Assembly (NCBI GenBank): GCA_031119395.1
Contig: JAVHYA010000043.1
Span: forward strand, 1-44,932
Direction: 5' to 3'
Length of the DNA stretch: 44,932 nt
DNA from: Pseudomonadota bacterium
Lineage (GTDB): Bacteria > Pseudomonadota > Gammaproteobacteria > Burkholderiales > Burkholderiaceae_C
Below, in pieces: positions 1 to 44,932 of this stretch. Positions within the stretch are counted from its first letter, which is position 1; each line of letters begins with the position of its first letter. Position numbers and translations under genes: made by a program. The notes under the pieces are model-generated. The model ran no database searches, was not told the origin of the DNA, and saw nothing but the letters and a program-made list of their open reading frames with translations.

Positions 1-46
1 TGCGGCAGGATGGCCGATGCTAGCGGGGCGGGATGACGAGCGGGCG

Positions 47-925
47 TCAGCCCTTGCCGGTCGCCGCGCGGTACAGGCCCTCGACCTTGGGCACGTTGGC
101 TTCCAGCCGCTTGATGCGGTCGGGGCCGGTGGGGTGGGTCGACAGAAAGCTCAGCGCGCCGGGCGTGCCCTTGCCGTTGCCGACCTGGGCCATCTTGTTC
201 CACAGGCTGACGGAGGCCTTGGGGTCGTAGCCGGCGCGGGCCGCCAGCTCCAGCCCGACGAGGTCGGCCTCGGTCTCGTCGTCGCGGCTGAATTTCAGCG
301 CCAGCAGCTGCGAGCTGCCGCGCGCCGCCAGGTCGCCCCACTGGCCCAGGCCGAGCATGGCCGCGCCCATCTGCAGCGCGGCGCTGGTGCCGGTGGTCTT
401 GGCCAGGCGTTCGCGGGCGTGCTCGCGCAGGGCATGCGCCATCTCGTGGCCCATGACCATGGCGATCTCGTCGTCGCTGAGCTTCAGCTGGTCGAGGATG
501 CCGGTGAAGAAGGCGATCTTGCCGCCGGGCATGCAGAAGGCATTGACCTGCTGGCTGCCGATGAGGTTGACCTCCCACTTCCAGCCGGCGGCGCGCTCGT
601 TCCACTTGGGGGTGAAGGGGATCAGCTTCCTGGCGATGGCGCGCAGCTTCTGCAGTTGGGCGTTGCTCTCGGGCGCCAGCGCCTTCTTGGCCTGGGCCTG
701 TTGAAGCAGCTGGCCGTACTGCTGCACGGCGGCTTTTTCCAATGCGTCGGCGGGGACGAGGGTGCGGGTCATCGACGGCTTGCCGACGTCGACCTGGGCC
801 AGGGCGGGGCCGGCGGCCACCGTGGCCGCGGCCGCGAGCAGGAAGGCGCGGCGGGGCTGCCAACGAGCGCGGGCGGCCGATGGCGATGAAGGAGAAGCGA
901 GGGCAAGGGCGCAGCGTTGGCACAT
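47..925 (-). CDS. M48 family zinc metallopeptidase, exported
   Basis: Probable periplasmic M48 peptidase of the LoiP/BepA type involved in envelope protein quality control. With the ATG at 925 the protein is 292 aa. Visible are an Arg-rich N-terminus followed by a hydrophobic segment and an Ala-x-Ala-like cleavage region (residues about 25-44), the zinc motif HEMAH (H160, E161, H164), and a downstream ETEAD segment that would supply the third zinc ligand. A C-terminal HPTGPDRI motif is also typical of the family. An in-frame ATG at 988 would add 21 residues ahead of the signal peptide and is less likely. The next gene is divergent. The specific substrate cannot be inferred. Confidence 0.9.
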   Translation of the reverse strand: MCQRCALALASPSSPSAARARWQPRRAFLLAAAATVAAGPALAQVDVGKPSMTRTLVPADALEKAAVQQYGQLLQQAQAKKALAPESNAQLQKLRAIARKLIPFTPKWNERAAGWKWEVNLIGSQQVNAFCMPGGKIAFFTGILDQLKLSDDEIAMVMGHEMAHALREHARERLAKTTGTSAALQMGAAMLGLGQWGDLAARGSSQLLALKFSRDDETEADLVGLELAARAGYDPKASVSLWNKMAQVGNGKGTPGALSFLSTHPTGPDRIKRLEANVPKVEGLYRAATGKG

Positions 926-1020
926 GGGCGGAAAGATAGAGGCGCGGCGGGCAAAACCCAAGCGATGGGTGGGCGGGGGCAAGGGCATTGCTCGGGCGGG
1001 TGCCTGCGCGGAGGTCGCGT

Positions 1021-1056
1021 GCCCTCACCCCCGCCCTCGCCCGGGGGAAGGGGGCG
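1021..1056. repeat. GC-rich imperfect hairpin of intergenic type
   Basis: A C-rich stretch followed by a G-rich stretch lies in the 187-bp gap between the M48 gene and ampG. It can fold into an imperfect stem and resembles the CCCTCACCCCCGCCCTC-type intergenic repeats of many proteobacteria. Only one copy was noticed here, so the assignment rests on memory of similar sequences. Confidence 0.3.
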
Positions 1057-1112
1057 GAATACCGGCCGCGCGTCAGGCCGCAGGCCCCACGGCTCGGGGA
1101 GAATGGCGGCCC

Positions 1113-2495
1113 ATGTCCGTTCCCCCACGCAGCGCCGCCGACACGGTGGCCTCACGCGCCGAGCCGGCCGCATCCGCCGAGGCGCCCGCCAGGCTTCCCT
1201 GGCACGAAACGCTGAAGGTGTACCTCGAACCCGCGACGCTGCGCATGTTCGCGCTGGGTTTCGCGGCCGGGCTGCCGCTGCTGCTGGTGCTGGGCACGCT
1301 GAGCTTCCGGCTGCGCGAGGCGGGCATCGACCGCGCCACCATCGGCTACCTGAGCTGGGTGGGCCTGGCCTACGGCTTCAAGTGGGTGTGGGCGCCGCTG
1401 GTCGACCGGCTGCCCCTGCCGCCGCTCACCACCCTGCTGGGGCGCCGGCGCGGCTGGCTGCTGTTCGCGCAGGGCCTGGTGATCGCCGGGCTGATCGGCA
1501 TGGCGGTGAACGACCCGCGCGCGGGGCTGGAGCCGCTGGTGTGGTGCGCGCTGCTGGTGGCCTTCGGCTCGGCGACGCAGGACATCGCGCTGGATGCGTT
1601 TCGCATCGAGTCGGCCGAATCGCGCAAGCAGGCGGCGCTGGCCGCGGCCTACCAGACGGGCTACCGGCTCGCGATGATCTGGGCCGGCGCGGGCGTGCTG
1701 TGGGTGGCGGCCTGGGCCGAGATGTCGGTGGCGCAAGCCGCCACCACCGGCTACCAGCACGGCGCCTGGCGCACCGCCTACCTGGTGATGGCCGCCTCGA
1801 TGGCGGTGGGCGTGCTGACGGTGCTGTTCTCGCCCGAGCCGGCGCGGCGCGAACTGCCGCCGGCGAAGAACGCGGCCGACTGGCTGCGCAGTGCGCTGGT
1901 GGAGCCCTTTGCCGACTTCATCCGCCGCTACCGCTGGCAGGCGGCGCTGATCCTGGCGCTGATCGCCATCTACCGCATCAGCGACGTGGTGATGGGCATC
2001 ATGGCCAACCCCTTCTATGTCGACATGGGCTTCACCAAGGACGAAGTCGCCACCGTGAGCAAGATCTACGGCGTGGTGATGACGCTGGTGGGCGCCTTCG
2101 TGGGCGGCGTGCTGTCCATGCGGCTGGGCGTGATGCGGGTGCTGATGCTGGGCGCGGTGCTCAGCGCCGCGAGCAACCTGCTCTTCGCCTGGCTGGGCAC
2201 CCGCGGGCACGACGTGACGGCGCTGGTGGCGGTGGTGTCGGCCGACAACCTGGCCGGCGGCATCGCCTCGGCGGCCTTCATCGCCTACCTGTCGAGCCTG
2301 ACGAACGTGAGCTACTCGGCCACGCAGTACGCCCTGTTCAGCTCGATGATGCTGTTGCTGCCGAAGTTCATCGCGGGCTACTCCGGCGTGTTCGTCGATG
2401 CTTTTGGTTACCAGATGTTCTTCGTGAGCACCGCCTTGCTCGGGGTGCCGGTGCTGCTGCTGGTGGCCCTGGCCTCCCGAGCCAAAAAGGCCTGA
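1113..2495 (+). CDS. ampG: AmpG-like MFS permease
   Basis: Inner-membrane transporter of the major facilitator superfamily, AmpG type. Family members import anhydromuropeptides (GlcNAc-anhydroMurNAc peptides) for peptidoglycan recycling. The ATG at 1113 gives 460 aa with about 12 hydrophobic segments. The N-terminus (YLEPATLRMFALGFAAGLP) and the segment LSWVGLAYGFKWVWAPLVDR are AmpG-like. The frame stays open upstream, but that extension is low-complexity and includes the intergenic hairpin. The 3' end overlaps a GCTATC-type repeat that contributes the last codons. AmpG-like sequence does not prove muropeptide specificity, because MFS paralogues exist. Confidence 0.85.
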   Translation: MSVPPRSAADTVASRAEPAASAEAPARLPWHETLKVYLEPATLRMFALGFAAGLPLLLVLGTLSFRLREAGIDRATIGYLSWVGLAYGFKWVWAPLVDRLPLPPLTTLLGRRRGWLLFAQGLVIAGLIGMAVNDPRAGLEPLVWCALLVAFGSATQDIALDAFRIESAESRKQAALAAAYQTGYRLAMIWAGAGVLWVAAWAEMSVAQAATTGYQHGAWRTAYLVMAASMAVGVLTVLFSPEPARRELPPAKNAADWLRSALVEPFADFIRRYRWQAALILALIAIYRISDVVMGIMANPFYVDMGFTKDEVATVSKIYGVVMTLVGAFVGGVLSMRLGVMRVLMLGAVLSAASNLLFAWLGTRGHDVTALVAVVSADNLAGGIASAAFIAYLSSLTNVSYSATQYALFSSMMLLLPKFIAGYSGVFVDAFGYQMFFVSTALLGVPVLLLVALASRAKKA

Positions 2496-2537
2496 AACGC
2501 CCGCCAGCCGGGCGCCAGCAGCTATCGATTCGATAGC
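2484..2537 (-). repeat. GCTATC-type repeat, copy 1
   Basis: Read on the minus strand: a 17-bp inverted repeat, GCTATCGAATCGATAGC, followed by a GC-rich spacer, then GGCGGGCG, CAGGCC and a T-run. The same layout recurs at 8675-8730, 26533-26588 and 36570-36636. This copy runs over the last codons and stop of ampG. Confidence 0.6.
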
Positions 2538-2639
2538 GCTTTGCCCCGCCGTGTTTTGCGCCATGCGCCGACAGCCGGGCGCGGGCGGGCTGGTACGCTC
2601 GGCGCTCCCCCTCCCGGCCACATTCCTGACACACCGACC

Positions 2640-3842
2640 GTGCCCCAGCGAATCCCACCCCTGAAGATCAGCGCCTTCACGGCCACCACCGCCCTGGGCA
2701 CCGGCAAGGCCGCGTTGCTCGAAGGGCTCGAACAATCCAGGAGCGGCCTGCGGGCCAACGATTTCGGCGAACCGGCCGAGCAGCGCCTGGCCACCTTCAT
2801 CGGCCGCGTCGACGGCGTCGAGGACGTCGCCCTGCCGCCCGAGCTGGCCACCTGGGACTGCCGCAACAACCGCCTGGCCTGGAAGGGGCTGAACACCGAC
2901 GGCTTTCTCGAGGCGGCGCGCGCCGCGCGCGAGCGCTACGGCGCACACCGCGTGGCGGTGATCGTGGGCACCTCCACCTCCAGCATCGGCGACACCGAGC
3001 TGGCCTACACCCAGATGGATGCCGAGGGGCGCTTTCCCGAGCGCATGCGCCACAGCGAGCTGCACACCACGCACTCGCTGGGCCTGTTCGTGGCGGCGGC
3101 GCTGGGCCTGGAAGGGCCCAACGAGACGCTGTCGACGGCCTGCTCGTCCAGCGCCAAGGTCTTCGCCTCGGCCGAGCGCCTGATGCGCCTGGGCCTGATC
3201 GACGCGGCCGTGGTCGGCGGCGTCGACACGCTGTGCGGCAGCGTGCTCTTCGGCTTCAACTCGCTGGAGCTGGTGTCGAACAAGCCCTGCCAGCCCTTCG
3301 ACGTGGACCGCGGCGGGATCTCGCTGGGCGAGGCGGCCGGTTTTGCCCTGCTGGAACGGGGTTCCGGCGCGCTGGAGCTGCTGGGCTACGGCGAGGCGAG
3401 CGACGCGCACCACATGTCGACGCCGCACCCCGAGGGCGCCGGCGCCGAGCGCGCGCTCAACGACGCGCTGGCCCGTGCCGGCCTCGCGCCCGACGCGATC
3501 GACTACATCAACATGCACGGCACGGCGAGCGCCAAGAACGACGAGGTCGAGGCCGCGCTGGTGGCGCGCCGCTTCCCGGCGCGCACGCATGCCAGCTCGA
3601 CCAAGGGCTTCACCGGCCACACGCTGGGCGCGGCCGGCATCGTCGAGGCGGTGATCAGCCTGCTGGCGCTGGAGACGGGCCTGATGCCCGGCACCGTGAA
3701 CAGCGTGACGCCCGACCCGGTCTGCGGGCCGCAGATCCGCCTGCAGCCTGCGAAGGGCGAGGTGCGCTATGCCCTTTCCAATTCCTTCGGCTTCGGCGGC
3801 AACAACTGCGCGCTGATCTTCGGCAAGGGAGCGGCGGCATGA
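2640..3842 (+). CDS. Beta-ketoacyl-ACP synthase (FabF/KS-II type)
   Basis: Condensing enzyme that would extend an acyl chain on an acyl carrier protein. A GTG start at 2640 gives 400 aa. The thiolase-fold catalytic set is complete: Cys168 in STACSSS, His293 in NMHGTAS and His327 in GHTLGAAG, with the late glycine motif NSFGFGGNN. The next gene overlaps by 4 bp (ATGA) and encodes a synthase-like chain-length factor, so the pair is likely a KS-CLF heterodimer like those of aryl-polyene or xanthomonadin-type pathways. No ACP, thioesterase, ketoreductase or dehydratase gene lies nearby; partners must be elsewhere in the genome. An in-frame ATG at 2541 lies in the repeat region and is not preferred. 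Confidence 0.85.
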   Translation: MPQRIPPLKISAFTATTALGTGKAALLEGLEQSRSGLRANDFGEPAEQRLATFIGRVDGVEDVALPPELATWDCRNNRLAWKGLNTDGFLEAARAARERYGAHRVAVIVGTSTSSIGDTELAYTQMDAEGRFPERMRHSELHTTHSLGLFVAAALGLEGPNETLSTACSSSAKVFASAERLMRLGLIDAAVVGGVDTLCGSVLFGFNSLELVSNKPCQPFDVDRGGISLGEAAGFALLERGSGALELLGYGEASDAHHMSTPHPEGAGAERALNDALARAGLAPDAIDYINMHGTASAKNDEVEAALVARRFPARTHASSTKGFTGHTLGAAGIVEAVISLLALETGLMPGTVNSVTPDPVCGPQIRLQPAKGEVRYALSNSFGFGGNNCALIFGKGAAA

Positions 3843-4654
3843 GCACGGCCGGCACCCCGACCCTTTACATCGAAGGCGTCGCCTTCTGGGCCCCCACACT
3901 GCCGGGCTGGGACGTCGCCCGCGCCGCCTTCCGCGGCGAAGGCGCGCCGGCCGACCCGCCGGCCAAGCGCCCGTCGCCGCAGGTGCTGGCCCCGGCCGAG
4001 CGCCGCCGCGCGCCCGACACGGTGGCGCTGGCGCTCGAGGTGGCCGGCGCCAGCGTCGCCGCCTCGGGCCGCGCCGCCGCCGACCTGCCCTGCGTCTTCG
4101 CGTCGGCGCACGGCGACCTGGCCATCAACGACTACATGTGCGCGACGCTGGCCACGGCGCCCACGCAGCTGTCGCCGATCAAGTTCCACAACTCGGTGCA
4201 CAACGCCGCGGTGGGCTACTGGACCATCGGCACCGGCTGCCAGCAGGCCAGCAACTCGCTCAGCGCCTTCGACAACACCTTCGCCGCCGCGCTGCTGGAG
4301 GCCGCCGCCCAGTGCGCGGCCGACGCGCAGCCGCTGCTGCTGGTGGGCTTCGATGCCGAGGCGGTGGGCCCGCTCAAGCAGGTGCACGTGAGCGAAGGCC
4401 TGCTGGCCGGCGGCTTCGTGCTGGCGCCGCAGCGCACCGAGCGCACGGTGGCGGCCGTCGACTGGACGCTGGTGCACGGCCCCGCCGACCGTGCGGCGCT
4501 GCAATCGGCTGCCGCGCAGGCGCTGCCGCCCAACGCCATCTCCGACCTGCTGCCGCTCTTCGAGGCCCTGGCCACCCTGCCGCCCGACGGCACCCGGCTG
4601 CGCATGCCGCTGTCGCCGCAGCTCGCGCTCGAACTGACCCTCCGACCCGCCTAG
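3839..4654 (+). CDS. Ketoacyl-synthase-like chain length factor
   Basis: 271 aa, about two thirds the length of a full ketoacyl synthase. It matches the N-terminal-only beta-ketoacyl-synthase-like family found as partner subunits in aryl-polyene clusters. Seen in sequence: IKFHNSVHNAAVGYWTIG followed by TGCQQASNS, placing a Cys at 134 near where the nucleophile of a synthase would sit. The HGT and GHxxG histidine motifs of the partner are absent, so independent catalysis is unlikely. It overlaps the upstream synthase by 4 bp and is followed after 9 bp by the flavoprotein gene. The inferred role is setting chain length within a heterodimer. Confidence 0.75.
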   Translation: MSTAGTPTLYIEGVAFWAPTLPGWDVARAAFRGEGAPADPPAKRPSPQVLAPAERRRAPDTVALALEVAGASVAASGRAAADLPCVFASAHGDLAINDYMCATLATAPTQLSPIKFHNSVHNAAVGYWTIGTGCQQASNSLSAFDNTFAAALLEAAAQCAADAQPLLLVGFDAEAVGPLKQVHVSEGLLAGGFVLAPQRTERTVAAVDWTLVHGPADRAALQSAAAQALPPNAISDLLPLFEALATLPPDGTRLRMPLSPQLALELTLRPA

Positions 4655-4663
4655 GACACGCCC

Positions 4664-6298
4664 ATGACCGCTGCCGCCCTCGACCACCACGACGTGATCA
4701 TCATGGGCGGCGGGCTGGCCGGCCTCACGCTCGCGCTGCAGCTCAAGCAGCGCTTCGAGGGCATCGACGTGCTGGTGCTGGAGCGCCGGGCGCACCCGGT
4801 GCCGCATGCGGCGCACAAGGTGGGCGAGTCGTCGGTGGAGATCGGCGCCCACTACTTCGACACGGTGCTGGGCCTGAAGGACCACCTGGACAGCGCGCAG
4901 CTGCGCAAGTTCGGCTTCCGCTTCTTCTTCAGCGAGGGCCGGCGCGACATCGACCGCGTGACGGAGATCGGCGCCAGCCGCGTGCTGGCCACGCCCAGCT
5001 ACCAGATCGACCGCGGCATCTTCGAGAACTACCTGGCCGAGGAGGCCGCTGCGCGCGGCGTGCGCTTCGTCGACAACGCGCTGGTGCGCAGCATCTCGCT
5101 CGATGCCGGCGCGGGCCGGCACCGCATCGGCTGGACCGAGAACGGCGAATCGCACGAGGCCGAATGCCGCTGGCTCATCGACGCCTGCGGCCGCGCCGGC
5201 CTGCTCAAGCGCAAGCTGGGCCTGGCCGAGCCGAACGCGCACGACGCCAACGCGGTGTGGTTCCGCATCGGCGAGCGCATCGCCATCGACGACTGGAGCG
5301 ACGACCCGGCCTGGCGCGCCCGCTGCGAGCCCGAGGGCCGGCGCTGGCTGTCGACCAACCACCTGTGCGGCGCGGGCTACTGGGTGTGGCTGATCCCGCT
5401 GGCCTCGGGCTCGCACTCGGTGGGCATCGTGGCCGACCCCAAGCTGCACCCGCTGGACACGATGGACAGCTTCGACAAGGCGATGGACTGGTTCCGCACC
5501 TACCAGCCGCGCCTGTTCGACGCGCTCGACGGCAAGCGCCATCTGCTGCAGGACTTCATGTTCTTCCGCAAGTTCTCGTACGGCTGCAAGCAGGTCTTCA
5601 GCGGCGATCGCTGGGCGCTCACGGGCGAGGCGGGGCTCTTCCTCGACCCGTTCTATTCGCCGGGCAGCGACTTCATCGCGATGAGCAACACCTTCATCTG
5701 CGACCTCATCGCGCACGACCGCTCGGGCCGTTCGGTCGATGCGAGGGCGCAGCTGTACGACCAGATCTACCACTCCTTCTACGAGAGCACGCTGGCGCTG
5801 TACCAGGACCAGTACCCGCTCTTCGGCGACCCCGAGGTGCTGCCGGTGAAGGTGATCTGGGACTACACCTACTACTGGGGCGTCCTGTCGCAGCTGTTCT
5901 TCCAGGACCGGCTCACCGACCTCGCGTCGCTGGGCAACCTGCGCGAGGAGCTGCAGCACTGCCAGCAGCTGAACATTGCGATGCAGGCCTTCCTGCGCGC
6001 CTGGTCGGCGGTGAGCGAGCGTGCCAACCCGCCGGCGATGCTGGACCAGGCCTCGCTGCCGTGGTTCGCCGAGCTCAACGCCAGCCTGCGTCGGCCCTGC
6101 GCCGACAGCCGCGAGTTCCAGGCCCGGGTGCGCGGCTGCGTCGCGCAGCTGCGCACGCTGGCGGCGCAGATCCGCGACGAGGCGCAGCGCGCCCACCCGC
6201 AGCTGCAGGATGCGGCGCTCGATGCACTTCTCGAACAGGACATGCCCGCAACGCCCGTGGATCGGGCGCAGGGCGCTATGCTTTTCGTAGCAAGCTGA
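4664..6298 (+). CDS. FAD-dependent oxidoreductase, halogenase fold
   Basis: 544-aa flavoprotein of the tryptophan-halogenase-like/geranylgeranyl-reductase superfamily. An N-terminal GGGLAG dinucleotide-binding motif lies at about residues 15-20. Lys52 in HKVGESS corresponds to the conserved KxGES lysine. WVWLIP at residues 240-245 fits the WxWxIP motif used to distinguish flavin-dependent halogenases from monooxygenases, and GEAGLFLDPFYSPG is the second FAD-contact region. Family members act on carrier-bound aromatic or pyrrole substrates, which suits the two synthase genes immediately upstream. Halogenation is an inference; a reductase or hydroxylase role is possible. A GCTATC-like repeat overlaps the last codons. 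Confidence 0.75.
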   Translation: MTAAALDHHDVIIMGGGLAGLTLALQLKQRFEGIDVLVLERRAHPVPHAAHKVGESSVEIGAHYFDTVLGLKDHLDSAQLRKFGFRFFFSEGRRDIDRVTEIGASRVLATPSYQIDRGIFENYLAEEAAARGVRFVDNALVRSISLDAGAGRHRIGWTENGESHEAECRWLIDACGRAGLLKRKLGLAEPNAHDANAVWFRIGERIAIDDWSDDPAWRARCEPEGRRWLSTNHLCGAGYWVWLIPLASGSHSVGIVADPKLHPLDTMDSFDKAMDWFRTYQPRLFDALDGKRHLLQDFMFFRKFSYGCKQVFSGDRWALTGEAGLFLDPFYSPGSDFIAMSNTFICDLIAHDRSGRSVDARAQLYDQIYHSFYESTLALYQDQYPLFGDPEVLPVKVIWDYTYYWGVLSQLFFQDRLTDLASLGNLREELQHCQQLNIAMQAFLRAWSAVSERANPPAMLDQASLPWFAELNASLRRPCADSREFQARVRGCVAQLRTLAAQIRDEAQRAHPQLQDAALDALLEQDMPATPVDRAQGAMLFVAS

Positions 6299-6330
6299 GC
6301 GTGGGCGCGGTCGCGCTTTACGGCAGCTTT
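6275..6330 (+). repeat. GCTATC-type repeat, degenerate copy
   Basis: The inverted repeat GCTATGCTTTTCGTAGC spans the last codons and stop of the flavoprotein gene. It closely matches the head of the copy at 36570-36636, but similarity in the GC-rich tail is weak. It may be a decayed member of the family. Confidence 0.35.
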
Positions 6331-6418
6331 ACAGGGCATTCAAGACCCCTTGCCCGCGTGCGGGCAGCATGAGCGCATTCGGCTTGGCATGGCAGGCCGC
6401 GAAGAAAGAAGAGACCGC

Positions 6419-7138
6419 ATGACGACGCCTCAACTCCTGATGATCGAAGACGACGCGCGCCTGGCGCAGATGGTGAGCGAGTACCTCACGCAGTCGGGCT
6501 TCGAGGTGGTGCACGCCGGCGACGGCGCCAAGGGCCTGGAACAGCTGCAGGCGCGCACGCCCGACCTGGTGATCCTGGACCTCATGCTGCCCGACACCGA
6601 CGGGCTGGACGTGTGCCGCCGCATCCGCGCGCTGCCCGGCGCGCAGGCCAAGGTGCCGGTGCTGATGCTCACGGCCAAGGGCGATCCGATGGACCGCATC
6701 ATCGGCCTGGAGCTGGGCGCCGACGACTACCTGCCCAAGCCCTTCGAGCCGCGCGAACTGCTGGCGCGCATCCGCGCGGTGCTGCGCCGCCGGGGCGAAG
6801 GCGCGCAGGCCGCGGCCGCGGCGCCGGCGACGCTGATCCGCTTCGGCTCGCTCGAGATCGACCGCGACGCCCGCACCGTGACGGTGGGCGGCCAGCAGGC
6901 CGACCTCACGTCCTACCAGTTCGACCTGCTCGTGACCATGGCCGAGCGCGCCGGCCGCGTGCTCACGCGCGACCAGATCATGGAGGCCGTGCGCGGCCGC
7001 GAGCTGGAGGCCTTCGACCGCAGCATCGACGTGCACATGGGCCGCATCCGCGCCGCCATCGAGGCCGACCCCAAGAACCCCAAGCGCATCCTGACGGTGC
7101 GCGGCGTGGGCTACGTGTTCGCCAAACAGCAGGACTGA
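6419..7138 (+). CDS. OmpR/PhoB-family response regulator
   Basis: 239-aa DNA-binding response regulator. The receiver domain has the acidic pair at E10-D12, phospho-acceptor Asp54 in VILDLMLPD, and the conserved lysine in DYLPKPFEP. A winged-helix effector domain follows (about residues 140-238), ending in VRGVGYVF. The ATG at 6419 is preceded by a purine-rich GAAGAAAGAAGAG ribosome-binding region; upstream in-frame starts would add unrelated residues. It pairs with the histidine kinase 115 bp downstream, the gap being filled by a palindromic repeat. The overall type is RstA/CpxR-like, but the stimulus and regulon are unknown. Confidence 0.92.
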   Translation: MTTPQLLMIEDDARLAQMVSEYLTQSGFEVVHAGDGAKGLEQLQARTPDLVILDLMLPDTDGLDVCRRIRALPGAQAKVPVLMLTAKGDPMDRIIGLELGADDYLPKPFEPRELLARIRAVLRRRGEGAQAAAAAPATLIRFGSLEIDRDARTVTVGGQQADLTSYQFDLLVTMAERAGRVLTRDQIMEAVRGRELEAFDRSIDVHMGRIRAAIEADPKNPKRILTVRGVGYVFAKQQD

Positions 7139-7158
7139 TTCGGACCCAGCGCCACCCC

Positions 7159-7221
7159 GGCCGTTCGGGCCGAGCTGTCGAAGCCCCGGCCCCGCCTTCG
7201 ACAAGCTCAGGCCGAACGGCC
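7159..7221. repeat. REP-like palindrome, copy A
   Basis: Imperfect inverted repeat. The left arm contains GGCCGTTCGGGCCGAGC and TGTCGAAGC; the right arm contains CTTCGACAAGCTCAGG and CCGAACGGCC. It sits between the response regulator and kinase genes. A nearly identical palindrome occurs at 25646-25695. The GTTCGGGCTGAGCCTGTCGAAG type of intergenic palindrome is common in GC-rich proteobacteria (recalled). Confidence 0.75.
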
Positions 7222-7253
7222 TGGGATCGACACGAACACCCACCCGCTTCCCA

Positions 7254-8441
7254 ATGATCAAGCTCTTCACCCGCCACCTCTACGTGCGCATCTGGCTGGC
7301 CGTGCTGGCCGGGGTGGCCGTGGTCGTGATCGCGGCGGGCTGGGCCTGGCGCGAGGCCGACGAGCAGCGCACGCAGCCGCTGCCGCGCGACGTGACGCTG
7401 CGCGACACGCAGGACCAGCTCATCGGCACCGGCAAGTCGCTGCGCACCAGCCGGCCGGGCGAGCCGCTGGAGTTCACCATCACGCTCAACAACGGCCAGC
7501 AGTTCGTGATGGAGCTGGGCCCGCGCGGCGACCGGCGCCCCTCGCCGCCGCCCTGGCTGGACCCGCGCACCGGCATCTTCTGGCTGCTGGGCATGGTGGG
7601 CCTGGCGACGGCGCTGGGGCTGTTCCCGATCGTGCGCCGGCTCACGCAGCGGCTGGAGAGCGTGCAGCGCAGCGTGCAGCGCTTCGGCGAGGGCGACCTG
7701 AGCGCCCGCGCGCGCGACGACGGCGAGGACGAGGTGGCCGACCTGGCGCGGCGCTTCAACGATGCGGCGACGCGCATCGAGCAGCTCATCCGCTCGCACA
7801 AGTCGCTGCTGGCGAATGCCTCGCACGAGCTGCGTTCGCCGCTGACCCGCATCCGCATGGGCCTGGAGCTGATGGGCGAGACCCCGAGCCCCACGGCCAA
7901 GGCCGAGATCTCGCGCAACATCGCCGAGCTGGACCAGCTGATCGACGAGATCCTGCTGTCCAGCCGCCTCGATGCGCGGGAGGCCGACATGGGCACCGTC
8001 GAGACCGTGGACCTGATGGGCCTGGCCGCCGAGGAGTGCGCCCGCGTCGAGGCCGACCTGGACATCGCCGAGGGCACCGACGTCGCCGCGCTCACGGTGC
8101 GGGGCGTGCCGCGCCTGCTGCGCCGCGCGGTGCGCAACCTGCTGGAGAACGCACGCCGCTACGGCGACGGCACGCCGATCGAGGCGCAACTGGCCGCCAG
8201 CGCCGACGGCACGCGCGCCGTGGTGCGCGTGAACGACCGCGGCCCCGGCGTGCCGGCCGCCCTGCGCGAGCGCATCTTCGAGCCCTTCTACCGCCTGCCC
8301 GGCGCCAGCGAGCGCGAGGGCGGCGTGGGCCTGGGGCTGGCGCTGGTCAAGTCGATCGTGGAACGCCACGGCGGCCAGGTGCGCTGCGAGGACCGGCCGG
8401 GCGGCGGCGCGAGCTTCGTGATCGAGCTGCCGAAGGGATAA
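7254..8441 (+). CDS. Sensor histidine kinase, CpxA/RstB-like
   Basis: 395-aa inner-membrane sensor kinase. A transmembrane helix at about residues 12-30 is followed by a short periplasmic region of about 75 residues, a second helix at about 108-126, and a HAMP linker. The dimerisation/phosphoacceptor box is ANASHELRSPLTRIRM with His191. The ATPase domain shows the N box (LLENARRYG) and G boxes (NDRGPGVP, GVGLGLALVKSIV). It would phosphorylate the upstream regulator. The small periplasmic domain suggests sensing of envelope state or a small ligand, but no ligand can be named. Transcription may end at the hairpin just after the stop. Confidence 0.92.
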   Translation: MIKLFTRHLYVRIWLAVLAGVAVVVIAAGWAWREADEQRTQPLPRDVTLRDTQDQLIGTGKSLRTSRPGEPLEFTITLNNGQQFVMELGPRGDRRPSPPPWLDPRTGIFWLLGMVGLATALGLFPIVRRLTQRLESVQRSVQRFGEGDLSARARDDGEDEVADLARRFNDAATRIEQLIRSHKSLLANASHELRSPLTRIRMGLELMGETPSPTAKAEISRNIAELDQLIDEILLSSRLDAREADMGTVETVDLMGLAAEECARVEADLDIAEGTDVAALTVRGVPRLLRRAVRNLLENARRYGDGTPIEAQLAASADGTRAVVRVNDRGPGVPAALRERIFEPFYRLPGASEREGGVGLGLALVKSIVERHGGQVRCEDRPGGGASFVIELPKG

Positions 8442-8469
8442 GAGCATCCCCCATGCCGCTTCGCGAGGA

Positions 8470-8492
8470 GGCCGTCGCCAAAGGCGACGGCC
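8470..8492 (+). terminator. Hairpin after the histidine kinase gene
   Basis: Perfect 10-bp stem, GGCCGTCGCC with GGCGACGGCC, and an AAA loop, 28 bp after the kinase stop codon. The following sequence has only GTT rather than a T-run, so it is a plausible but weak intrinsic terminator. Confidence 0.5.
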
Positions 8493-8674
8493 GTTCATGC
8501 TGTCCAGGCCTGCACCGGCAGGCCCGCAGCCGCAGCCTTCACCCCCCTGCTCCCGCACGCGTGAAGGGGGCGCACCGAGTGGCCCGGCAGAGCCGGTTCC
8601 ACGGGTGCCCTGGTGGTCAGGTGCGTCGATCCGAAGACGACGCAGGTCGATACCTCGTCGAATCGCCCTGAACA

Positions 8675-8730
8675 TCGAATCGGCCTCCAGCGCCCGCCCT
8701 GACTGCGTGGTCAGCTACGTTTTCGATAGC
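8675..8730 (-). repeat. GCTATC-type repeat, copy 2
   Basis: Minus-strand reading: GCTATCGAAAACGTAGC, then a GC-rich spacer, GGGCGGGCGCTGGAGGCC and GATTCGAT. It aligns closely to the copy at 36570-36636, sharing the GGGCGGGCGCTG core and the GATTCGAT tail. It lies 37 bp upstream of the O-antigen-ligase-like gene. Confidence 0.65.
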
Positions 8731-8767
8731 AACCGGGCGACGGCCACCCCCTAGAATCGTCGCCAAC

Positions 8768-10027
8768 ATGCGCAGACTTCTCCTCCCCCGCGCCGCAGCG
8801 TGCCTGTGGGGCGCGGTGGTCTTCATGCCGGTCGGCGTGAACTACCTCGGCTTCTTCCTGCTGCTGCTGGCCATGCTGGCGGCCGGCGACTGGCGCGAAC
8901 GCGCGGCGCGCGTGCGCAGCCATCCGCTGTGGTGGCCGGTGATGGCCTTCCTGGTGTGGCAGCTGGCGGTGCTGGCCTTCGGCCGCCACTACGACGAGAC
9001 GCCGGTCAACCTGTGGCACGGCCTGCGGCTCACGGCCACGATGCTGATGGCGCTGGCGCTCACGCGCGACGAAGCGGTGTGGGCGATCCGCGGCTTCCTG
9101 GGGATCGCCTTCTTCAACATCGTCTACCTCGCGATCTTCTACGCCATCCTGCTGAACACGGGCTACATGCCGCCGATGCCGGCCCTGCTCAAGCCGATGA
9201 TCATGCTGGTGGGCAACAAGTCGATCAACAACGCCCTGCTGTTCACGGTGCTGGGGGCCGCCGCTGCCGCCTACGGACTGCAGCTGCTCACGCAGCACCG
9301 GCCTTACCTGGCCGTGTCGGCCTTGGCGGTGACCGTCGCGACGCTGGTGATCGTCAACTTCAACCTGCCCTCTCGCACCTCGCTGCTGGCGCTGCTGATG
9401 GTGCTGCCGGCCATCTGCATCCACCAGTGGCGCAGGCGCTGGCGGGTGCTGGCCCTGGTGCTGCTGGCCGGCGCCGCGGTGCTGGCGGTGGCCGTGTGGA
9501 ACGCGCCGCCCTTCATCGAGCAGAAGCTCGCCACCGGCGTGCAGGAGATCGAGGCGGCCAAGGCCGGCACCGTCTCCGAAGGCAGCTGGGTGGTGCGCTA
9601 CTACATGTACACCGAGACGGCGCGGATGATCCTGGAGAAGCCGCTGACCGGCTGGGGCATCGGCGCCTGGAACAGCGAATGGCGCCTGCGCGGCCCGGCC
9701 CTGCTGGCCGACTACAACATGCCGCACAACGACTACCTCTGGATGGGCTCGCAGACCGGTTTCCCGGGCCTGCTGGCGCTGCTGGCGATCGTGCTCACCG
9801 GCGTCTGGCAGGGCTGGAAGCGGCCCGACCTGACGGGGCGCATCGCCTTCACCGCCATGCTGATCCTGCTGATGGCCACGAGCGTGAACTCGGCGCTGCG
9901 CGACGCGCAGATCGGCCTGTCGCTGCTGTGGATCGCGATGGTGTGCCTGCGGCTGGCGCGCGAACCGGTCGACTCGGGCGAGCCCTGGCGCGAGGTGCCG
10001 CCGGCACGCTGGCAGCGCGCGGCCTGA
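8768..10027 (+). CDS. O-antigen ligase/polymerase family membrane protein
   Basis: 419-aa polytopic inner-membrane protein with about 10-12 hydrophobic segments and a large loop (about residues 255-320) ahead of MPHNDYLWMGSQTGFPGL. This His320-containing motif is the hallmark of the Wzy/WaaL (O-antigen ligase) family, whose members polymerise or ligate undecaprenyl-linked glycans on the periplasmic side. There is no Shine-Dalgarno-like sequence just before the ATG; TAGAAT at 8752-8757 would place transcription almost at the start codon, so the mRNA may be nearly leaderless. The gene stands alone, with no glycosyltransferase neighbours, so ligase and polymerase roles cannot be separated. A bidirectional terminator follows. 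Confidence 0.8.
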   Translation: MRRLLLPRAAACLWGAVVFMPVGVNYLGFFLLLLAMLAAGDWRERAARVRSHPLWWPVMAFLVWQLAVLAFGRHYDETPVNLWHGLRLTATMLMALALTRDEAVWAIRGFLGIAFFNIVYLAIFYAILLNTGYMPPMPALLKPMIMLVGNKSINNALLFTVLGAAAAAYGLQLLTQHRPYLAVSALAVTVATLVIVNFNLPSRTSLLALLMVLPAICIHQWRRRWRVLALVLLAGAAVLAVAVWNAPPFIEQKLATGVQEIEAAKAGTVSEGSWVVRYYMYTETARMILEKPLTGWGIGAWNSEWRLRGPALLADYNMPHNDYLWMGSQTGFPGLLALLAIVLTGVWQGWKRPDLTGRIAFTAMLILLMATSVNSALRDAQIGLSLLWIAMVCLRLAREPVDSGEPWREVPPARWQRAA

Positions 10028-10046
10028 GGCGGGCCCGGCAAGAAAA

Positions 10047-10067
10047 AAGGCCGCGTCACGCGGCCTT
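10047..10067. terminator. Bidirectional intrinsic terminator
   Basis: Stem AAGGCCGCG with CGCGGCCTT and a TCA loop, placed between two convergent genes. An A-run at 10043-10048 gives a T-run on the minus strand; the plus strand continues CGTCGTT. Confidence 0.75.
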
Positions 10068-10090
10068 CGTCGTTGTCAGCGGCAGGCGCC

Positions 10091-10342
10091 TCAGTGGTGG
10101 TGCCCGAAATGCTCGCCCGCCTTCAGGCGGTACACGGTGCCGCAGTACGGGCACTTGGCTTCGCCGGTGCGCGCCACGTCCAGGTAGACCTTGGGGTGGC
10201 TGTTCCAGAGCTTCATGTCGGCCTTGGGGCTGGGGCAGAAGATGCCGCCCTGGTGGTTGAGGTCCTTGGCGGCCAGCTCGACCAGCGAGCGGCGGTCGGC
10301 GGACTGGACCTGGTCGACGAGCGTGCTGTTGTGGGTGGACAT
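10091..10342 (-). CDS. CHCC zinc-finger domain protein
   Basis: 83-aa protein with a C-terminal zinc site made of Cys36, His49, Cys64 and Cys67 (the last two in CPYCGTVY), matching the CHCC zinc-finger family related to the mitochondrial complex I subunit NDUFS6. It ends in a His-rich tail. The start ATG lies 5 bp after the ilvE stop, so the two genes are very probably one transcript. The bacterial function is not established. The gene is shorter than its open frame, which continues upstream through ilvE in another frame; the ATG at 10342 is chosen because the conserved domain starts soon after it. Confidence 0.85.
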   Translation of the reverse strand: MSTHNSTLVDQVQSADRRSLVELAAKDLNHQGGIFCPSPKADMKLWNSHPKVYLDVARTGEAKCPYCGTVYRLKAGEHFGHHH

Positions 10343-10347
10343 GGTGT

Positions 10348-11283
10348 TCAGACCTTGGTGAGCCAGTGGGCGTACTTGGGGTTCTTGCCGTTCACGATGT
10401 CGAAGAAGGCCGACTGGACCTTCTCGGTGACCGGGCCGCGCGAGCCGATGCCGATCTCGATGCGGTCGAGCTCGCGGATGGGCGTGACTTCGGCGGCGGT
10501 GCCGGTGAAGAAGGCCTCGTCGGCGATGTAGACCTCGTCGCGCGTGATGCGCTTCTGCACGACCTCGATGCCGAGGTCCTTGGCGATGTGCAGGATGGTG
10601 TTGCGCGTGATGCCGTTGAGCGCGCCGGCCGACAGGTCGGGCGTGTAGATCACGCCGTTCTTGACGACGAAGATGTTCTCGCCCGCGCCCTCGGACACGA
10701 AGCCGGCCGAGTCCAGCAGCAGGGCCTCGTCGTAGCCGTCGTCCAGCGCTTCCATGTTGGCGAGGATCGAGTTGCTGTAGTTGCTCACCGCCTTGGCCTG
10801 CGTCATGGTGATGTTGACGTGGTGGCGGGTGTAGCTGCTGGTCTTGACGCGGATGCCGCGCTTGAGGCCTTCCTCGCCCAGGTAGGCGCCCCAGGCCCAG
10901 GCCGCGACCATGGTGTGGATGGTGTTGCCCTTGGGCGAGACGCCCAGCTTCTCGGAGCCGATCCACACCAGGGGGCGCAGGTAGCAGCTCTCCAGGCTGT
11001 TCTCGCGCACCACCTGCTTTTGCGCCTCGTTGATCTGCTCCTTGCTGAAGGGCAGCTTCATGCGCAGGATCTTGGCGCTGTTGAACAGGCGCTCGGTGTG
11101 CTCTTCCAGGCGGAAGATGGCCGTGCCGTCGACGGTCTTGTACGCGCGCACGCCCTCGAAGACGCCGCAGCCGTAGTGCAGCGTGTGGGTGAGCACGTGG
11201 ATCTTGGCGTCGCGCCAGTCCACGAGTTCACCGTCCATCCAGATCTTGCCGTCACGGTCGGCCAGCGAGGGGAGCGCGCTCAT
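10348..11283 (-). CDS. ilvE: Branched-chain amino acid aminotransferase
   Basis: 311-aa fold-type IV PLP aminotransferase that interconverts valine, leucine and isoleucine with their 2-oxo acids. Seen: the early HTLHYGCGVFEGVRAY segment, the PLP-binding Lys164 in TQAKAVSNYSNS, and the phosphate-cup region LSAGALNGITRNTIL. Length is normal for IlvE (about 305-310 aa). It is followed by the small CHCC zinc-finger gene and is divergent from rdgC across a 141-bp gap in which I see no clear operator. Confidence 0.95.
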   Translation of the reverse strand: MSALPSLADRDGKIWMDGELVDWRDAKIHVLTHTLHYGCGVFEGVRAYKTVDGTAIFRLEEHTERLFNSAKILRMKLPFSKEQINEAQKQVVRENSLESCYLRPLVWIGSEKLGVSPKGNTIHTMVAAWAWGAYLGEEGLKRGIRVKTSSYTRHHVNITMTQAKAVSNYSNSILANMEALDDGYDEALLLDSAGFVSEGAGENIFVVKNGVIYTPDLSAGALNGITRNTILHIAKDLGIEVVQKRITRDEVYIADEAFFTGTAAEVTPIRELDRIEIGIGSRGPVTEKVQSAFFDIVNGKNPKYAHWLTKV

Positions 11284-11424
11284 GTGTTGTCCTTGAGGGG
11301 GAATGCGGGGAGCCGGCGATTTTACGGCGGCGGGGTTCCGGCGCGTTTACTCGGGCTTACAGGCCGGCGCCGTCGGCCCGACCGACAATCGCCCGCTTTT
11401 CACCGACACCGAGACCCCCTTCCC

Positions 11425-12408
11425 GTGCCCCGTTTCAAGAACGTCATCAGTTTCCGCATCGAACCGAGCTGGACGCCCGCCTTCGACGCCGCACAAGAAC
11501 AGCTCAACGCCGCCGCCTTCGTGCCCTGCGGCCCCTCGCAGGAATCGTCCGCCGGCTGGGTACCGCCGCGCGGCCAGGAACACGGCCTGCTCCTCGAATC
11601 CGTGGGCGGCCAGTGGCTGCTCGAATACATGATGGAGAGCAAGGCCCTGCCCGCCTCGGTCATCCGCCGCAAGGTGGACGAGCGCGCGGCGCAGATCGAG
11701 GCCACCACCGGCCGCGCCCCCGGCAAGAAGGAGAAGAAGCAGCTCAAGGAGGACATCACCCACGAGCTGCTGCCCCTGGCCTTCACACGGCATGCGCGCA
11801 TCGCGGTGTGGATCGATCCCGACAAGCGCCGCCTCACGCTCGACACCTCGAACATGACCCGGGCCGACTCGGTCGTCACGGCGCTGGTGCAGGCGATCCC
11901 CGGCTTCGCCGTGGGCGCCGTGAACACCCAGGTGGAACCCGCCAGCGCCATGGCCGGCTGGCTGGCCACGCAGGAGCCGCCCGCCGGCTTCACGATCGAC
12001 CGCGACTGCGAACTCAAGGCGACCGACGATTCCAAGGCCGTGGTGCGCTATGCCAAGCACCCGCTGGACATCGACGAGGTGCGCGAGCACATCGCCGCCG
12101 GCAAGCGGCCCACCCGCCTGGCCATGACCTGGGAGGACCGCGTGTCCTTCGAGCTCACCGAGGGTGGGCAGCTGCGCAAGCTGGCCTTCCTCGAAGGCGT
12201 GTTCGAGGGCGGCGAATCCAAGGGCGGCAAGGGCAGCGACGAGAACTTCGACACCGACGCCGCGATCGTGACCGGCGAGCTGGGCCAGCTGCTGCCGGCG
12301 CTGGTCGAGGCGCTGGGCGGCGAGATGGCCTTCGGCGCCGCGCCGGCCGCCCCGCGCGACGAAGCCGCGCCGGCCACCGAGACGGCGACGGAAGACGCGC
12401 CGTTCTGA
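11425..12408 (+). CDS. rdgC: Recombination-associated protein RdgC
   Basis: 327-aa RdgC, a ring-shaped dsDNA-binding protein that modulates RecA filament activity. The family N-terminus FKNVISFRI follows a GTG start at 11425 (V-P-R-F-K); the frame is open upstream but only the GTG-initiated product matches the family. Characteristic segments include ITHELLPLAF and WEDRVSFELTEGGQLRKLAFL. E. coli RdgC is about 303 aa; here the extra length is an Ala/Pro/Glu-rich tail after about residue 305. The gene is divergent from ilvE and convergent with a small membrane-protein gene. Confidence 0.92.
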   Translation: MPRFKNVISFRIEPSWTPAFDAAQEQLNAAAFVPCGPSQESSAGWVPPRGQEHGLLLESVGGQWLLEYMMESKALPASVIRRKVDERAAQIEATTGRAPGKKEKKQLKEDITHELLPLAFTRHARIAVWIDPDKRRLTLDTSNMTRADSVVTALVQAIPGFAVGAVNTQVEPASAMAGWLATQEPPAGFTIDRDCELKATDDSKAVVRYAKHPLDIDEVREHIAAGKRPTRLAMTWEDRVSFELTEGGQLRKLAFLEGVFEGGESKGGKGSDENFDTDAAIVTGELGQLLPALVEALGGEMAFGAAPAAPRDEAAPATETATEDAPF

Positions 12409-12418
12409 GCGCAGGCGC

Positions 12419-12859
12419 TCAGGCCGGCGGCAGTTCGCCCATCGAGGTCGCCGGTGCGTCGGCCGCGTCCTGCGGCGGGCGCGTGAGCTGCCACTGCACC
12501 AGCTTGCCGCTGGCGAAGGTGGCGTCGACGTACGAGCCGCCGCCGTCGGTCCAGCGGTAGACCTCGGGCTGCTCGTCCTTGGGCGTGCGCTGCAGGCCGA
12601 GCGAACGGGTCATCGCCACCACGTGCAGCAGCGTCATCTTCGGCTTGAGCTTGGCGTTGAGCATCACCGCGCTGCCCACGTAGCCCATCGGCCGGTCGGC
12701 CGCGCGCTTGAGCACCGTCATCGTGCGGTTGAAGTGCAGCAGCAGGAACATGACGATGCCGGTGGCCACGAACGCCACGCCCAGCCACCCGTAGGAGCGC
12801 CAGGCCGCGATGAGCAGCCCGATGCCGACCAGCGGCGCGAGGATCTTCTGAAGGGTCAT
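12419..12859 (-). CDS. Small conserved membrane protein, function unknown
   Basis: 146 aa from the ATG at 12859. Two hydrophobic stretches (about residues 7-24 and 25-45, the latter FVATGIVMFLLLHF) are followed by a soluble domain with MGYVGSAVMLNAKLKPKMTLLHVV and a DGGGSYVDATFASGKLVQWQL segment. I do not recognise a catalytic motif. It lies downstream of radA on the same strand, 61 bp after its stop, so cotranscription is possible. The open frame extends to 12943, but the upstream residues do not look like a membrane-protein N-terminus. Confidence 0.7.
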   Translation of the reverse strand: MTLQKILAPLVGIGLLIAAWRSYGWLGVAFVATGIVMFLLLHFNRTMTVLKRAADRPMGYVGSAVMLNAKLKPKMTLLHVVAMTRSLGLQRTPKDEQPEVYRWTDGGGSYVDATFASGKLVQWQLTRPPQDAADAPATSMGELPPA

Positions 12860-12920
12860 GGGGGTGATTGTCGCTGTGGCGCAGTCGGGTACGGGATCGG
12901 GCAGCCGAACGCACCAGCCC

Positions 12921-14309
<1,389 letters not shown>

Positions 14310-14363
14310 CGGGCGAGTGTAGGGAGCGCGGGTAAACCCGAGGGCGCGCCGGCCCCTCTATTC

Positions 14364-14379
14364 ATTTAACATGTTAAAT
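14364..14379. promoter_or_regulatory. Palindromic operator, probable HpaR site
   Basis: Perfect 16-bp palindrome ATTTAACATGTTAAAT, 23 bp upstream of the hpaR GTG, in an AT-rich patch that stands out from the surrounding GC-rich DNA. MarR-family regulators bind this kind of site next to their own gene. Inference: HpaR represses its own operon here, possibly relieved by the aromatic substrate. No clean -35/-10 pair is evident, although TAAATA lies within or beside the palindrome. Confidence 0.65.
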
Positions 14380-14402
14380 AAATCGAACGAGACAACACCG
14401 CC

Positions 14403-14873
14403 GTGGCCACCACCTTCGCGCACCGCAACCTGCCGCGCCTGCTCCTGCAGGCGCGCGAAGCCGTGATGGCCCACACCCGGCCCAGCCTGCGCGAGCACGC
14501 GCTGTCGGACCAGCAGTGGCGCGTGCTGCGGGTGCTGGGCGAACACGGTGCGGTGGAAACCGGCCGCGTGGCGCGCGAGGCCTTCATCCTCGGGCCCAGC
14601 CTGACCGGCGTGCTGGCGCGCATGGAGCGCGACGCGCTCATCACGCGCTACCGCGACCCCGAGGACCAGCGCCGCACCGTGATCGAGGCCACGCCCAAGG
14701 GCAAGCGGCTGGTCAAGCGGCTGTCGACCAGCATCGAGGCCCACTACCAGTGGCTGGAACGCTCGCTCGGCAAGGCCAAGCTGACGCAGCTCTATGCCTT
14801 GCTCGACGACCTGATCGCGCTGGAACAACCGGCGTCGGCCACCGCGGTGCAGACCGAAGAGGACGAGCCATGA
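14403..14873 (+). CDS. hpaR: MarR-family regulator of homoprotocatechuate catabolism
   Basis: 156-aa MarR-type winged-helix repressor starting at GTG 14403. Recognisable: LSDQQWRVLRVLGEHG, the recognition-helix region LGPSLTGVLARMERDALITR, and the wing RDPEDQRRTVIEATPKGK. As the first gene of the hpa operon it matches HpaR/HpcR, the local repressor of 3- and 4-hydroxyphenylacetate or homoprotocatechuate degradation. Its stop overlaps the hpaG1 start (ATGA). A perfect palindrome just upstream is the expected autoregulatory operator. Effector specificity cannot be read from sequence. Confidence 0.9.
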   Translation: MATTFAHRNLPRLLLQAREAVMAHTRPSLREHALSDQQWRVLRVLGEHGAVETGRVAREAFILGPSLTGVLARMERDALITRYRDPEDQRRTVIEATPKGKRLVKRLSTSIEAHYQWLERSLGKAKLTQLYALLDDLIALEQPASATAVQTEEDEP

Positions 14874-15484
14874 ACTACCTGCCGACGGGCACGGTGTACG
14901 GCGTGCTGCTGAACTTCCGCGCGGAAGTCGAGGCGATCGCACCGCAGATGGACCAGCCGCCCTACAAGGCGCCGCCGAAGGCCCCCGTGCTGTACGTGAA
15001 GACGGCCAACACCTGGACGCCCAGTGGCGGCGCCGTGCCCGTGCCGGCGCGCGTGCCCGAGGTGGAAGTCGGCGCCACCGTCGGCCTGGTGATGGGCGAG
15101 CGCGGCTCGGTGGCCGGCTATGTGCTGATGAACGACTTCTCGGTGCCGCACGCGAGCTTCTTCCGCCCGCCGGTCAGGTTCAAGTGTCTCGACGGCTTCC
15201 TGGGCATCGGCGGTGCGCTGCGCTCGGACGGCGACCCGGACAGGTTCACGCTGGAGGTGCGCATCGACGGCGAGCTGCGGCACAGCGCCGACTTCTCGCA
15301 GCTGGTCCGTCCCGCGACGCGCCTGCTGGCGGACGTGAACGAGTTCATGACGCTGCGCGCGGGCGACGTGCTCATGCTCGGCTGCAACGCGGGCCGGCCG
15401 CTGGCGAAGGTGGGGGACCGCATCGAGATCAGCGCGCCGGGCTTCGAGCCGCTGGTGAACACGCTGGTCGAGGAGGCCGCATGA
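14870..15484 (+). CDS. hpaG1: HpaG N-terminal-type decarboxylase/isomerase subunit
   Basis: 204-aa fumarylacetoacetate-hydrolase-fold protein corresponding to the N-terminal half of E. coli HpaG (HpcE), which handles decarboxylation of 5-oxo-pent-3-ene-1,2,5-tricarboxylate (OPET). The metal-site residues of the fold are visible: Glu64 and Glu66 in PEVEVG and Asp89 in MNDFS. In E. coli the two domains are fused; here they are separate genes overlapping by 4 bp. Translation is probably coupled to hpaR through ATGA. The split between decarboxylase and isomerase roles is taken from the family and not tested here. Confidence 0.9.
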   Translation: MNYLPTGTVYGVLLNFRAEVEAIAPQMDQPPYKAPPKAPVLYVKTANTWTPSGGAVPVPARVPEVEVGATVGLVMGERGSVAGYVLMNDFSVPHASFFRPPVRFKCLDGFLGIGGALRSDGDPDRFTLEVRIDGELRHSADFSQLVRPATRLLADVNEFMTLRAGDVLMLGCNAGRPLAKVGDRIEISAPGFEPLVNTLVEEAA

Positions 15485-16233
15485 AGCACGCACGCGTGAT
15501 GCTCGACGGCCAAGTGCTCGACGCCACCGAGCGCGACGGCCAGCTGCTGCTCGCCGACGGCCGCACCGCCGCCTTCGACGCCGTGGCCTGGCTGCCGCCG
15601 CTGGCCCCGACGCCGCGCCCGCGCACCATCCTCGCGCTGGGCCTGAACTACGCCGACCATGCCAAGGAACTCGAATTCAAGGCACCCGAGGAGCCGCTGG
15701 TCTTCGTCAAGGGCGAAGGCACGCTGATCGGCCACCGGCAGGTCACGCGGCGCCCGGCCGGCGTGCAGTTCATGCACTACGAATGCGAGCTGGCGATCGT
15801 CGTCGGCCGCACCGCACGCAAGGTGCGCCGGGACGACGCCTACGACTTCATCGGCGGCTACACCGTGGCCAACGACTATGCGATCCGCGACTACCTCGAG
15901 AACTGGTACCGCCCCAACCTGCGCGTGAAGAACCGCGACACCTGCACGCCCATCGGCCCGTGGCTGGTCGATGCGGCGGATGTGCCGGACCCGATGAACC
16001 TGGCGCTCACGACCACCGTCAACGGCACGGTCACGCAGCGCGGCAGCACGAAGGACATGATCTTCGACGCGCCCTTCCTCATCGAGTACTTCAGCGCCTT
16101 CATGACGCTTTCGCCGGGCGACCTGATCCTGACCGGCACGCCCGACGGCGTGGTGGACTGCAGGCACGGCGACGTCGTCGTCACCGAGATCGAGCGCATC
16201 GGCGCCCTGTCCAACACCATCGAGGAATCCTGA
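15481..16233 (+). CDS. hpaG2: HpaG C-terminal-type isomerase/decarboxylase subunit
   Basis: 250-aa second FAH-fold subunit, equivalent to the C-terminal half of E. coli HpaG, producing 2-oxohept-3-ene-1,7-dioate (OHED) from the decarboxylation product. Motifs: LGLNYADHAKEL, metal ligands Glu101 and Glu103 in HYECELAIVVG and Asp132 in ANDYAIRDY, and the late LTGTPDGVV loop. It overlaps hpaG1 by 4 bp and shares a base with hpaE (TGATG), consistent with tight translational coupling along the operon. Confidence 0.93.
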   Translation: MKHARVMLDGQVLDATERDGQLLLADGRTAAFDAVAWLPPLAPTPRPRTILALGLNYADHAKELEFKAPEEPLVFVKGEGTLIGHRQVTRRPAGVQFMHYECELAIVVGRTARKVRRDDAYDFIGGYTVANDYAIRDYLENWYRPNLRVKNRDTCTPIGPWLVDAADVPDPMNLALTTTVNGTVTQRGSTKDMIFDAPFLIEYFSAFMTLSPGDLILTGTPDGVVDCRHGDVVVTEIERIGALSNTIEES

Positions 16234-17693
16234 TGCGCATCGACCACCTCATCGCCGGCAAGGCCGTCGCCGGCAGCGACTACTTCCAGACCGTCAACCC
16301 CGCCACGCAGGAGGTGCTGGCCGAAGTGGCCCAGGGCGGCGAGGCCGAGGTGAACGCGGCCGTCGCCGCCGCCAAGGACGCGTTCCCCAGGTGGGCCAAC
16401 ACGCCCGCGCCCGAGCGCGCCAAGCTGATCCGCAGGCTGGGCGACCTGATCGCGAAGCACGTGCCCGAGATCGCGCAGACCGAGACCAACGACTGCGGCC
16501 AGGTCATCGCGCAGACCGGCAAGCAGCTGGTGCCGCGGGCGGCCGACAACTTCTACTACTTCGCCGAGATGTGCACGCGGGTGGACGGCCACACCTACCC
16601 GACGCCCACGCACCTGAACTACACGCTGTTCCACCCGGTGGGCGTGTGCGCGCTCATCAGCCCGTGGAACGTGCCCTTCATGACGGCGACGTGGAAGGTC
16701 GCGCCCTGCCTGGCCTTCGGCAACACCGCCGTGCTGAAGATGAGCGAGCTGTCGCCGATGACCGCCGCGCGCCTGGGCGAGCTGGCGCTCGAGGCGGGCA
16801 TTCCCGCCGGCGTGCTGAACCTGGTGCACGGCTACGGCAAGGAGGCCGGCGAGCCGCTGGTGGCGCATCCCGACGTGCGCGCCATCAGCTTCACCGGTTC
16901 CACGGCCACGGGCAACCGCATCGTGAAGACGGCGGGCCTGAAGAAGTTCAGCATGGAGCTGGGCGGCAAGTCGCCCTTCGTGGTGTTCGACGACGCCGAC
17001 CTGGCGCGCGCGCTCGATGCGGCCGTGTTCATGATCTTCAGCAACAACGGCGAGCGCTGCACGGCGGGCAGCCGCATCCTGGTGCAGCAGTCGATCTATG
17101 CCGACTTCGTGGCGAAATTCGTGGAGCGCGCCAGGAAGATCGTCGTGGGCGACCCGCTCGACGAGAAGACCATCGTCGGCCCGATGATCTCGCAAGCGCA
17201 TCTTGCCAAGGTGCGCAGCTACATCGAGCTGGGCCCCAAGGAGGGCGCGACGCTGCTGTGCGGCGGCCTGGACACGCCGGCCGGCCTGCCGGACCGCGTG
17301 AAGAAGGGCAACTACGTGGCGCCTACCGTGTTCGCCGACGTCGACAACCGCATGAAGATCGCGCAGGACGAGATCTTCGGCCCGGTGGCCTGCCTGATCC
17401 CCTTCAGGGACGAGGCGCACGCGATCGAGCTGGCCAACGACATCCAATACGGCCTGTCGAGCTACGTGTGGACCGAGAACATCGGCCGCGCGCACCGCGT
17501 GGCCGCCGCCATCGAGGCGGGCATGTGTTTCGTGAACAGCCAGAACGTGCGGGACCTGCGCCAGCCCTTCGGCGGCACCAAGGCCAGCGGCACCGGGCGC
17601 GAAGGCGGCACCTGGAGCTACGAGGTGTTCTGCGAGCCGAAGAACGTGGCGGTGTCGCTGGGCTCGCACCACATCCCGCATTGGGGTGTCTGA
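16233..17693 (+). CDS. hpaE: 5-carboxymethyl-2-hydroxymuconate semialdehyde dehydrogenase
   Basis: 486-aa NAD-dependent aldehyde dehydrogenase that oxidises the ring-cleavage product CHMS to 5-carboxymethyl-2-hydroxymuconate. Catalytic Cys276 lies in NNGERCTAGSR and general-base Glu242 in MELGGKSP; the cofactor segment FTGSTATGNRI and the oxyanion Asn in PWNVPF are present. Length matches HpaE (about 488 aa). The start overlaps the hpaG2 stop as TGATG. Assignment to HpaE rather than another ALDH rests on operon context as well as sequence. Confidence 0.94.
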   Translation: MRIDHLIAGKAVAGSDYFQTVNPATQEVLAEVAQGGEAEVNAAVAAAKDAFPRWANTPAPERAKLIRRLGDLIAKHVPEIAQTETNDCGQVIAQTGKQLVPRAADNFYYFAEMCTRVDGHTYPTPTHLNYTLFHPVGVCALISPWNVPFMTATWKVAPCLAFGNTAVLKMSELSPMTAARLGELALEAGIPAGVLNLVHGYGKEAGEPLVAHPDVRAISFTGSTATGNRIVKTAGLKKFSMELGGKSPFVVFDDADLARALDAAVFMIFSNNGERCTAGSRILVQQSIYADFVAKFVERARKIVVGDPLDEKTIVGPMISQAHLAKVRSYIELGPKEGATLLCGGLDTPAGLPDRVKKGNYVAPTVFADVDNRMKIAQDEIFGPVACLIPFRDEAHAIELANDIQYGLSSYVWTENIGRAHRVAAAIEAGMCFVNSQNVRDLRQPFGGTKASGTGREGGTWSYEVFCEPKNVAVSLGSHHIPHWGV

Positions 17694-17736
17694 CGACGCG
17701 GCCCCGGCGCCGAAGAACAACGACGGAGACGAGCCA

Positions 17737-18717
17737 ATGCCGCCATTCCTTTCCCGCCGCACGCTGCTGCAGGCCGGTGCCGCGGTCGGCGCCTGGCCGC
17801 TGTTCGCGCATGCCCAGGGCGCGTGGCCCGGCAAGCCCGTGCACCTGGTCGTGCCCTTCCCGCCCGGCGGCACGACCGACTACGTGACGCGCCTGGTCGG
17901 CACCGAGGTCGGCAAGTCGCTGGGCCCACCGGTGATCGTGGACAACAAGCCCGGCGCGGGCACGGTGATCGGCGTCGACTACGTGGCCAAGTCGGCGCCC
18001 GACGGCGGCAACTTCGTGACGGTGGCCAACAGCTTCTGCGCCAACGCCACGCTGGTGAGGAAGCTGCCCTACGACACGCTGAAGGACCTGCGCCCGGTGG
18101 CGCTGATGGGCATGTCGGAGCACGTGCTCGCCACGCACCCCGGCAGCGGGTTGAAGACGATTGCCGACCTGCGCGCGGCGGCGAAGGCCCGGCCGGGTTC
18201 GATCAGCTATGCCTCCTTCGGCAGCGGCACCTCGGCGCATCTGTCGGGCGCGCTGCTGGCGCAGCAGATGGGCATCGAGCTCATCCACGTGCCCTACAAG
18301 GGGCAGGGGCCGGCGCTGACCGACCTGCTGGGCGGGCAGGTGACGGTCATGTTCGGCAACTGGCCCGAGTTCCGCGGCCATGTGCAGTCGGGGAAGCTGG
18401 TGGCACTGGGCATGGCGACGAAGCAGCGCTCGGTCTACGCGCCCGACATTCCCACGCTGGCCGAACAGGGCGTGGCGGTGGAATCGAATTCCTGGAACGG
18501 CCTGCTCGCGCCCGCGGCCACGCCCGACGCCGTGGTGCAGGCCATGAACGCCGCCGTGAACCGCGCGCTGGCCGCACCGACGGTGACGGCGGCCTTCGAG
18601 AAGGGCGGCATCGCCTCGCTCTCGGGCACGCCGGAGCAGTTCGCGGCCTTCATCCGCAGCGAGATCGCCAAGTACGCCGAGGTGATCCGCAAGGGCAACA
18701 TCACGCTGGAGGGCTGA
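17737..18717 (+). CDS. Bug-type tripartite tricarboxylate transporter binding protein (hpa operon)
   Basis: 326-aa periplasmic solute receptor of the Bug/TctC family. The N-terminus SRRTLLQAGAAVGAWPLFAHA is a signal peptide with a twin-arginine-like SRR. Mature features: PVHLVVPFPPGGTTD, the ligand-loop region, and LKDLRPVALM. The ATG at 17737 follows a CGGAGACGAG ribosome-binding site; a GTG at 17686 overlapping the hpaE stop would add 17 polar residues before the signal peptide and is less likely. Position inside the hpa operon suggests binding of an aromatic or dicarboxylic acid. No TctA/TctB membrane genes are in the window, as is common for the expanded Bug families of Burkholderiales. 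Confidence 0.9.
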   Translation: MPPFLSRRTLLQAGAAVGAWPLFAHAQGAWPGKPVHLVVPFPPGGTTDYVTRLVGTEVGKSLGPPVIVDNKPGAGTVIGVDYVAKSAPDGGNFVTVANSFCANATLVRKLPYDTLKDLRPVALMGMSEHVLATHPGSGLKTIADLRAAAKARPGSISYASFGSGTSAHLSGALLAQQMGIELIHVPYKGQGPALTDLLGGQVTVMFGNWPEFRGHVQSGKLVALGMATKQRSVYAPDIPTLAEQGVAVESNSWNGLLAPAATPDAVVQAMNAAVNRALAAPTVTAAFEKGGIASLSGTPEQFAAFIRSEIAKYAEVIRKGNITLEG

Positions 18718-18720
18718 CCG

Positions 18721-18762
18721 ATGGGCAAGCTCGCAACCCGAGGAGGTGCTCGCCATGGGTAG
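18721..18762 (+). other. Possible 13-codon leader ORF over the hpaD start
   Basis: ATG at 18721, 4 bp after the bug stop, opens a 13-codon frame that ends in TAG inside the second codon region of hpaD. Its opening ATGGGCAAGCTCGCA nearly repeats the hpaD opening ATGGGTAGGCTCGCA 34 bp later. The frame spans the hpaD ribosome-binding site GAGGAGG. It could be a translated leader or simply the relic of a short tandem duplication. Confidence 0.2.
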
Positions 18763-19678
18763 GCTCGCACTCGCCGCCAAGATCACCCACGTGCCGTCGC
18801 TGTACCTGAGCGAGCTCGACGGCCCGCGCAAGGGCAGCCGGCAGGCCGCCATCGACGGGCTCAGGGAGATCGGCCGCCGTTGCCGCGAACTGGGCGTGGA
18901 CACCATCGTGGTGTTCGACACGCACTGGCTGGTCAACGCCAGCTACCACCTGAACTGCGCGCCGCATTTCAAGGGCGTGTACTCCAGCAACGAGCTGCCG
19001 CACTTCATCAGCAACATGCCCTACGAGATCCCGGGCAACCCGCGGCTGGGCAAGCTGCTGGCGCAGGCGTGCAACGCGTGGGGCGTGGAGACGCTGGCGC
19101 ACGACGCGACGACGCTGGGCCCGGAGTACGGCACGCTGGTGCCGATGCGCTACATGAACGAGGACCTGCACTTCAAGGCGATCTGCGTGTCGGCCCTGTG
19201 CACCAGCCACTACCTCAACGACAGCGCCCGCCTGGGCTGGGCGATGCGCCGCGCGGTGGAAGACCACTACGACGGCACGGTGGCCTTCTTCGCCAGCGGC
19301 TCGATGTCGCACCGCTTCGCGCAGAACGGGCTGGCGCCGCAGTTCGCCGACCGCATCTGGAGCCCGCTGCTCGAACGCATGGACCACGACGTGGTGAAGA
19401 TGTGGGAGGACGGCGAGTGGGCCGACTTCTGCGCCATGCTGCCGGAATACGCCGTGAAGGGACACGGCGAAGGCTTCATGCACGACACGGCCATGCTGCT
19501 GGGCGCGCTGGGCTGGTCGGCCTACGACGGGCGCGCGGAGGTGGTGACGCCGTACTTCGGCTCGTCGGGGACGGGGCAGATCAACGTGGTGCTGCCGGTG
19601 ACGCCGCAGGATGGGTCTGCGGTGCCGAAGGCCCAGGCGTCGAGTGCGGAAGGGTTTCAGGCGGTGTCTCGGCTGTGA
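18755..19678 (+). CDS. hpaD: 3,4-dihydroxyphenylacetate 2,3-dioxygenase (LigB type)
   Basis: 307-aa class III extradiol dioxygenase that meta-cleaves homoprotocatechuate to 5-carboxymethyl-2-hydroxymuconate semialdehyde using Fe(II). Candidate metal ligands are His12 (ITHVPSLY) and His57 (VVFDTHWLVN), with a C-terminal Glu in VKGHGEGFMHD. The ATG at 18755 is preceded by GAGGAGG; a GTG at 18746 is in frame but lies inside that ribosome-binding region. It follows the bug gene by 37 bp. After it the operon is interrupted by a 598-bp segment before hpaF. The C-terminal 15 or so residues are variable. Confidence 0.93.
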   Translation: MGRLALAAKITHVPSLYLSELDGPRKGSRQAAIDGLREIGRRCRELGVDTIVVFDTHWLVNASYHLNCAPHFKGVYSSNELPHFISNMPYEIPGNPRLGKLLAQACNAWGVETLAHDATTLGPEYGTLVPMRYMNEDLHFKAICVSALCTSHYLNDSARLGWAMRRAVEDHYDGTVAFFASGSMSHRFAQNGLAPQFADRIWSPLLERMDHDVVKMWEDGEWADFCAMLPEYAVKGHGEGFMHDTAMLLGALGWSAYDGRAEVVTPYFGSSGTGQINVVLPVTPQDGSAVPKAQASSAEGFQAVSRL

Positions 19679-19700
19679 AAGGCTTCGTTTTCTGTGGTCC

Positions 19701-19947
19701 GGACCGGGCCCCGGCAAGGGGGCGGCGGCGCTTCGGTGGAGCGGTCGGCTGCGCCGACTGCCCTGCGATGCTCGGGCGGCCAGGCCGGCGCAGAACTCGC
19801 TGCGTTCACTCCGTTCACTCCGCTCAAACAGCTGCGCCGAGTCAGATCACGAAGCATGCCTGTCCTTCGGCAGGCATGCAGCCCGGCCACCCTGCGCTTC
19901 TCGGCGCTCCACAGGCGCGCCACCGCCCCCTTGCCGGGGCCCGGTCC
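19701..19947 (-). repeat. Structured inverted-repeat element, copy 1 (247 bp)
   Basis: Positions are given on the plus strand; the inferred sense strand is minus. P1: 19701-19731 with 19917-19947, 31 bp with one pair that is G-U on the minus strand (A-C on plus). P2: 19736-19743 with 19905-19912, 8 bp. P3: 19774-19785/6 with 19880-19892, with two or three pairs that are G-U on minus only. P4: hairpin 19854-19862 with 19871-19879. P5: 19786-19793 with 19832-19839, closing a 38-nt loop. P6: GTCGGC with GCCGAC (19744-19749, 19753-19758) and a 3-nt loop, GCA on the sense strand. Every helix has a counterpart in copy 2. I do not recognise it as a named RNA or repeat family. Confidence 0.85.
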
Positions 19948-20008
19948 TGCGCTCGGGTTGAACGACCGCCGTCTCCCTCCTCCTCCAAGTGCACCACCGC
20001 CGGTTCCA

Positions 20009-20256
20009 CGCGCCGTGGAGGGGGGCCTGGGGCGCGGGCGATTTCCGGGGCGGCGAGGCGCGCAGGCCGAGGGGCGGGCGTGCCAGCGCAGCATGGCACG
20101 CTTCAACATCTGACTTGCCGCAGCTGTCTGAGCGCAGTGAACGAAGTGAACGCAGCGAGTTCTGCGGCACCGCCCCTCGGCCGAGCACCGCAGCGGAGTC
20201 TGCGAAGCAGACCGCCCCGGTATGAGCCCGCGCCCCAGGCCCCCCTCCACGGCGCG
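20009..20256 (+). repeat. Structured inverted-repeat element, copy 2 (248 bp)
   Basis: P1: 20009-20039 with 20226-20256, a perfect 31-bp helix unrelated in sequence to that of copy 1. P2: 20045-20052 with 20213-20220, 8 bp. P3: 20065-20077 with 20170-20182, 13 bp. P4: GCGTGCCA with TGGCACGC (20078-20101), 8 bp. A 14-nt linker (20102-20115) follows. P5: TGCCGCAG with CTGCGGCA (20116-20123, 20162-20169), closing a 38-nt loop. P6: GTCTGC-GAA-GCAGAC (20198-20212). Unpaired core segments match copy 1 in length: 12, 14, 38 and 15 nt, with 9, 11, 35 and 12 identities. The element ends 20 bp before hpaF. Confidence 0.87.
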
Positions 20257-20276
20257 CGCCCCGGACGATAGGAACC

Positions 20277-20684
20277 ATGCCCCACCTCGTCATCCTCTAC
20301 ACCCCCAACCTCGACGCCCGCACCGACATGACGGCGCTGTGCCGCCGGCTGGCCGACACGATGCTCGCGCAGCGCGACGAGGACGGCCGCCAGGTCTTCC
20401 CGACCGGGGGCACGCGCGTGCTGGCCTTCCCCGCGGCGCACTACGCGGTGGCCGACGGCAAGGCCGACTACGCCTTCGTGTACCTGAACCTGCGCATGGG
20501 CGCGGGCCGCTCCGACGCTATCAAAAAGAGAGCGGGAGACGCCCTGCTGGCGGGCGTGAAAGCCCATTTCGACCCGATATTCGACACGCAGCTCATGGGC
20601 TGCACCCTGCAGATCGACGAAAGCCCGGGACAGGTCTACGACGGCAAGCACAGTAACCTGCACCCCCTCTTCACCAAGGCCTGA
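20277..20684 (+). CDS. hpaF: 5-carboxymethyl-2-hydroxymuconate delta-isomerase
   Basis: 135-aa CHMI of the tautomerase superfamily, converting 5-carboxymethyl-2-hydroxymuconate to 5-oxo-pent-3-ene-1,2,5-tricarboxylate. Met is followed by Pro (MPHLVILY), the N-terminal proline that acts as general base after Met removal. [16 protein letters not shown] matches the family core. The ATG at 20277 follows GATAGGAACC. A GCTATC-type repeat sequence (20517-20570) is read in frame as [20 protein letters not shown], with no apparent change in protein length relative to the family as I remember it. It is separated from hpaD by the structured-element segment but only 6 bp from hpaH. Confidence 0.9.
20517..20570 (+). 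repeat. GCTATC-type repeat within hpaF
   Basis: GCTATCAAAAAGAGAGC, then a GC-rich spacer, GGCGGGCGTGAAAGCCC and a short AT-rich end. The layout matches copies at 2484-2537 and 26533-26588. It is read in frame inside hpaF without an obvious insertion, so it could be a chance resemblance or a repeat exapted as coding sequence. Confidence 0.45.
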
Positions 20685-20690
20685 CTCCCG

Positions 20691-21491
20691 ATGCTCCCGT
20701 CCGACGTCATCGAACAGCTCGCGGCCGAGCTCCACGCCAGCGAGCGGTCGCGCGTGCAGGTCGAGCACTTCTCCAAGCGCTTCCCCGGCATGACCGTGGA
20801 GGACGGCTACGCCATCTCGCGCGCCTGGGTCAGGACCAAGCTCGCCGAGGGCCGCACCGTGAAGGGCCACAAGATCGGCCTCACCTCCCGCGCCATGCAG
20901 ATCGCCAGCCAGATCGACGAGCCCGACTACGGCACGCTGCTGGACGACATGTTCTTCGCGCCCGGCGAGATTCCTACCGAGCGCTTCATCGCGCCGCGCG
21001 TGGAGGTGGAACTCGCCTTCATCCTGAAATCGCGCCTCGAAGGCGAGGCCGTCACCGTCGACGATGTGCTCGCCGCCACCGAGTACGTGCAGCCTGCCAT
21101 CGAGATCATCGATGCGCGCATCGAGCAGTTCGACCGCCACACCAGGGTCATGCGCAAGGTGTTCGACACCATCTCCGACAACGCCGCCAACGCCGGCATC
21201 GTGCTGGGTGGCGAGCGCGTGCGGCCCGGCGAGGTCGACCTGCCCTGGTGCGGCGCCATCCTGCGGCAGAACGGCGCCGTCGAGGAGACCGGCCTGGCCG
21301 CCGGCGTGCAGGGGCACCCGGCCATCGGCGTCGCCTGGCTGGCGCGCAAGCTCGCGCCCTGGGGCGAGGCGCTGCTGCCCGGCCAGGTGGTGCTGGCCGG
21401 CTCCTTCACGCGACCGGTGGCGGCGAAGCGCGGCGACGCGTTCGATGCCGACTACGGCCGCCTCGGGCGCTTCCAGTTCAACTTCGTCTGA
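20691..21491 (+). CDS. hpaH: 2-oxo-hept-4-ene-1,7-dioate hydratase
   Basis: 266-aa hydratase of the FAH-like/MhpD-HpaH family, adding water to 2-oxohept-dienoate to give 4-hydroxy-2-oxoheptane-1,7-dioate. Seen: [26 protein letters not shown], and acidic metal-site residues in [10 protein letters not shown] and in [10 protein letters not shown]. Length matches E. coli HpaH (267 aa). It starts 6 bp after hpaF and is followed after 14 bp by hpaI. Confidence 0.94.
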
Positions 21492-21505
21492 AACAAGAGA
21501 TCCGC

Positions 21506-22327
21506 ATGAAGACCCCCCTCAACACCTTCAAGCAGGCCCTTGCCGACCGGCAGGCGCAGATCGGCCTGTGGGTCGGCCTGGCCGACGGCTATGCGGCCGA
21601 GATGCTCGCCGGCACCGGCTACGACTGGCTGCTGGTCGACGGCGAGCATGCGCCCAACGACGTGCGCTCGGTGCTGGCGCAGCTCCAGGGCATCGCCAGC
21701 GCGGCATCCGCACTGCCGCCCGCTGCGACGCGCTCGCACCCCGTCGTGCGCGTGCCGGTCGGCAAGACGGCGCTCATCAAGCAGGTGCTCGACATCGGCG
21801 CGCAGACGATCCTGGTGCCGATGGTCGACACCGCAGCGCAGGCCGCGCAGCTGGTGCAGGCCATGCGCTACCCGCCCGAGGGCATCCGCGGCATGGGCAG
21901 TGCGCTGGCACGCGCCTCGCGCTGGCAGGCCTACCCGCAGTACCTGCACGAGGCCAACGCCCAGACCTGCCTGCTGGTGCAGGCCGAAACGGTGGAGGCG
22001 ATGAAGAACCTCGACGCCATCGCCGCCACGCCCGGCGTGGACGGCGTCTTCATCGGGCCGGCCGACCTGTCGGCCTCGATGGGCCACGTGGGCAACCCCG
22101 GCCACCCGGAGGTGCAGGCCGCGATCGCCGACGGCATCGCCCGCATCCTGAAGGCCGGCAAGGCGCCGGGCATCCTGTCCACCACCGAGGAGCAGGCGCG
22201 CAAATGGCTCGATGCCGGGGCGCTCTTCGTGGCCGTCGGCGTGGACACCATCCTGCTGACCGCTGCGGCGAAACAGCTGCTGGCCCACTACAAGGCCGCG
22301 CCCGCCACGGGGCCGAACGGCTACTGA
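21506..22327 (+). CDS. hpaI: 4-hydroxy-2-oxoheptane-1,7-dioate aldolase
   Basis: 273-aa class II (metal-dependent) pyruvate aldolase of the HpcH/HpaI family, cleaving the hydrated product to pyruvate and succinate semialdehyde, the last step of the pathway. Catalytic and metal residues: His48 in DGEHAPND, Arg82 in VVRVPVG, Glu161 in VQAETVEAM and Asp187 in [10 protein letters not shown]. Length is near E. coli HpaI (262 aa). The stop overlaps an ATG that could extend the next gene. Specificity within the HpcH family is supported by operon context. Confidence 0.94.
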
Positions 22328-22344
22328 TGCACGGAGACCTCCCC

Positions 22345-22815
22345 ATGGCACGCACACGCCTCGTCGCTCTTGTCGCCACCACCGCCTTCGCCCTCGCGGC
22401 CTGCGCGCCGATGGGCGCCGCACGCCCCACGGCCAGCGCGCAACAGGAAGCCAACCGCCAGGCGGTGCTGGCCTTCTACGAGAAGGGGCTGAACCAGAAG
22501 GACGCCGACGCCGCCTTGCAATACCTCGGCCCGCGCTACGTGCAGCACAACCCCACCGCGCCGGACGGGCCCGAGGGCTTTCGCCAGTTCGTCCACTTCC
22601 TGCGCGAGAAGTTTCCGAAGTCGCACAGCGAGATCAAGCGCAGCTTCGTCGATGGCGACCACGTGATCCTGCACGTGCACGCCGTGCGCGAGCCCGGCAC
22701 GCGGGGCCATGCCATCGTCGACATCTTCCGCCTCGAGAACGGCAAGATCGTCGAACACTGGGACGTCATCCAGCCGATCCCGGAGAAGGCCGCGAACGCC
22801 AACACCATGTTCTGA
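22345..22815 (+). CDS. NTF2/SnoaL-like lipoprotein
   Basis: 156-aa protein with a lipoprotein signal: ATTAFALAAC places the lipidated Cys at about residue 17. A SnoaL/NTF2-like domain follows (about residues 30-150): VLAFYEKGLNQKDADAALQYLG, YVQHNPTAPDG and DIFRLENGKIVEHWDVIQPIPE. Related secreted proteins are widespread and mostly uncharacterised. The ATG at 22345 is preceded by GGAGACC; an alternative ATG at 22327 overlapping the hpaI stop would add six residues. It ends the hpa operon and may act on a periplasmic intermediate, but no activity can be assigned. Confidence 0.8.
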   Translation: MARTRLVALVATTAFALAACAPMGAARPTASAQQEANRQAVLAFYEKGLNQKDADAALQYLGPRYVQHNPTAPDGPEGFRQFVHFLREKFPKSHSEIKRSFVDGDHVILHVHAVREPGTRGHAIVDIFRLENGKIVEHWDVIQPIPEKAANANTMF

Positions 22816-22868
22816 GCCCTCTCCATCCGTCCATCCCGCCCCTTCCCGCCAGCCCCGACACCCGCTCG

Positions 22869-24623
22869 ATGACCACACGCCCCACCGACCCCGCCCACTC
22901 GGGCTTTCGCTCCGAGATCATCCGCCGCGGCACCATCCGCGCGACCACGCGCAGCTTCCTGCACGCACTGGGCCAGGACGACGAGGACATCGCACGCCCG
23001 CACATCGGCGTGTTCCACACCGGCGGCGAGATGAGCCCGTGCAACCTCAACCTGCGCGACCAGGCGCAGCACGCCAAGACCGGCATCTATGCCGGCGGCG
23101 GCACGCCGCACGAGTGCCCGGTGGTGTCGGTGAGCGACGGCCTCACGATGGCCCATTCGGGCATGCGCTTCTCGCTGATCTCGCGCGAACTGATCGCCGA
23201 CAGCGTCGAGGCCTCGGTGCGCGGCCACCAGTGGGACGGCATCTTCGCCATCGGCGCCTGCGACAAGAACCTGCCGGGCCTGATGATGGGCATGGTGCGC
23301 TGCAACGTGCCCTCGGTGTTCGTGCACGGCGGCTCGGCGCTGCCGGGCCAGATGCCCGGCCCCGACGGCCGCGACCTGAACGTGGTCGACACCTACGAGA
23401 CCATCGGCCAGGTGCTGGCCGGCACCGCGACCGAGCGCGACCTGGAGGCGATGAGCCAGGCCTGCCTGCCCACCGCGGGCGCCTGCGCCGGCCAGTTCAC
23501 CGCCAACACCATGGGCATGGTGAGCGAGGCGCTGGGCCTGGCGCCGATCGGCTCGAGCATGGTGCCGGCCGTGTTCAGCGAGCGGGCGCCGCTGATGCGC
23601 CGCGCCGCCAAGCAGCTCATGCAGGCGGTGTTCGCCAGCGCGAGCGGCGGCGGCCCGCTGCCGCGCGACATCGTCACCCGCCAGGCGCTGGAGAACGCCT
23701 GCGCCGTGGTCTCGGCCACGGGCGGCTCGACCAACGCGGCGCTGCACCTGCCGGCCATCGCGCACGAGGCGGGCATCAAGTTCCACCTCGACGACGTGGC
23801 GGAGGTCTTCGCGCGCACGCCGCTCATCGCCGACCTGCGCCCGGGCGGCAAGTACCTGGCGCGCGACGTGTACTACATCGGCGGGGCCGGCGTGATCCTG
23901 CGCACGCTGCTGGCGCAGGGCTTCCTGCACGGCGACGCGCTCACCTTCACCGGCCGCACGCTGGCCGAGGAAGTGGCCGGTGCCAACGACCCGGACGGCC
24001 GGGTGGTGCGCCGCGCCGGCGAGCCGATCACCCGCGACGGCGGGCTGGCGGTGCTCAAGGGCAACCTGTGCCCCGAGGGCGCGCTGCTCAAGACGGCGGG
24101 CCTGAAGACCCTGGTGCACCGCGGGCCGGCGCGGGTGTTCGAGTCGGAGGAAGAGGCGCAGGCGGCCGTGCAGGCCATGCGCTACCAGGCCGGCGACGTG
24201 ATCGTGATCCGCAACGAGGGACCCAAGGGCAGCCCCGGCATGCGCGAGATGCTGGGCATCACCGCCCTGCTCTACGGCCAGGGCATGGGCGACAAGGTGG
24301 CGCTGCTGACCGACGGGCGCTTCTCGGGCGCCACGCGCGGCCTGTGCATCGGCTACGCCGGGCCCGAAGCGGCGGCCGGCGGGCCGATCGCGGCGCTGCG
24401 CGACGGCGACATGGTGTCGATCGACGCCACGGCGGGCGCCCGGTCGATCTCGGTGGACCTGACGGCCGAGCAGATAGTGATGCGATTGAACGAAAAAGGC
24501 GGTGTAAACGCGGGGGTGCCGCACGGTGGGCTGCTGGAAAAATACGCGCTCTCCGTCCGTCCGGCGCACCAGGGCGCGGTGACCCACTCGGGCGCCGTGA
24601 CCTGGCTGCGGGACGAATCCTGA
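22869..24623 (+). CDS. IlvD/Edd-family dehydratase
   Basis: 584-aa Fe-S dehydratase of the IlvD/Edd family, which removes water from 2,3-dihydroxy acids or sugar acids. Cluster cysteines: Cys58 (GEMSPCNLN), Cys131 (GACDKNLPG) and Cys206 (TAGACAGQFTANTM). The LLTDGRFSGATRG active-site segment is present. Classical dihydroxy-acid dehydratase is possible, but the neighbours (Bug receptor, class II aldolase, PanE-like reductase) suggest a catabolic paralogue acting on an aldonic or dihydroxy acid. The start ATG lies 53 bp after the lipoprotein gene with no strong ribosome-binding site. Confidence 0.88.
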   Translation: MTTRPTDPAHSGFRSEIIRRGTIRATTRSFLHALGQDDEDIARPHIGVFHTGGEMSPCNLNLRDQAQHAKTGIYAGGGTPHECPVVSVSDGLTMAHSGMRFSLISRELIADSVEASVRGHQWDGIFAIGACDKNLPGLMMGMVRCNVPSVFVHGGSALPGQMPGPDGRDLNVVDTYETIGQVLAGTATERDLEAMSQACLPTAGACAGQFTANTMGMVSEALGLAPIGSSMVPAVFSERAPLMRRAAKQLMQAVFASASGGGPLPRDIVTRQALENACAVVSATGGSTNAALHLPAIAHEAGIKFHLDDVAEVFARTPLIADLRPGGKYLARDVYYIGGAGVILRTLLAQGFLHGDALTFTGRTLAEEVAGANDPDGRVVRRAGEPITRDGGLAVLKGNLCPEGALLKTAGLKTLVHRGPARVFESEEEAQAAVQAMRYQAGDVIVIRNEGPKGSPGMREMLGITALLYGQGMGDKVALLTDGRFSGATRGLCIGYAGPEAAAGGPIAALRDGDMVSIDATAGARSISVDLTAEQIVMRLNEKGGVNAGVPHGGLLEKYALSVRPAHQGAVTHSGAVTWLRDES

Positions 24624-24651
24624 TCCAGAACACTCCCGAGGAGCGTCCGCC

Positions 24652-25638
24652 ATGAACTTCAACCGCCGCCAACTGCTGCAGACCACGGGCGCGTCCGCCC
24701 TGCTCGCCGGCCTCGGCCAGCAGGCCTTCGCCCAGGCCGGCATCGAGACCGCCACCATCGTCACCGGCTTCGCGGCCGGCGGCACCTCCGACACCATCTG
24801 CCGCCGGGTGGCGCAGAAGATGCAGCCCGACTACGCCAAGGCGGTGGTGGTGGAGAACCGCACCGGCGCCGGCGGCCAGATCGCCATCGGCTACGTCAAG
24901 GGCCGGCCCGCCGACGGGGCGACGATCCTGCAGACGCCGACGTCGATGCTCACGATCTACCCGCACATCTACAAGAAGCTGCCGTACGACCCGGTGGCCG
25001 ACCTGACGCCGGTGACGGTCGGCTGCGTGTTCGACTTCGGTTTCGCCGTCGGCCCCGCGGTCCCGGCCAGCGTGAAGTCGATCAAGGAGTTCCTGGCCTG
25101 GGCCAAGGCCAACCCGGCGGGCGCCAACTTCGGCTCGCCCGCGGCCGGCTCCACGCCCCACTTCGTCGGCGCGCTGATCGGCAAGAGCGGCGACGTCGAA
25201 CTCAAGCATGCCGCCTACCGCGGCACCCAGCCGGCGATGCTGGACCTGCTCGGCGGCAACATCTCGGCCGTCTCGGGCCCGATCGGCGACATCACGCAAC
25301 ATCTCTCGACCGGCAAGGTGCGCATCCTCAGCGTTTCGGGCGAGAAGCGCAGCCGCTTCGCGCCGGACGTGCCCACGCTCAAGGAGCAGGGCATCGACAT
25401 GGCGCACAGCGAATGGTTCGCCTTCTTCCTGCCGGCCAAGGCGTCCTCGGACGTGGTGCTGCGCGTGAACAACGCGATGAAGAACGCGCTGGCCCAGAAG
25501 GACGTGATCGACGGCCTGGGCACCTTCGGCCTGGAGGCCATGTCGTCCACGCCGGGCGAGCTGGCCGAGCTGATCAAGAAAGACACCGCCAAGTGGGCGC
25601 CGATCGTGAAACAGGTCGGCTTCACCGCGGAGGGCTGA
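24652..25638 (+). CDS. Bug-type tripartite tricarboxylate transporter binding protein (second)
   Basis: 328-aa periplasmic receptor with signal peptide FNRRQLLQTTGASALLAGLGQ ending near AFAQ. The Bug-family fold is indicated by TIVTGFAAGGTSDTICRRVA, VVVENRTGAGGQIA, and VPTLKEQGIDMA near the C-terminus. The ATG at 24652 follows GAGGAGCG-like sequence, 28 bp after the dehydratase stop, so both are likely cotranscribed. It is distinct from the first Bug protein of the hpa operon. The ligand is likely an organic acid processed by the adjacent dehydratase or aldolase. No membrane components are nearby. Confidence 0.9.
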   Translation: MNFNRRQLLQTTGASALLAGLGQQAFAQAGIETATIVTGFAAGGTSDTICRRVAQKMQPDYAKAVVVENRTGAGGQIAIGYVKGRPADGATILQTPTSMLTIYPHIYKKLPYDPVADLTPVTVGCVFDFGFAVGPAVPASVKSIKEFLAWAKANPAGANFGSPAAGSTPHFVGALIGKSGDVELKHAAYRGTQPAMLDLLGGNISAVSGPIGDITQHLSTGKVRILSVSGEKRSRFAPDVPTLKEQGIDMAHSEWFAFFLPAKASSDVVLRVNNAMKNALAQKDVIDGLGTFGLEAMSSTPGELAELIKKDTAKWAPIVKQVGFTAEG

Positions 25639-25645
25639 CCCCCGT

Positions 25646-25695
25646 CCGTTCGGGCTGAGCCTGTCGAAGCCCTTCGACAGGCTCAGGGCGAGCGG
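25646..25695. repeat. REP-like palindrome, copy B
   Basis: Near-perfect stem: CCGTTCGGGCTGAGCC and TGTCGAAG against CTTCGACA and GGCTCAGGGCGAGCGG. It lies between the second bug gene and the aldolase gene and is the same family as 7159-7221. Its stability suggests it may protect 3' ends or weaken transcription beyond it. Confidence 0.8.
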
Positions 25696-25722
25696 CAGAT
25701 GCAACCAAGGAGCTCCATCGCC

Positions 25723-26517
25723 ATGACCCCACTCGCCACCCCAGCATCGTCCGCGGCGCTGGTCCATCCGTCCATCCACCCCGACGAGCGCGCGGCCCGC
25801 GTGCAACTCGCGGCGTGCTACCGCATCTTCGCGATGCTGGGCTGGACGGAGATGATCTACAACCACATCACGGTGCGGCTGCCCGACAGCGTGACGGGTG
25901 GCGAGAAGCAGTTCCTCATCAACCCCTTCGGCCTGCACTACAGCGAGGTCACGGCCAGCAACCTGGTCAAGATCGACCTCGCGGGCCGGGTGCTCGACGG
26001 CTCCACGCACCCGGTCAACCCGGCCGGTTTCACGGTGCACGCCGCCATCCACGACGGGCTGGACGGCGCGCACTGCGTGATGCACACCCACACCACCGCC
26101 GGCGTGGCCGTGGCCTGCCTCGAGGGCGGGCTGCAGCAGACCAACTTCTACACCGCGCAGCTGCACGGCATGGTGGCGTACCACGACTTCGAGGGCATCA
26201 CGATCCATGCCGACGAGGGGCCGCGCCTGCTCAAGAGCATCGGGAACCGCAACGCGGTGATCCTGCGCAACCACGGCCTGCTGGCCTGGGGCCACACGCT
26301 GCCGCAGACCTTCGCCATCCTCTGGACGCTGCAGCGCGCCTGCGAGATCCAGATGGCCACGCTGTCGATGGGCCGCCCCATCCCCGTGAGCGAGGCGATC
26401 GCCGAGCGCTGCACGCGCGATGCGCTGCAGTTCAACCCGAACCACGGCGCCGGCCAGGACGTGTTCGACGCGCTGGTGCGCCAGGTCGACCGGATCGACA
26501 CCGGGTACCGCGCCTGA
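25723..26517 (+). CDS. Class II aldolase/adducin family protein
   Basis: 264 aa from the ATG at 25723, which follows AAGGAGC at a good distance; an in-frame ATG at 25699 overlaps that ribosome-binding site. Metal-binding His121 and His123 (MHTHTTAG) and His184 (LRNHGLLAWG) define the zinc site of the L-fuculose-phosphate aldolase/adducin fold. NHITVRLPD and FLINPFGLHYSEVTASNLVKI are also typical. Members cleave or decarboxylate hydroxy acids or sugar phosphates. Context points to an organic-acid pathway with the upstream dehydratase, but the substrate is not identifiable. Confidence 0.88.
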   Translation: MTPLATPASSAALVHPSIHPDERAARVQLAACYRIFAMLGWTEMIYNHITVRLPDSVTGGEKQFLINPFGLHYSEVTASNLVKIDLAGRVLDGSTHPVNPAGFTVHAAIHDGLDGAHCVMHTHTTAGVAVACLEGGLQQTNFYTAQLHGMVAYHDFEGITIHADEGPRLLKSIGNRNAVILRNHGLLAWGHTLPQTFAILWTLQRACEIQMATLSMGRPIPVSEAIAERCTRDALQFNPNHGAGQDVFDALVRQVDRIDTGYRA

Positions 26518-26532
26518 GCGCCCCGTCGATCC

Positions 26533-26588
26533 GCTACCTTTTTGATAGCTGCTCGCGCTTGCTGCGCGGGCACTGCAGCCACTTTTTC
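26533..26588 (+). repeat. GCTATC-type repeat, copy 3
   Basis: GCTACCTTTTTGATAGC followed by TGCTCGCGCTTGCTGCGCGG, then CACTGCAGCC and a T-run. It lies in the gap between the aldolase and panE and ends 2 bp before the panE ATG, so it replaces any normal ribosome-binding site there. Confidence 0.65.
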
Positions 26589-26590
26589 CT

Positions 26591-27580
26591 ATGAAGATCT
26601 GTATCTACGGCGCAGGCGCCATCGGCGGCTGGATCGCCGCCGGGCTGGCCCAGGCCGGCGCCCGCGTGAACGCGGTGGCACGTGGCGCGACGCTGGCGGC
26701 GCTGCAACGCGACGGCCTGGCCATCGTGCGCAAGGCCGAGGGCGGGGAGACGCGCACGCATGTGCCGGTCCACGCGGTGGACGACCCCGCCGCGCTCGGT
26801 CCGCAGGACCTGGTCGTCATCGCGGTGAAGGCGCCGGCGCTGGCCGCGGTGGCCGAGCGCATCGGCCCGCTGATCGGCCCCGACACCGTCGTGCTGACGG
26901 CCATGAACGGCGTGCCCTGGTGGTTCCTGGAGGGCGGCTTCGGCGGCCCGCTGGCCGGGCGGCGCCTGACGGCCGTCGACCCCGACGGGCGCATCGCCGC
27001 CGCCATCCCCGCGCGCCACGTCGTCGGCGGCGTGGTGCATGCGAGCTGCTCGCTCGATGGCCCGGGCATCGTGCGCCACCACTTCGGCAACGGCCTGATC
27101 CTGGGCGAGCCCTCGGGCGAGGCGACGCCGCGCGTGCAGACGCTGGCGGCGATGCTGGTGCAGGGCGGCATCCAGGCCACCGTGTCGCCGCAGATCCAGA
27201 AGGACGTCTGGTACAAGCTCTGGGGCAACATGACGGTGAACCCGATCAGCGCGCTGACCGGGGCCACCACCGACAGGATCCTGGGCGACGACCTGGTGCG
27301 CGGTTTCATCTCCACCGTGATGCTCGAAGCCAGGGAGATCGGCGCGCGCATCGGCGTGCCGATCGCCGACAGCCCCGAGGACCGCCATGCCGTCACGCGC
27401 AAGCTCGGTGCCTTCAAGACCTCGATGCTGCAGGACGTGGAGGCCGGCCGCCCGGTCGAACTCGACGCCCTGGTGGGTGCGGTGCGCGAACTGGGCCAGG
27501 GCGTGGGCCTGCCCACGCCCTTCACCGACGCGCTGCTGGGCCTGGCGCGCCTGCAGGCCCGCGAGCTCGGGCTGTACTGA
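26591..27580 (+). CDS. panE: 2-dehydropantoate 2-reductase family protein
   Basis: 329-aa NADPH-dependent ketopantoate reductase family member. The Rossmann motif GAGAIGGWIAAGL is at residues 7-19. Catalytic-region motifs include KDVWYKLWGNMTVNPISALTG, containing the conserved lysine, and EARAIG-like LEAREIGARIG. E. coli PanE is 303 aa. In this module it may reduce another 2-oxo acid, since PanE-like paralogues are frequent in catabolic operons. No purine-rich ribosome-binding site is visible, because the upstream sequence is the GCTATC-type repeat; low or unusual initiation is likely. Confidence 0.82.
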   Translation: MKICIYGAGAIGGWIAAGLAQAGARVNAVARGATLAALQRDGLAIVRKAEGGETRTHVPVHAVDDPAALGPQDLVVIAVKAPALAAVAERIGPLIGPDTVVLTAMNGVPWWFLEGGFGGPLAGRRLTAVDPDGRIAAAIPARHVVGGVVHASCSLDGPGIVRHHFGNGLILGEPSGEATPRVQTLAAMLVQGGIQATVSPQIQKDVWYKLWGNMTVNPISALTGATTDRILGDDLVRGFISTVMLEAREIGARIGVPIADSPEDRHAVTRKLGAFKTSMLQDVEAGRPVELDALVGAVRELGQGVGLPTPFTDALLGLARLQARELGLY

Positions 27581-27586
27581 GCGCGC

Positions 27587-28495
27587 GTGACCGACGCCCG
27601 CACGCGCGCCCTCAGCGGCGGCGCCTTCGCGACGCTGCTGCTCATCGCCCTGATGATGGGCGCCAACCACGTGTCGGCGCGCTTCGCCTTCAACCACGGC
27701 GCCGACGTGGCCACGGCGGTGGTGATCCGCAGCGTGGTGACGGCGGCGGTGGTCGGCGCGATCGTGCTGCTCTCGGGGGTGCGGCCGCGCTGGACCGCGC
27801 ACCACCGCCGCATGCTGCCGGTCATCGGCGGCTTGATCGGGGTGCAGAGCCTGTGCCTGTACTCGGCCGTGGCGCGCCTGCCGGTGGCGCTGGCGCTGCT
27901 GGCCTTCAACACCTACCCGATCTGGACCGCGCTGTGGGCGCGCCTGCTGTACCGCCAGCGGCCCGAGCGCGCGCTGCTGTATGCGATGCCGGTGATCCTG
28001 GTCGGGCTGGCGCTGGCGCTGGACGTCTTCGGCGCCGCCTCGGGCCTGGGTGCCTCGGGCCAGTGGGCGCGCATCGGCGCGGGCGTGGGCTTCGCGCTGG
28101 CGGCGGCGGCCACCTTCGGCCTGGCGCTGGTGGTCACGCAGCACGAGGCGGGCGACGTCGACGGCCGCGTGCGCACGGCGACCACCATGGCGATCGCCGG
28201 CGTCGTGGCGCTGGCCATGGTGGCCGCGCGCGGCGGCTTCCACTTCCCGACGGCCGCGCCCGGCTGGTGGGGGCTGGCCGTGCTCACCATCCTCTACGGC
28301 ACGGCTTTCACCATCATGTTCACGGTGCTGCCGCGGCTGGGCGTGGTGGGCAACTCCGCGATCATGAACGTGGAGCCGGTGTTCGCGCTGGTGCTGGCCT
28401 GGCTGCTGCTCGACCAGGCCGTGGCGCCGGTGCAGGTGCTGGGCGCGATGCTCGTGGTGGGCGCGGTGATGGCGCTCGGGCTGCGCAGGCGCTAG
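27587..28495 (+). CDS. EamA/DMT-family transporter
   Basis: 302-aa membrane protein with about ten hydrophobic segments in two EamA repeats, each opening with the polar-to-hydrophobic pattern of drug/metabolite transporters (ANHVSARFAFNHG in repeat 1; LVVTQHEAG between the halves; MNVEPVFALVLAWLLLDQ in repeat 2). Start GTG at 27587 lies 6 bp after the panE stop, so cotranscription is likely. It may export or import a metabolite of the upstream module. The stop TAG is palindromically overlapped by the stop of the convergent gene (CTAG). Confidence 0.85.
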   Translation: MTDARTRALSGGAFATLLLIALMMGANHVSARFAFNHGADVATAVVIRSVVTAAVVGAIVLLSGVRPRWTAHHRRMLPVIGGLIGVQSLCLYSAVARLPVALALLAFNTYPIWTALWARLLYRQRPERALLYAMPVILVGLALALDVFGAASGLGASGQWARIGAGVGFALAAAATFGLALVVTQHEAGDVDGRVRTATTMAIAGVVALAMVAARGGFHFPTAAPGWWGLAVLTILYGTAFTIMFTVLPRLGVVGNSAIMNVEPVFALVLAWLLLDQAVAPVQVLGAMLVVGAVMALGLRRR

Positions 28496-29262
28496 CGCCG
28501 CAGGATCGCCCGCACCGCATCCGGCAGCGAGTTCGCCTGCGGGATGAAGTGATCGATGCTCCAGCCCAGCAGCACGGCGCACAGCAGGGCACCGAGCAGC
28601 GGCTTCCAGGTCAGGCGCACGGCGGCAGTGAGCCAGCCCTCGCGGGTGACGCGCACCGCGGCGCGCGCGGCCACGTACGAGAAGGCCACTTCGACGGCCA
28701 CGGCCAGCAGCGCGTCCCAGCCGAAGTACAGCAGCGCCAACGCGCCGGCGCCGGTCGCGACCGCGGCACCGATGAGGAAGATGGCGAGCACGGGCACGAC
28801 GATGACGGCCCCCTCGTCGGCACCGGACAGCGCGTCGAGCACGCCGCCGGCCGCGTCGCCGACACCGCTGCCCGAGGCGCTGCTGCTGCCTTCACCCGCC
28901 ACGCGTGCGCCAGCACGCAGCGGCGCCTGGTACGACGGCACGAAGTTGCCGGCCAGGTCCGCCACGTCGACCACGTCGCCGGCATCGGGATCGATGTCGG
29001 CGCGGTCTTCCACCAGCCGCTGCGCCCACCAGCGCAGCAGCAGCAGGTACAGCGCATAGCCCGCGCCCAGCGTGACCAGGTAACGCAGCGCCAGCGACCC
29101 GACGCCCATCCACATCTGCGCCGCCGAGATCGCCCACATCAGCAGCAGCGTGGCGCTGCCGATCAGGAGGCCGTGCGTGCGCAGGCTGTAGCGGCGGTGC
29201 AGGTCGCGTTCGAGCTGCGTCTCCCACAGACGCACGGAGCGCCAGTTGGAGAGGACCTTCAC
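28492..29262 (-). CDS. Membrane protein of unknown function
   Basis: 256 aa from a GTG at 29262 that overlaps the alr stop (GTGA). An N-terminal basic segment ([19 protein letters not shown]) precedes hydrophobic helices at about residues 30-50 and 57-77. A polar middle with a Gly/Ser-rich stretch ([18 protein letters not shown]) follows, then further hydrophobic segments at about 160-185, 190-205 and 222-238. I recognise no catalytic motif. Coupling to alr is probable, but a role in cell-wall metabolism is only a guess. The gene converges with the EamA transporter gene, their stop codons sharing CTAG. Confidence 0.7.
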
Positions 29263-30374
29263 ACGCCCCCGGGCGCGCCGGCCGCGCCCTCGACCACGAC
29301 CGGCACGCGCGGCGCCACCGCGCACATCAGCTCGTAGCCGATGGTGCCGGCCGGGTGCGCGACCTCGTCGATGGGCAGCACCGTCCCGCGGGCGGCACGG
29401 CCCCAGAGCGTGACCTCGCTGCCGAAGCCGGCGCCCGGCACCGGCGTGAGGTCGACCGTGACCATGTCCATGCTGACGCGGCCGACCACGCGGGTGCGCA
29501 CCCCGTCCACCAGCACCGGCGTCCCGTTGGGCGCATGGCGCGGGTAGCCGTCGGCATAGCCCACGGCCGCCACGCCGATGCGCATCGGCACCTCGGCCGT
29601 GAAGCGCGAGCCGTAGCCCACGGTGTCGCCGGGCTGCAGGTGCTGGATGCCGATGAGGCGGGTGGACAGCGTCATGGTGGGCTGCAGCTGCCAGTGCGCG
29701 CTGTCGTGTTCGGGGTAGTCGGGCGCACCGCCGTACAGCACGATGCCGGCTCGCACCCAGTCGGCGCGCGTCGCGTCGGCGTGGCGCAGGGTGGCTGCGC
29801 TGTTGGCCAGGCTGCGCTCGCCCGGCAGGTCCTGCGTGACGCGCTCGAAGTCGCGCATCGCCGCCTCGATGCCCTTGGCGCCGTCGGCATCGCTGAAATG
29901 CATCATCAGCGAGACCTCGTCCACCTGCGGCAGCGCCGACAGGCGCGTCCAGGCGGTGCGCAGGCGATCGGGCGTGAAGCCCAGGCGGTTCATGCCCGAG
30001 TTCATCTTGAGGAAGACGCGGTGCGGCACCTGCGTCTTGTGGGCCGCCAGCCAGTCGATCTGCTCGTCGCAGTGCACGGCGTGCCAGAGGTTCAGGCGCG
30101 AGCACAGCTCCAGGTCGCGCGGCTCGAAGACGCCCTCGAGCAGCAGCACCGGGCCGCGCCAGCCCAGCGCGCGCACGCGCTCGGCCTCGGCCAGGTCGAT
30201 CAGCGCGAAGCCGTCGGCGCCGCGCAGGGCGTCGAACACGCGCTCGATGCCGTGGCCGTAGGCGTTGGCCTTGACCACCGCCCACACCCGCGACTGCAGG
30301 GCCGAGCGCCGCACCCGGTCGAGGTTGTGGCGCAGGGCCTCGGGATGGATGGTGGCGAGGATCGGGCGGGGCAC
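29259..30374 (-). CDS. alr: Alanine racemase
   Basis: 371-aa PLP enzyme converting L-alanine to D-alanine for peptidoglycan. PLP Lys35 lies in [10 protein letters not shown]; the second catalytic base Tyr is in [19 protein letters not shown] and the YGGAPDY region are typical. GTG at 30374 (V-P-R-P-I-L-A-T-I) is chosen because the family N-terminus begins there and gives normal length. In-frame ATGs at 30419, 30443 and 30473 would add Pro-rich residues. It is divergent from lplT, with the shared control region at 30375-30542. Confidence 0.93.
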
Positions 30375-30442
30375 GGGGGAAGGCTGCGGCAGCGGCGGCG
30401 AAAGGGGGAAAACACCCATCGGCAGGACGGGGCCGGCCGTCA

Positions 30443-30470
30443 TTTTGGCACCGGACCCCCATGCTATAAC
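30443..30470 (+). promoter_or_regulatory. Candidate sigma-70 promoter upstream of lplT
   Basis: TATAAC (30465-30470) resembles a -10 box. TTTTGG (30443-30448), 16 bp upstream, or the overlapping TTGGCA with 14 bp spacing, could serve as -35. The lplT ATG is at 30543. The match is weak and untested. Confidence 0.28.
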
Positions 30471-30542
30471 CACGGACCCCGTTCACGGGCATCACGTCTC
30501 TTACACCGCCAGCCACCAGCCCCCACGGCAGCCAGCCTATCG

Positions 30543-31847
30543 ATGAAGCGCGGTTTCTACACCATCATGTCGGCGCAGTTCTTCTCGTCGCTGGCCGACC
30601 AAGCGCTTTTCGTTGCTGCCGTCGAACTGCTGCGCACCGCAGGGGCGCCGGAATGGCAGCGCGCAGCGCTGGTGCCCATCTTCGCGATCTTCTACGTCGC
30701 GCTGGCGCCGCTGGTGGGCGCCTTCGCCGACGCCCTGCCCAAGGGCAAGGTGATGTTCATCAGCAACGCGATCAAGGTCGTGGGCTGCCTGATGATGCTC
30801 TTCGGCGGCCACCCGCTGATGGCCTACGCGATCGTGGGCCTGGGCGCGGCGGCGTACTCACCGGCCAAGTACGGCATCCTCACCGAGCTGCTGCCGGCCT
30901 CGCAGCTGGTCAAGGCCAACGGCTGGATCGAGGGGCTCACCATCGCCTCGATCATCCTGGGCATCGTGCTGGGCGGCCAGCTCGTGGGCCACACGGTGTC
31001 GAGCCACCTGCTGGCCTTCGACTTCCCCTTCATCGACACCGGCGTCGACACCCCGCCCGCGGCCGCGATCTCGGTGCTCATCGGCGTGTACATGCTGGCG
31101 GCCTGGTTCAACACCCGCATCCCGCACACCGGCGTGGAGATGCGGCCGCTGCGCAGCAACCCGAACCACGGCTTCGTGCGCAACCTGGTCGCGCTGCTGC
31201 CCGATTTCTGGTCGTGCAATTCGCGGCTGTGGCGCGACAAGCTCGGCCAGATCTCGCTGGCCACCACCACGCTGTTCTGGGGCGCGGGCGGCAACCTCAA
31301 GTACATCGTGCTGGCCTGGGCCTCGCTGGCGCTGAACTACAACACGGCCCAGGCCTCGGCGCTGACCGGCGTGGTCGCCATCGGCACCGCGATCGGCGCG
31401 GTGATCGCCTCGGTGCGCATGCGGCTGGACATGGCCACGCAGGTGATCCCGCTGGGCATCGGCATGGGCCTGCTGGTGATCGCGATGAACTTCATCGACA
31501 ACGTGTGGGTCGCCATTCCCTTCCTGATCCTGCTGGGCGGGCTGGGCGGCTTCCTGGTGGTGCCCATGAACGCGCTGCTGCAGCACCGCGGGCACAACCT
31601 CATGGGCGCCGGCCGCTCCATCGCCGTGCAGAACTTCAACGAGCAGGCCTGCATCCTCTTGCTGGGCGCCTTCTACAGCGCCTGCACGGGGCTGGGGCTG
31701 TCGGCCTTCGGGGCCATCACGGCCTTCGGCATCGTGGTCGCGGGCTTCATGTGGATCATCCGCGCCTGGCACCGCAGCAACCTGCGCAAGTACCCCGAGG
31801 AAGTCGAGCACCTGCTGCAGATCGCGCGCAGCGACAAGCACCACTGA
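30543..31847 (+). CDS. lplT: Lysophospholipid transporter LplT
   Basis: 434-aa MFS protein that flips lysophospholipids across the inner membrane for re-acylation. The N-terminus MKRGFYTIMSAQFFSSLADQA, SPAKYGILTELLP, and GGLGGFLVVPMNALLQHRGH with GRSIAVQNFNEQ are LplT-specific landmarks. The ATG at 30543 is chosen because the longer open frame upstream runs antisense through alr. In enterobacteria it is beside aas; no acyltransferase gene is present here. About 12 transmembrane segments are expected. Confidence 0.93.
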   Translation: MKRGFYTIMSAQFFSSLADQALFVAAVELLRTAGAPEWQRAALVPIFAIFYVALAPLVGAFADALPKGKVMFISNAIKVVGCLMMLFGGHPLMAYAIVGLGAAAYSPAKYGILTELLPASQLVKANGWIEGLTIASIILGIVLGGQLVGHTVSSHLLAFDFPFIDTGVDTPPAAAISVLIGVYMLAAWFNTRIPHTGVEMRPLRSNPNHGFVRNLVALLPDFWSCNSRLWRDKLGQISLATTTLFWGAGGNLKYIVLAWASLALNYNTAQASALTGVVAIGTAIGAVIASVRMRLDMATQVIPLGIGMGLLVIAMNFIDNVWVAIPFLILLGGLGGFLVVPMNALLQHRGHNLMGAGRSIAVQNFNEQACILLLGAFYSACTGLGLSAFGAITAFGIVVAGFMWIIRAWHRSNLRKYPEEVEHLLQIARSDKHH

Positions 31848-31901
31848 GAAGGTGACACGGGCGCCAGGCGCACAATCCGGCACCGCATTCCAGGAGGCCA
31901 C

Positions 31902-32390
31902 ATGACCGACATCTACGATTTCGAGGTCCGGCAGATCGACGGCGCGCAGGTGCCGCTCTCGCGCTTCAAGGGCCAGGTGCTGCTCATCGTCAACACGGCC
32001 AGCCACTGCGGCTTCACGCCGCAGTTCGGCGGGCTCGAAAAGCTCTATGAGCAGTACCGCGACCGCGGCTTCACCGTGCTGGGCTTCCCGAGCAACCAGT
32101 TCGCCAACCAGGACCCGGGCACCGACGACGAGATCGGGGCCTTCTGCACCAGGAACTACGGCGTGAGCTTCCCGATGATGTCGAAGGTGGACGTCAACGG
32201 CAGCGGCGCCATCCCGCTCTACCAGTGGCTGGTGAAGGAAAAGCCGGGCCTCCTGGGCAGCACCGCCATCAAGTGGAACTTCACCAAGTTCCTCGTCGGC
32301 CGCGACGGCCGCGTGCTGCAGCGCTACGCGCCGCTGGACAAGCCCGAGTCGCTGACCCGCGACATCGAGGCCGCACTGGCCGCCGCCTGA
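31902..32390 (+). CDS. Glutathione peroxidase family protein
   Basis: 162-aa thiol peroxidase of the GPx family, reducing peroxides with thioredoxin or glutathione. The peroxidatic residue is Cys36 (NTASHCGFTPQ; codon TGC, so not selenocysteine). The catalytic tetrad partners are Gln in GFPSNQFANQDPG, and Trp and Asn in KWNFTKFLV. The start at 31902 follows CAGGAGG. It is followed after 20 bp by the CHASE2 gene on the same strand. Confidence 0.94.
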   Translation: MTDIYDFEVRQIDGAQVPLSRFKGQVLLIVNTASHCGFTPQFGGLEKLYEQYRDRGFTVLGFPSNQFANQDPGTDDEIGAFCTRNYGVSFPMMSKVDVNGSGAIPLYQWLVKEKPGLLGSTAIKWNFTKFLVGRDGRVLQRYAPLDKPESLTRDIEAALAAA

Positions 32391-32410
32391 GCGCCGGCCC
32401 CCCGCGCCCG

Positions 32411-33556
32411 ATGCAGCCACCGGCCCGCAGCACCCGCCTGCTGGCCGAGTGCCTGCTGATCGCGCTGCTGCTGCCGGCCCTGCTCGGCTGGCTGGCGCAG
32501 CGCCCGGGCCTGCAGGAGGCCAACCTCTTCCTCTACGACCGGCTGCTGCACCTGCGGCGCCCGGCGGTGGACCCGGGCATCGCGATCATCGGCATCGACG
32601 CGAAGAGCATCGCGGCGCTGGGACCCTGGCCCTGGCCGCGGGGCATGGAAGCCGATCTGCTCGACCGCCTGGCGCCGGCGGCGCCGCGCGCGGTGATGTT
32701 CGACCTGTTCATGACGCGGCCCGCGGCGCGTCCGGAGGACGACGCCCGCCTGGCCGCGGCGATGGCGCGGGTGCCGGTGTTCCTGCCGGTGCGCTTCGAC
32801 GCCGCGACCGCCGCCCGGCCGCAGTCGCGCTTCCTGCCCCCGGTGCCGACGCTGGCGCGCGCGGCGGCCGGCGTCGGCCACGTGAACCTGCTCGTGGACA
32901 GCGACGGCGCGGTGCGCGAGATCCACCGCTTCGAGGGCGACGGCCGGCAGCAGGTGCCCTACCTCGGCATGCTGGTGGCGGCACGCGGCGGGCTCGACCT
33001 GCCCGCCACGCGAGACCGGCCGGCCGAGCGCGGCGACGGCTGGCGCGTGCAGGGGCGCTTCGGCTTCCGCTTCGCCGGCACCGCTGCCTCGTACCCGGTG
33101 CTCTCCTTCGTCGACGTGCTGCGGGGCCAGGTGCCGGTGGAGCAGTTGCGCGATCGCATCCTCCTCGTGGGCACGCTGACGGATTCCCTGCTCGGCGACG
33201 ACCTCAACGTGCCGGCCCGGCGCCTGGTGGCGCCGATGCCCGGCGTCGAGGTGCATGCCAATGCCATCCAGGCGCTGCGCGCGGGCCGCACCATCGGGTT
33301 TCCCGAGGGGCTGATTCGCGCGCTGTGGACGGCCGTGCCGGTCTGGCTCGTCCTGCTGCTGTGCGTGCTGCGGCCATCCGCTTCCACGCTGTGGGTGATG
33401 GGCGGCTTGGCGGGCACGCTCGCGGCGTGCGCCGCGCTCCTGGCCTGGGCCGCCCTGTGGCTGCCGGCCGTGGCGCCGCTGCTGGGCATCGCCATCGCCG
33501 GCGTGCTGTGGAGCTGGCGCCGGGCGGTGGACGCGCTGCGTCACGCCGCCCGCTGA
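32411..33556 (+). CDS. CHASE2-domain membrane protein without output domain
   Basis: 381 aa. An N-terminal transmembrane helix (about residues 10-28) is followed by a periplasmic CHASE2 sensor domain (about 30-310) with ANLFLYDRLLHLRRP, IAIIGIDAKSIAALGPWPWPR, the PVLSFVDVLRG segment and PGVEVHANAIQALRAGRTI. Three closing transmembrane helices (about 312-375) end the protein. CHASE2 proteins normally continue into a cyclase, kinase or diguanylate cyclase domain; here the reading frame stops soon after the last helix and the next gene is convergent, so no missing domain lies downstream. It may signal through a partner or be a truncated sensor. Confidence 0.85.
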   Translation: MQPPARSTRLLAECLLIALLLPALLGWLAQRPGLQEANLFLYDRLLHLRRPAVDPGIAIIGIDAKSIAALGPWPWPRGMEADLLDRLAPAAPRAVMFDLFMTRPAARPEDDARLAAAMARVPVFLPVRFDAATAARPQSRFLPPVPTLARAAAGVGHVNLLVDSDGAVREIHRFEGDGRQQVPYLGMLVAARGGLDLPATRDRPAERGDGWRVQGRFGFRFAGTAASYPVLSFVDVLRGQVPVEQLRDRILLVGTLTDSLLGDDLNVPARRLVAPMPGVEVHANAIQALRAGRTIGFPEGLIRALWTAVPVWLVLLLCVLRPSASTLWVMGGLAGTLAACAALLAWAALWLPAVAPLLGIAIAGVLWSWRRAVDALRHAAR

Positions 33557-33566
33557 CGGCGCACGC

Positions 33567-34064
33567 TCAGAAGCGGAAATCGAGGGTGCGCGGGCCGCCG
33601 CCGAGCGTGACCGACTGGCTCTTGCTGCGGCCTTCGGTGCTGGCATCGACGGTGTACTTGCCGGCCGGCAGGTCGATCAGGCAGACCGGGCCGTTGGCGC
33701 GCAGGCGCAGCGCCGAACCGCCCTCGCCCTTGATGTCGACATCGACGTTCGCCAGGTAGGCGCCGTCGGGCCGCGCGAAGAGCAGCGAGAGCGGGTGGTC
33801 CTTCATGGCGGCGCGCATGGCCGTCGATTCGTCCGAGCCGATGCCGCCGCAGACGTAGCGCGCATTGCCCTCGCCGCGCATGCGCGGCATGCCGCTGTTG
33901 GCCATGGGCGCAGCGGGTGCGCCGGGCGCCATGGCGGGGGCGGCGGGCTGCGCGGGCATCACGGGTGCCGGTGCAGTCATGGTCTGAGCATGTGCGACAC
34001 CGGCGGCGGTCAATGCCAGGGCGGCGGCAAGGGACGAGAAGCGAAGGGAAACATGGCGACGCAT
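33567..34064 (-). CDS. Exported protein with carboxypeptidase-regulatory-like fold
   Basis: 165 aa from the ATG at 34064, which follows GGAGAG. The signal peptide MRRHVSLRFSSLAAALALTA ends near AHAQ. An Ala/Pro/Met-rich linker (about residues 28-58) precedes a domain with RYVCGGIGSDESTAMRAAMKD, VDVDIKGEGGSALRLRA, VCLIDLPAGKYTVDA and a closing LDFRF. Two cysteines (in YVCGG and PVCLI) could form a disulfide. The beta-rich end resembles carboxypeptidase regulatory-like or PEGA-type domains (weak). Function unknown; convergent with the CHASE2 gene. Confidence 0.7.
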   Translation of the reverse strand: MRRHVSLRFSSLAAALALTAAGVAHAQTMTAPAPVMPAQPAAPAMAPGAPAAPMANSGMPRMRGEGNARYVCGGIGSDESTAMRAAMKDHPLSLLFARPDGAYLANVDVDIKGEGGSALRLRANGPVCLIDLPAGKYTVDASTEGRSKSQSVTLGGGPRTLDFRF

Positions 34065-34185
34065 GGCGGGCTCTCCTGAAAGTTCTGGATGTGCGCCGCA
34101 GCATGGCACGCACGCCGGCGCCGCCGGGTCGGACCGTGCCGACCTCCGGCGTACGACGCCAGCCCCGCACGCCTTGCCGGCCCCC

Positions 34186-35415
34186 TCAGGCCGGCAGCAG
34201 CGCCGCGTCCAGCCATTCCACCCAGTGCCGCACCGGCAGCGCGGTGCCGCTTTGCAGGTGCGTGATGCAGCCGATGTTGGCCGATGCCACGGCGCGCGGC
34301 TGCAGCTGCGACAGGTGCTCCAGCTTGCGGTCGCGCAGCTGGTAGGCCAGGTCGGGCTGCAGCACCGAGTAGGTGCCGGCCGAGCCGCAGCACAGGTGCG
34401 ATTCGGTGCGCGCCACCTGCACGTCGAAGCCCAGCCGGCGCAGGTGCGTCTCGACGCCGCCCTTGAGCTTCTGCCCGTGCTGCAGGGTGCAGGGCGGGTG
34501 GTAGGCGACGACGCCTTCGGGCGCCCGCACGCGGGCCTGCAACTGCGGCACCAGGTCGGGCAGCAGTTCGCTCAGGTCGCGCGTGAGCGCGCTGATGCGG
34601 CGCGCCTTCTCGGCATAGGCCGGGTCGTGCGCCAGCGTGTGGCCGTACTCGCGCACGGTCACGCCGCAGCCGGAGGCGTTCATGACGATCGCCTCGACCT
34701 CGCCGGCTTCGACATGCGGCCACCAGGCATCGATGTTGGCGCGCATCTGCGTCCTGCCGCCGTCCTGGTCGTTGAGGTGGAACTTCACGGCGCCGCAGCA
34801 GCCGGCCGCGGGCGGAACGACGCACTGGATGCCCGCGGCATCGAGCACGCGCGCCGTGGCGGCGTTGATGTTGGGCGCCATGGCCGGCTGCACGCAGCCG
34901 GCCAGCAGCAGCACCTTGCGCGCATGCTCTCGCGTGGGCCACAGGCCGGGGTCCTGCGGCTCGGGCACCTTGGCCTTGAGCGACGCGGGCAGCAGGCCGC
35001 GCACCGACTGGCCCAGCTTCATCGCCGGCGCGAAGAGCGGTGAAGGCAGGCCCTCCTTGAGCGTCCAGCGCACCGCCTTCTCCATCGCCGGCCGCGGCAC
35101 CTTCTCGTCGACGATCTTGCGGCCGATGTCGACCAGGTGGCCGTACTGCACGCCGCTGGGGCAGGTGGATTCGCAGTTGCGGCAGGTCAGGCAGCGGTCC
35201 AGGTGCAGCTGCGTGGCGCGGGTGGGCTGCTCGCCCTCGAGCACCTGCTTGATGAGGTAGATGCGCCCGCGCGGGCCGTCGAGCTCGTCGCCCAGCAGCT
35301 GGTAGGTGGGACAGGTGGCGGTGCAGAAGCCGCAGTGCACGCACTTGCGCAGGATGGCTTCGGCCTCCCGGCCTTCGGGCGTACCCCGGAATTCGGGCGC
35401 GAGTTCGGTTTGCAT
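34186..35415 (-). CDS. glcF: Glycolate oxidase iron-sulfur subunit
   Basis: 409-aa Fe-S subunit of the membrane-associated glycolate oxidase that oxidises glycolate to glyoxylate. Two 4Fe-4S motifs lie at Cys25/28/31/35 (CVHCGFCTATCP) and Cys75/78/81/85 (CLTCRNCESTCP), followed by two CCG-type heterodisulfide-reductase-like domains (GCCGAVKFH; LCCGSAGTYS). Length fits GlcF (407 aa). It is separated from glcE by a DUF1275 membrane-protein gene on the same strand. Confidence 0.95.
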   Translation of the reverse strand: MQTELAPEFRGTPEGREAEAILRKCVHCGFCTATCPTYQLLGDELDGPRGRIYLIKQVLEGEQPTRATQLHLDRCLTCRNCESTCPSGVQYGHLVDIGRKIVDEKVPRPAMEKAVRWTLKEGLPSPLFAPAMKLGQSVRGLLPASLKAKVPEPQDPGLWPTREHARKVLLLAGCVQPAMAPNINAATARVLDAAGIQCVVPPAAGCCGAVKFHLNDQDGGRTQMRANIDAWWPHVEAGEVEAIVMNASGCGVTVREYGHTLAHDPAYAEKARRISALTRDLSELLPDLVPQLQARVRAPEGVVAYHPPCTLQHGQKLKGGVETHLRRLGFDVQVARTESHLCCGSAGTYSVLQPDLAYQLRDRKLEHLSQLQPRAVASANIGCITHLQSGTALPVRHWVEWLDAALLPA

Positions 35416-35449
35416 GGTGGTCTCGTGGGTGTCGGGAGGCGCGCTCGCG

Positions 35450-36289
35450 CTACGCGGGGGGATGCGGTGGGTCGGGCGCGTCGCCCGATGGGCGCCGCTG
35501 GCGCCGCAGGCGCAGCACGTCCGACACGGCCTGCAGGGCCAGGCGCAGTTCGCGCGAACGCCGCACGTCCTCCAGGAAGGGCGGCAGCGACAGCGACAGC
35601 AGCAGCGCGGCCAGCGGCAGCACGCAGATGAAGCCCAGGTACTTGAAGCCGGCGGCGCCCGCCAGGCCGCCGGCGATGAACATCAGCACCAACCCGCCGA
35701 AGAAGCGCAGCCGCGGGCTGTCGTGCCGCACGCGCTCGCCGTCCGCGCGGTCGCGCCGGTTCCAGTAGAGCATCTTGCCCAGCTCGATGCCCAGGTCGGT
35801 GAGGTTGCCGGTCATGTGCGTGGTGCGCACCTTGCCGGCGGAGGTCTTGGCCGCCAGCGCGTTCTGCAGCCCCATGGTGAAGGACAGCAGCAGCACCGTG
35901 AGCGGCACCGCGAAGGGCGTGTGCCAGGTCAGCGTGAGGGCGCCCATGAGGCCGAAGGGCAGCAGCAGCGCCGCTTCCAGCAGCAGCGGCAGCGCGTAGG
36001 GATGGCGCAGCCGGTGCTGGCGGCCCCAGTTGATCTGGATGGCCGCCACCGCGGCGCCGCAGACGAAGGCCAGGATCGCACCCAGCGCGTTGAGCAGCAG
36101 CGTGGTGTGGCCCAGCACGATGGCGTCGGCGATCTGCGAGGCGAAGCCGGTCATGTGCGAGGTGTACATGTGCAGCACCAGGAAGCCGCCCGCGTTCATC
36201 GCGCCCGCATTGAAGGCGAGCAGCAGCCCCAGCATCCGGTTGGTGGACGGGGCGCGGTGGCGACCGGTCAGGTGGCGCAGGCGTCGCAT
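35450..36289 (-). CDS. DUF1275 (YoaK-like) membrane protein between glcE and glcF
   Basis: 279 aa from the ATG at 36289. Hydrophobic segments follow the DUF1275 layout: LLLAFNAGAMNAGGFLVL, YTSHMTGFASQIAD, LGAILAFVCGAAVAAI, LLEAALLLPFGLMGAL, LLLSFTMGLQNALAAK and THMTGNLTDLGIELGK. Function in the family is unknown; a transporter role is suspected. It sits in the glycolate oxidase locus 34 bp ahead of glcF and is probably cotranscribed. The C-terminus is an Arg/Pro-rich cytoplasmic tail. No clear terminator separates it from its neighbours. Confidence 0.85.
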   Translation of the reverse strand: MRRLRHLTGRHRAPSTNRMLGLLLAFNAGAMNAGGFLVLHMYTSHMTGFASQIADAIVLGHTTLLLNALGAILAFVCGAAVAAIQINWGRQHRLRHPYALPLLLEAALLLPFGLMGALTLTWHTPFAVPLTVLLLSFTMGLQNALAAKTSAGKVRTTHMTGNLTDLGIELGKMLYWNRRDRADGERVRHDSPRLRFFGGLVLMFIAGGLAGAAGFKYLGFICVLPLAALLLSLSLPPFLEDVRRSRELRLALQAVSDVLRLRRQRRPSGDAPDPPHPPA

Positions 36290-36462
36290 GGTGGTGCCGG
36301 GTCGGAAGGCGTGATGAATCCGGCGTGGCCGAGCGGGCTGCGGGAACGCGGCCAATCCAGGCGCAGGGCACCGCCATCGCTTGGGCCATGGCGAGCACTT
36401 GCAACGCAGAGTGGGCGTGTCGGGGCAGGACGAGCGGGCATGGCGGGTTCGTTCACACCTTC

Positions 36463-37599
36463 TCAGTCCAGCAGGCGGCCGGGGTTGAAGATGCCGGCCG
36501 GGTCGAAGCGCTCGCGCAGCGCCTGCTGGATGCGCAGCAGCGCCGGGCTCGGGGTGTCGAAGCGGGGCAGCTTTTCTGCATCGAATCGGGCTGCAGCGCC
36601 CGCCCCATCTGCGCGAGGCGCTATGAAAAGCGTAGCGTGTCCACCGGCGGCACGCGCCGCCTCGCGCACCGTGCCGGCCGCATCGACGGGCAGCGTGTAC
36701 CAGCGCTGGCCGCCGTGCCACTCGACCAGCGGCTGCCCCGGCAAGGCCAGCACCGGCGCGGTCTGCGGCACCGACACGCGCCACAGCGCGAGGCCCTGCG
36801 CCACGGCGTGCGCGAAGAAGGGCAGGCGCTGGTCGCGCAGGGCTGCCCAGTCCTCGGCGGCGTGGGCATGCGCGCGGCGCTCGCCGCCGAGATGCCGGCA
36901 GGCCGATTCGACGGCAGCCACCGCACCGCGCAGGCGCAGCCACAGCACGCCGTCCGGCCCGTCGCCCTGCGGCTGCCAGGCGCTGGCGTTGAGCGGCCAG
37001 GGCTGCCCACCCCAGCCGTGCAGCAGCGTGAGGGCCTCGGCCTGGGTGCAGGCGAATTCGAGCGTGGCTTCGGCCGGCGGCACGGGCAGCACCTTCAGGC
37101 TCACCTCGGTGACGAGCCCGAGTTGCCCCATGGCGCCGGCCAGCACGCGCGAGACGTCGTAGCCGGCCACGTTCTTCATCACCGTGCCGCCGAAGCGCAG
37201 AGGCTCACCTCGCCCGTTGACCATGGCGGCGCCCAGCACGTAGTCGCGCACGCAGCCGACGCTGGCGCGCGAGGGGCCGGACAGCCCGGCGGCCACCATG
37301 CCTCCGACGGTGGCGCGCCCCGCGCCCGGGACATGCGAGAAGTGCGGCGGCTCGAAGGGCAGGCACTGGCGCTGTTCGGCCAGCACGGCCTCCAGCTCGG
37401 CCAGCGGCGTACCGGCACCGACGGTGACGACCAGCTCGCTGGGCTCGTAGTTCAGGATGCCGGCCAGCGGCGCGGTGTCGAGCACCTCGCCCGTGCCGGG
37501 CGTGCCGTAGAAGTCCTTGCTGCCGCCGCCGCGGATGACGAGCGGGGCACGCGCGTCGGCAGCGCGGCGGATGCGTTCGATGAAGGGCTGGAGCTGCAT
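36463..37599 (-). CDS. glcE: Glycolate oxidase FAD-binding subunit
   Basis: 378-aa FAD-binding (FAD_binding_4/PCMH) subunit of glycolate oxidase. Seen: VIRGGGSKDFYG, PSELVVTVGAGTPLAELEAVLAE, GRATVGGMVAAGLSGP, MKNVAGYDVSRVLAGAMGQLG and C-terminal FDPAGIFNPGRL. Length is longer than the E. coli subunit (350 aa). Part of the excess is a segment after GGHATLF (about residues 319-345), where a GCTATC-type repeat at 36570-36636 is read in frame. The start lies 5 bp after the glcD stop. Heterotrimer with GlcD and GlcF. Confidence 0.92.
   Translation of the reverse strand: MQLQPFIERIRRAADARAPLVIRGGGSKDFYGTPGTGEVLDTAPLAGILNYEPSELVVTVGAGTPLAELEAVLAEQRQCLPFEPPHFSHVPGAGRATVGGMVAAGLSGPSRASVGCVRDYVLGAAMVNGRGEPLRFGGTVMKNVAGYDVSRVLAGAMGQLGLVTEVSLKVLPVPPAEATLEFACTQAEALTLLHGWGGQPWPLNASAWQPQGDGPDGVLWLRLRGAVAAVESACRHLGGERRAHAHAAEDWAALRDQRLPFFAHAVAQGLALWRVSVPQTAPVLALPGQPLVEWHGGQRWYTLPVDAAGTVREAARAAGGHATLFIAPRADGAGAAARFDAEKLPRFDTPSPALLRIQQALRERFDPAGIFNPGRLLD
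36570..36636 (-). repeat. GCTATC-type repeat inside glcE
   Basis: Minus-strand reading: GCTACGCTTTTCATAGC, then GCCTCGCGCAGATG, GGGCGGGCGCTGCAGCCC and GATTCGAT. It is close to the intergenic copy at 8675-8730. It encodes a stretch near APRADGAGAAARFD of GlcE that lies in a region of length variation, consistent with an in-frame insertion. Confidence 0.65.
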
Positions 37600-37604
37600 G
37601 CGGT

Positions 37605-39107
37605 TCAGAACCTCGGCAGCTCGGGATGCGGCAGCACGCCCCCGCGCACCACCTGCTTGCCGTACTCGGCGCAGCGCGACAGCGTGGGGATCACCTTGCC
37701 CGGGTTGAGCGTGCCGGCGGGATCGAAGGCGGCCTTGATGGCGAGCATCTGCGCGTTCTCCTCGGGCGTGAACTGCACGCACATGCTGTTGAGCTTCTCC
37801 ACGCCCACGCCGTGCTCGCCCGAGACGGTGCCGCCCATGGCGACGCTGGTCTCGAGGATGTCGGCGCCGAAGAGTTCGCAGCGGTGCAGCTCGTCGGGGT
37901 CGTTGGCGTCGAAGAGCACCAGCGGGTGCAGGTTGCCGTCGCCCGCGTGGAAGACGTTGCAGCAGCGCAGGTTGTATGTCTTCTCCATCTCCTGGATGGC
38001 CAGCAGGATGTCGGCCAGGCGCTTGCGCGGGATGGTCGAGTCCAGGCACATGTAGTCGGGGCTGATGCGGCCCGAGGCGGGGAACGCGTTCTTGCGCCCG
38101 CTCCAGAACTTCAGGCGTTCCTCCTCGCTCTCGCTGCACTGGATGGCGGTGGCGCCGGCGGCGCGCAGCACCTCGGTCATGCGGCCGATCTCCTCCTCGA
38201 CCTCCTCGGGCGTGCCGTCGGACTCGCACAGCAGGATGGCCGCCGCATCGAGGTCGTAGCCGGCATGGACGAAGTCCTCCACGGCGGCGGTCATGGGCTT
38301 GTCCATCATCTCCAGCCCCGCCGGAATGATGCCGGCCGCGATGACGGCGGCCACCGCATCGCCGGCCTTGCGCACATCGTCGAAGCTGGCCATGATGCAG
38401 CGCGCGAGCTGCGGCCTGGGCACCAGCTTGACCGTCACCTCGGTGGTGACGGCCAGCATGCCTTCGCTGCCGACCACCAGCGGCAGCAGATCGAGGCCGG
38501 CGCAGTCCAGGGCGCCGCTGCCGAACTCGACGGCCTCGCCCTCGGCCGTGAAGCCGCGCACGCGCAGCACGTTGTGCAGCGTCAGGCCGTACTTCAGGCA
38601 GTGCACGCCGCCCGAGTTCTCGGCCACGTTGCCGCCGATGGTGCAGGCGATCTGGCTCGACGGGTCGGGCGCGTAGTAGAGGTTGAAGGGCGCGGCCGCC
38701 TCGCTGATGGCGAGGTTGCGCACGCCGCACTGCACGGTGGCCGTGCGGCTCACCGGGTCGATCGCGAGGATGCGGTTGAACTTCGCGAGCGAGAGCGTCA
38801 CGCCCTCGGCATGGGGCATGGCGCCGCCCGACAGCCCCGTGCCCGCGCCGCGCGCCACCACCGGCACGCCCAGCCCGTGGCAGGCCTTGAGCACGGCAGC
38901 CACCTGCGCCTCGGTCTCGGGCAGCGCCACCACCAGCGGGCGCTGGCGGTACGCGGTGAGCCCGTCGCACTCGTAGGGCACGGTGTCCTCGGACTGCCAG
39001 AGCAGCGCATGCGAAGGCAAATGGGCCTGCAGCGCCCGCACCACCTGCGACTGGCGCTCCGATTTCTGTAGCACGCGCTGCTCGGGCGCGGTGAGGGGGG
39101 CATTCAT
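37605..39107 (-). CDS. glcD: Glycolate oxidase subunit GlcD (FAD-linked)
   Basis: 500-aa FAD-linked oxidase. The FAD_binding_4 domain (about residues 55-200) contains PVVARGAGTGLSGGAMP and IGGNVAENSGGVHCLKYG; the C-terminal oxidase domain contains CNVFHAGDGNLHPLVLFD and VSGEHGVGVEKL. E. coli GlcD is 499 aa. The ATG at 39107 lies in GGCATTCAT (minus strand). It is followed closely by glcE and preceded 53 bp upstream by the permease gene, giving a permease-D-E-(DUF1275)-F order on the minus strand. Confidence 0.95.
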   Translation of the reverse strand: MNAPLTAPEQRVLQKSERQSQVVRALQAHLPSHALLWQSEDTVPYECDGLTAYRQRPLVVALPETEAQVAAVLKACHGLGVPVVARGAGTGLSGGAMPHAEGVTLSLAKFNRILAIDPVSRTATVQCGVRNLAISEAAAPFNLYYAPDPSSQIACTIGGNVAENSGGVHCLKYGLTLHNVLRVRGFTAEGEAVEFGSGALDCAGLDLLPLVVGSEGMLAVTTEVTVKLVPRPQLARCIMASFDDVRKAGDAVAAVIAAGIIPAGLEMMDKPMTAAVEDFVHAGYDLDAAAILLCESDGTPEEVEEEIGRMTEVLRAAGATAIQCSESEEERLKFWSGRKNAFPASGRISPDYMCLDSTIPRKRLADILLAIQEMEKTYNLRCCNVFHAGDGNLHPLVLFDANDPDELHRCELFGADILETSVAMGGTVSGEHGVGVEKLNSMCVQFTPEENAQMLAIKAAFDPAGTLNPGKVIPTLSRCAEYGKQVVRGGVLPHPELPRF

Positions 39108-39160
39108 CGTGGAACCTCTCGGACGCCAGCGCGCGCGGCGCGCCGGCTTCAGGTGAACGC

Positions 39161-40822
<1,662 letters not shown>

Positions 40823-40982
40823 GGCCGTGTCTCCGGTGATGTTGTGAATCGTTGTAGGACGCCCCGTGCGCCCGCGTGCGTGTGTCGCACACCGCACTGT
40901 CGCGCCGGCGGCCGCGCGCGGCAAGCCCGCCCGGCCCGTCGGCACTGTAGGCGTGCCGCCGGGCCGGGCATTTGAAGTTTCT

Positions 40983-41897
40983 TCAGCGCGGGTTTGAGAT
41001 TTTTTCGCGACCGGGCGGGACATCCCGATGCAGGAGCCAGTCGACGAAGGCCGCGCATTCCCAGCGCTCCAGGGTGCCGGGCCGCCAGCAGATGTAATTG
41101 GCGTGGGGTGACGGGGCGGTGCGCGAGCTCAGGCGCACCAGGCGGCCGCTGTCGAACCAGGCCGCGGCCATCTCCGTGCGCACGAGCGCCACGCCGAAGC
41201 CGCTGGCCGCGGCGTCGTAGACCAGGCCCAGGTCGTTGAACTGGGCGCCGCGCTGCGGCTCGGGCAGCGCCACCCCGCAGGCCGCGAACCAGGTGCTCCA
41301 GGGCTCCAGCGGGCTGCGGATCAGGCGCGCCTGGGCCAGTTCGGCCTCGGTGTCGAAGTTGGCGAACGGGCCGTGCTCGCTGAGGTAGCCCGGGCTGCAG
41401 GCGGGCGTGACCTCGTCGGGGTTGACGACGCGCCACTCGCGGTCGGTGTAGTTGCCGGTGCCGTAGCGCACCTCGAGGTCGGTCTCCTCGGCCGTCACGT
41501 CCATCAGCGGAATGGACACCTGCAGCGTGAGCTCGACCTCGGGGTAGGCGGTGCGGAAGGTCTCCAGCCGCGGCATGACGTAGGTGCGCGCGAAGGTGGG
41601 CGTGACCGCCACCCGCAGCCGGGTGAGGGGCTGCGCCGCATCGCGCGCGGGCAGGCGCTGGAAGGCGGCCAGCCCGGCCCGCACGTTGGCCAGGTAGGCG
41701 ACGCCTTCGGCGGTGAGCGTGAAGTCGCCGCGCGCGAAGAGCTTGAAGCCCACGTGCGCCTCGAGCTGGCGCACGCGATGGCTCACGGCGCTGACGGTGA
41801 CGCACAGCTCGTCGGCCGTGCGGCTGGCGCTGCGCAGGCGCGCCAGGGCCTCGAAGGTGACGAGGCACTGGATCGGCGGGATGGAGCGGAAGGACAT
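40983..41897 (-). CDS. LysR-family regulator, GcvA-like
   Basis: 304-aa LysR-type transcription factor. The N-terminal winged helix (residues 1-60) has IQCLVTFEALARLRSASRTADEL and VSAVSHRVRQLEAHVGFKLFAR; the co-inducer domain follows (LRVAVTPTFARTYVMPRL). GcvA-type members share the SFRSIPP opening and the WSTWF segment. It lies upstream of the permease-glcDEF genes on the same strand, 160 bp away, and just after the SMP-30 gene, so either set could be its target. No clear T-N11-A operator was identified in the 160-bp gap. Confidence 0.88.
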   Translation of the reverse strand: MSFRSIPPIQCLVTFEALARLRSASRTADELCVTVSAVSHRVRQLEAHVGFKLFARGDFTLTAEGVAYLANVRAGLAAFQRLPARDAAQPLTRLRVAVTPTFARTYVMPRLETFRTAYPEVELTLQVSIPLMDVTAEETDLEVRYGTGNYTDREWRVVNPDEVTPACSPGYLSEHGPFANFDTEAELAQARLIRSPLEPWSTWFAACGVALPEPQRGAQFNDLGLVYDAAASGFGVALVRTEMAAAWFDSGRLVRLSSRTAPSPHANYICWRPGTLERWECAAFVDWLLHRDVPPGREKISNPR

Positions 41898-41912
41898 GCG
41901 CGGCGGGGCGCT

Positions 41913-42824
41913 TCAGTCTTCGAAGAAATCGACCGGCCGACCGGCCGCTTCGGTGCGGGCGAAGAGCACCTGGCCGGACGCGGGCATGCGCGCCAGCTCG
42001 TCGGCCGGCCGGCCCTTGCGCGCGCTGGTGACGAAGAGCGTGCGCAGGTCCTCGCCGCCGAAGCAGGGCATGGTGGGGCACTGCACCGGCACCGGCCAGG
42101 CGTGGACGGTGCGGCCCTGCAGGTCGAGCTGCTGCAGCTGGGCGCCTTCGTACATGGCCGCCCAGTAGCCGCCCTGCGCATCGAGCGTGGCGCCGTCCGG
42201 CCGGCCGCCGTAGGGCACGCCGGCTGCCGCGGCCTCGGCCTTGTCCTCGAAGCGGCGCCACACGCGCGAGGCGCCGAGCCGGTTGTCACCCGCCTCCCAG
42301 TCCCAGGCGCGGATCGCATGCGAGGGCGTGTCGACCCAGTAGAGCGTGCCGCCGTCGAAGGCCAGGCCGTTGGCCGTGAGTGCGTCGTTGGCCATCGGCT
42401 GCAATGCGCCGGGCCGCGGCCCGCGCGGGTCGAGGCAGTACAGGGTGGCGGTGCGCTCGGTCTTGGGTTCGTGCAGCGTGCCGGCCCAGAAGCGCCCGCG
42501 CGGGTCGCACTTGCCGTCGTTGAAGCGCAGCGCCGCAGGATCGTGCAGCGCCGGCGCCATCAAGGTGAGCGCGCCGCCCCATTCGCGTGCCCGGTAGACG
42601 CCGTCGCGCAGCGCGACGACCAGGCCGCCGCTGCGGGCGGGGGCGATGCAGCCCGGCTCCTGCGGCATGGCCCAGCGCTCCACGGCGGCGGCCGGCCCGA
42701 TGGCGCCGCGGGTGCGCAGGACGGCCTTGCCGGCGATGTCGACCCAGTAGAGGGATTGTTCGTGGGGATGCCAGAACGGCGATTCGCCGAGCTCGCAGGT
42801 GCTGTTGTCGAGGGCGGTCCACAT
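41913..42824 (-). CDS. SMP-30/gluconolactonase/LRE family protein
   Basis: 303-aa six-bladed beta-propeller lactonase family member. The metal-binding Glu14 is in CELGESPFWHP; other ligands are expected from the Asn in NDGKCDPRGRFWAGTL, the Asn in NDALTANGLAFD, and the Asp in RPDGATLDAQGGYWAA. Family members hydrolyse aldonolactones. It precedes the LysR gene by 15 bp on the same strand and is probably cotranscribed. The substrate sugar lactone is unknown. Confidence 0.9.
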   Translation of the reverse strand: MWTALDNSTCELGESPFWHPHEQSLYWVDIAGKAVLRTRGAIGPAAAVERWAMPQEPGCIAPARSGGLVVALRDGVYRAREWGGALTLMAPALHDPAALRFNDGKCDPRGRFWAGTLHEPKTERTATLYCLDPRGPRPGALQPMANDALTANGLAFDGGTLYWVDTPSHAIRAWDWEAGDNRLGASRVWRRFEDKAEAAAAGVPYGGRPDGATLDAQGGYWAAMYEGAQLQQLDLQGRTVHAWPVPVQCPTMPCFGGEDLRTLFVTSARKGRPADELARMPASGQVLFARTEAAGRPVDFFED

Positions 42825-42887
42825 GCGGGCTATTGTGGCCCCAGGCGCAGGTCACGGGCGCGCGCCGCGCCCGCGGCCCGCCGACAC

Positions 42888-42922
42888 AAAAAAAGGCCCG
42901 CTGGCGCAAGCGCTGGCGGGCC
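42888..42922 (-). terminator. Intrinsic terminator of glnK-amtB
   Basis: On the minus strand, GGCCCGCCAGCGC and GCGCCAGCGGGCC form a long hairpin directly followed by seven T residues (A-run at 42888-42894). It lies about 100 bp after the amtB stop. The intervening 3' region also holds a small CCAAAG/CTTTGG hairpin. Confidence 0.82.
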
Positions 42923-43022
42923 GAACATCCAAAGGAGACTCTCGCTAAAACTCTTTGGTGATCCGTTCTGTGTAGGTTGCCGGCCACCGGCGGGCCCGCC
43001 GAAGCGGCCCGCCCGTGGTCGA

Positions 43023-44438
43023 TCAGCGGTTGTAGGCGGTTTCGCCGTGGGACGTGATGTCGAGGCCTTCGCGCTCTTCTTCTTCCGTCACACGCAGGCC
43101 CACGGTCAGGTCGGCGATCTTGTAGGCGATGAACGCCACGACGCCCGACCACACGATGGTGAACAGCACGCTCTTGACCTGGATCCAGACCTGGCCGCCC
43201 ATGCTGAAGGTGTCGGGGGTGGGGCCGCCCGTGCCGCCCAGGCTCTGCGCAGCGAACACGCCGGTCAGGATGGCACCGACGATGCCGCCCACGCCGTGGA
43301 CGCCGAACACGTCGAAGGCGTCGTCGGCCTTGAGCATGCGCTTGAGGCCACCCACGCCCCACAGGCAGACGAAGCCGGCGATGATGCCCAGCACGATCGA
43401 ACCCATCGGGCCGACGAAGCCGGCGGCCGGCGTGACGGCCACGAGGCCGGCGACGGCGCCCGAGGCGGCACCCAGCATCGAGGCCTTGCCCTTGTGCATC
43501 GCTTCGCCCAGGATCCAGGCGAGGGCCGCGGCGGCGGTGGCCAGCACGGTGTTCACGAAGGCCAGGCCGGCCTGTGCGTTGGCGGCGCCAGCGGAGCCGG
43601 CGTTGAAGCCGAACCAGCCCACCCACAGCAGCGAGGCACCGACCATGGTCAGCGTCAGCGAGTGCGGCGTGAAGGCTTCCTTGCCGAAGCCGATGCGCTT
43701 GCCCACCATGTAGGCGCCCACCAGGCCGGCGATACCGGCGTTGATGTGCACCACGGTGCCGCCCGCGAAGTCGAGCGCGCCGTCCTTGGCCAGCAGGCCG
43801 CCGCCCCACACGATGTGGGCCATCGGCAGGTAGCTGAAGGTGAACCACAGCACCGAGAACACCAGCACGCCGGAGAACTTGGCGCGCTCGGCGAAGGCGC
43901 CGACGATCAGCGCCACGGTGATGGCGGCGAAGGTGCCCTGGAAGGCGATGAACACGTACTCGGGGATGGTCGTCAGCGCGCCGAAGGTCTCCTGGGTCAC
44001 GCCCTTGAGGAAGATCTTGTCGAGCGTGCCGAAGAAGCTGCCCTCACCCGTGAACGCGATGGTGTAGCCGTAGATGGCCCACAGCACGCTGATGAGCGAG
44101 AAGATCACGAAGACCTGCATCAGCACCGACAGCATGTTCTTGGAGCGGCCCAGGCCGCCGTAGAACAGGGCCAGGCCGGGGATGGTCATCAGGATGACCA
44201 GCAGCGTGGAGGTCAGCATCCAGGCGGTGTCGCCGGAATCGATCTTGGGTGCGGGCGCGGCGGCCGGGGCGGCAGCGGGTGCGGCAGCAGCGGGCGCGGC
44301 GGCCGCCGGGGCGGCAGCCGGTGCGGGCGCGGCGGCGGCCGGTGCCTCGGCGGCGGGCGCCGCGGTCTGCGCGAAGCTGGTCACGCCGGCGGTGAGCACG
44401 CTCAGGCCGAGCGCGAGGGATACAAGCAGTTTTTTCAT
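43023..44438 (-). CDS. amtB: Ammonium transporter
   Basis: 471-aa Amt/Mep/Rh channel conducting ammonium. The signal peptide MKKLLVSLALGLSVLTAGV ends near SFAQ. A 40-residue Ala/Pro repeat (about 25-65) links it to the 11-helix core. The twin pore histidines are in VVHINAGIAGLVGAYM and FGVHGVGGIVGA. The C-terminal cytoplasmic tail ends VTEEEEREGLDITSHGETAYNR, the GlnK-contact region. ATG at 44438; an in-frame extension upstream lacks a signal peptide. It follows glnK by 34 bp. Confidence 0.95.
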   Translation of the reverse strand: MKKLLVSLALGLSVLTAGVTSFAQTAAPAAEAPAAAAPAPAAAPAAAAPAAAAPAAAPAAAPAPKIDSGDTAWMLTSTLLVILMTIPGLALFYGGLGRSKNMLSVLMQVFVIFSLISVLWAIYGYTIAFTGEGSFFGTLDKIFLKGVTQETFGALTTIPEYVFIAFQGTFAAITVALIVGAFAERAKFSGVLVFSVLWFTFSYLPMAHIVWGGGLLAKDGALDFAGGTVVHINAGIAGLVGAYMVGKRIGFGKEAFTPHSLTLTMVGASLLWVGWFGFNAGSAGAANAQAGLAFVNTVLATAAAALAWILGEAMHKGKASMLGAASGAVAGLVAVTPAAGFVGPMGSIVLGIIAGFVCLWGVGGLKRMLKADDAFDVFGVHGVGGIVGAILTGVFAAQSLGGTGGPTPDTFSMGGQVWIQVKSVLFTIVWSGVVAFIAYKIADLTVGLRVTEEEEREGLDITSHGETAYNR

Positions 44439-44472
44439 GTCGATGTGCTCTCTTGTGCCTTCTTCTTTGTTG

Positions 44473-44877
<405 letters not shown>

Positions 44878-44932
44878 TCAGAAGGTCTTGGTCAGCGACA
44901 CGATGAAGCGGGCCTTGTTGACCGACTGCGAG
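44878..44932 (-). CDS. TorF-family putative porin, C-terminal fragment
   Basis: Only the last 17 codons and stop are in the window, reading SQSVNKARFIVSLTKTF with the terminal Phe of an outer-membrane beta-barrel signature. In Burkholderiales a TorF-type porin gene commonly precedes glnK-amtB, which supports the identification. The rest of the gene lies beyond the window edge. Confidence 0.6.
   Translation of the reverse strand, partial: SQSVNKARFIVSLTKTF

Follow-up and report, generated by a model that had tools for sequence, protein, structure and literature searches.

Two copies of a folding element stand back to back in the intergenic stretch between hpaD and the 5-carboxymethyl-2-hydroxymuconate isomerase (CHMI) gene of the window, by which we mean the whole 44,932-nucleotide stretch of Burkholderiales DNA analyzed here. 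We think it somewhat probable that such copies, or arms, are the inverted, outward-reading ends of a nonautonomous mobile cassette, and that they would act as folded single strands read in trans by a putative enzyme. The initial annotation had described the two copies as a selected folded nucleic acid. Our reading shifted from a structured RNA toward the ends of a mobile cassette because the arms are systematically paired in inverted orientation, because many of their loops are GNA loops of DNA type, and because relatives of the element bracket foreign-looking genes.

Arm 1 (247 nt, positions 19,701–19,947, minus strand) reads outward to the left, from 19,947 to 19,701, and arm 2 (248 nt, positions 20,009–20,256, plus strand) reads outward to the right, from 20,009 to 20,256. 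The sequence between them is a center of 61 bp (19,948–20,008), which leaves no room for a cargo gene. Together, the arms and their center occupy the whole intergenic stretch except for 22 and 20 bp. The left neighbor, hpaD (18,755–19,678, plus strand), encodes 3,4-dihydroxyphenylacetate 2,3-dioxygenase (HpaD_Fe; TIGR02298, 427 bits; PF02900), and the right neighbor is the CHMI gene (20,277–20,684, plus strand; PF02962). The divergent pair together with its center, rather than the single copy, forms the natural unit. Its best reading is that of a cargo-less cassette, and it would be functionally akin to the gene-bearing pairs found elsewhere.

Both arms share one fold, as had been proposed from folding by hand. 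The minimum free energy (MFE) is −181.9 kcal/mol for arm 1 (z = −10.9) and −191.5 kcal/mol for arm 2 (z = −13.2), values reached by 0 of 200 shuffles in each case. The outermost helix, P1, joins 20,009–20,039 to 20,226–20,256 in arm 2 and 19,917–19,947 to 19,701–19,731 (minus strand) in arm 1. Its sequence was said to have diverged while its pairing was kept; indeed, all 31 of its 31 positions pair in each copy, yet the 5′ strands agree at just 11 of 31 bases. Inward of P1, the fold of arm 2 contains P2 (20,045–20,052 with 20,213–20,220), a 12-nt segment (20,053–20,064) inside the conserved motif GCCGAGnAGCGCAG, P3 (20,065–20,077 with 20,170–20,182), and the P4 hairpin (20,078–20,101). These are followed by a 14-nt linker (20,102–20,115), whose consensus in the family alignment is TTCGTGATCTGACT, by P5 with its 38-nt apical part (20,116–20,169; TGTYTGAGCG...GCGAGTT by fold and alignment), by a 15-nt segment (20,183–20,197) that the alignment places inside the conserved motif CGAGCAnCGCAG, and by the P6 hairpin GTCTGC-GAA-GCAGAC (20,198–20,212), which includes the heptamer GCGAAGC. 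Between the two copies, both sides of a pair have changed three times in P2, twice in P4, twice in P5, and once in P6, exactly the compensated pairs that had been counted originally. The parts drawn as single-stranded fared less well. By reading, the 38-nt loop of P5 is contradicted as an unpaired region by TGAGC set against GCGAG and by an inner GTGAAC-GNA-GTGAAC hairpin with tandem G·A pairs (GTGAAC-GAA-GTGAAC in arm 2); in other copies, as we read their sequences, this inner part can fold into a hairpin of regular Watson-Crick pairs. The 12- and 15-nt segments, likewise taken to be unpaired, are so only in part, since they partly pair with each other as helix 2 of our model (98.8% of cells paired).

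The element belongs to a dispersed family. Of 60 genomes searched at the DNA level, 22 contain relatives, and a pattern search returned 18 named stretches, in Xenophilus, in Variovorax, and in one metagenome-assembled genome labeled Gammaproteobacteria. Alignment A2 was drawn from 65 first copies, from which 5 were dropped by length and 13 as near-identical; 41 of the remaining 47 were used, and six were omitted by hand. These 41 cores carry compensated changes in 29 of 37 predicted pairs. The covariance-model search proposed in the initial annotation gave a long-form model, R1, that matches arm 1 at 19,761–19,905 (minus strand, 166.9 bits) and arm 2 at 20,052–20,195 (plus strand, 148.8 bits). 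It finds matches in 15 of 15 genomes of the window's genus, with 2 to 26 per genome. In the order, 28 of 150 genomes have a match, one of them being the genome of the window itself. In an alignment of 126 distinct long copies, pairing is found in 98.8% of 4646 cells, and 1007 cells are changed on both sides versus 286 in shuffles, none of 500 shuffles reaching 1007; structures slid along the same copies are only 31–52% paired. The 126-copy alignment was fitted to the model and is biased its way; the unfitted A2 gives the same picture. Thus, the helices covary far beyond shuffled and slid controls, and the claim of a selected folded nucleic acid stands. Homologues lacking covariation and a recent, identical palindromic duplication had been named as findings that would speak against it, and neither was seen: in homologues the helices do covary, and divergence among the copies is wide.

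The original statement that the element falls in no named family also agrees with our searches. Rfam 15 has no match in the window or in the loci of 17 relatives, and the only two matches that it returns at E ≤ 10 are subthreshold, one to a microRNA family and one to a snoRNA family. Searches of the open-access literature by sequence string and by topic found no description of the element. Searches of a plasmid collection with three query arms yielded no arm; one record there matched 20% of one query, in a stretch with an A/T-rich hairpin. A phage collection searched with one query arm likewise yielded none. In viral contigs, one exact long-arm pattern had no match; one hairpin motif matched two contigs, and the stretches fetched from them gave no R2 match (R2 being the short-form model described next). 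Several draft contigs in four genomes (G001, G004, G007, and G009) end within or directly beside arms. For this reason, arm copy numbers are underestimates, and cargo may be missing from assemblies.

A shorter sister form appears among the weaker R1 matches, in other families. It keeps GCCGAGnAGCGCAG, P3, TGTYTGAGC...GCGAGTT, the P3′ strand, and CGAGCAnCGCAG, and it lacks P4. RNAalifold on 45 short-form sequences gives 17 pairs, 15 of them with changes on both sides. For the order, the corresponding model, R2, matches 76 of 300 genomes, and in a sample of the phylum it matches 7 of 299, two of these seven lying outside the order; its copies per genome are lower bounds, since 13 candidates were scored. 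The motif CGNAG occurs in the P6 region of 34 of the 45 sequences and in the P5 loop of 29. The 110 nt downstream contain G(G)CGAAGC in 18 of the 45 sequences and GGCAAGAC in 5 of them, and by reading, several short-form groups have an A/T-rich hairpin 3′ of the core.

The loops bear on whether the arms act as DNA or as RNA. When 78 copies are folded by MFE, triloops make up 143 of the 274 hairpin loops. The sequence C(GNA)G accounts for 110 of these triloops, N being A in 57, C in 47, G in 4, and T in 2; GNRA is absent among the 12 commonest tetraloops. The d(GCGAAGC) hairpin is much weaker in its RNA version. As DNA it is a very stable mini-hairpin, named in the references of a paper that describes a 2-bp hairpin as "extraordinarily stable" at 76.5 °C (PMC10527192). 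Wobble pairs are scarce in P4 (1 of 996 cells), though all four Watson-Crick types occur there, and in P5 (18 cells, 14 of them in a single pair), although pair types swap freely. Loops and wobble both argue against a structured RNA that is transcribed outward or by read-through and serves, for instance, as a 3′-end processing, stability, or attenuation element, as do the systematic inverted pairing and the bracketing of unrelated low-GC genes by arms. Such an RNA is unlikely in our estimate, despite covariation like that of known RNAs and an RNA-like wobble frequency in P3 (82 of 1134 cells). It would also fit the gene context, in which 36 of 39 pairs stand after at least one gene (13 convergent, 23 tandem, and 3 divergent contexts by crude gene calls, several of the pairs being orthologous).

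A structured RNA would account as well for a strand bias in the mismatches. On the drawn strand, G·T occupies 192 cells (77 in one pair) versus 12 for A·C, and in folds computed without wobble the counts are 116 and 35. This bias suggests one functional strand, by a test that its RNase P control does not validate: in the same no-wobble test, 29 of the 30 RNase P loci L271–L300 (20 further loci were left out) gave 18 G·T versus 22 A·C, so the test fails on a known RNA. It therefore carries little weight alone. The share of G·U pairs by MFE, 5.4% in arms versus 10.4% for RNase P overall and 9.2% for its GC-rich members, is lower in a way that is only suggestive. Overall, we lean toward the arm being single-stranded DNA with its 3′ side facing outward.

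Arms occur as inverted pairs well beyond the window. In six congeners, arms within 1.2 kb of each other make up 46 neighboring pairs, of which 45 are divergent (−,+) and one, a weak pair, is (−,−); 117 of 119 matches entered this count, the two omitted having E values of 0.04 and 0.12. A further 25 arms are single, at least 9 of them no more than about 400 bp from where their contig ends. Beyond the genus, a list of 30 pairs hand-picked from loci with two model matches contains 27 that are divergent; counting the two sites listed twice only once gives 25 of 28 distinct sites. The only convergent (+,−) pairs listed are three (L175, L176, and L177), from the two related genomes G107 and G060. 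Within a genome the arms are similar, and in the window's genus the same two arm types stand together at several loci of one genome.

At several sites, arms hold the same position in several species of the window's genus. In 28 of 38 comparisons of such ortholog arms (identity above 0.8, the 10 at 0.8 or less being left out), 2362 cells are unchanged, 74 show double Watson-Crick changes, and 3 show double changes to G·T, alongside 104 tolerated single, 116 broken single, and 12 double broken changes. Arms at shared sites thus change partly by double substitutions. The 33 centers of the genus are host-like, with a GC content of 0.683 versus 0.681 in the flanks. Host-like centers and same-place occupancy across species imply that arm activity in this genus is old or slow. 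G000 and G009 lack arms at the site that is occupied in L203; there, 27 bp separate the flank matches and, by reading, two convergent genes flank the site. Gain and loss are indistinguishable here, and loss may be the explanation. For a reading of empty sites to the single base, the flanks have diverged too far. A second apparent empty site, that of L196 in G011, proved instead to be an internal deletion derivative. This derivative, L230 (G011:C1:1345500–1347800), keeps only the outer parts of both arms, which fits a collapsed long palindrome. By eye, no target-site duplication is readable in the dispersed copies. Short tandem repeats with units of ∼6–12 nt lie in the outer flanks of six pairs in G001 and G011 (L196, L187, L212, L213, L218, and L203), perhaps by slippage at stalled forks.

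Outside the genus, arms bracket different low-GC genes. Among 12 divergent pairs selected for long centers, nine (L368–L372, L374–L376, and L174) have centers of 0.7–1.8 kb with GC contents of 0.40–0.56, compared with 0.64–0.73 in their arms. Of their 17 measurable flanks, 15 lie at 0.55–0.65 and two are low (0.45 and 0.49), such that L369 and L370 each have one flank as GC-poor as the cargo. The other three centers are host-like (L373, 0.70; L168, 0.665; L169, 0.61). Around 36 arms without a close partner, GC content is 0.518 on the inner side versus 0.593 on the outer side (Wilcoxon p = 3.6e-4), the arms being related and not independent. No transposase was found among 15 cargo products scanned against Pfam. 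Ten candidate products gave one Mrr protein (PF04471/PF14338), one 8xMP protein, one subthreshold DUF5026, and seven without a Pfam match, among which is a GapS1 (NF047931, 441.6 bits against a cutoff of 320). PADLOC recognizes one of the ten, the Mrr protein as mREase_IV (297.8 bits), and two of the ten match PHROGs families of unknown function. In L372 (269–1184, minus strand), the cargo looks like a pair of small membrane proteins, of which one is the 8xMP family member.

Location at gene ends could also point to a bidirectional terminator, an insulator, or a chromosome-structure element. By reading, terminator-like hairpins do stand beside the arms of gene-bearing pairs: on the inner sides of the arms in L368–L371, hairpins are followed by T-rich stretches, reading outward from the cargo, and are possibly intrinsic terminators between cargo and arms. 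The structure of the arm far exceeds what a terminator needs, however, and the cargo is bracketed, so we hold this alternative to be quite unlikely.

The stretch behind polA holds different cargo in related genomes. Arms stand there with different genes in three such genomes (L182, 5371–7998, minus strand; L375, 35–2653, plus strand; and L382), and it is a possible cargo hotspot. In G059 (contig C16), an orphan lipoprotein-like gene lies between the arms; in G189 (L382), a RelA_SpoT gene lies beside an arm, and the contig ends with the right arm off it; in G106, a DUF3800 gene lies outside an empty pair. One cargo gene stands beside arms at two different sites. The RelA_SpoT gene adjoins arm sequence both in G189, at polA, and in G059, on contig C14; the two proteins are 87% identical, and the arm ends align. 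Both examples are incomplete: L382 in its right arm, and L329, of which 51 bp of left flank were fetched and whose right neighbor is a ubiE-type gene, in its left core, which is deleted. The G189 protein matches PADLOC PDC-S33 with 348 bits, and from its sequence this RelA/SpoT-type gene is a defence candidate.

A further explanation needs no dedicated enzyme. Arms could serve as portable homology, with cargo swapped by homologous recombination between them, much as minimal mobile elements exchange cargo by homologous recombination. Different cargo at one site, long-lasting occupancy of sites, and the likeness of arms within a genome would all follow from it, and it is the best rival for the swapping of cargo. 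It leaves unexplained a kept multihelix fold with fixed motifs and the arrival of arms at new sites, and we judge it rather improbable as an account of the element.

Mobile elements of several known kinds resemble the arms in part. Miniature inverted-repeat transposable elements (MITEs) and mobile insertion cassettes (MICs) are nonautonomous, have inverted ends, and are empty or carry passengers. The arms, likewise inverted and empty or passenger-bearing, would be nonautonomous too, and they share with MITEs and MICs dispersed copies and presence or absence at given sites, which may reflect gain or loss. They differ in ends of ∼100–250 nt with a covarying multihelix fold, for which no matching transposase was identified. 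Integron attC sites have stems that vary in sequence yet stay paired, and they act as folded single-stranded DNA with a foreign gene adjacent; a foreign gene next to a site with variable but paired stems is the likeness here. The attC hairpin carries R″ (RYYYAAC) and R′ (GTTRRRY) boxes at its foot. As a candidate class for the arms it was rejected: the box pair RYYYAAC...GTTRRRY occurs in 0 of 78 arms of the genus on both strands, with 0.15 expected by chance. Moreover, attC sites stand in direct orientation, whereas the arms are inverted, one on each side, and dispersed.

REP, REPIN, and BIME sequences are extragenic, inverted doublets of hairpins (PMC2817692), and the arms resemble them in occurring as inverted doublets. 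The arm fold is much larger, and neither at 13 congeneric Y1 loci nor at L328 does the transposase gene stand between arms, as a rayt gene stands between its own repeats in that system. A REP/REPIN-like repeat moved by a RAYT (a Y1 HUH transposase) would explain inverted doublets, extragenic location, and hairpins, and Y1_Tnp is present in 14 of 15 congeners, G002, which has two copies only, being without it. In the order, RAYT at E ≤ 1e-10 occurs in 52 of 76 element-positive versus 107 of 224 element-negative genomes (odds ratio 2.4, p = 0.002), a weak association with one genome per species that is uncorrected for phylogeny; 24 of the 76 positive genomes have no RAYT at this threshold. The Y1 gene of G000 scores below the REP_Tyr_transpos cutoff (70.7 < 80). 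No arm lies around 13 congeneric Y1 genes within ∼2.5 kb on each side, where the best R1 match has 14.5 bits (E = 0.28). In these loci (L258–L270), a REP_Tyr_transpos-like Y1 gene is followed by the same gene start in all 13. The sole RAYT gene seen next to an arm, in L328, lies between the two copies of its own exact 32-bp inverted REP (725–756 and 1312–1343; CGTAGGATGGGTTGAGC...), which is adjacent to the arm and unrelated to it. Given 13 armless Y1 loci and the separate REP of L328, RAYT is not supported as the mobilizer, and we regard this explanation as largely refuted and very improbable; the weak association stays.

A further likeness is to the 3′ overhangs of Streptomyces telomeres, described as ∼300 nt of packed palindromes with GCA loops closed by sheared G:A pairs (PMC4513846). 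Packed palindromes are common to these overhangs, to the "rabbit ears" of parvoviruses, and to the arms, and the GNA loops fit. A 3′-outward polarity of the arms, which would match that of the overhangs, is suggested by the G·T and A·C counts whose RNase P control failed. Streptomyces telomeres end linear replicons and carry a terminal protein, whereas the arms lie inside chromosomes. Finally, the BRE repeat of Hot (2011), described as a ∼90-bp Betaproteobacterial repeat, including Comamonadaceae, that is tandem and variable in number (PMC3110155), could be related to our short form. Both are repeats of similar size in Betaproteobacteria, and BRE is set apart by its description as tandem and variable in number.

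Returning to a nonautonomous cassette with folded ends, we propose the following mechanism. In each arm one strand would be folded and active; it would most likely be single-stranded DNA, with its 3′ side pointing out of the element. Helices P1–P6 and the GNA-capped hairpins would form the recognition structure; a folded recognition structure would leave stems free to change as long as they pair and would hold the motifs of the internal loop and linker fixed. A putative recombinase or transposase, acting in trans, would move the arms plus the intervening DNA. The payload may be almost nothing, as in the 61 bp of the window, or an acquired gene, several times one of phage defence.

If the cassette reading should fail, a covarying multihelix element would still call for explanation: it is found in 15 of 15 congeners, it mostly forms inverted pairs in the six congeners where pairing was analyzed, and it extends through the order. 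Nonautonomous elements that carry passengers are known, and the folded ends may well set the arms apart as a kind of their own. As a tentative proposal, the arms may define a hitherto undescribed class of mobile gene cassettes, present in Burkholderiales and in further Gammaproteobacteria (in the GTDB sense), with telomere-like, folded single-strand ends built of GNA mini-hairpins, whose genes, often of phage defence, would be moved between chromosomal sites by a putative structure-reading enzyme. If so, these cassettes would carry defence and orphan genes by a route that current annotation overlooks, because no transposase has been seen so far, because no Rfam family exists, and because several draft contigs end inside the element. 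The two covariance models, R1 and R2, allow cassettes to be listed in any genome, and they raise a sharp question: which enzyme recognizes a DNA end by its fold.
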